This document shows positions 1-41,778 of a DNA stretch of 41,778 nt, piece after piece (position 1 is the first letter of the stretch; each line of letters opens with the position of its first letter). The translations under genes were made by a program, and so were the position numbers. Origin of the DNA: an uncultured Actinomycetes bacterium. Its GTDB lineage: Bacteria; Actinomycetota; Acidimicrobiia; Acidimicrobiales; RAAP-2. The DNA is taken from NCBI GenBank assembly GCA_903847955.1, contig CAINFA010000214.1:1-41778 (forward strand), read 5' to 3'. Below the pieces are notes generated by a model. The model saw nothing but the letters and a program-made list of their open reading frames with translations. It was not told the DNA's origin and searched no databases.

Positions 1-1
1 A

Positions 2-811
2 GGGTACGCGGCGGGCGAGTCCGAGCGAATCATGGGCCAAGCCATCAACCAGTTGGGCTGGGCCCGACACAGCTACGTGGTGTCCACCAAGCTCTACTGG
101 GGCATCCACGGTGGGGTCAACATGACCAACACCTTGAACCGTAAGTACCTCTCCCAGGCCATTGACGGGAGCCTCGAGCGCTTCGGGCTCGACTTCGTGG
201 ACCTCGTCTTCTGCCACCGGCCGGACCGGCACACGCCCATCGAGGAGACGGTCTGGGCCATGTCGGACATGGTCTCGGCGGGCAAGGCCCTGTACTGGGG
301 AACCTCGGAGTGGTCCGCCGACGAGATCCGCTCGGCCTACGACATCGCGGAGCGCCACCACCTCCACAAGCCACTCATGGATCAGCCGCAGTACAACCTG
401 CTCTGGCGTGACCGGGTGGAGAAGGAGTACGACCGGCTCTACGAAGACATTGGCCTCGGCCTGACGACCTGGTCGCCGCTGGCTTCGGGCCTGCTGACCG
501 GCAAGTACCTCGACGGGGTGCCCGAGGGGAGCCGCGCCACCCTTCCCGGCTACGAGTGGCTCAACAAGCTGCTGACCGACGAGAAGCGCAACCAGAAGGT
601 GCGGGCGTTCAAGGAGGTCGCCGACGACCTCGGCATCTCCCTCACCCAGCTGTCCATCGCCTGGTGCGTCAAGAACCCCAACGTCTCGACCGTCATCACC
701 GGCGCGTCGAGCCCTGAGCAGGTGCAGGAGAACATGTCTGCCCTCGAGGTGGTGCCGCTGTTGACCAAGGAGGTCTGCGACCGCATCGACCTCATCAGCC
801 TGCTCGACTGA
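2..811 (+). CDS. Aldo/keto reductase (voltage-gated K+ channel beta-subunit-like), 5' truncated by window edge
   Basis: Frame is open to the window edge ([15 protein letters not shown]...); AKR motifs [56 protein letters not shown]. Confidence 0.9.
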
Positions 812-881
812 GCACCTTGGCGAACCCTCGGCTCTGGCACGCGCCGGGGCCGAGGGTTGCCCAATCCTGAGGAGCCCTGCC

Positions 882-1250
882 ATGGAGCCTGCGCACCACC
901 ACCCCGGCGAAGCGGTCCTCGCCGAGATCGCCCCCAATGCCCGGGCGCTGCGAGCCGAGATTCCTGCCACCTGGCGGGCCTTCACGGAGTTGCACCAAGC
1001 GGCCTTCGCCCCAGGCGCCCTCGACCTCGTGACCAAGGAGCTCATCGCCCTGGCGCTGTCAGTGATCAAGGGTTGCGACGGGTGCATGGCGGCCCACGCC
1101 AAGGGCGCTGCCCGTGCCGGTGCGACGGCCGCGCAGGTGGCCGAAGCGCTTGGGGTCGCCATCTCCATGGATGGCGGCCCGGCCACCTCGCACGGCCCGG
1201 TGGCCTTTGGGTACTTCACCGACTTCGCCTCCCAGCACTCGGATCGGTGA
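882..1250 (+). CDS. Carboxymuconolactone decarboxylase / AhpD-like family protein
   Basis: KELIALALSVIKGCDGCMAAHAKGAARAGAT: typical CxxC AhpD-like motif. Confidence 0.88.
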   Translation: MEPAHHHPGEAVLAEIAPNARALRAEIPATWRAFTELHQAAFAPGALDLVTKELIALALSVIKGCDGCMAAHAKGAARAGATAAQVAEALGVAISMDGGPATSHGPVAFGYFTDFASQHSDR

Positions 1251-2548
1251 CCGACACCGGGGGAGACCAGTCACCAACGCTCGGTGCGAGACTTCGGGCC
1301 CTGACCGTCGACCTCGCACCCCTGCGGACCTCGAAGGACTTCCGCCGCATCTTCGCGGCCGAGTCGATCTCCACCGTTGGCTCCATGGCCACCTTCGTGG
1401 CCATCCCCATCGAGGTGAAGCTGCTCACCGGTTCGTACCTCGCGGTTGGGTCCATTGGTGCCGTCGAGCTGGTCCCGCTCATCGTCTTCGGCCTGTGGGG
1501 CGGGGTGTTGGCCGACTCCATCGACCGCAAGGCCCTCGCCCAGTGGTGCAACGTGGCGATGGCCGCCGCCTCACTGCTGCTCGTGGTCAACGCCGTGCTC
1601 GGCCACCCGAGCCTCTGGCCGCTGTACGTCGCTGCCGCCGCCTTCGCCACCTTCGACGCACTCCAGCAGCCGTCGTTGCAGGCCATGGTGCCCAAGGTCC
1701 TCCCCCACGACCAGTTGGCCGCAGCAGCCAGCCTGCAGATGGGCATGCGAACCATCGCCACCGTGGCAGGACCGGCCCTCGGCGGCATCGCCGCCGCCAC
1801 CTTTGGGCCGGCCTCCTGCTTCGCTGCCGACCTCGTGAGCTTCCTCGTCGCCCTCGTGCTGCTGCGTGGGCTGGAGGGCGTGTCCCTCGAACGCGCAGCT
1901 GAGCGACCAAGCCTGGCCAAGTTGGTCGACGGGCTCCGCTTCGCCGGGGGTCGACGCGACCTGCTCGGTTCGTACCTCGTGGACCTGGTGGCGATGATCT
2001 TCGCCTTCCCCTACGCCTTGTTCCCGTTCGTGGCGGACCGCTACCACGAGCGCTGGGTGCTCGGCGCGCTCTACGCCGCGATCCCCGCCGGTGCCATGGT
2101 GGCTTCGCTGACCAGTGGATGGACTCGATCCGTGCACCGCGACGGCAGGGCCATCGCCATGGCTGCCATGGCCTGGGGACTGGCCATCACCGCCTTTGGG
2201 CTCTCGAGCGCACTGCCCGTCGTGCTGCTCGCACTGGTGGCCGCAGGCGCCGCGGACGCCATCAGCGCCGTGTTCCGGCAGCGGATGTGGAACAGCTCGA
2301 TCCCCGACACCTACCGAGGACGGCTGGCCGGGATCGAACTCCTCAGCTACTCCACCGGACCGTCGCTCGGCCAGTTGCGCTCAGCGGCCATCGCCAAGGT
2401 GACCTCCCTGCGCTTCTCGATCGTCTCAGGTGGCATCATCTGCGTGCTCGGTGCCGGTGCCTGCCTCGTGGCCTTTGGTCCCTTGGCTCGCTTCGACCAG
2501 CGCACGGACCCCAACGTGGCAGCAGTCAAGGCCTCGAGGGACGCCTGA
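1247..2548 (+). CDS. MFS transporter (MFS_3/enterobactin-exporter-like)
   Basis: GTG start at 1247 overlaps the upstream TGA (GTGA); many TM segments; LRTSKDFRRIFAAESISTVGSMATFVAIP. The 857 start in the ORF track is an upstream extension over the CMD gene. Confidence 0.85.
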   Translation: MTDTGGDQSPTLGARLRALTVDLAPLRTSKDFRRIFAAESISTVGSMATFVAIPIEVKLLTGSYLAVGSIGAVELVPLIVFGLWGGVLADSIDRKALAQWCNVAMAAASLLLVVNAVLGHPSLWPLYVAAAAFATFDALQQPSLQAMVPKVLPHDQLAAAASLQMGMRTIATVAGPALGGIAAATFGPASCFAADLVSFLVALVLLRGLEGVSLERAAERPSLAKLVDGLRFAGGRRDLLGSYLVDLVAMIFAFPYALFPFVADRYHERWVLGALYAAIPAGAMVASLTSGWTRSVHRDGRAIAMAAMAWGLAITAFGLSSALPVVLLALVAAGAADAISAVFRQRMWNSSIPDTYRGRLAGIELLSYSTGPSLGQLRSAAIAKVTSLRFSIVSGGIICVLGAGACLVAFGPLARFDQRTDPNVAAVKASRDA

Positions 2549-3745
2549 TCAGCTGGGCTCGAGGTCGACCGACTCAATCTCACGACGCGAGATGCCGAGG
2601 AAGAACAGCACCGCGTCGAGGTAGGGGACGGTGAGCGCCGTGTCGGCTGCGTCTGCCACCACCGGCTTGGCGTTGTAGGCGATGCCGAGCCCCGCGGCTG
2701 CCAGCATGTCGAGGTCGTTGGCTCCGTCACCAATCGCCACGGTCTGGGTCACCGGTACGCCGACGACCCCGGCGAAGTGCCGCAGAGCAGCGGCCTTGCC
2801 CGGCCGGTCAACGATGGCGCCAAGCAGCCCGCCGGTGAGCCGACCGTCGATGACCTCCAAGGTGTTCGCCGCCACCAGCTCGATGCCGAGGTCTTGGGCG
2901 ATGGGGCCAATGACTTGGAGGAACCCACCTGAGACGATGGCCGCCACGTACCCCAGCCGCTGCAGGGTCCGCACCAAGGTCCGCGCCCCTGGGGTCAGGG
3001 CCATCTCGGCGGCAACCTCCTCGAGCACCGCCGCATCGAGGCCCTCGAGCAGCCCGACTCGCTCGCGCAGCGAGGCCTCGAAGTCGAGTTCGCCCGCCAT
3101 GGCACGTTCGGTGATCGCTGCCACCTCCGCCTCACAGCCCGCCTTGGCTGCGAGGGCATCGATGACCTCGCCTTGGAGCAGCGTCGAGTCGGCATCCATG
3201 ACGATGAGGTGCTTGGCCCGGCGGTGCAGCCCAGCGGTCTGGACCGCCACGTCGACGCCCAGCCGCTTGGCGGCGCGCACCAGCCGTGCCCGGAGCGCAG
3301 CGGGATCAGCGGCGCCCACCGAGAGCTCGTAGCTCGTGACCGGGTAGTTCGACAGGTGCTGGATCCGCTCCACGGTGGCACCGAGGCTGGCGATGGTCAT
3401 GAAGATGCCCTCGAGCTTGGCGGGAGTGAGCTCTTGGGCCAAGACCGTCACCATCTGCCGTGAGGTCCCGATGCGCTCGACTGGATCGTCGTAGCGGACG
3501 ACGGTGACCGAGATCCCCGGCTCACGCACCAGGTCGCTGTCGTCGATGCCGGCCTGGATGACCTCGAGGTCCGCGTCGGTGGGTGCGGCCACCTCGGCGC
3601 ACAGCAGCAACTGCCCTCGGACGGTGATCTGCTCGATGTCGGTGATCTGCGCGCCGACGTCGCCGAGCGCCCGCCACAGCAAAGCACCAACGCCCGGCCG
3701 GTCCATGCCAGACACCGTGACCACGACCGACGGGGTGCTCTCCAC
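2549..3745 (-). CDS. serB: Phosphoserine phosphatase with N-terminal ACT domains
   Basis: VTVSGMDRPGVGALL ACT region; HAD motifs VMDADSTLLQGEVID, VSGGF, GDGANDLDMLAAAGLGIAYNAKP. Confidence 0.95.
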   Translation of the reverse strand: MESTPSVVVTVSGMDRPGVGALLWRALGDVGAQITDIEQITVRGQLLLCAEVAAPTDADLEVIQAGIDDSDLVREPGISVTVVRYDDPVERIGTSRQMVTVLAQELTPAKLEGIFMTIASLGATVERIQHLSNYPVTSYELSVGAADPAALRARLVRAAKRLGVDVAVQTAGLHRRAKHLIVMDADSTLLQGEVIDALAAKAGCEAEVAAITERAMAGELDFEASLRERVGLLEGLDAAVLEEVAAEMALTPGARTLVRTLQRLGYVAAIVSGGFLQVIGPIAQDLGIELVAANTLEVIDGRLTGGLLGAIVDRPGKAAALRHFAGVVGVPVTQTVAIGDGANDLDMLAAAGLGIAYNAKPVVADAADTALTVPYLDAVLFFLGISRREIESVDLEPS

Positions 3746-3783
3746 CTTGCCAATCTAGATCGGCCGAACAGCAGCGTTGACCC

Positions 3784-4434
3784 TCAGTGAGGGGTCGAGA
3801 TCCAGCCCTCGTCGTCGACGTAGCGGCGCACAACCCTGGCTGGCACCCCAGCGACGACCGAGTACGGCGGCACCTCGCCTCGCACCACCGCACCCGCCGC
3901 CACCACGCAGTGCTCGCCAATCTGGGTGCCGGGCAAGATCACCACGTTGGCCCCCAGCCAGCTGCCGGAGCCAATCTTCACCGCTGCCTCCACCGGCCAC
4001 TGCTGGCCGATGGGTACCGTCGGATCCTCGTAGACGTGGTTCTGGTCGGTGATGTAGACGTAGGGGCCGGTCTGGATGTCGTCGCCGAGCTCGATGGACC
4101 AGTGGCCGATGATGTGGCTCCCTCGGCCGATCAGGCACCGCTCCCCAATCTTGACCACCGGGTTGGTCACCATATCTTGGGTCGGTCCCATCCCTGCGGT
4201 GAGGCAGACGTTGGGTCCCACCATCGTGCCGGCCCCAATGGAGAGGTAGCGCTCGTTGTAGATCGCGCCTTGGGGCCACAGCAGCGCTGCACCCTCACCG
4301 AGGTGGCCGAATCGTTGGCCAACGGGATCACCAGGCCCAATGGTGCCCAGGTCAAGTGCAGCAGCACGACCCCATCGGAGCAGTGCGCCGAGCCGGTGCC
4401 GCAAGGGCCGGGGCAGTCGTCGGGCCCAAGTCAT
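3784..4434 (-). CDS. Hexapeptide-repeat (left-handed beta-helix) acyltransferase
   Basis: [16 protein letters not shown]...[16 protein letters not shown]...[51 protein letters not shown]. Confidence 0.9.
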
Positions 4435-4660
4435 CGGACCACGGTACTGCCCCGGCCCAAGGTCAGCACCAGTTCCGCGCTGGGTAGGGTGACGACGTGT
4501 GCACGGCGCACGTCACTGCGCCCACCGGTCCGCAGGCTGCCACTGCCCCCCGTGGCCTTGGGCTCCCCTGCGCGACCCACTCGCCGTGATCGCGGCCGGT
4601 GCGCGTGCGAAATGTCCCGCCTGTGTCATGCTTTCGGCCAACGTTCGAGAAGGGTCTTGC

Positions 4661-5692
4661 ATGCATCAGCGCCAGCACTACGCCCGTCGGCTCTGCGCCG
4701 CCGTCGCCGCCGCCATCACCATGGCCAGTTTCGCGAGCCTGAGCGCAACCTCGGCCGCCGAGCGTTCCCCCAAGCGGACGACGGCTGCGCCCGTGCCGAT
4801 CTCCTCGCTCAAGGACCTCGAGGCACTCCTGCGGGCAGGCGCGTCCACCAAGGACCTGGCCGGCGTCGTCGTGCCAGTCACCCAGGTCGATCACGACGTG
4901 GCCGCCTACCGAGGCTGCCTCATCGCCTACAACGCCAACGACGGATTGGCGGGTCGACCCTCCAACACCACGTGCACCTGGGGCGATGCTGCTGCCGCCA
5001 AGACCGTCGTCCTGTACGGCGACAGCGCTGCGGCGTCGTGGGTGCCCGCGTTCAACGCCCTCGGGCTCGCCAATGGCTTCAAGGTGGTCCTCGTGGCGCG
5101 CCAGTCGTGCCGGACCGCCAGCATCGAGACCTTGGACTACTGGACCGATGCCAGCGGCGCTGCCTGCCGGGCCTTCCGCACGCAAGCTGTCCCCATGATC
5201 AACGCCCTCAAGCCAGCCGCGGTGGTCATCGTTGACCACGCCAGCAGCATTCAGAGGGCGGACAACCACACCGTGATCCCCGAGGCGACCTACGCCGCTG
5301 CAGAGGTTGCGACCTACCAGGCCCTCTCCGCTCCTCGACGAGAGCTCATCCAGTTCTCCGACCTCCCAGACTTCGCCGTCTCGCCTACTGCGTGCCTCAA
5401 GCAGCACCCCCACGCCGTCAAGACGTGCAACTCGCCGCTGTCGGTGGCCACGCAGCATGCCTTCGGCTACTCCGCCGCCTTGGCAGCGCAGGGGGGCGCC
5501 CACTTCGTCAACGTCGAGCGGATGCTCTGCACCAGTTCCACCTGCCCAATTGTGGTCAACCACACGATCACCACCTACGACGGTGGTGGCTCGACCACGA
5601 ACTACAAGTTCGGCGGCAACTTCCTCACGGCCCATTTCTCCGCAGAGCTGGCGCCGGTACTGGGTGAAGTGCTCGCCCCCTTCGGCATCTAG
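4661..5692 (+). CDS. Secreted stand-alone SGNH-domain protein (OafA C-terminal-like), paralog 1, probably degenerate
   Basis: Signal-like N-terminus MHQRQHYARRLCAAVAAAITMASFASLSATSAA; VVLYGDSAAASWVPAF; CTSSTCPIVVNHT; no DxxH at the expected place. Confidence 0.75.
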   Translation: MHQRQHYARRLCAAVAAAITMASFASLSATSAAERSPKRTTAAPVPISSLKDLEALLRAGASTKDLAGVVVPVTQVDHDVAAYRGCLIAYNANDGLAGRPSNTTCTWGDAAAAKTVVLYGDSAAASWVPAFNALGLANGFKVVLVARQSCRTASIETLDYWTDASGAACRAFRTQAVPMINALKPAAVVIVDHASSIQRADNHTVIPEATYAAAEVATYQALSAPRRELIQFSDLPDFAVSPTACLKQHPHAVKTCNSPLSVATQHAFGYSAALAAQGGAHFVNVERMLCTSSTCPIVVNHTITTYDGGGSTTNYKFGGNFLTAHFSAELAPVLGEVLAPFGI

Positions 5693-5913
5693 GTCAACGC
5701 CGAGAGGACCAACACCTGATGGCGCACGGCGCGCACGGGTTCGTGCCGATCCTCCGGGCCTCCTTGGCCACCACCAGCATTCGCTGCACCGTGCGGCTAC
5801 CAGCCTGTCGCCGATCGGTCCATGGCGAAGCAGACCCTGAGACGGGCCCTCCCCAAGTCGACATTTGAACTCCTAGGATCCGCTTGGAGCACTGGACCTG
5901 AGAGGACCTTGTT

Positions 5914-6912
5914 ATGCGAACCACCAGCAACCTGAGCCGAGCCGGTCGCCTGGTCAGCCTTGGGGCACTCGCCCTTGGGGCCAGCGTCGCACTCGCAAGT
6001 GGAGTGTCCGCAGCCGCTTCAAGCGCTTCAACGACCCCGGTGAAGATCACCTCTCAGTCCCAGCTCACCACCTTGCTCCAGCAAGGGGCGAGTGCCACGG
6101 CCCTGCCAACGGTGGTTGATCCACCTGCATCGTTGGCAACGTCGTTCACCAACACCAAGTTCTGCCTGCTGAACCAGAACCTCTCTGATCCCGTTGATGC
6201 CCGCCCTGTCGACAGCCAGTGCAGCTGGGGCGATCTGAACGCCAAGAAGACGGTGGTGCTGTTTGGGGACTCCCAGGCCGGGATGTGGGTCAACGCGTTT
6301 GACACCTTGGGTAAGGCGGACCACTTCAAGGTGGTGCTGTACGCCAATGCGGCCTGTGACATCGCCTCCACCGAGCTGTGGAACTACTACAGCTTGGCGG
6401 GCAGTCAAGGCTGCACCGCCTTCAAGTCCTGGGCGCTCAAGCGCTTCGAGACGTTGAAGCCTGCGGCCATTGTTGCGATCTACCACCCGTCGGTGACGAG
6501 CTACAACTACCTCAAGTTGTCGATCTCGCCCTTGGTGTACAGCACAGCGCTGACCTCGACGTTCAAGCAGCTCTCGCAAGCATCCAAGGACGTCATCGTG
6601 GTCAGCGACATCCCCAACATGGACCGAGAGCCAGCGACGTGCCTCTCCATCCACGCCAACGCGATCAACGTCTGCGGTGTCGCTGCCTCCGTCGGTACGT
6701 CTGATGAGGACATTCCAACCGAGAGCGCGGCAGCTTCCGCAGCGGGCGTCCACTTCGTCAACACCTCTGCGTGGTACTGCACGTCATCGTTCTGCCCAGT
6801 CGAAGCGAATCACACCATCTTGTACTTCGATGAGTACCACCTGACGAAGTACTACACCGCTGAGCTTGAGCCCTTGTTGGCGCAAGTTCTGGCCAAGAAC
6901 GGGCTCTCCTGA
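5914..6912 (+). CDS. Secreted stand-alone SGNH-domain protein, paralog 2
   Basis: Signal peptide; VVLFGDSQAGMWVNAF; CPVEANHTILYFDEYHLTKYYTAEL (D-x-x-H-L-T of the SGNH domain). Confidence 0.8.
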   Translation: MRTTSNLSRAGRLVSLGALALGASVALASGVSAAASSASTTPVKITSQSQLTTLLQQGASATALPTVVDPPASLATSFTNTKFCLLNQNLSDPVDARPVDSQCSWGDLNAKKTVVLFGDSQAGMWVNAFDTLGKADHFKVVLYANAACDIASTELWNYYSLAGSQGCTAFKSWALKRFETLKPAAIVAIYHPSVTSYNYLKLSISPLVYSTALTSTFKQLSQASKDVIVVSDIPNMDREPATCLSIHANAINVCGVAASVGTSDEDIPTESAAASAAGVHFVNTSAWYCTSSFCPVEANHTILYFDEYHLTKYYTAELEPLLAQVLAKNGLS

Positions 6913-6919
6913 GGTGACC

Positions 6920-7957
6920 TCAGTCGAGGCTGATGGGCTCCTCATCAGCCTCGACGAAGGCTTCCGCTGCCCCAGGTGCGAGGTGCTGGCGCACCCGGTC
7001 GTCAATCTCGGCCATCAACTGGGGGTTCTCGATCAAGAACGTCTTGACGTTCTCCCGACCCTGCCCGAGCTGCTCACCCTCGTAGGTGAACCAAGCCCCG
7101 GCCTTCTTGATGAAGCCAAGCTCCACGCCCACGTCGAGCAGTGAGCCCTCTCGGCTGATGCCCTTGCCGTACATGATGTCGAACTCGGCCTGCTTGAACG
7201 GGGAGGCCACCTTGTTCTTGACCACCTTGGCTCGGGTCCGGTTCCCCACGATCTCGGTGCCGTCCTTGATCGACTCGATGCGACGGATGTCGATCCGGAC
7301 CGACGAGTAGAACTTCAGGGCTCGACCACCGGGGGTCACCTCCGGCGAGCCGTAGATCACGCCGATCTTCTCTCGCAGCTGGTTGATGAAGATGCAGATC
7401 GTGTTCGACTTCGACAGGTTGCCGGTGATCTTGCGCAGGGCTTGCGACATCAGCCGAGCCTGGAGGCCAACGTGGGAGTCGCCCATATCGCCCTCGATCT
7501 CGGCCCTCGGGGTTAGCGCCGCCACCGAGTCGATCACGATGACGTCGAGCGCGCCAGAGCGAATCAGCATGTCAGTGATCTCGAGTGCCTGCTCGCCGGT
7601 GTCGGGTTGAGAGATCAGCAGGTCGTCGACGTTGACGCCGATGGCCTTGGCGTAGACCGGGTCCATGGCGTGCTCGGCGTCGACGTAGGCGCAGATACCG
7701 CCATTGCGCTGCGCCTCAGCCACGACGTGCATGGCCAAGGTCGACTTCCCCGATGACTCGGGTCCGTAGATCTCGATGATCCGGCCACGAGGTAAGCCAC
7801 CGATGCCGAGGGCGAGGTCGAGCGCCAAGGCGCCGGTGGGGATGGCCTCAACGTTCATGTGCAGGTTCTCACCCAGCCGCATGATCGAACCCTTGCCGAA
7901 CTGCTTCTCGATCTGTCCCAGCGCTACGTCGAGCGCCTTACCCCGGTCGTCTGCCAT
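6920..7957 (-). CDS. recA: Recombinase RecA
   Basis: [49 protein letters not shown]; start chosen at ATG 7957, preceded by GGAGAGG. Confidence 0.99.
6923..6955. other. 13-bp perfect inverted repeat (7-nt loop) across the recA 3' end; possible bidirectional transcript-end hairpin
   Basis: gtcgaggctgatg-ggctcct-catcagcctcgac; lies in the last RecA codons, just past the stop of the convergent SGNH gene. Confidence 0.6.
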
Positions 7958-8046
7958 GTCCCTCTCCTTGCTCTGGATCACGAGGGACCCTAGAGATGGG
8001 GTGTGTCACGGAGACCGTGCCACCCGTCCAACGGTTCGACTGTAGT

Positions 8047-8062
8047 ACGAACAGACGTTCGT
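8047..8062. promoter_or_regulatory. LexA-binding SOS box upstream of recA
   Basis: acgaacagacgttcgt: perfect GAAC-N4-GTTC palindrome with flanking symmetry, about 90 nt upstream of recA ATG. Confidence 0.88.
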
Positions 8063-8074
8063 GTCGGGGATGGG

Positions 8075-8965
8075 TCACGCAACGCCGAACATCCACCCCT
8101 CCTCGCAGAGCACCGTCTGTCGGAGCCCGAGGTCGAGCGCTGCGATGCGCTCAGGTGCCAGCCAGTCTCGCCACTGCTGCACGCTGGCAGCAGTGAGGAC
8201 GTGTGCCGTGCCGAGCACCTGCTGCTCATCTCGAATGCCCAAGCCACGAACGGGCTTGCAGAAGAGTGGCGGCCAGGTCTCGGCGAGGACGACCCGGCGC
8301 GCATCGGGACATCCGAGCCCGGTCTCCAAGGGCCACAGGGCGAGTTCGGGCACGAGCTTGCGGAGTTGCTCGATGGCCCAGATCCCGGTGAGGACCTGGG
8401 AACCCACCGACCCCACGCCGAGGAGTTGCCAGTTCGTGCCGATGGGCCGCCCTAGGGTGCGCTCGGTCAGACGGAACGGCTCGAGGGGGTTCGGACTGAA
8501 TCCCTGGGGCACCGCCTTGGTCGGGTTGAGCGCATGGAGGTGCTCGTGCCCGTTGGAACGCGGACGACCCCAGAACAGCGCCGTCTGAGTAGCGGTGTTG
8601 ATGGCATCGGCCACCTCGAACCGGTTGTTGGCGTTCCTCGGGCCATCACGGAGCAGTCCCGCGGTGACCACGTGCACCTGGCGCCAAGGCGGCGCCACTG
8701 GTGGGTTGAAGGGTGCCAACAGGGCGGCGTAGCCGGCCGGGTAGCCGAGGGAGAAGTCCACCCCGAGGAACACTCGTCGGCCAGCGGCCACTGCGGCGTC
8801 AATGACCGCAGCGAGGTACTCCACCGCAGCCGCCCGCGTCGGGAGGTTGACCGCCGCCGGAAGTGATCTCGCACCACGGAGCGCCGACGCAATCCAGATC
8901 GAGTCCGACCCCAGCTTCGGAGTGGCGGCCGCGCTCCAATCGCAGATGACGACCTGGTCGAACAC
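8075..8965 (-). CDS. Uncharacterised protein, RNase H-like/DUF429-type fold suspected
   Basis: VVICDWSAAATPKLGSDSIWIA (D-W-S-A N-terminal strand) and RVFLGVDFSLGYPAGYA; intact ORF within the rimO-recA cluster. Confidence 0.6.
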   Translation of the reverse strand: MFDQVVICDWSAAATPKLGSDSIWIASALRGARSLPAAVNLPTRAAAVEYLAAVIDAAVAAGRRVFLGVDFSLGYPAGYAALLAPFNPPVAPPWRQVHVVTAGLLRDGPRNANNRFEVADAINTATQTALFWGRPRSNGHEHLHALNPTKAVPQGFSPNPLEPFRLTERTLGRPIGTNWQLLGVGSVGSQVLTGIWAIEQLRKLVPELALWPLETGLGCPDARRVVLAETWPPLFCKPVRGLGIRDEQQVLGTAHVLTAASVQQWRDWLAPERIAALDLGLRQTVLCEEGWMFGVA

Positions 8966-8966
8966 C

Positions 8967-10226
8967 TCAGCCCTGGAGGCTCCGGCGCAAGACGTCGAGC
9001 GCGCTGATCACGGCGTACTGCCGAACCCGAGCACGATCCCCTGGCAGCTTGAGCTCGGTGGCGAAGGGTTCACGCCCGGGGATCGCAACACCCACGAAGA
9101 CGGTGCCAGGGGGCTGGCCGTCTTGGGAGTCTGGACCCGCGACACCGGTCACCGACACCGCGCAGTCACTCCCGAGGGCCGCCAGTGCCCCGACCGCCAT
9201 CTCCGTGGCGGCTTGAGCGCTCACTACGGGTCCAGGGGTCACCTCGAGGAGGTCGAACTTCAGCTGGCTGTGGTACGCCACCACGCCGCCGCGGAAGAAG
9301 GCAGAGGCGCCAGGGATGTCCACGAGACGCGAGGCGATGAGCCCGCCGGTGACCGACTCGGCCACCCCGAGGGTGAGGCCGCGGTCGAGGAGGAGCTTGG
9401 AGACGGCCACCTCCATCGTCTCGTCATCGACGCCGAAGATGATGTCACCGAACCGCTCAGCCAGAGCACGACGAACGATGCCCTCCTCGGCGGCCACCAT
9501 GGCTTCAGCGGTCGAACGATCCGCGCCACGGGTGGTAATCCGCACCTTGATGCCCTCGATGCCTGAAGCCAGGAAGGCGATCGTGACCCCAGTAGGTTCG
9601 GCCTCGAGCTCAGCGAAGCGGGCGTCGAGTGCCTCGGCCAGCCCACTCTCGGATGCCCCCCAGGTGCGGAGCACCTTGGAGACGATGGTGCCGGTTCGAC
9701 CCTCGGCCTCGAGCCGGGTCAACAAGTCGGGCAAGATGGCCCGCTCGAACATCTCGGACATCTCGTAGGGCACGCCGGGGACGGCGTAGACCACCTTGGC
9801 CCCGACCGGACAGTTCAGCCCAGGGGCGGTGCCTCGGCGCTGCTCGATGATGGTGGCACCCCGCGGCACATCAGCCTGTCGGGCGTTGTTTTCGGGCATC
9901 TCGCGGTTGCGAGAGCGGAACATGGTGGCGATTACCTCAACGAGCGCTGCCTGGCGCTCGAGCTCGACGCCCATGACCTCGGCGATGGACTCACGGGTGA
10001 TGTCGTCTTGGGTGGGCCCGAGCCCCCCGCACATGATGACCCCGTCGTTGCGGGCGAGCGCTGTGCGCAGCGCCCGCACGATCCGGGCGTGGTTGTCCCC
10101 CACCACCTGGCCGTAGTTGACGTCGATGCCCGAGATGGCCAGCTGCTCTCCCAGCCAGGCTGCGTTGGTGTTGGCGATCTGCCCGAGCAACAGCTCGGTC
10201 CCCACCGCCAGCACCTCGACCCTCAC
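8967..10226 (-). CDS. cinA: CinA family protein (MoCF-like domain plus NMN deamidase-like domain)
   Basis: VEVLAVGTELLLGQIANTNAAWLGEQLAISGIDV; GGLGPTQDDITRE; VAESVTGGLIASRLVDIPGASAFFRGGVVAY; GTG start 10226 overlaps the pgsA stop. Confidence 0.95.
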   Translation of the reverse strand: MRVEVLAVGTELLLGQIANTNAAWLGEQLAISGIDVNYGQVVGDNHARIVRALRTALARNDGVIMCGGLGPTQDDITRESIAEVMGVELERQAALVEVIATMFRSRNREMPENNARQADVPRGATIIEQRRGTAPGLNCPVGAKVVYAVPGVPYEMSEMFERAILPDLLTRLEAEGRTGTIVSKVLRTWGASESGLAEALDARFAELEAEPTGVTIAFLASGIEGIKVRITTRGADRSTAEAMVAAEEGIVRRALAERFGDIIFGVDDETMEVAVSKLLLDRGLTLGVAESVTGGLIASRLVDIPGASAFFRGGVVAYHSQLKFDLLEVTPGPVVSAQAATEMAVGALAALGSDCAVSVTGVAGPDSQDGQPPGTVFVGVAIPGREPFATELKLPGDRARVRQYAVISALDVLRRSLQG

Positions 10227-10795
10227 CGCTGGGCCTTCTCCGCTTGGGCGCCATCGAGCATGTACTGCACGAAGGTCGTGACGGTCAGCAGCGCCGCCAG
10301 CCACACGGTGCTCAGGTGCAGCCAGTGCAGGTGCGAGGTGGGCGGGATGACCACGAAGGCGATGGCGAAGTCCTGGATGAGGGTCTTGAGCTTGGCCGAG
10401 CGGCGAGCGGGCACCGAGATGCCCTTGCGACCGAGCGAGGAGCGGTAGAAGGTCATCGCCAGTTCTCGCAGCCCGATGATGATGATGGGCGCCCAGGGCA
10501 GCGCCCCGCGCGAGGCCACCACGATGAAGCACGCCATGACCACGATCTTGTCGATGAGCGGATCGAGGAAGGCTCCCGACCGCGTGGCGCCCTGTCGGCG
10601 GGCGACGATGCCGTCGAAGCCGTCGGAGAACGCCACCACCGCACCCACCCCAGCGGTCAGCCAGGTCGCGCCCTCATGGAGGTAGAGGTAGATGAAGTAG
10701 GGGGTCAGCACGAGGCGCCCGATGGTGATGGCGTTGGCTGGCGTCAGCAGTGCCGACGGACCGTAGACGCGCTGCTCTTCGCTGATCGTGCTCAT
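10223..10795 (-). CDS. pgsA: CDP-diacylglycerol--glycerol-3-phosphate 3-phosphatidyltransferase
   Basis: NAITIGRLVLTPYFIYLY; DGFDGIVARRQGATRSGAFLDPLIDK (CDP-alcohol phosphotransferase-type motif). Confidence 0.93.
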   Translation of the reverse strand: MSTISEEQRVYGPSALLTPANAITIGRLVLTPYFIYLYLHEGATWLTAGVGAVVAFSDGFDGIVARRQGATRSGAFLDPLIDKIVVMACFIVVASRGALPWAPIIIIGLRELAMTFYRSSLGRKGISVPARRSAKLKTLIQDFAIAFVVIPPTSHLHWLHLSTVWLAALLTVTTFVQYMLDGAQAEKAQR

Positions 10796-12126
10796 GAGCC
10801 CCCCACCACCTCAGCCTCGAGATCCACCCCCAGCGAGGCGGTGATCTCCACCTCCACCATCGTGCCAGCCTCGAGGTGCTCGGGCACCACGATGATGCCG
10901 TCGATCTCTGGTGCCTCCCTCGTCGAGCGGGCCCGCCCGGGTCGGTCGACGAGCACCGTCGTGCGGGTGCCAACCAGCAGGTCTCGCTTACGGGCGGTGA
11001 TCTGGTCTTGGAGCTCAGTGGCCTCAGCCAGGCGTGCAGAGATCAGCTGGGGGTCAACGTGGTCCGCCAACGTCGCCGCGTGGGTGCCGTCTTCGTTGGA
11101 GAAGGGGAAGAACCCCGCCCAGTCGAGGTCTGCGGCCTCCAAGAAGCCGAGCAGCGCGTCGTGATCCTCCTCAGTTTCACCGGGGTAGCCGATGATGAAC
11201 GAGGAACGGAAGGCTGCCTCTGGAGCCATCTGCCGGATGCGGTCGATCCGCTCGAGGAACTTCTCACCATCGCCGAACCGGCGCATGCGACGCAGCATGG
11301 GCCGGGTGACGTGCTGGAGCGAGAGGTCGAAGTAGCTGACCCCGGTGTCGACCATGGCCTCGATCAGGCCCTCGGTCAGCCCCGAAGGGTAGAGGTACAG
11401 CAGTCGGATCCAGTCGACCTTGCCCCGCAGTGCCGTGAGCACCTCGAGCAAGGGCTGGGCACCAGCAGTTCGGGTGGCGCCGAAGTCGTCGGGGTCCCCT
11501 GGTCGTCCGCCGCTGCGGTCTCGGCCGAAGCTGGCCAAGTCTTGGGCGATGAGCACCACCTCGCGCAGTGGCGGGTGCCCAGCGCTAGCCAAGGCCTCGA
11601 CCTCAGCGACGATGGCGTCGATGGACCGTGAGCGCTGGGGGCCACGGAAGCTCGGAATGGCGCAGAAGCCACAGATGCGATCGCACCCTTCGGCCACCTT
11701 GACGTAGGCCCACGGTTGCGAACTCGGCGAACGGGGCAACTCGAGCAAGTGGTCGCTGCGTTCCCTCGCCGAACGCGTCCCCAAGGTGACCGGCACCTTG
11801 TGCCCAACCGGCTCACCGAACCCGGCCACGAGATCCACCTCAGGCAACGCCTCGGCCAGCTCATCGCCGTACCGCTCGGCCATGCAGCCCGTCACCACCA
11901 AGCGCGCACCCTCGCCCTTACGGTCTGCGAGGTCCAAGATCGTGTCCACCGACTCTTGTCGAGCAGCGTCGATGAAGGCGCAGGTGTTGACCACCACGAG
12001 CGTCGCTTCTTCAGGAGAGCTGGCGAGCTGGTAGCCATCTCGCTCGAGCTCACCGATCACCTTGTCGGAGTCAACGTGGTTCTTCGGGCACCCAAGCGTC
12101 TCGACCCAGTAGCGCGCGATGGTCAT
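10792..12126 (-). CDS. rimO: Ribosomal protein S12 methylthiotransferase
   Basis: ARYWVETLGCPKNHVDSDKV; radical SAM motif CDRICGFCAIPSFRG; C-terminal TRAM-like region. Confidence 0.95.
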   Translation of the reverse strand: MTIARYWVETLGCPKNHVDSDKVIGELERDGYQLASSPEEATLVVVNTCAFIDAARQESVDTILDLADRKGEGARLVVTGCMAERYGDELAEALPEVDLVAGFGEPVGHKVPVTLGTRSARERSDHLLELPRSPSSQPWAYVKVAEGCDRICGFCAIPSFRGPQRSRSIDAIVAEVEALASAGHPPLREVVLIAQDLASFGRDRSGGRPGDPDDFGATRTAGAQPLLEVLTALRGKVDWIRLLYLYPSGLTEGLIEAMVDTGVSYFDLSLQHVTRPMLRRMRRFGDGEKFLERIDRIRQMAPEAAFRSSFIIGYPGETEEDHDALLGFLEAADLDWAGFFPFSNEDGTHAATLADHVDPQLISARLAEATELQDQITARKRDLLVGTRTTVLVDRPGRARSTREAPEIDGIIVVPEHLEAGTMVEVEITASLGVDLEAEVVGGS

Positions 12127-12263
12127 CGGAGGCGTGCTCTCAAGGTGGTCGAGCAGGCGGGCACGCAGGGCAGTTCCATGGCCTTGGTCAACCTACTTCC
12201 TCAGATCTTCGCCTCCCGAGCATCGCCCGGGCGCGCCGAAGCCCCGGGGGCTGCAGCGGTGAG

Positions 12264-12352
12264 CGGAGAGACAGGGATTTGAACCCTGGGTCCGAGTTTC
12301 CCCAGACAACTCATTAGCAGTGAGTCCGATTCGGCCGCTCTCGCACCTCTCC
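12264..12352 (-). tRNA. tRNA-Ser(GCT)
   Basis: 5' GGAGAGG..3' TCTCTCC acceptor; anticodon loop CTGCTAA in stem gactca/tgagtt; long variable arm; T arm CAGGGTTCAAATCCCTG. Confidence 0.95.
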
Positions 12353-12570
12353 GGGCCTCGACGTGGACATTGGGTTGGCCAAGTGGCGCACCCAGGGTCT
12401 GCGTCGCAGCGGACCAATGGTAGCGGAGCGACGCGCCGGGGCGCCGCGCTCGACCGTTGGAGCGGCTCGGTGGGGCCTCGGTTGTCCAGACTCGGCGTTC
12501 TCCCTAGATTGAGGCGCGTGACGTGCCCGGCGAACCACGACCAGATGCTCTCCATCGCACCCCACCTCTC

Positions 12571-13407
12571 GTGACCGAGCCGACCCCCCGTCCAGCCGCA
12601 GCGCCTGAGCATCGCCGTGCTGGTCTTCGAGGTCGCCACACCACCGAGCACGCTCCCACCTTGCACGTACACCACTTCCAGGACGCGTTCGGACGTGCGC
12701 CGGCACCTCGAAGCGCCGACGTCTCAGGTGGGATCACCTCGTGGGGCATGCTCGGCAACGATGAGCTTCGGGACTGCGGACCTGCCGCCACGGCCCACGC
12801 CCGGATGCTCAAGGCGGTGATCGAGCCCGGCACCACAGCAGCGCCCCCGCGCTTTGAGGCCAGCTTCGTCCAGCCCACCACCGAGGCGGTCACAGCGCAG
12901 TACTTCGCCTACGGCATCGCCCAAGGTCAACCCGGCCCCAATCCTGACCACGGGGTGAACAACGCAAGGTGGCTGGCTTGGTTGTTCAGCCAAGGACTCA
13001 TCGAGGCCTACGCCGAGATCGACCTCACTGGCCCTGACGCTCGAGCGCGGGTGCGGCGAGCCATGGTCGACTTCGGTGGTGTCCTGCTCGGCATCGGCCT
13101 CACCTCTGACGCCGAGCAATGCTTCGAGTCCCATGAGCCGTGGACCCTCGAGCACGGCCACCCTTCGAACCCGGGCAATGGACACGACGTGCTCCTCGTG
13201 GCCTACGACGACGCCGGCGACACCTTGGTCACCTGGGGCGCACTGCAGCGCTCCACCATTCCCTTCGACCACGCCTGCTTCGAGGAGGCGTGGGTCATCG
13301 TCACGAGTGAGGACGCCGCCCGGAGCGGCTTCGACCTCGAAGGTGCACGGGCGGCGATCGCCGAGCACATCGATGGACTCAGCACCCCAACAGCGCCACC
13401 TTCGTGA
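12571..13407 (+). CDS. Papain-like/C39-like fold protein (putative cysteine peptidase-like)
   Basis: GMLGNDELRDCGPAATAHARMLKA (Cys motif) and GNGHDVLLVAYDDAGDTLVTWG (His/Asp motif); start uncertain (12523 or GTG 12571). Confidence 0.6.
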   Translation: MTEPTPRPAAAPEHRRAGLRGRHTTEHAPTLHVHHFQDAFGRAPAPRSADVSGGITSWGMLGNDELRDCGPAATAHARMLKAVIEPGTTAAPPRFEASFVQPTTEAVTAQYFAYGIAQGQPGPNPDHGVNNARWLAWLFSQGLIEAYAEIDLTGPDARARVRRAMVDFGGVLLGIGLTSDAEQCFESHEPWTLEHGHPSNPGNGHDVLLVAYDDAGDTLVTWGALQRSTIPFDHACFEEAWVIVTSEDAARSGFDLEGARAAIAEHIDGLSTPTAPPS

Positions 13408-13434
13408 GGTGCCGGCGTTGACCCTGGAGGCCAC

Positions 13435-16422
13435 GTGGGGCTGAGCTTCGTCGGCCGCGACGCTGAACGGGCTGTTGGGGCACTCGAGGACGCGTGGCGG
13501 CGCTGCGTCGCCGAGCAGGTCTCCCAACTGGTGCTCATCGAGGGGCACCCTGGTGTCGGCAAGACCCGCTTGGTCCAGGAGTTCTACGAACGCCTCCAGG
13601 CGAACCAACCATCCCCCGCCTACTGGCCCCCACTGCTGTCGAGCGAGCACGACGGCGCCCTGCACGACCGGGGACGGCTCCGTCCCTTGGCCTTCAGCTG
13701 CCCGCCTGGTGCCAAACCTCCCTTCGCCTGGGTTCCCATCAGTTGCCGCCTCGACGAGGTCACGGGATTGCCGAGCCGCGCTCTGATCGATGCCGTGGGC
13801 GCCTCGGAACGGATGATGGACCGGGTCATCAGCCCCATCGGTCGCTCTCGACGGCTGACCGGCCAACTGCTTCGAGCTGCGCTCGTCATCGCGGGCCTCA
13901 TCGCTGCGGTGCTAGGGCTCCTCGACCAAGGAGGCCTGTTGGTCGTGGTGGTAGGGGTTGTCACCGCCTTCACGGGGATCGCGTTTGAGGCTCGGGAGCA
14001 ACTCGAGGGTGCGGCCCATGAGCTCCGACATCGACGCCAAGAGCGAACCAAGGACGACGTCATGGTGGACGTGGCCGTGCCGCTCGAAGACGTCTCCCTC
14101 GATGCTCACGCACGAGCGAGTGCCTTCCTCACAGCGCTCGGGCGACGGGGCATCCCTGGCATCGTCGTGGTCGACGACGCCCAGTGGGCGGACCCCGACA
14201 CGGTCAAGTTGGTCGACGCCCTGCTCGAACGTGCCACCGCCACCTTGGTCGTGGCCACCGTCCGACCCACGCCCTTCCATCGCCAGCTGGCCGAGCGAAC
14301 GGCGATGGGTCAGGTGGCGCACGACTACGCGGCCAAGACCGAGCACCACGTCCTCGAGCCACTGGCCACCGAGGAGCTGATTGGGGCGGTGCTGCACTTG
14401 GCGCCAGCGACACCCGAGCCGGTGGCCCGCGCCATCGCCGAGCACGCGGCGGGCAATCCCCTCGTGCTCGGGGCGACCTTGGACCAACCGGTCCTGCGTC
14501 GATCCCTCAGTGGCGGTGCCTTCCACCTGCGAGCACCCGAGCGAGAGCTGGCGAACCTCCCGAGCGATCCGCGCGGGGTGTTCGAGGCCTACTGGGAGCA
14601 ACTTCCCGAGGACGTCCAGCAGCTGGTGGCTTTGGCGGGAATGCAAGGCACCGTGGTCGAGGGGCGTTGCCTGGCGGCGTCCTTCGCTGCTGCGGTCGGC
14701 GGCGATCACCGAGGGCCACGGGACCAAGCCCTGCACGAGCACGGCTGGCTGGTCGAACTCGACGACCACCTCGACCGCTTCGCCGACCCAGCCTTGCACG
14801 ACGTCGGCAGGCGCCAGACCCACAGCGTCTTGAGCGAGCGCGAGCTCCTCGAGGCCACCCAGGCCATGGTGCGCGTCCTCACCGACCTCCGCCAGCACCA
14901 CCCAGCGCAGTGGACGGCGATCGACGAGGCCGGCCGGCGGGCGGTCCTGCGAGTGCACATCGACGCCGCCCGTGGAGGACTGGTGGATTCAGATGCAGCA
15001 GCGGCCACCTCAGCGCTCGAGTTAGCCGAGCTGACCAACGGCCCCAGCGAGGCCGCAAGCTCGCTCGCCCTGGCCTCGACTGCCCTCGACTGGAACGAGG
15101 AACCTGAGGTGGAGGCGGCCTGCAGAGAGCTCAGCGCCCATCGGCTCATCGAGCTCGGACGCTTCGAGGAGGCGTTGGAGCACCTCGAGTCCGTCCAGCG
15201 GTTGGGCACGGTCTCCGATCAACGTCGGAGTTTCGAGTGCCGACGCATGACCGGAGAGGTGCTGACCGACCTCGGGCGACCAAGCATCGCCCTCGACCTC
15301 TTGGGCGACCTCGAGGTCGACGTCGCCCGTGCGCTCGGTCCGCGTGCGAAGCTCACGCTGTCGTGTCGGCTGGCGACGGCTCGGGCGCTGACCGCAGCGG
15401 GTCAGACCACCTCGGCCATCGCGGCACTCGAGAACGTGGTGGACGACACCCGTGTGGTCTTCGGAGCCGATGACCACAACACGGTGGCGGCTCGAACCGA
15501 GCTGGCCCGGACCCTAAGGGGCGTCGGGAGAGCCGAGGAGTCGATCCTGATCCTCGAGGCCATCGCCAACCGCCAGCTGGAGACCCTCGGTGCCGACCAC
15601 CCCGACACGGTGCGCAGTCGGAGCGAACTTGCGCTGTCGCAGTGGAGAGCCGGCCGCCACACCGATGCCCTGGCAACCCACCAAGACCTCCTCCAGCTGC
15701 GGATCCGGGTGCTCGGCCCCGAGCATCCCAAGACGCTTCGGACCAAGATGTCCATCGCCAACACCCTGCACTCCCTCGAGCGCTTCGACGAGGCGCTCGA
15801 GCTGGCCAGCACGGTCCTCGACGACCGAACTCGACTCTTGGGACCCGGACACCCCGACACCTTGCGGGCCCGCAACGACGTCGCCACCAAGCTGGTTGAC
15901 ACCGGACAGCTTGAGCAGGCGCTCGATCGCCTCACCGAGCTCCAGCAGCTCCAAACCGAGCACCTCGCAGAGGACAACGTCGACCGATTGACGACCGCGC
16001 TCAACATCGTCCACCTCCACCTCGAGCTGTCCAACTACGACCTCGCCATGGCCCAGGTCCTCGAGCTCGAGGCTCGGGCGCCTGCCCTGCTTGGAGCCGA
16101 GCACCGGCTCACCGGCCAGGTCGCGCTGCAGAAGGTTCTGGTGGAGCACCAGATGGGTGACCTCGAGGTAGCGCTCAGCGACATCGACGCCCTGATCGCC
16201 CACCAGCAGCGTCACCAAGGTGCCCAGGCAGCCGACACCTTGCGGAGCCACGAGGAGCGAGTTGCGCTCTTGGTGGATCTCGGTCGCCACGCCGAGGCCA
16301 TCGACGCCATCGAAGAGCTCACCCCCCATCTCATCGCCACCTTCGGACCAGACCACATCCGAACGCACAAGCTCGAGGCCACCTACGAGAGCCTTCTCTC
16401 CATCCGCCCCTCTCGAGAGTGA
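13435..16422 (+). CDS. AAA_16/STAND-type ATPase with internal TM hairpin and C-terminal kinesin-light-chain-like TPRs
   Basis: Walker A EGHPGVGKTRLVQEF; Walker B GIVVVDDAQWADPD; hydrophobic AALVIAGLIAAVLGLL and GLLVVVVGVVTAFTGIAF; TPRs LGADHPDTVRSRSELAL, LGPEHPKTLRTKMSIANTL, LGPGHPDTLRARNDVATKL. Confidence 0.85.
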   Translation: MGLSFVGRDAERAVGALEDAWRRCVAEQVSQLVLIEGHPGVGKTRLVQEFYERLQANQPSPAYWPPLLSSEHDGALHDRGRLRPLAFSCPPGAKPPFAWVPISCRLDEVTGLPSRALIDAVGASERMMDRVISPIGRSRRLTGQLLRAALVIAGLIAAVLGLLDQGGLLVVVVGVVTAFTGIAFEAREQLEGAAHELRHRRQERTKDDVMVDVAVPLEDVSLDAHARASAFLTALGRRGIPGIVVVDDAQWADPDTVKLVDALLERATATLVVATVRPTPFHRQLAERTAMGQVAHDYAAKTEHHVLEPLATEELIGAVLHLAPATPEPVARAIAEHAAGNPLVLGATLDQPVLRRSLSGGAFHLRAPERELANLPSDPRGVFEAYWEQLPEDVQQLVALAGMQGTVVEGRCLAASFAAAVGGDHRGPRDQALHEHGWLVELDDHLDRFADPALHDVGRRQTHSVLSERELLEATQAMVRVLTDLRQHHPAQWTAIDEAGRRAVLRVHIDAARGGLVDSDAAAATSALELAELTNGPSEAASSLALASTALDWNEEPEVEAACRELSAHRLIELGRFEEALEHLESVQRLGTVSDQRRSFECRRMTGEVLTDLGRPSIALDLLGDLEVDVARALGPRAKLTLSCRLATARALTAAGQTTSAIAALENVVDDTRVVFGADDHNTVAARTELARTLRGVGRAEESILILEAIANRQLETLGADHPDTVRSRSELALSQWRAGRHTDALATHQDLLQLRIRVLGPEHPKTLRTKMSIANTLHSLERFDEALELASTVLDDRTRLLGPGHPDTLRARNDVATKLVDTGQLEQALDRLTELQQLQTEHLAEDNVDRLTTALNIVHLHLELSNYDLAMAQVLELEARAPALLGAEHRLTGQVALQKVLVEHQMGDLEVALSDIDALIAHQQRHQGAQAADTLRSHEERVALLVDLGRHAEAIDAIEELTPHLIATFGPDHIRTHKLEATYESLLSIRPSRE

Positions 16423-16446
16423 CCCTCAACGTGCTATGAACCTCTC

Positions 16447-16596
16447 ATGACCGAGAACCCCAAGCACCCTGAAGGCGAGCCGACCCATGACCACGAGCGG
16501 GTCGAACCTGCACCGGCCCAGCCTGCGGCCCCTGCAGAGCACGCCGAGGAGTCAGAGGACGGTGGGGCGCTCGACCTCCACAACTCTGAGGAGTAA
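16447..16596 (+). CDS. Short acidic hypothetical protein (49 aa)
   Basis: Hand translation MTENPKHPEGEPTHDHERVEPAPAQPAAPAEHAEESEDGGALDLHNSEE*; sits between the ATPase and the DUF6807-like gene; below the ORF-track length cutoff. Confidence 0.4.
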   Translation: MTENPKHPEGEPTHDHERVEPAPAQPAAPAEHAEESEDGGALDLHNSEE

Positions 16597-16680
16597 CGCC
16601 GAGCACCGAACCGTGGATCCGTCGATCTTGCACACCGTGCGGCCGTGGGGTGGCGGCGCACCGAACCCTGCGCACCGCTG

Positions 16681-17466
16681 ATGCCCACTGCACAGCCGTG
16701 GCCATTTCACGGCCTTGGGCACCCTCGGCCGCACCACCACCCCATCACCACGCCGAATGGGGTCGTGCTGAGCGTGGATGCCCCGATGGACCACCCGTGG
16801 CACCACGGGTTGTGGTTCACCATCAAGTACGTCGACGAGGTGAACTTCTGGGAGGAACTCGAACCCTTCGGGACCCTCGAGCTCTCCTCCAGCAGCCTCG
16901 AGGGGCCCACCGAGGTCCACGAGATTGCTTGGCGTACTCCAACTGGCGAGGTCGTGCTCCACGAACGCCTCGAGGTCACGCCCCTCGAGCTCGAAGGGGC
17001 GGTGGGCGTCTCGCTCGGGATCTCCCTCCTGGCGTGCCGAGACCTCGTGCTCGACCGGACGCCGTACACGACGTGGGGTGGCTACGGCGGACTCACCTTC
17101 CGGGGTCGAGGTGACCTCGTGGACACCGTGCTCACCACGCCAACCACCGGCTCCACCGAGCTGCTCCGAGGAGAGCGGGCACGGTGGTGCGCGCTCTCCG
17201 GCACCATCGAGGGTGCACCGGTGGGTATCGTGCTCGCCGAGCACCCCACCAATGGCCCCTTGGGCGTGCCGTGGTACGCCAGCACCCGCTCGGCCACCTA
17301 CGGCGACGACGGCTGGTCGAACTTCTGCAACGCGGCGATCCTGTGGGATGGGCCACAGACCCTCGCCGAGGGCGCCAGCCTCGAGCTCAGCTACCTCGTC
17401 GCCAGCTTCGATGGCCCCGCCAACCACGCCCAGCTCGCCACCTGGGCCGAGGGCTGGGCAAGGTGA
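16681..17466 (+). CDS. DUF6807 / PmoA-like family protein
   Basis: RPHHHPITTPNGVVLSVDAPMDHPWHHGLWFTIKYVDEVNFWEE resembles the family pattern (DHPHHRSLWF...VDFW); start could also be 16645. Confidence 0.78.
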   Translation: MPTAQPWPFHGLGHPRPHHHPITTPNGVVLSVDAPMDHPWHHGLWFTIKYVDEVNFWEELEPFGTLELSSSSLEGPTEVHEIAWRTPTGEVVLHERLEVTPLELEGAVGVSLGISLLACRDLVLDRTPYTTWGGYGGLTFRGRGDLVDTVLTTPTTGSTELLRGERARWCALSGTIEGAPVGIVLAEHPTNGPLGVPWYASTRSATYGDDGWSNFCNAAILWDGPQTLAEGASLELSYLVASFDGPANHAQLATWAEGWAR

Positions 17467-20114
17467 GCGAGGACCCCAGAGCAACCCCAGCCGCCCTCGG
17501 GCAGCGGCTGGTCACCTTCGTCGAGGACCAGTTGGCTGCTGCCTGCAGCACGCACCTCGCCCACTGGCGGATCCCCCGCAGCTTCGGTGGGCGCCGGGTC
17601 GAAGCCGACGTCGCTGCCGACCTCGCCTTCACCCTCGGGCATCTGCACCGAGCCGGGGTCACCGAGGTGGCTGGCACCGACCTGGTCGATGCCCTCGGCC
17701 GGGTACTCGACCAAGTCGACGGCGCCCACACCCACACCTTCTTCTCCTACCGCGTCGCCGAGACCCTCGGGCGATTCGGTCCCCTCGGGGAGAACGCCCT
17801 CTTCGTCGACATGGCTCCAGCGCAGCAGGCGAACCTGGTCCGGGCGTGCGACAGCACCGACTGGATCTCGCTGCTCGACCTCGGGCTTCCCCGGAACTAC
17901 GCCGCCGTGCTCACTCGCTGCGAGGTGGCCCGTCAACGGCTGGAGATCGAGGTTGACCTCGAGATCCTCCACGACCTGCTCGCTCGACTGCAGTCCTTGC
18001 TCGGCCAGAACCCCCTCGGCTACCTCGATGACTCCACCCATGGCGTGGGTCGCACCGACATCTACACCGCCGACCTCTGGTTGTTCACCGAACCCATGGC
18101 GGGGCTCCTCGGGGCCCCGTGGCGAGCGGGACTCGACCGCGCGCTCGAGCTCGTGGCCACGGTCGCTGACGAGCGCGGCACCTCGATCGGCTGGGGACGC
18201 TCCACCGGGGTGCTCAGCACCGCCCTCAGCATCGAGCTCTGCGCGCTGGCGGTCGAGCTGGACCACCACGACGCCTCGGCGTGGCTCCGGCGAGGCCACG
18301 ACGCCACCGAGACCCTCGGGGGCTGGTTCTCCTCTGGGGTCACCACCGCCCACCAGCACCGGTCACCCTACGACTACCGGGGCCCCTTCCGTCGGCTCCA
18401 GCTGACCTTCGACCTCCTCGGCAAGCTGGCTGACGCCGGGGCACGTCTACTCGAGGTCTCCGCCACCACCGAGGCTGCCAGCCACGCTGCCACCTACCCC
18501 GACCACGACCGCCTCCTCTGCTTCGAGGAGCACCGGCCGGTGGCGGTGTGGAGCTATCGGCACGGGGCATCGAGCTTCGTGGTGCCCTTCGTCGGGGCCA
18601 CCAAGAGCGACTACCTCGCCGCCCCTCGGCGGCGAGGCACCTACGAGGTTCCCGTCGATAGCGACCTGGCCTGCTTCGTGCCCACCATCTCCACCGCCCA
18701 ACACCGCTGGGCTCCAAGTGGGGTGCCGACCTCGGTCACCCACCACCACGGAGGGGTCACCGCCACCTACGACGGCTTGTGCCTCCTCGGTGAGCTCGAC
18801 CCCGCCCTCGACGCACCACGGCTCCCCGGGACCGCGACGGTGGCCTACCGGACCGAGGGACGCACGTTGCACCTCGAGGTCACCGTGTCGCTGGAGGACA
18901 CCCCCTTGAGCGCCGCCATCGTGATCCCCGAGACCCCCACCCAGCCGCTGCACGTTGAGGTGACCGCCTCGAGCGGCGGGGTGCTGCGCTCGGTCGACAC
19001 GAGCGGAATCAAGGAGTGGCGGAGCTTCTGGGGCACCTTGGACCACGTCCACGAACTCGACCTCACCCCGTCACCGAGCATCTACGCCGAGGTGACCGTG
19101 ACCCCCAAGCTCCGGGTCTCCTCGAGCTCGAAGGGCCACCACTACGACGACGGGATCTACCAGCACCTCGCCGCCCAGGTGCACGAGGTGGGGCTCGCCG
19201 TTGGCCCGCTTCGCGACCCCAGCGTCGCGCTCTCGAGCATCGACCTGTTCCACCTGCACTGGCCCGAGTGGCTGGCCTTCGATGACCTCGAACTCCACCG
19301 AGCCGCCATCGCCGAACTCGCCGCCACCCAGGTGCCCATCGTCTGGACCGCGCACAACCTGACGCCCCACGACCGACGCCCCACCACCTACGACCCGATC
19401 TACGCCGCTTGGGCTGCTGCGGCTGACCTCGTGCTCCACCACTCCGAGGTTGGTCGCAAGCGCATGGTTGACCGCTACGCCTTCAGCGCCCAGTGTCGGC
19501 ACCTCGTCGTGCCCCACGGGCACTTCGGGGATCGCTACCGCTACGGCCCCAACGATCGGGCCACCTGCGAGGCAAACCTCGGGCTCGAGCCCACCGAGCT
19601 CCGGCTCGTGGTCGTTGGTGCCCCTCGCCCCGAGAAGCGCACCGAGGTCTTCCTCGAAGGGGTGGCCCGCTCCACGAGGGCAGACCTCCAGGTCTGCTGC
19701 TGGTCCCTCGAGCACGACGCCAAGGTGCCCGAGGACCCTCGCATCGTGGTGGCCGAGCCCTACGCCATGGTCGACGTCGACACCTACGCCCAACGGCTCG
19801 CCTGCGCCGACCTCGTGGTGCTCCCCATCGACCCTGGTGGCGAGATGCTGTGCTCAGGGGTGGTGGCCGACGTGGTGGGCATGGGCCTCGGGGCGCTGTG
19901 CTCGCCCTGGCCCTTCCTCGCCGAGCACCTCGGCGCAGCGGCAATCACCTGTGAGCTCACGCCCGACGCCATCGCGCACCGACTCGACCACCTCGACGCC
20001 GATGCGGTGGCCGCGGCCAAAGCCGCTGCTCGGTCGCTCCAACCCTCGACCAGTTTCGCCGCCGTTGCCGCCACCCACCTCGCCGCCTTCCTCGAGTTGG
20101 TCGACGGCCCTTAG
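17463..20114 (+). CDS. Two-part protein: N-terminal alpha/alpha-toroid plus beta-sandwich-like region (heparinase/lyase-like?), C-terminal GT4-type glycosyltransferase
   Basis: GTG 17463 overlaps the upstream TGA; C-terminal FHLHWPEWLAF, VPIVWTAHNLTPHD, VVVGAPRPEKRTEVFLEGVARS, CADLVVLPIDPGGEMLCSGVVADVVGMG; N-terminal assignment is a guess from architecture. Confidence 0.7.
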   Translation: MSEDPRATPAALGQRLVTFVEDQLAAACSTHLAHWRIPRSFGGRRVEADVAADLAFTLGHLHRAGVTEVAGTDLVDALGRVLDQVDGAHTHTFFSYRVAETLGRFGPLGENALFVDMAPAQQANLVRACDSTDWISLLDLGLPRNYAAVLTRCEVARQRLEIEVDLEILHDLLARLQSLLGQNPLGYLDDSTHGVGRTDIYTADLWLFTEPMAGLLGAPWRAGLDRALELVATVADERGTSIGWGRSTGVLSTALSIELCALAVELDHHDASAWLRRGHDATETLGGWFSSGVTTAHQHRSPYDYRGPFRRLQLTFDLLGKLADAGARLLEVSATTEAASHAATYPDHDRLLCFEEHRPVAVWSYRHGASSFVVPFVGATKSDYLAAPRRRGTYEVPVDSDLACFVPTISTAQHRWAPSGVPTSVTHHHGGVTATYDGLCLLGELDPALDAPRLPGTATVAYRTEGRTLHLEVTVSLEDTPLSAAIVIPETPTQPLHVEVTASSGGVLRSVDTSGIKEWRSFWGTLDHVHELDLTPSPSIYAEVTVTPKLRVSSSSKGHHYDDGIYQHLAAQVHEVGLAVGPLRDPSVALSSIDLFHLHWPEWLAFDDLELHRAAIAELAATQVPIVWTAHNLTPHDRRPTTYDPIYAAWAAAADLVLHHSEVGRKRMVDRYAFSAQCRHLVVPHGHFGDRYRYGPNDRATCEANLGLEPTELRLVVVGAPRPEKRTEVFLEGVARSTRADLQVCCWSLEHDAKVPEDPRIVVAEPYAMVDVDTYAQRLACADLVVLPIDPGGEMLCSGVVADVVGMGLGALCSPWPFLAEHLGAAAITCELTPDAIAHRLDHLDADAVAAAKAAARSLQPSTSFAAVAATHLAAFLELVDGP

Positions 20115-21040
20115 GCCAGCAGCGCCTCGATCCGCTCGAAGAGGTCGACCAGCAGCGGCAGGTCGGCCGCTGGTCGCAGGGGGGTGGGCTCGGGTACGAG
20201 GTCGGTGGCGATCCGCCCCCGCAGCTTGAGGAACATGGCCGCGTCGTGGCGGTAGCCCGGGACTGGTGCTCGGAAGCTCAGCTGGCCCAGGTACTGCAGC
20301 AGGTCGTTCATCTGAAGGAAGCCGACGTCGTCCCCGAGGTGGTAGCAGCGGTCTCGGTGGGCGAAGGCCGCCGGGTGGAAGGCCGAGAGTCCAAGCAGGT
20401 AGTCCGAACCTTGGGTGACGAGGTCGATGGCCAGGTCATTGCCCGTCATCACCATGAACTCTGGTCGCCGCTCGTTGCGCACGGCCAGACGCTCGAGCTC
20501 AGGCCCGCGGCGCAACGACGAGTGCTTGGCCCCCTTCAGCTGGGGAACCTCGAGGAGTGCCGCGAAGGTCTCGAGCTCCCAGATCCGCCCAGCGGGGTGG
20601 AACATCTGTCCGAGTTCGAAGCCCAAGAACCGGTCGGTGGTGGCTCCAAGGGCGGCGTAGGTCGCCGCCAAGTCGCCTTCGGGCACCGACGCCAAGCCGT
20701 AGGAGGGGAAGACGATCGGCGTCCCGCCTGCCGCGCTGACCAGCTCCATCGCTCGAGCGGTGGCGTCGTGGCTGTAGCTCGCCCCTGGGGCGTCGTCGAC
20801 GAGGGCACCAGCGATGAAGGTGTCGGTGATCGAGCGCGTGAGCTCGAGGACCTGGGCACGCTCGGTGAGGGCGAGGGTCGGGCCGTAGCCGGTGTCCATG
20901 TTGACCGCCGGGATCAGCCCGGCTGCGACCGTGTCGGAGAGCAGGGTCGAGAAGCCCTCCCAGTCGATGACGCCGGGGGCTCCAAAGGGCAGGAGCACGG
21001 CGGAGGCACCGGTGATCGTGCGTCGCTTGGCGGGTTCCAT
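20111..21040 (-). CDS. Dihydrodipicolinate synthase/N-acetylneuraminate lyase family aldolase
   Basis: ITGASAVLLPFGAPGVIDWEGFSTLLSDTVAAGLIPAVNMDTGYG; TIM-barrel aldolase-like length and pattern. Confidence 0.7.
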   Translation of the reverse strand: MEPAKRRTITGASAVLLPFGAPGVIDWEGFSTLLSDTVAAGLIPAVNMDTGYGPTLALTERAQVLELTRSITDTFIAGALVDDAPGASYSHDATARAMELVSAAGGTPIVFPSYGLASVPEGDLAATYAALGATTDRFLGFELGQMFHPAGRIWELETFAALLEVPQLKGAKHSSLRRGPELERLAVRNERRPEFMVMTGNDLAIDLVTQGSDYLLGLSAFHPAAFAHRDRCYHLGDDVGFLQMNDLLQYLGQLSFRAPVPGYRHDAAMFLKLRGRIATDLVPEPTPLRPAADLPLLVDLFERIEALLA

Positions 21041-21061
21041 CGTGCTCCTCGTCGGTTGTGC

Positions 21062-22063
21062 TCAGGCGATGCGGTCGAAGTCAGCGAAGCGAACTGGGTA
21101 GCGGGGCGCCTCGCCCCGGGCGAAGCGCTCGACCTCCTCCACTGCCAGATCGGCCATGCGGTAGAGCTCAGTGCCCATGGATCCAGCGATGTGCGGGGTC
21201 AGCACGCAGTTGTCGAGGCGACGCAGCACCGAGTCGGCGGGGAGAGGCTCGGGCTCGGTCACATCCAAGATGGCCGACAGCCGGCCCGAGACGAGCTCGT
21301 GCTCCAAGGCGACGGGATCAATCAGCGCGCCTCGAGCGGAGTTGATCACCGTGGCACCATCATGGAGCGCGCCGAGCTGGGCTGCACCGATCATGTGCTT
21401 GGTGGAGGCCATGTCCGGGGCGTGGAGGCTGAGCACGTCGCACCAGCAGCACAGCTCATCGAGCTCGAGCTTGGCCACCCCCAGCCGCAGCGCCTCGGTC
21501 TCATCGAGGTAGGGGTCCGCCACCGCCACTTCGAGGTCGAAGGGGCGCAGCAGTTCGATGACGAGGCGGCCGACGAAGGAGGCGCCGACGAGGCCAACCC
21601 GCTTGCCGAGGTTCGACACCGAGGTTGGGTCGATCTTGACGCCCGAGGATGGGTCGCGCTCTCTGGCGGCGTAGCTGAAGGCCGACTTGTTGGCGAGCAG
21701 CACCATGGCGAGCGTCCACTCCGCCACGGGGCGAGCGTTGGCCGCGGCCCCTGAGGTCACGAGTAGCCCACGGCGGTCGGCGGCCTCGGTGATCTGCCAC
21801 TTCACGGTGCCCGCGGCGTAGGCGAAGAGCTCCAACGTCGGGGCGAGTTCGAGGACCTCTTCGGTCAAGGTGGGGCACCCCCAGTGGCCGACCAGGACCT
21901 CGGTGGTGGCCAGCACCGCTGCGGCCCGCTCGTCGTGGAAGTTCGATAGCGGCACGGGATTGAGCAGCGTGCCCACCTCTTCCAACCGGGCCAGGTGGGC
22001 GTCGGTGAAGGCGGACGACAGCAGCCCATCCATCATGGCGAGCGCAATGGTGGGACGCCTCAT
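21062..22063 (-). CDS. D-isomer-specific 2-hydroxyacid dehydrogenase
   Basis: NLGKRVGLVGASFVGRLVIELLRPFDLEVAVADPY; INSARGALIDPVALEHELVSGRLSAILDVTEPEPLPADSVLRRLDNCVLTPHIAGS. Confidence 0.9.
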   Translation of the reverse strand: MRRPTIALAMMDGLLSSAFTDAHLARLEEVGTLLNPVPLSNFHDERAAAVLATTEVLVGHWGCPTLTEEVLELAPTLELFAYAAGTVKWQITEAADRRGLLVTSGAAANARPVAEWTLAMVLLANKSAFSYAARERDPSSGVKIDPTSVSNLGKRVGLVGASFVGRLVIELLRPFDLEVAVADPYLDETEALRLGVAKLELDELCCWCDVLSLHAPDMASTKHMIGAAQLGALHDGATVINSARGALIDPVALEHELVSGRLSAILDVTEPEPLPADSVLRRLDNCVLTPHIAGSMGTELYRMADLAVEEVERFARGEAPRYPVRFADFDRIA

Positions 22064-23508
22064 GACCCCGACCGCCGGGTGGCTTCTGCAGCCCGCTTCA
22101 CCTTGGCCAGCTCCACCCGCTCGGGTCGATGCTTGTAGTGCTCATCGATGGGGTAGCAGCCTGAGATCAGCCCATTGCGAGGAGCCGTGGTGCAGTCCGA
22201 GAAGGTTCGGCACAGCTGCGCGCGCACGAGGGGGCGCCCAGCGAGCAGGTCGGCCGGGAGCGTTGGGTAGCTCAGCGCCATGCGCCCAAGCCCGACCACG
22301 TCGACCGCACCATTGCCGACGAGGGCCTGGGCCACGGTGCCGAAGTGCTCTTGGAGGTAGGTGAGCCCAGATCCCACCACCACGAGCTCAGCGTGGACGG
22401 TGGCGATGGCCCGGGTCACCTCGACCATCTGCACCAGCTCAACCAGCGGGTCGTGCCCCAAGAGGTAGCCATCAGAGGGAGGGAAGTAGGCCGGCCGAAC
22501 GAGGTGCGGGTTGTAGTAGGGACTCGCAGCGGTGACGCAGCACATCTCGACGCCGGCTTCGGTGAGGCGCGACAGCAACTGGTGGACCTCGGTGAGGTCG
22601 ATCCCGGCACCGGTGCCATCCCCGCCAAAGGCGTAGGGGTAGGGGGAGGGCGCCAAGGGGTCGGGGATGCCAATGCCCTCGGGTCCTTGGACGAAGGGCA
22701 CCTGGTCGTAGGCCGAGAGCCGGGTCCCAATGCCCAAGGTAGGGGCGGCGGCCCGGATCTCGGTGATCACCCGGGTGATGAAGCGACTCCGACCCTCGAG
22801 GTCGCCGCCGTAGGGTCCTGGTCGGTCCACGCCACTCAGCAGCTCGTGGCCGAGGTACCCATGGCACTGCTTGACGTCGACGAAGTCGAACCCAGCTTCA
22901 GCTGCAGCGAGGGCTGCCCCCACGTAGTGGCCGATGAGGTCATCGAGCTCGCCATCGCTCAGGATGGATGCTGCCGTAGCCCCCACCCGGGCGTCGAGGA
23001 CCGGGTGGGCGTAGGCAGTCCGGGGTGCTGGTGCGCCGTGCGGCCTCGACCAGCGCCCCGAGTGGGTCAACTGCAGACCCACCACCACGCCGTCGTCGGT
23101 GCCGAGCGTGGAGCGCCGCCCCGCTGCGATCGCTCGGCGGAGCCTCGTGAGGTCTGCGACCGAGGTGGGGCCAAGGCAGAGCTGGTTCGGGTTCGCTCGA
23201 CCCTCGGGCACGACCGCGAAGGCCTCCCCACCCCAGATCAGGCCAGCACCTGAGGCACCGAACCGAAACCAGCGGCGCTCCACCAACTCGGTGGGCCGGC
23301 CATCAGCGGTGCCGTCCCAGCCCTCCATCGGCAGCGTGGCGAATCGGTTCGAAGCGACACCGGCGCGACCGAGCTCGAGGGACCTCGCCAGCACCCCACC
23401 TGGGTTCACCTCAGGGTCGACCTCGAGGGTGAGCCCGAGGTGCTCGAGGTGCGCGCTGAGCGCAGGAGAGGAGGTCAACTTCCTGAGTTGGACGATGCGG
23501 TCGGCCAC
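22060..23508 (-). CDS. NADH:flavin oxidoreductase / old yellow enzyme family
   Basis: NRFATLPMEGWDGTADGRPTELVERRWFRFGASGAGLIWGGEAFAV; GFDFVDVKQCHGYLGHELLSG; VGLGRMALSYPTLPADLLAG; GTG start proposed at 23508. Confidence 0.88.
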   Translation of the reverse strand: MADRIVQLRKLTSSPALSAHLEHLGLTLEVDPEVNPGGVLARSLELGRAGVASNRFATLPMEGWDGTADGRPTELVERRWFRFGASGAGLIWGGEAFAVVPEGRANPNQLCLGPTSVADLTRLRRAIAAGRRSTLGTDDGVVVGLQLTHSGRWSRPHGAPAPRTAYAHPVLDARVGATAASILSDGELDDLIGHYVGAALAAAEAGFDFVDVKQCHGYLGHELLSGVDRPGPYGGDLEGRSRFITRVITEIRAAAPTLGIGTRLSAYDQVPFVQGPEGIGIPDPLAPSPYPYAFGGDGTGAGIDLTEVHQLLSRLTEAGVEMCCVTAASPYYNPHLVRPAYFPPSDGYLLGHDPLVELVQMVEVTRAIATVHAELVVVGSGLTYLQEHFGTVAQALVGNGAVDVVGLGRMALSYPTLPADLLAGRPLVRAQLCRTFSDCTTAPRNGLISGCYPIDEHYKHRPERVELAKVKRAAEATRRSGS

Positions 23509-23576
23509 AGGGCCATTGTGGCAGAGCGCCACCGACGGCAAGGACCCTCGCCGGCGGTGCTGGCTAGGGTTTCGAG

Positions 23577-24578
23577 ATGGACGTTGGCTCCACGATCGAG
23601 ACGGACCTCCTCGATCCTGAACTGGCGCCCGTCGACGGGGACCCGGCCGACGACTCGGCCGCAGGACGCCTGGCCCACGGCTGGCCTGCCGCCAGGGTCC
23701 TCACCCGCCCTCGCACTCGCCGCCTGCTCGGCGTGGAGCTGTTGGTGGTGCTCGCGATGTTCCTGCTCCAAGCTGGTGTTGAGGCCGTGCTGGCGCTCAT
23801 CCGCCAAGCCCAGGGGACCGCCTCCTCCTACGGCTACCTGCCCCAGGTCGATGGCTGGGGCTTCGAGGTGGTCTTCACGGTGCTGGCGGGGGTCATCGTG
23901 GCGTCTCCGGCCGCACTCGTGTGGTACCTCCTCGTCCGCAACGGTGAGGGACCAGCTGCGATTGGCCTCGACTGGTGGCGATGGCGGACCGACCTCGCGC
24001 TCATGTTCTTGACCTTCTCCTGCGTCTTCCTCCTCCCCCAGCTCGGCGGTGGCCTCGTGGTCCGGGTGTTGCACCTCCACGGCTACACCCTGGGCGCATC
24101 GAGTGGCCACCAGGCTCGCTGGCTCCAGACCTTCGGGTTGATCGTCGGAGGAACGGCATCGGGCATCGTCGAAGAGGTTGTGGTGCTCGGCTACCTCGTG
24201 CGGCGCCTCGAGCAGCGTGGCTGGGCCACCTGGGCGGTGGTCGCCGTGGCCTTCGCGTCCAGAGCCTCGTACCACCTGTACTACGGCTGGAACATCCTGC
24301 CGATCGCGTGTTGGGCGCTGGTGTCCATCCTCGTCTACCGCCGGACCCGTCGTCTGTGGCCATTCATCTGGTGCCACATCATCTGGGACCTCACGGTCTC
24401 CCTCGGCCACTCCTACGCAAGCTGGGCGGCGGTCATCGTGCTCTCGTGCTCGGTGGCGACCTTCACCGTGATGTTCGTCTTCTGGCGGTGGACGCCGCGA
24501 GCGGCGGGTCACCGACCGCTCGGGGTCCCAACCACCGTTCCCCCCGCACCACCGAGGTTGCCTCCGCCACCCCGGTGA
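23577..24578 (+). CDS. CPBP family intramembrane metalloprotease
   Basis: Multiple TM segments; GIVEEVVVLGYLVRRLEQRGW, ASYHLYYGW, LWPFIWCHIIWDL. Confidence 0.85.
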   Translation: MDVGSTIETDLLDPELAPVDGDPADDSAAGRLAHGWPAARVLTRPRTRRLLGVELLVVLAMFLLQAGVEAVLALIRQAQGTASSYGYLPQVDGWGFEVVFTVLAGVIVASPAALVWYLLVRNGEGPAAIGLDWWRWRTDLALMFLTFSCVFLLPQLGGGLVVRVLHLHGYTLGASSGHQARWLQTFGLIVGGTASGIVEEVVVLGYLVRRLEQRGWATWAVVAVAFASRASYHLYYGWNILPIACWALVSILVYRRTRRLWPFIWCHIIWDLTVSLGHSYASWAAVIVLSCSVATFTVMFVFWRWTPRAAGHRPLGVPTTVPPAPPRLPPPPR

Positions 24579-24598
24579 TCCACACCCGCGGTCACTGC

Positions 24599-25810
24599 TC
24601 AGGCTGGCGTCCGCTCCTCCATCGCCCACGGCGAGTCACTGGCCGCCAACAGGTCGAGGAAGGGCTTCGGAGCCATGGCCTCGGCCCCGAGCACCCCCAC
24701 GCCTGACCACGCGCCACTCGCCAGGAGCTCGAGCGCCAGCACCGGGTTGATGGCGGTCTGCCACACCACCGCTTGGGCGCCGTAGTGCTCCATGCACCAG
24801 TCGTTGTCGGCCACGTGGTGGAGGTAGACCTGCCGAGGCGCGCCGTCCTTGGACGTCCCGGTCACGAGCAACCCCGCGCAGGTCTGGCCGTGCATCAGGT
24901 GGCCGATCTCAGCCGGGTCGGGAAGCGATGCGGCGACCACGTCTCGCGGTGAGACGGTGCCGCCGCGCACGGTGACGGGCTCCACCTTGTCGAGGCCCAG
25001 TTGGTGGAGGGTCTTGAGCACCGAGATGAAGGTGTCGCCCAACCCGAACTTGAAGGTCACTCGTCCTGCATCGACCCAGCGCGGCATGAGCACCACCTCT
25101 TCGTGCTCAACGTTGACGCACTCGACCGGGCCAATCCCACCAGGGAAGACGAAGACCTCAGGCTCAGAGAAGGGGGCCGTGGTGAACCAGCCCCGGTCCT
25201 TCTCGAAGATCACCGGCGGGTTCAGGCACTCTTCGATGGTGGTCCAAATCGAGAAGCTCGGGCAGAAGTCGTAGCCATCGACCACCAGGTTCGAGCCGTC
25301 TCGCACGCCGAGCTCAGTGATCTCACTGAACAGCTCGTCAGCGGCGTACCGGGCGAAGACGTCGGCCAACCCCGGCTCAACGCCCATCCCGACCAGCGCC
25401 AAGACGCCTGCGTCCTCGAAGTCCTTGGCCAGGGCGAACTGCTCATCGCCGAGCTTGACGCCACAGGTGGTGTAGGGATCGGTCGGGTGGGGCTGGGACA
25501 GCGACATCCCCATGTCGAGGTAGGTCACCTTCGCCGCGAGGCACGCCCGGAAGATGGGCATGACGAAGCGGGCGTCGACGGCGTTGAGTACGGCGTCGAA
25601 GTCCCCAGCAGCCAGCACGGCCGTGATCGCCGCTTCGTCGGAGGCATCGAGGCGCAGTGCGCTGAAGCCCGCACCCGCTGCCTTCGCAGCGCGCTCGGCT
25701 CGGGCCATGTCGTAGTCAGCCAGCACCACGGCCTCGAAACTCTGGCGGACCGCAGCGATCCGGGCGAACGCGGCGCCGACTCCACCTGCACCAATGACCA
25801 GTACCCGCAT
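24599..25810 (-). CDS. Saccharopine dehydrogenase-like NAD(P)-binding oxidoreductase
   Basis: MRVLVIGAGGVGAAFARIAAVRQSFEAVVLADYDMARAERAAKAAG; VLNAVDARFVMPIFRACLAAKVTYLDMGMS; GVEPGLADVFARYAADELF. Confidence 0.88.
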   Translation of the reverse strand: MRVLVIGAGGVGAAFARIAAVRQSFEAVVLADYDMARAERAAKAAGAGFSALRLDASDEAAITAVLAAGDFDAVLNAVDARFVMPIFRACLAAKVTYLDMGMSLSQPHPTDPYTTCGVKLGDEQFALAKDFEDAGVLALVGMGVEPGLADVFARYAADELFSEITELGVRDGSNLVVDGYDFCPSFSIWTTIEECLNPPVIFEKDRGWFTTAPFSEPEVFVFPGGIGPVECVNVEHEEVVLMPRWVDAGRVTFKFGLGDTFISVLKTLHQLGLDKVEPVTVRGGTVSPRDVVAASLPDPAEIGHLMHGQTCAGLLVTGTSKDGAPRQVYLHHVADNDWCMEHYGAQAVVWQTAINPVLALELLASGAWSGVGVLGAEAMAPKPFLDLLAASDSPWAMEERTPA

Positions 25811-25961
25811 CTGACGCCCTTTCCAGTGGCTCTCCTCGGCCGTCAGTGTACCGAGCGGGCTATCGGTTCCTTGGGCGCCTTCGACCTTGCCTCACCCCGA
25901 CCGCACCCCTACGCTGCTCGTGGATCCCTGTTCGCAGCGACCACAACGATCGAGGAGTCCC

Positions 25962-28900
25962 ATGCACAACGTTCCGACCAAGGTCAGGTCGCACCGGTCC
26001 GCCATCGCTGCGCTCACCATGAGCACCATCGCCGCCACGGTGACGGTTGGAGCACCAGGAATTGCGGGAGCCGCAGGTGTCAGGCCGGGCGCACCCCAGC
26101 ACGTGCGCGCCACGGTAACCCCCACCACCGCTACCGTGTCGTGGACGGCACCGGCCTCGAGCGGTTCGAAGCCCATCAGCAGCTACACCGTCACCGCGGT
26201 TCCCGGCAACGAGTCGTGCCAAACCTCCACCACCTCGTGCACCGTCGATGGCCTCGTGGCAGGAACCCGCTACATCCTCACCGTGGTTGCCACCAGTGCA
26301 GTGGGGACGAGCGCAACCTCGGCTCCCCTGAGCTGCACCCCGGGCACCACGGTCAACGGCGTCGTGCTCTACCCAGGCGCGAACCTGTCGGGCGCGAACC
26401 TGGCCGGCGCTGCGCTGACGGGGTTGAACCTGACCGGGGCCAACCTGACTGGTGCCGACCTCACCGGAGCCGACCTCGAGGGCGCCAGCTTGGCCAAGAC
26501 CAAGCTCACGGGAGCCAGCCTCGACGGAGCCAACCTGACCGGGGTGTCCTCGGGCAAGATTCTCGGAGCACCATCGAGTCTGCCCACGTCGTTCCACCTC
26601 GATGGTGGATACCTCATTGGGCCCAAGGCAGCACTCGAAGGTGCCGCCTTGGCAGGGCTCGACTTGGCGAGCACCAACCTGACCGGTACCGACCTCACCG
26701 GTGCCAACCTCACCGGCACGAACCTCCAAGGCGCTCGGCTCTCGGGCACCATCCTCTCGGGCGCCAACCTGACCGGAGCGGCTCTCGCACGCGTTGTTTC
26801 ATCGGGAATCGTCGGCGTCCCCTCGAGCCTGCCCGCGCAGTGGCTGCTGGTCGGTGGAGTCCTCGTCGGACCAGGCGCCAACCTCCAAGGTGTCAACCTC
26901 GCCGGGGCCGACCTGTCCAACCTCAACTTGACCTACGCCGACCTGCGCAATGCCAACCTCGAAGGTGCGGTCCTCATCAGGGTGAACCTGACCAGAGCAG
27001 ATCTCGAGGGTGCGGACCTCACCGGGGTGAGCTCGGGCGGCGACCTCGGCACGCCGAGCATGCTCCCGGCCTCCTTCGAGGTGGTTGGCGGCTACCTGCT
27101 TGGCCCTGGGGTGAACCTCAGCAACGCGAACCTCAGCGGGCTCGCCTTGACCGGTGCCGACCTCCAAGGCGCCAACATGGCCGGTGCCGCGCTCAGCGGC
27201 ACGGCACTGGCGGGGGTCAACCTCTCGGGCGTTCGCTCGGGGCAGATCACGACGACCCCGGCCTCGCTCCCCTCCCCATGGAGCCTCGTCGACGGCTACC
27301 TGCTTGGCCCAGGGGCCAACATCTCGGGCGCCAACCTGGCGGGCGCGAACCTGACCGGCGTCAGCTCAGGAAGCCTCGTGGGCACCCCGGCCTCACTGCC
27401 GATCGGCTACAGCGTGGTCGCTGGCTACCTCGTGGGACCCGGAGCCAACCTGGCGGGAGCTGCTCTGTCGCAAGCGAACCTGACTGGCGCGAACTTGACC
27501 GGCGCCAACGTGGCCGGAGCGGTCCTCGCTGGTGCCACCTTGACCGGTGCCAGCTCTGGGGGGATCACCGGCACGCCCGCCAGCCTCCCTGCGGGCTGGA
27601 GCCTGCTCGGTGGGTACCTCGTGGGTCCTGGTGCCAACCTGTCGGGCGCGAACCTGACCGGGCTGAACCTCGGCACCGCGAACCTGACGGGAGCCAGCCT
27701 GAACGGCGCCCAGCTCGGCGGAGCCAACTTCGGTAGCGCAACCCTCATCGGGGTGACCTCGGGGTCAGTGACCGGGGCCCCAACGGCGCTGCCAGCGAAC
27801 TGGAGCATCACCGACGGGTACCTCGTTGGACCCGGCGCCAACCTCACTGGGGCGAACCTGACCGGCGCAGACCTGGCAGGGGCCAACCTCGCCCAGGTGA
27901 CCTCGGGAGGGATCACCGGCAGTCCTGCGACACTCCCGGCCGGCTGGACGTTGCTCGGCGGCTACCTCGTCGGCCCCGGTGCCAACCTGTCGGGCGCCTC
28001 GCTCGTTGGCGCCAACTTCGACGGGCTCGACCTCACGGGAGCCAACCTCACGGGAGCCAACCTCGCCCGCAGCAGCTTCGAGGCCACGACGTTGACCGGC
28101 GCTAGCTTCACGGGGGCCACCTTGACCGGGGTGAGTTCAGGTTCGATCTCAGGCACCCCGGGCGCCGAGGCCGCCGGCTTCGCCGTGGTCAACGGGTACT
28201 TGGTTGGACCCGGTGCAGCACTGAGCAATGCCACCTTGGTCGGCGCCTCCCTCAGCGGCATCAACCTCACCGGCGCATCGCTGTTCAAGGCCAACTTGAC
28301 CGGGGCCAACTTGGCAGGCACCACCTTGACCGGCGCCACGCTGGCGGGTGCCACCTCGGGGTCCATCACCGGCACGCCCGCAGCACTGCCGGCGAACTAC
28401 CAGCTCGATGCCGGCTACCTCGTTGGACCCGGCGCCAACCTCACCGGGGCGCAGCTCACAGGCGCCAACCTCACTGGGGCTGACTTCCAAGGCTCGAGTA
28501 TCAACGGAGCGCAGTTCGCCGGAGCAACCTTGACTGGGGTCACGAGCGGCCTCGTGAGCGGAACGCCAGCCAACCTCCCCGCTTCGTGGAGTCTCATCGG
28601 CGGGTACCTCCTTGGCCCCGGCGCGGCGTTGCATCGAGCCAACCTCTCCTACATCAACCTCACGGGCCTCAACCTCTCAGGTGCAGATCTCAGCAACGCG
28701 GACCTCTCCTCCAGCACCCTCACCGGAACCAGGCTCGATGGCGCCAACCTGGCAGGCGTCACCAGCGTCGGCATAACCGGGATCCCCACCTCACTCCCGA
28801 ACAACTTCGAGGTGACCGCGGGGTACCTCGTTGGGCCTGGGGTGAACCTGAGCGGGGCAGCCTTGGGAGGCGCCAACTTAACCGGCGCGGACCTCGCAGG

Positions 28901-30209
28901 GGCAGTGCTCACGGGGGCGAGCCTGGCAGGGACCGTCTTGTCGGGGGCGTCGCTCAGCGGAACCCGAAGCGGCGGCGTCACAGGCACCCCGGCGTCGCTA
29001 CCGACCAACTTCATCCTCGCTGCTGGGTACCTCGTCGGGCCGAGCGCCAACCTCATTGGCGCAGCCTTGGGAGGCGCCAACTTGACCGGCGCGAACATCA
29101 GCTCGGCACAGGTGTCTGGGGCGGTCTTCGCGGGAGCAACGGTGACCGGACTTCGATCTGGACACCTCAACGGCACCCCGACCTCCCTCCCGACCTCCTG
29201 CAAGTTGTCGAGTGGGTTCCTGCTGTGCCCCGGGGTGGACCTCTCGAACTCCACCTTGACCGGGGTGCAGCTCAGCGGGGCCAACCTGGCGGGCGCAAAC
29301 TTCACCGGTGCCACCATCACCGGAGCCTCGCTCGCTGGAACCGCGCTCGCAGGAGCGAACCTCACCAACATCACCTCTGGCGGGCTCAGCGGCACCCCCT
29401 CCTCACTGCCCACCAACTTCACCTTGGGAGGCGGCTACCTCCTCGGACCCGCCGTCAAACTCGCCGGTGCCCGGCTGACGGGATCGGTGCTCATCGGGGC
29501 CAACCTGACGGGGGCGAACCTCAAGGGAGCGAACCTCGCCGGTGCCTCCCTCCAGAAGGTGGTCTTGACCGGTTCGTTGCTCACTGGGGTCACCTCGGGA
29601 GGGATCACCGGTGTACCTGCGGCGCTCCCCGCCGGCTTCCAGCTCACCGGTGGCTACCTCATTGGCCCCGAGGTGGACCTCTCGGGTGCCAACCTGACGG
29701 GATTGAACCTCACCGGGGCGAACCTTCGAGGGGCGATCCTCACCGGGGCGAACCTCGCCAAGGTCACCTTGACCGGTGCCACCTTGACCCAGGTGACCTC
29801 AGGGGGTGTCTCGGGGAACGTCGGCTCCCTGCCGACCAGCTGGTTGCTCGTTGGCGGCTACCTCGTGGGCCCCGGTGCGAACCTCACCGGTGCGAACGTG
29901 ACAGGGCTGAACCTGGCCAGCGCCGACGTGCATGGGGTCAGCTCCGGCGGTCTCGTTGGCACCCCGGCCAGCCTTCCCACCGGCACCACCATTGTCAACG
30001 GCTACTTCGTCGGCATCGATGCCTACCTCGTCAACGCGGTGCTCGTGGGTGCGAACCTTCGAGGCCTGAACCTGACGGGGGCGAACCTCACCGGGGCCGA
30101 CCTCACCGGGGCGACGGTGACGGGGGTGACCTGGACCGGTGCCACCTGTCCCGATGGCACCACAGCTGCAGTCGATGGCGGCACCTGCGCCAACAACCTC
30201 AGCCACTGA
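25962..30209 (+). CDS. Large secreted pentapeptide-repeat protein with N-terminal fibronectin III domain (~1415 aa)
   Basis: Signal-like N-terminus; FN3 (PGAPQHVRATVTPTTATVSWTAPASSGSKPISSYTVTAVPG); long A(N/D)LxGANL arrays interrupted by 18 SG-x-TGTPxSLPxxWxLxGGYLVGP inserts. Confidence 0.93.
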   Translation: MHNVPTKVRSHRSAIAALTMSTIAATVTVGAPGIAGAAGVRPGAPQHVRATVTPTTATVSWTAPASSGSKPISSYTVTAVPGNESCQTSTTSCTVDGLVAGTRYILTVVATSAVGTSATSAPLSCTPGTTVNGVVLYPGANLSGANLAGAALTGLNLTGANLTGADLTGADLEGASLAKTKLTGASLDGANLTGVSSGKILGAPSSLPTSFHLDGGYLIGPKAALEGAALAGLDLASTNLTGTDLTGANLTGTNLQGARLSGTILSGANLTGAALARVVSSGIVGVPSSLPAQWLLVGGVLVGPGANLQGVNLAGADLSNLNLTYADLRNANLEGAVLIRVNLTRADLEGADLTGVSSGGDLGTPSMLPASFEVVGGYLLGPGVNLSNANLSGLALTGADLQGANMAGAALSGTALAGVNLSGVRSGQITTTPASLPSPWSLVDGYLLGPGANISGANLAGANLTGVSSGSLVGTPASLPIGYSVVAGYLVGPGANLAGAALSQANLTGANLTGANVAGAVLAGATLTGASSGGITGTPASLPAGWSLLGGYLVGPGANLSGANLTGLNLGTANLTGASLNGAQLGGANFGSATLIGVTSGSVTGAPTALPANWSITDGYLVGPGANLTGANLTGADLAGANLAQVTSGGITGSPATLPAGWTLLGGYLVGPGANLSGASLVGANFDGLDLTGANLTGANLARSSFEATTLTGASFTGATLTGVSSGSISGTPGAEAAGFAVVNGYLVGPGAALSNATLVGASLSGINLTGASLFKANLTGANLAGTTLTGATLAGATSGSITGTPAALPANYQLDAGYLVGPGANLTGAQLTGANLTGADFQGSSINGAQFAGATLTGVTSGLVSGTPANLPASWSLIGGYLLGPGAALHRANLSYINLTGLNLSGADLSNADLSSSTLTGTRLDGANLAGVTSVGITGIPTSLPNNFEVTAGYLVGPGVNLSGAALGGANLTGADLAGAVLTGASLAGTVLSGASLSGTRSGGVTGTPASLPTNFILAAGYLVGPSANLIGAALGGANLTGANISSAQVSGAVFAGATVTGLRSGHLNGTPTSLPTSCKLSSGFLLCPGVDLSNSTLTGVQLSGANLAGANFTGATITGASLAGTALAGANLTNITSGGLSGTPSSLPTNFTLGGGYLLGPAVKLAGARLTGSVLIGANLTGANLKGANLAGASLQKVVLTGSLLTGVTSGGITGVPAALPAGFQLTGGYLIGPEVDLSGANLTGLNLTGANLRGAILTGANLAKVTLTGATLTQVTSGGVSGNVGSLPTSWLLVGGYLVGPGANLTGANVTGLNLASADVHGVSSGGLVGTPASLPTGTTIVNGYFVGIDAYLVNAVLVGANLRGLNLTGANLTGADLTGATVTGVTWTGATCPDGTTAAVDGGTCANNLSH
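26370..30140 (+). repeat. Higher-order protein-coding repeat: pentapeptide blocks plus ~26-aa insert, 18 insert copies
   Basis: Insert copies counted by eye, first SSGKILGAPSSLPTSFHLDGGYLIGP and last SSGGLVGTPASLPTGTTIVNGYFVGI. Confidence 0.9.
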
Positions 30210-30216
30210 GCTCGAC

Positions 30217-31326
30217 TCAGCCCGGCCGCGTCGTCGTGGTGGTGGTGGAAGTGGTGGACGTGGTCGTCGTGGTCGGAGGGCGCTCAATGAAACTTCCGCC
30301 AGAGATGGTCCATCCCGTCGGCAGTACCCGCGGGGTGCCGAGGAGACCAGAGGAGTGCGTGTCGGTCAGATCGGCCCCGGCGAAGCTGGTGCCGCTGACG
30401 ATGTCGTTGGTGAAGGTTGCTCCACTGCAGCTGGCCTCATCGAGGTTCGCGCCTGAGAGGTCGACGTCCACCACGTGCGATCCGGTGAAGATCGCACCCA
30501 CGAGGTAGCTGCCGGCGAGGTCGACCCCTGCGAGGTTGACCCGCTCGAGGTGGGCGTCGCCGAGCACCGCAGAGGGGCCCAGCAGGTAGCCCGAGATGAG
30601 GTGCCACGACGCCGGCACTCCCACCGGCACTCCCTTCAAACCTCCCGAGATGATGCCCTTCAAGGTGGTCCCGGTCAGGTTGGTGCCCGCCAAGAGGTCG
30701 TTGGCCATGCTGGCGCCAGCGAGGTCGGCACCGGTCAGGTTGGCGCCAGCGAGGTTGTGGTTCCACAGCAGGACCCGGGCCAGGTTGGCGTGGGTCAGGT
30801 CCACCTTCGGGCCTACGAGGTAGCCACGGACCAACCCAACCAATCGGGGCTCGCTCGCAGGGAGGCCTCGAAGCCCCCCGGTGCGGATTCCCGGCACGCT
30901 GGCTCCGAGGAGGTGGGCGCCAGCGATGTTGGCACCGGTCAAGGTGGCGTTGGCGAAGTTGGCACCACTCGCCGTTGCAGCTACGAGGGAGGCTCCTCGC
31001 ACCATGGCACCGACCAACTGGGCTCCATCGAGGTTGGCCCGGTCGAGGTTGGCACCCGCTAACCGGGCGCGGTCGAGGTTGGCACCCTCGAGGTTGGTTC
31101 GGGCCATGTTCGCACCAACCAGGTTGGCGCCGGCCAGGTTCCGATGCGCGAGGTTGCACCCTGCCAAGTTCGCTCTCGGACCGACGAGGCAGCGGGGCCC
31201 GTGGTGGGTCACCGGAGCGTGGGTGGCGGCCGGGTGCCCGGTCGCAGCGCCGGCCAGGGCAGGAGCGTTGAGCACGGCCAGAGCCATCGCACCGGCTAGG
31301 ACTGCCTTGGACCTCGCTCGCACCAT
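30217..31326 (-). CDS. Secreted pentapeptide-repeat protein with Thr-rich C-terminus
   Basis: Signal-like MVRARSKAVLAGAMALAVLNAPALAGAA; NLAGANLVGANMARTNLEGANLDRARLAGANL; inserts ISGGLKGVPVGVPASWHLISGYLLGP; tail TTTTTSTTSTTTTTTRPG. Confidence 0.9.
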   Translation of the reverse strand: MVRARSKAVLAGAMALAVLNAPALAGAATGHPAATHAPVTHHGPRCLVGPRANLAGCNLAHRNLAGANLVGANMARTNLEGANLDRARLAGANLDRANLDGAQLVGAMVRGASLVAATASGANFANATLTGANIAGAHLLGASVPGIRTGGLRGLPASEPRLVGLVRGYLVGPKVDLTHANLARVLLWNHNLAGANLTGADLAGASMANDLLAGTNLTGTTLKGIISGGLKGVPVGVPASWHLISGYLLGPSAVLGDAHLERVNLAGVDLAGSYLVGAIFTGSHVVDVDLSGANLDEASCSGATFTNDIVSGTSFAGADLTDTHSSGLLGTPRVLPTGWTISGGSFIERPPTTTTTSTTSTTTTTTRPG

Positions 31327-31408
31327 TGCCTCCCTCTGGCGTCTCACCCTAGGAGCGGCTCGGCCGCTGGACCACGCGCCGGCTGAGGTTCGCTCAGCCA
31401 ACCACGGC

Positions 31409-31870
31409 TCAGAGCTGGTCCTTGACCTCGTCCATGAGCGAGAACATCTTGATGACGTCCCGATCGCGGTCGTAGGTCACGAGTTGGGCAGCCTCCTCGA
31501 CGGTGACCCAACGCAACTCCGCCACCTCTTCGTTGGCGACGAACTCGCCAGAGTCCACCTGCATGAGCCAGTAAGCCACCACCTTGGGGCGGTCCTTGCG
31601 GTCGATGTAGGTGATGAAGCCGACGTAGCTCCCCCGGTGGCAGTGAAAGCCTGTCTCCTCGAAGACTTCACGCTCAGAGGCCTCCTCGAAGCTCTCACCG
31701 GGCTCGAGCTTGCCCTTGGGGAAGGACCAGTCCTCACGGTGGGGTCGGTAGCAGACGGCGAGCTCGACTCGCCCAGCTGGACCGATCCGCCAGATCAGCC
31801 CGCCGGCTGCCCAGATCGAGATCCCATCCGCCAGGCAAGGATCGAAGGTGACGTGCTGGGTCGAGGCCAT
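31409..31870 (-). CDS. NUDIX hydrolase
   Basis: Nudix box GKLEPGESFEEASEREVFEETGF fits GX5EX7REUXEEXGU; start set to ATG 31870. Confidence 0.92.
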   Translation of the reverse strand: MASTQHVTFDPCLADGISIWAAGGLIWRIGPAGRVELAVCYRPHREDWSFPKGKLEPGESFEEASEREVFEETGFHCHRGSYVGFITYIDRKDRPKVVAYWLMQVDSGEFVANEEVAELRWVTVEEAAQLVTYDRDRDVIKMFSLMDEVKDQL

Positions 31871-32105
31871 GTGCCACAAGGTACCGAGCACCGCACCAGG
31901 GGTGGCGGACTCTCTTCCTGGCCCGAAGATCATCAGCGTTTCCCACCTGCTCGACGTGGGCACTCGGGTGCTCGACGCAGCGAGCAACGGGATCCTGTCA
32001 CCTGTTGCACCCCACCGGTCATGCTCACCAGATCCTCGCGGTCGACTCAGCAAGCAACCTAGTAGCCCCACCGCAGCCGGCTGAACGGCTCCCTATGATC
32101 CACAG

Positions 32106-32891
32106 ATGCACCCCGGGAGCATCGCCACCACGTCGATCGGGGGATGGACCGGGGTGCTCGTCCTCGTGGCGGGGTTCGGCGCGGGGCTCTTCAACGGTGT
32201 CGCCGGTGGGGGCACCATGCTGACGTTCCCCACCTTGCTGGCCCTGGGAATCCCGGCGCTGACCGCCAACATGTCCTCCACCATCGGCATCGTGCCCGGC
32301 TACCTCACCTCGGTGGCGGGGTTCGGGCCGCACCTCAGCGCCCGCAAGGCAGAGCTCACGCGGCTCGCCTCGGCTGCACTCGGGGGTGGTGTACTCGGTT
32401 CAGCGCTGCTGCTGACGACGAGCGCGGCCACCTTCAAGGTGGTGGTGCCGTACCTCGTGGGAGCGGCCACCGTGCTGTTCGCCGTCCAGCCCCTGGTCGT
32501 GGCGCAGTTGGCCCGACGAGACCAGCACCGTGCCCGACCGGTGGCCATGTGGTGTGGCACCTTCGTGGCCTCCCTCTACGGCGGCTACTTCGGTGCCGGG
32601 ATGGGCATCGTGCTGCTCGTGGTCTTCGGGTTCACCTCCACGCTGTCGTTGCTCGAGAGCTCGGGGCTTCGGTCCGTGGTGTCAATTGCGGTGAACGCCC
32701 TGGCGGCGGGCATCTTCTTGCTGCACGGCTCGATCGATGCCGCGGCGGTGGCGTGGCTCCTCCCCGGCAGCCTGCTCGGCGGCTGGGTCGGCGCCAAGGT
32801 GGCCACTCGGCTCCCGGCTCGCTGGCTTCGAGTGGTGGTGGTGGTGGTCGGCATCACCACGGTGGCGCTCCTCTCGACGGGGACGACCTAA
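32106..32891 (+). CDS. TSUP (TauE/SafE) family sulfite/anion permease
   Basis: GFGAGLFNGVAGGGTMLTFPTLLALGIPALTANMSSTIGIVPGYLTSVAGF; GGYFGAGMGIVLLVVFGF. Confidence 0.9.
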   Translation: MHPGSIATTSIGGWTGVLVLVAGFGAGLFNGVAGGGTMLTFPTLLALGIPALTANMSSTIGIVPGYLTSVAGFGPHLSARKAELTRLASAALGGGVLGSALLLTTSAATFKVVVPYLVGAATVLFAVQPLVVAQLARRDQHRARPVAMWCGTFVASLYGGYFGAGMGIVLLVVFGFTSTLSLLESSGLRSVVSIAVNALAAGIFLLHGSIDAAAVAWLLPGSLLGGWVGAKVATRLPARWLRVVVVVVGITTVALLSTGTT

Positions 32892-32919
32892 AAGCCGACA
32901 CATTCGCTAAGGTTTGTGC

Positions 32920-33420
32920 ATGGCGAAGACCTTCAGCTTCCCGAACCCCGTTGATGAGCACGCCGCTCGTACCGTCGCCACCGGCGTGGTGGTCTTGGCC
33001 GTCCTCACGCTCGCGACGGGCTGGGCTGCGCTGTCCATCGTGCTGATGGCCGGCTTCTGGGCTCGGGTGCTGACGGGGCCCACCTTGTCCCCCCTCGGCC
33101 AGTTGGCAACCAAGGTGGTCGCCCCCCGGTTCGCCCAGCCCGTGCTGACCGCAGGTCCACCCAAGCGCTTCGCGCAGGGCATCGGCGCAGCGCTGTCGAG
33201 CGCGTGTGTGGTGGTGTGGCTCACGACCTCGTGGTCGGTGGCCCAGTGGGTGCTCGTGCCGCTCATCGTGGCGGCATCGCTCGAAGCATTCGCGGGCTTC
33301 TGCCTCGGCTGCTACGTCTTCTCCAAGCTGATGGTCCTTGGGGTTATCCCCGAATCGACCTGCCTCGAGTGCGCAGAGATCAGCCGCCGCCACCCCGAGC
33401 TCAAAGCAGCGCGCCCCTAG
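32920..33420 (+). CDS. DUF4395 domain membrane protein
   Basis: FPNPVDEHAARTVATGVVVLAVL; GPTLSPLGQLATKVVAPRF; PKRFAQGIGAALS; FCLGCYVF...CLEC. Confidence 0.82.
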   Translation: MAKTFSFPNPVDEHAARTVATGVVVLAVLTLATGWAALSIVLMAGFWARVLTGPTLSPLGQLATKVVAPRFAQPVLTAGPPKRFAQGIGAALSSACVVVWLTTSWSVAQWVLVPLIVAASLEAFAGFCLGCYVFSKLMVLGVIPESTCLECAEISRRHPELKAARP

Positions 33421-35231
33421 CGACCACCATCTTGGCGGGCGATCGCCGCGGCCAAGGCTGCTGCGTTGAGCCCTGGGGCGGGTCGCCGGGCCTCAGCCGC
33501 CGTGTTGGGCGTGAGGGGGGAGATGTAGCCGACGATGGAGTCGGTGCCGGTCACCGTCGTGGTCTCAGGGATGTAGCCCGAGTCCCAGACGTTCACCACT
33601 GAACCCTGAGCATCGACCGGACCTGCATTGCCTGCGATGACGTCGATCAGATTGCCCTTGACGCCGGCGATGAGGCCGACGTGGTCGCCGATTCCGCCCT
33701 TCATGACGCCCCAGACCACCGCATCGCCCACCTTGGGGTTGTTGGTCGCGCCCGGCTTGAAGGTGCCGTGCGCCTCGCCCCAGTTCACGAAGGAGAAGCT
33801 GTAGCCGGTGATCCCGGTGGTGTTGACCCCAGCCTTGGTCCACACCCACTGGGCGAAGTCCGAGCACCACTCCTCGGCCGCAGTTCCGGTCTTGCAGCCT
33901 GTCGTCGTGCCCCGTGCGAAGAACGCGGTGTAGGGGTTGCAGTTGCTGTTCAGCGGCGTCTCGACCACCTTGGCCCCGTTCTGATCCTGGCTGGCGGCCG
34001 TGAGCACGATGCGTGCCCCCAGCGCGATGGGGCCGGCGTCTTGGGCCACGATGACCTCGGCTCCCGCCGCGCTCGCCACGCTCGGCGCACCAGCCACCAA
34101 CTCCTCGGTGCTCGCCAGGTAACTGAGATCCACGCCCCGCCAGCCGCCAGGGCCCTTGGAGATCTCGTCGAGGTCGCCCGTGGTGCTCCGCGCTACGGCC
34201 TCAATGCCACTGGTGGTGGCGACGAGTACCGGTGGCGAGGCGACGACCGTGCTCCCAGGCAAGCCCAGCGCGCTCGGGGTGAGCACGAGCGACGACCAGG
34301 TTCCAAGTGGCCCCGTGGCGCTGAAGCTGAGGACGGCACCGGTCGTGCTCACCCCGAGCGCCCACAGGCCGCTCGAGGTGGCGAGCAACGACGGGGAGCC
34401 CGCCAGCGCGGTGCCGGCGGGAAGACCGAGGTGCTGCAGGGACCACCATGAGTACCCCGAGTCGTCATCGGTGTACAGCGCCGCTGCGCCGCCCTGCTCG
34501 GCCACCAAGACCGATTCGATCCCTCCCCCGTCGGGGAGCAGTTGGGCGCTGGGGGTGCCAACGATGGGCACTCCTCCGGCGATGGCGGTGAGGTCGTAGG
34601 CATCCCAGAGGTGCCCTCCCAGATCATCGGCTTCGAACTGGACGAGGTCACCGGTGCTCGCCCGGCAGAAGACTTGCAAGGCGCCCCCGGCGCCGAGCAG
34701 GAGGTCTGGAGTGGCAGTCACCATCACCATGCCGACCGCCGTGGTCAAGTCCGTCAAGGTGAAGACCGAAGGACTCACGGACGAAGAGGTCAACAACAGC
34801 AGGTGTCCGCTGGTGGTCACCACCGCTAGGTCGATGCCGCCTCCTGGGGTGATCAGGGGCCGGCCCACAGCGCTGAGGGTCGCAAGCCCGAGTGTGGCTG
34901 AGACGTTCGTGGCAGCGCTGCCGAGCGGGACTTGGGGGGTGGTGGTGGAGACCTCGAGCGCCCCAGAGGACGTCACGCCGGCGACGACGGTGAGCTGGGC
35001 GCTCTGGGCCACCACCGGGTCCGCACCGAGCTGGGGGAAGCGACCACTCACGTTGAGGTCGGTTGCAGTGGTGTTGAGCACTTGGCCGGGCTGGGAGAAG
35101 ACCTCGAGGTCGCCGTGGGTAGCGACCGGGCTCGATGGGACGACCGCCGAGGCCAAGGGCGCGACCGTCCAAGCCGAGGCGAATGCCACGGCCGCCACGA
35201 GCGCCGAGGTGGCGCGCCTCCAACGTGTCAC
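33417..35231 (-). CDS. Secreted protein: N-terminal beta-propeller-like repeats, C-terminal CHAP amidase/peptidase domain
   Basis: GTG start 35231 with signal peptide; AEEWCSDFAQWVWTKAG (Cys) and GIGDHVGLIAGVKGNLIDVIAGNAG (His) CHAP motifs; upstream GDLVQFEADDLGGHLWDAYDLT-type repeats. Confidence 0.82.
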   Translation of the reverse strand: MTRWRRATSALVAAVAFASAWTVAPLASAVVPSSPVATHGDLEVFSQPGQVLNTTATDLNVSGRFPQLGADPVVAQSAQLTVVAGVTSSGALEVSTTTPQVPLGSAATNVSATLGLATLSAVGRPLITPGGGIDLAVVTTSGHLLLLTSSSVSPSVFTLTDLTTAVGMVMVTATPDLLLGAGGALQVFCRASTGDLVQFEADDLGGHLWDAYDLTAIAGGVPIVGTPSAQLLPDGGGIESVLVAEQGGAAALYTDDDSGYSWWSLQHLGLPAGTALAGSPSLLATSSGLWALGVSTTGAVLSFSATGPLGTWSSLVLTPSALGLPGSTVVASPPVLVATTSGIEAVARSTTGDLDEISKGPGGWRGVDLSYLASTEELVAGAPSVASAAGAEVIVAQDAGPIALGARIVLTAASQDQNGAKVVETPLNSNCNPYTAFFARGTTTGCKTGTAAEEWCSDFAQWVWTKAGVNTTGITGYSFSFVNWGEAHGTFKPGATNNPKVGDAVVWGVMKGGIGDHVGLIAGVKGNLIDVIAGNAGPVDAQGSVVNVWDSGYIPETTTVTGTDSIVGYISPLTPNTAAEARRPAPGLNAAALAAAIARQDGGR

Positions 35232-35393
35232 GTGCGAGCCTCCCTCTTCTCCTGAGGTTCCGGCACCTGCCGGCGAAGCTCCGCCCACGAAAAGGCTACC
35301 AGTGCACCTCGTCGTGAGCACGGCCCCAGCACCTGAGCGAATCCCGAAGACCCCTCAGGGGCACGGCGTCCGCCAGCCCTAGCATGGGCACCG

Positions 35394-38300
35394 ATGAGTG
35401 AGGTGACCATGGGTCGAGGGGTACGTCGAGCAGCAGCGTTGGCCATGGTCGCAGCCATGGGCGCCGTCTTGCCGCTGTGCACCGCCGGCGCCACGACCAC
35501 CGTGCGCCACCATGGTGGAAGCCACCGGCAACGCCCGATCCCGGCTCCAGCCATTCCACGGGGGGCGCACCGCACCGGCCTGCTGGCCAAGGGCACCAGG
35601 TTGCACCTCGCCGTTGGCCTGCAGCCTCGGGACCCCGCCACGCTGGCGGCCTTCGCCGCCGCGGTCACCGAACCGGGGAACCCCGCCTACCACCACTACC
35701 TCCGCCGGGGCGCCTTCGCTCGCGTCTTCGGTCCCACGACGGCCACGATCTCGACCGTCGAGCACGCCTTCTCCCAGGCCGGATTCAGCATCGGCCGCCT
35801 CGACGCCAGTCACCTGAGCCTCGAGGTCTCCGCCCCAGCGGGCACCGTGGCCCGGTTCTTCCACACCAGCTTCGCCACCTACACCTTGGCCGGGGGTACC
35901 TCGGGCTACGCCATCACGTCGTCGCCGACGTTGGCCCAAGCGGTCCGCGGTGAGGTGACGTCCATCCTCGGGCTCACCACCTTGGACCGCCAGCATGCGC
36001 TCGGCCTGCCCACCACAGCAGCGAGCCACACCACGGCTCGGGCCACAACTGCTCCTACGCCGTGCTCGACGCTCACCAACGACATCAGTGGCCAGAACGA
36101 CCAGGGAACCTTCACCACCGACCAGCTGGCCCAGGCCTACGGCCTGACCTCGCAGTACGCCAACGGCAACTTCGGCCAGGGGGAGACCATTGGGCTCTAC
36201 GAGCTCGCCCCCTACCTCTCGAGCGACGTGGCCACCTACGACCAGTGCTACGGCGTGAGCCCCACCATCAAGAACGTGAACATCGACGGTGGTCCGTGCG
36301 CGGGGCTGTCTGGCTCGAGTTGCCAACCTGATGCCGAGCCCACCTTGGACATCGAGGAGATCGCCAGCCTCGCCCCCAAGGCCACCATCGTCGTCTACCA
36401 GAGCAACCAGAATGGCAACGCGGCCAACGACTTGTTCAGTGCCATCGCAGACGACGACGCCGCCCAAGTGGTCAGCTACAGCTGGGGAGGCTGCGAGCAG
36501 CAGGACACCGGCGCCTACGGCACGGCCTGGGAGGCAACGGTGCTCGAGCAGATGGCCGCCCAAGGCCAGACCGTGGTCGCCGCCTCGGGCGACGACGGTG
36601 CCTCGGACTGCTGGACGACTGGCGACCCCACCACCGCATCGAATATCGAGCAGGCCGTTGATGACCCGGGCAGCCAGCCCTTCGTGACGAGCGTGGGCGG
36701 CACGTCGACGTCGTCGGTCAACCCCCTGGCCGAGACGGTCTGGAACGACGGCATCGGCGGTGGGGCCGGTGGTGGTGGCCCGTCGAACGTGTGGGGCCTG
36801 CCGTGGTGGCAGAGCTCGGTGGCTGCTGCTGAGCCGGCCGGAATCGCCACCCCGGCCCGGATGGTGCCCGACGTCTCGTTCAACGCAGACCCCAACACCG
36901 GGGTCATGATCTACCAGCAAGGCTGGTCTCCCATCGGCGGCACCAGTGCCGCTGCACCGCTCTTCGCCGCCATCGTCGCCTTGGCCGATGCCCACTGCCA
37001 CCGCTCGCTGGGCTTCATCAACCCTGCGCTGTACGAGTTGTACGCCAGTAATCCTTCGGACTTCTACGACGTGACCTCTGGGACCAACGCCCTGTTCTCC
37101 TCGGGCGCCAGAGCCATTGGGTACACCGCAAGCCAGGGCTACGACCTGGCCTCTGGGCTCGGCTCGACCACCGCCGGATTCTTCACCGACATCTGCGCTG
37201 CCCCGAGCGCCCAGGTCACCTCCACCAATGCCTCGGCTGGCCAGGTGACCACGCTCTCGGTGACCACCACCGCACCCACCCAGCTCGCCGCAGGCACCGC
37301 GCTCTCCCTCGAGTTGCCCTCGGGCGCATCGTTCCCCGTGACCCCAACGCTCGTCGTCACCGCCGATGGAGCCCCCATTGGGGTGAGCGCACTGAGCGCC
37401 TCGACCGCCAGTGGCACCACGGGCACAACCCGGCTCCGCTTCGTCCTCAACGCACCCATTGCCACCGGTGCCACCGTGGTGGTGCGCGTCCCCAACGTGC
37501 TCAACCCCGAGAGCAGCGGCGAGGTTGGCCTCACCGATGGGTCGGCGGCGCTCGGCTCACAAGTGGCCTCGGCCTCGACCGACTTCGGCGTGGCCGGCGC
37601 CTTGCCGCTGACCGCGTCGACCACCACCACGAGCGCCACGCCGCTCCCCACCACCGTGCTCACCAACCTTGGGCCGCAAGCGATCGGCTCGCTGTCGAGC
37701 ACGGGGGGCACCACGGTCGGCGTGGCCACCACCTCGGCGAGCCACCAACTCGCGCTCTCCCTCGAGCAACGTGGTACCTGGACCACCACGTCGCTGGCCC
37801 TGAAGGGCCTCAACACCGCGGCCGGCAAGCCTGGCCCGACCGACAGCCTCAGCTTGGCAACGAACCTCACGTCAATCAGCACCATCAGCACCACAGGCCA
37901 CGTGCTGGCGTTGGTCGCAACCACTCTGGGCGGTCCGACCACGGCCACCGACCTGACCGCGTCGACCAAGACCCCGGTGGCGGCGAGCGCGACCAGCACC
38001 TGCTCGGTCATCGTCGGCGCAACAGGTTCGTCCCGGGTGGTCGTGGTGGCCCGCCTGGCCAATGGCTCCCTCGAGCAGTACACCTCGCGCACCCAAGGAG
38101 CGGGCCCCTTCACCGCCACCGTGCTCACGACGGGCACGGGCACCCCGACGTGCACCACGAGTGGGAGCGACGTGCTCGTGGTCGAGCGCACCACCACCGG
38201 CCACGCGGCGGTGGTCACCGAGAGCACAGGGCGCACCACGGTGGTCGATGCCACCACGCTCAGCGGTGGCTCCAGCTTGGCCAATGATCCGACCTCGGCG

Positions 38301-38666
38301 GAGGTCGTTGGCACCACCGCCCTCATCGGCGTGCGCTTCGCCAACGGACACCTCGGGGTCCTCACCGGGACCGCCGGGCGCTTCAGCCAGGTGGACTTGA
38401 CGGCGGCGTCGGGAGCTGGAGGGTCCACCTCGCCCTTCCTCACCGGTTCCCCCGGTGCCCTCGAGGCCGGGGCCGTGACCGCCGCCGGCGCACTCACCAT
38501 GATCGTCCAAGGCGCCGGAGGAACCACCGCCTTCAACCTCACCGAGACCAAGGGCCTACCCAAGCTCAGCAACCTCGCCGCCACACCTTCGACCACGGCC
38601 ATCATCGTGGCCGGGATCACCCAGGCCGGACACCTCGATGTCGTCACCACGCCACGGCTCGGCTGA
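35394..38666 (+). CDS. Secreted sedolisin (S53) peptidase with pro-kumamolisin prodomain and C-terminal Ig-like/propeller-like region
   Basis: Prodomain PGNPAYHHYLRRGAFARVFGPT; EPTLDIEEI (E/D pair), SGDDGASD, GGTSAAAP (catalytic Ser). Confidence 0.92.
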   Translation: MSEVTMGRGVRRAAALAMVAAMGAVLPLCTAGATTTVRHHGGSHRQRPIPAPAIPRGAHRTGLLAKGTRLHLAVGLQPRDPATLAAFAAAVTEPGNPAYHHYLRRGAFARVFGPTTATISTVEHAFSQAGFSIGRLDASHLSLEVSAPAGTVARFFHTSFATYTLAGGTSGYAITSSPTLAQAVRGEVTSILGLTTLDRQHALGLPTTAASHTTARATTAPTPCSTLTNDISGQNDQGTFTTDQLAQAYGLTSQYANGNFGQGETIGLYELAPYLSSDVATYDQCYGVSPTIKNVNIDGGPCAGLSGSSCQPDAEPTLDIEEIASLAPKATIVVYQSNQNGNAANDLFSAIADDDAAQVVSYSWGGCEQQDTGAYGTAWEATVLEQMAAQGQTVVAASGDDGASDCWTTGDPTTASNIEQAVDDPGSQPFVTSVGGTSTSSVNPLAETVWNDGIGGGAGGGGPSNVWGLPWWQSSVAAAEPAGIATPARMVPDVSFNADPNTGVMIYQQGWSPIGGTSAAAPLFAAIVALADAHCHRSLGFINPALYELYASNPSDFYDVTSGTNALFSSGARAIGYTASQGYDLASGLGSTTAGFFTDICAAPSAQVTSTNASAGQVTTLSVTTTAPTQLAAGTALSLELPSGASFPVTPTLVVTADGAPIGVSALSASTASGTTGTTRLRFVLNAPIATGATVVVRVPNVLNPESSGEVGLTDGSAALGSQVASASTDFGVAGALPLTASTTTTSATPLPTTVLTNLGPQAIGSLSSTGGTTVGVATTSASHQLALSLEQRGTWTTTSLALKGLNTAAGKPGPTDSLSLATNLTSISTISTTGHVLALVATTLGGPTTATDLTASTKTPVAASATSTCSVIVGATGSSRVVVVARLANGSLEQYTSRTQGAGPFTATVLTTGTGTPTCTTSGSDVLVVERTTTGHAAVVTESTGRTTVVDATTLSGGSSLANDPTSAEVVGTTALIGVRFANGHLGVLTGTAGRFSQVDLTAASGAGGSTSPFLTGSPGALEAGAVTAAGALTMIVQGAGGTTAFNLTETKGLPKLSNLAATPSTTAIIVAGITQAGHLDVVTTPRLG

Positions 38667-38703
38667 CCCCAGTGGGGATGAGCGCGACCGCTAGCGTTCA
38701 ATC

Positions 38704-41700
38704 GTGATCCTCGCCAAGCGGTCCTCGAGGGCGACCCGACGCGCGTTGCTCGGCGTGATGGCGATCGTCGCAGGAACGGTGGCAGTTGCCACCGACGCCA
38801 CGCCCTCACGGGCCGAGGGGGCCGCAACCCCCAACCAGCTCGACCAACTCTGGGGCTTCACCTCTGGCACCCCATCGACCGGGTCATCGTGGTCCGCGCA
38901 GGCGATTCCGGCCGCCTCGGGCCTCGGCCAGCTCGTGGGGGTCCCCACGGTCTTCGCCGACGGACCACACCTCGTTGCGGTGGCAACCACCGTCACCGGC
39001 AACGTGGTGATCGGCACGACCTCGAGCCCGAGCTCGACCGCGTGGGCCATGGAGAACCTCTCGAGCGTGCTCGGCATCGGGCCGGTGAACACCACCCCAG
39101 GTGCCTCCATCGATGCCGCTGGTGGGCTCGAAGTGGTCATCTGCACCGAGACTGGCCAGCTGCTGCTCGCCGACGAGCGCTTCGCCAATGGCTCGCTGTG
39201 GCAGGTGACGAACCTCACCACCGCCTCTCACGGACCAGCGGTTGTCGGACGACCGAGCCTCACCACCACCGGCACCGCCACCGAGGTCTTCGCCCGAACC
39301 GCAGCGGGCCACCTCGTCGAGTTCACCACCGCCGCGGTGGGCCAGCAGTCCTGGGACGCCATTGACCTGACCAAGCTGTCCGGGGCGCCACTGATCAGCT
39401 CTGACCCGTCGGTGACCACCGACGGCACCGTGCACTACCTCGCCGCACGCGGGCCCGGTGGGAGCATCGTCGAGTTAGCAGACGACGATGCCACCTTGCG
39501 ATTCTGGAGCGCTCGCACCCTCCACCTGCCCCAAGCCGGGGTGGGGCAGCCGAGCATCGTGGTGGCAGCGGGCCAGCCCTGGGTGTTCATCCGGGGCGTC
39601 AAGGGCGACCTCCTCGCGGCGACAGGCTCCCCAGGGGCGACAGAGAGCACGTGGACCGTCCAGGACCTGACGACCCAGATCACCGGTGCACCTGCGCTCG
39701 AGGCCCCACCCGTGGCGATCTCCACCGGCCAGGGCCTCGTCGTGGCCGCGCAGTCGATCTACGGCGGCCTCATCACCTACGACGCCTCGAGTGCCAGCTC
39801 GAGTGCCAGCTTCACCGTGACCGAGGTGCGCTCGGCGGACGGCTTCAGCGCCACCAGCGATCAGCTGGCCGGCATCGACCTCAACGGCCAGGTGGGCATC
39901 TGGGGGCTCGGCACCTCCAATGACGCCGGGGTGGGCACCGGCGTCTACGCCATTCCTGTGGCCGACAACGGCGCCGCAGTGGCCGACGGCTGGCCCGTGC
40001 TCGGGGTGACCGGCGCCTTGGGAGCCCCCACCTCTCCCTACACCGCCACCGACAATGGCCAGAACTTCGCCGTGGGCAAGGCGGTCGCCCAGGCCAACCA
40101 CCCCGTGACCTGGCTCAGCTTCTGGACCGTGTCAGGCCCACCCATCGCGGTGCGGCTCGCTGGGATGAGCTGCACGAGCACCTGCGTCGGGGTGGGCAGC
40201 TACGCCGATGTGAGCGGCACGTCGAGGGCCCTCGTGGTGTTCGGGACCACCGCTGGGTTCACCAGCGCCGAGGCAGTGCCGGCGCCGAGCGGTGCGGCGG
40301 TGAACCCTGCTGAACAGCTCAACGCCATTAGCTGCGCCTCGCCTGGGCGATGCACCGCGGTGGGCAGCGTTACCCTCTCGAACGGCTCCCAGGTGCCGCT
40401 GTGGGTCACCATCACCGGCACCGCCCTCGGGCTGAGTGAGGCGCAGGTTCCCCCGTCGAGCTCGAGCCCCGCCCACGCCAGCTTCGACGGGGTCTCGTGC
40501 CCAGCGGTGAGCAGCTGCGTGGCGGTGGGGAGCTTCCTCGATCCAGCTGGGCGAACCGAGGACCTCCTCGGCGCAACCTCGACCGCTGGGACCCACACCT
40601 TGGCCGCACCAGCTGGCGCCTCGTCGAACCCCCGCGATGGCCTCGCCTCAATCAGCTGTGCGTCGCTGACCACCTGCGTTGCGGTCGGCAGCTTCACCAC
40701 CCCCTCGGGCACCCTCCACCCCTTGGTGGGGTTCGTCAACGGTGCGGGCGAGGGGGTCCTCAAGGCCGCTCCGCTCCCCACCGGCGCACCCCACACCGCC
40801 AGTGCCCAGTTCACCGCCGTCGCCTGCCCCACGACCTGCATCGCCGTCGGAGGAGGCACCACCGCGGCAGGTGCCACCTTGGGGACCACCTCGTCGTTCA
40901 CCACCGCAGCAGTTGGAGCCTCGAGCTTCCTCGCCGCCCCCCCACATCCAGCAGCCAACCCGAACTCGACCTTGGAGGCCATCAACTGTGCGGCAGTGTC
41001 GGTCTGCGAGGCGGTGGGCGCTGCCACGAGCGCGTCGGGGGCTGTCCTCGGCTACGGCACCACCTTGTTCGCATCGGTGCCCACTGGCACGGCCTACGTG
41101 ACCGCTCCCACGGGCAGTTTGGCCAATCCCTCCATGCAGCTCGATGCGATTGGCTGCGTCACCTCGGGGAACTGCCTGGCGGGGGGCACTGCCCTCGACA
41201 GCGGGGGCGACCCGAGGCCGCTGACCTCGACGGTGGTGGGGGTTCGCTACCAACCGGCGCAGACCACCGTGCTCCCTCCGTCGGCCGCCGCGGCGTCCCC
41301 GGCCCACGCCTACTACGTCGCCGGCCAAGCGGCGGGTTCCTACGTCGGCTCGTCCATCGCCAGCTACGCCAGCCGAGGGCTCAAGAACCTCCCTGCCTTC
41401 GTGATCTTGGACCCTGAGGGCTACCCCGACCTGCACTCAGGACTCGACGGCCCACCTGGTCCGGCCTCAACGGCCAAGTGGACCCAGCTGCTCGCCGGCT
41501 GGGCTGCCGGGCTGCGAGGCGTGGACCCCAAGCTGCGTCCCGGGGTCTACTCCGACCAGTACGAGTACAACACCTACGGCCTCTCCCAGTTGGCCATCCC
41601 CGAGTTCTTGGCAGTGGCGTGGAACCTCACCACCGCCACCAACCCCAAGACCGGCTTGGCGCAGGTGGTGGCACCGCCCACGATCAACCCCAAGATCGCC

Positions 41701-41778
41701 CAAGGCCCCAACATCGAGGGCATCATCTCCTTCAACGACTGGTGCCCGAGCGACTGGGCGGTCAAGGGCACGACCGCG
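38704..41778 (+). CDS. Large secreted protein, 3' end beyond window: N-terminal propeller-like module, SC-x(n)-C-x-AVG repeats, C-terminal GH25/DUF1906-like domain
   Basis: Hand translation of frame 1 from GTG 38704 shows no stop to the window edge (about 1025 codons); MILAKRSSRATRRALLGVMAIVAGTVAVATDA...; C-terminal PAFVILDPEGYPDLHSG...RPGVYSDQYEYNTYG. Confidence 0.85.
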   Translation, partial: MILAKRSSRATRRALLGVMAIVAGTVAVATDATPSRAEGAATPNQLDQLWGFTSGTPSTGSSWSAQAIPAASGLGQLVGVPTVFADGPHLVAVATTVTGNVVIGTTSSPSSTAWAMENLSSVLGIGPVNTTPGASIDAAGGLEVVICTETGQLLLADERFANGSLWQVTNLTTASHGPAVVGRPSLTTTGTATEVFARTAAGHLVEFTTAAVGQQSWDAIDLTKLSGAPLISSDPSVTTDGTVHYLAARGPGGSIVELADDDATLRFWSARTLHLPQAGVGQPSIVVAAGQPWVFIRGVKGDLLAATGSPGATESTWTVQDLTTQITGAPALEAPPVAISTGQGLVVAAQSIYGGLITYDASSASSSASFTVTEVRSADGFSATSDQLAGIDLNGQVGIWGLGTSNDAGVGTGVYAIPVADNGAAVADGWPVLGVTGALGAPTSPYTATDNGQNFAVGKAVAQANHPVTWLSFWTVSGPPIAVRLAGMSCTSTCVGVGSYADVSGTSRALVVFGTTAGFTSAEAVPAPSGAAVNPAEQLNAISCASPGRCTAVGSVTLSNGSQVPLWVTITGTALGLSEAQVPPSSSSPAHASFDGVSCPAVSSCVAVGSFLDPAGRTEDLLGATSTAGTHTLAAPAGASSNPRDGLASISCASLTTCVAVGSFTTPSGTLHPLVGFVNGAGEGVLKAAPLPTGAPHTASAQFTAVACPTTCIAVGGGTTAAGATLGTTSSFTTAAVGASSFLAAPPHPAANPNSTLEAINCAAVSVCEAVGAATSASGAVLGYGTTLFASVPTGTAYVTAPTGSLANPSMQLDAIGCVTSGNCLAGGTALDSGGDPRPLTSTVVGVRYQPAQTTVLPPSAAAASPAHAYYVAGQAAGSYVGSSIASYASRGLKNLPAFVILDPEGYPDLHSGLDGPPGPASTAKWTQLLAGWAAGLRGVDPKLRPGVYSDQYEYNTYGLSQLAIPEFLAVAWNLTTATNPKTGLAQVVAPPTINPKIAQGPNIEGIISFNDWCPSDWAVKGTTA
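40165..41190 (+). repeat. Seven tandem Cys-pair repeats, consensus (L/F)xxIsC...C.AVGs
   Basis: AGMSCTSTCVGVGSY, NAISCASPGRCTAVGSV, DGVSCPAVSSCVAVGSF, ASISCASLTTCVAVGSF, TAVACPTTCIAVGGG, EAINCAAVSVCEAVGAA, DAIGCVTSGNCLAGGTA. Confidence 0.85.

Follow-up and report, generated by a model that had tools for sequence, protein, structure and literature searches.

At one end of the 41,778-nucleotide contig of an uncultured actinobacterium analysed here (hereafter the window), three adjacent genes encode large proteins, and an earlier note had suggested that these are secreted enzymes sharing one propeller-like extracellular module. Is this module real, what kind of propeller is it, and what would it do for the proteins that carry it? 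The three open reading frames are present at 33417-35321 on the minus strand (CHAP protein), 35394-38666 on the plus strand (sedolisin) and 38704-41778 on the plus strand (third protein, cut by the contig end). The CHAP frame as listed, from 35321, is probably over-extended, and the likely start is a GTG at 35231. A typical signal peptide was recognised by eye at the N-terminus of all three proteins. A promoter and terminator scan between the three genes found none.

The module common to the three proteins is about 360 residues long. It is N-terminal in the CHAP protein (residues 69-431; 34029..35117, minus strand) and in the third protein (residues 43-405; 38830..39918, plus strand), and C-terminal in the sedolisin (residues 736-1090; 37599..38663, plus strand). 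The modules of the CHAP protein and the third protein share 31% identity over 291 amino acids (BLASTP, E = 6e-22). The C-terminus of the sedolisin was marginal in pairwise BLASTP of single sequences, with E-values of 0.065 against the CHAP protein and 5e-4 against the third protein, and was therefore compared by means of profiles. We used hhalign with six-genome alignments, each comprising the window protein plus five orthologues. The sedolisin C-terminus then matched the CHAP module with a probability of 98.3% (E = 2.4e-14), the module of the third protein with 98.2% (E = 6e-14), and clear seven-blade relatives at E = 6.2e-16, while the CHAP and third-protein modules matched each other with 99.5% (E = 6.6e-23). 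Neighbouring non-module domains, used as negative controls, reached probabilities of at most 0.9%. Neither these domains nor the sedolisin region after shuffling of its columns (25 shuffles) scored above 21.5, as compared to 104-117 observed. Since controls and shuffles score so much lower, the resemblance at sequence level is far above what chance or a common Ala/Ser/Thr composition would yield. Hence, three adjacent secreted proteins indeed contain one homologous module, as the earlier note had proposed, in the frames and gene order that it described.

What kind of module is this? Relatives show almost regular blades of about 51 residues, seven to a protein, with the pattern GDLxEFxNDGxGGRxWNAYDLTxxxGGPxxxGDPSA. 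Divided manually, by eye, the window proteins fall into seven repeats as well. Searches of the window proteins against Pfam and NCBIfam gave no propeller match, including no match to Pfam DUF346, and a PDB sequence search with the module profiles gave nothing significant. An AlphaFold model of the CHAP protein, run with six sequences, had pLDDT values mostly of 65-91 in the module and of about 30 in the poorly modelled CHAP part. In Foldseek, the 22 best PDB matches of this model were all PLL/PHL lectins of Photorhabdus, with 8q82 as the best match (E = 1.7e-13, TM-score 0.73 on the target). Furthermore, the module profile of the relatives matched DUF346 proteins of a relative (L214) at E-values of 9e-10 and 1.5e-9. 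By hhalign, the module matched DUF346 proteins with probabilities of 67-91% (up to 90.6%) and scores of 41-56, whereas shuffles reached no more than about 20; for DUF346 proteins from actinobacteria further removed, the link was weaker. DUF346 itself is likely a PLL-like lectin (PMC7778903). Based on the lectin matches of the predicted structure, the sequence link to DUF346 and this literature, we identify the module as a divergent PLL-like (DUF346-related), predicted seven-bladed beta-propeller that Pfam misses. The idea of a propeller-type extracellular module is thereby supported by its seven repeats and by the structural matches.

The window modules resemble the PLL/PHL lectins of Photorhabdus (PropLec7A) and Pfam DUF346 (PF03984) in their seven blades of about 50 residues, in the Foldseek E-values down to 1.7e-13 and in the sequence-profile link through DUF346 proteins. 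They differ from these lectins and DUF346, however, in that identity is only 15-19%, below the Pfam cut-off, and from the lectins in that they are fused to secreted enzymes. DUF346 proteins in other Actinomycetota (L215, L216, L217) have trypsin, C70 peptidase or other enzymes as fusion partners, and thus combine a PLL-like propeller with a protease or other secreted protein as in the window, but with different enzymes and without a three-gene set.

In PLL, the binding sites lie between the blades, and stacking by tryptophan has a role in binding (PMC6943638). One conserved blade position, presumed to be the counterpart of the sugar-stacking tryptophan of PLL, holds Trp in four of the seven blades of the CHAP protein, six of seven in the third protein and one of seven in the sedolisin. 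Unlike in the PLL/PHL lectins, this position is thus degenerate in the CHAP and sedolisin copies of the window. On this measure, the case for glycan binding is strongest in the third protein and weakest in the sedolisin. The loss of this Trp, nearly complete in the sedolisin copy and partial in the CHAP copy, argues against sugar binding. Propellers also act as protein-binding or spacer domains. The window propellers might accordingly be surface spacers or protein-protein docking modules, which would gather the enzymes or hold them on the cell's own envelope without sugar. We regard this as rather unlikely: the degenerate Trp position, most so in the sedolisin, is what such modules would lead one to expect, but all best structural matches are lectins, the repeat to which the sequences are linked is lectin-like, and the third protein has kept Trp in six of its seven blades.

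The enzymes attached to the propellers could be identified for two of the three proteins. In the CHAP protein, a probable signal peptide and linker, delimited by eye (35118..35231, minus strand), precede the propeller, and the C-terminal part (33420..34028, minus strand) contains a Pfam CHAP domain at residues 484-565 (33627-33872, minus strand). The match to PF05257 has an E-value of 7e-7 and 30.1 bits, as compared to a cut-off of 26, and Cys486, His547 and Asn565 are invariant in six relatives, which confirms the proposed CHAP identity. Usually, CHAP peptidoglycan hydrolases bind the cell wall through SH3b or LysM domains. The window protein has the same domain and the same catalytic Cys/His/Asn, but bears an N-terminal PLL-like propeller instead.

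The sedolisin consists of a Pro-kumamolisin activation domain (residues 57-196; 35562..35981; PF09286, E = 1.4e-22), an S53 catalytic domain (residues 240-593; 36111..37172), a linker with a region assigned by eye as Ig-like (residues 594-735; 37173..37598) and the strongly diverged propeller, of which the putative blades were split by eye; all are on the plus strand. Its catalytic part matches kumamolisin 1t1e in a PDB sequence search (E = 1.1e-46). Glu315 and Asp319 align with the Glu/Asp pair of kumamolisin, and the Ser lies in GGTSAAAP (515-522). For the oxyanion-hole Asp the alignment is not clean, with the nearest Asp in SWGGCEQQD two positions off relative to kumamolisin. Hence, the assignment to S53 stands: pro-domain, catalytic domain and Glu/Asp/Ser are those of kumamolisin and other sedolisins, to which the window protein adds the C-terminal Ig-like region and propeller.

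The gene neighbourhood is conserved, as had been anticipated. TauE/SafE and DUF4395 genes form the conserved left flank of the locus (32106..33420, plus strand). Five genomes of genus g11 have the order TauE, (DUF4395), CHAP (minus strand), sedolisin (plus) and third protein (plus), with the module in each of the last three. In genus g10, the sedolisin gene lies directly upstream of the third-protein gene in 18 of the 20 loci examined, and the other two (L108, L115) are located at contig ends. These loci contain no CHAP gene, and the TauE and DUF4395 flanks are usually kept. Most g10 sedolisins lack a propeller and finish with a stretch of about 220 residues; in two of them, the tail is longer and weakly similar. 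A divergent pair of CHAP and third-protein genes, with no sedolisin, occurs in genera g7 and g19, and in g8 and g14 the CHAP and third-protein genes are at separate places. Overall, the module was present in 77 of the 172 genomes of the family; under a stricter cut-off, a sample of 397 genomes of the order gave four with a match, of which one lies outside the family. Another partner of the module occurs in a propeller protein (L041:766-2544; L106:10829-12691) with an N-terminal half that is CAP/SCP-like by eye and has no Pfam match.

In a tree of the modules, which is limited by long branches and uneven composition, those of the window's lineage fall into a separate clade for each gene, and the branching order inside these clades is the same. 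Recent exchange of modules between neighbouring genes was therefore not seen in this lineage. The same pattern suggests that each module evolves with its own enzyme, a point in favour of spacing or docking. In g8 and g14, the module of the CHAP protein clusters with that of the third protein, a pattern consistent with homogenisation in these genera.

Given this homology, fold and neighbourhood, and with the DUF346-enzyme fusions of other actinobacteria as a further point in favour, we consider the best explanation, with a probability of roughly 60%, to be that exported hydrolases are held on a surface by probably sugar-binding PLL-like propellers encoded at a conserved chromosomal locus. Signal peptides would export all three proteins. 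Their propellers might then bind surface sugars, possibly one shared ligand, on the cell's own or its neighbours' envelope polysaccharides or on soil polymers, and so hold and concentrate the attached enzymes at the bound surface. There, the CHAP amidase/endopeptidase would act on peptidoglycan and the acid sedolisin on protein, and the orphan domain of the third protein is probably a hydrolase too. The earlier note had gone on to common targeting, cell-wall remodelling and killing of neighbours in acidic settings, and these roles we can only infer.

Whose wall would be the substrate? The proteins could serve as autolysins when the cell itself divides and renews its wall, and the sedolisin would then be a maturation protease. 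The locus is chromosomal, vertically inherited and kept in many genomes of the family, and PADLOC defence models gave no match, all of which agrees with such a role. The large genus g10 has no CHAP gene at this locus, to which the comparison is confined, and this argues against it; we consider the autolysin role possible but doubtful. Alternatively, the proteins could kill or digest neighbouring bacteria in predatory or nutritional lysis. Secreted peptidoglycan- and protein-degrading domains combined with a putative lectin would suit such attack. Sedolisins (S53) work at acid pH, and the relatives come from bogs and palsas according to their records. This origin and the pH preference are all that the acidic settings would fit, and neither comes from the window itself. 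The locus showed no recognisable immunity gene, and we regard attack on neighbours as distinctly unlikely. Evidence from sequence does not distinguish a docking or spacing role from wall turnover or from attack on neighbouring cells.

The third protein begins with a signal peptide region, delimited by eye (38704..38829), followed by the propeller and an orphan C-terminal domain defined by the alignment of relatives. This domain is split into part A (residues 411-488; 39934..40167; motif WLSFWTVSGP) and part B (residues 868-1025, truncated; 41305..41778; motifs VILDPEGYPDLHSG and QYEY) by an inserted domain (residues 489-867; 40168..41304), all on the plus strand. The insert of 379 residues has seven Cys-pair repeats about 55 amino acids apart, at 489, 543, 598, 651, 707, 761 and 817, and is perhaps a second propeller. 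It splits the orphan domain in the window and genus g11, and the other genera in the alignment lack it. The Cys-containing repeats of the insert recur in two more proteins of this genome (L010 on contig C53, L011 on C5). The last ~38 amino acids of the third protein were seen only on contig C190, of which 350 bases (L009:1-350) overlap window positions 41429-41778. Because this overlap is only 92% identical in DNA, C190 belongs to a related strain, and the genome bin mixes related strains. On C190 the third gene is followed by an Lhr-type helicase gene, which also flanks the locus in relatives.

The orphan domain is kept in many genomes (24-row alignment A8). It matched no Pfam family (24 members searched), no NCBIfam family and no PDB sequence. 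The label GH25/DUF1906-like, given to the third protein in the earlier note, did not hold. In hhalign comparisons with 28 DUF1906 and 30 GH25 sequences, with shuffled columns as controls, the domain scored 26.6 against DUF1906 (shuffled maximum 27.7) and 13.8 against GH25 (shuffled maximum 26.8), so that both were rejected at the sequence level; the two reference families are themselves barely linked by this method (score 30.9), and a distant common fold would escape it. A D-x-E motif at a predicted strand is shared with Rv2525c-like proteins (DUF1906, PF08924) and GH25, but there is no significant profile similarity. An AlphaFold model of the orphan domain from a three-row alignment had a pLDDT of 38.8, too low in confidence to use; its best Foldseek E-value was 0.54, and the weak matches include several glycosidase barrels. 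We propose, tentatively, that the orphan domain (WLSFWTVSGP, VILDPEGYPD-HSG, Q-x-EY) might represent an enzyme family of its own, perhaps a new glycoside hydrolase with the wall or exopolysaccharide as its substrate. The locus might at the same time be a set of lytic proteins that are addressed by lectins and restricted to this Acidimicrobiaceae-type family.

Fusions of lectin-like propellers to secreted hydrolases are of a known kind, which includes the DUF346-protease fusions in other actinobacteria. The novelty lies in a propeller family missed by Pfam, in the set of three genes and in the orphan domain. Among the papers searched, none names both Acidimicrobi- groups and sedolisins. Our results identify the overlooked family as PLL-like, tie it to secreted hydrolases of uncultured soil actinobacteria, and isolate one conserved orphan domain for direct testing.

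Several related architectures were seen along the way. Other members of the same family (L130-L134) combine a different repeat (YWLVASDGGIFSFGDA...), another propeller, with a DUF1906-type domain in a parallel architecture. A homologue of the third protein in genome G014 (L065:9571-12438) has no propeller; it has weak B_lectin (bulb-type lectin) and putidacin-like lectin matches instead, which speaks for a lectin role of the propeller, although the bulb-lectin ones are below cut-offs. Finally, two large pentapeptide-repeat proteins, one of 1440 amino acids with an fn3 domain and the other of 394 amino acids, are encoded tail to tail at window positions 25887-31401, adjoining the locus.
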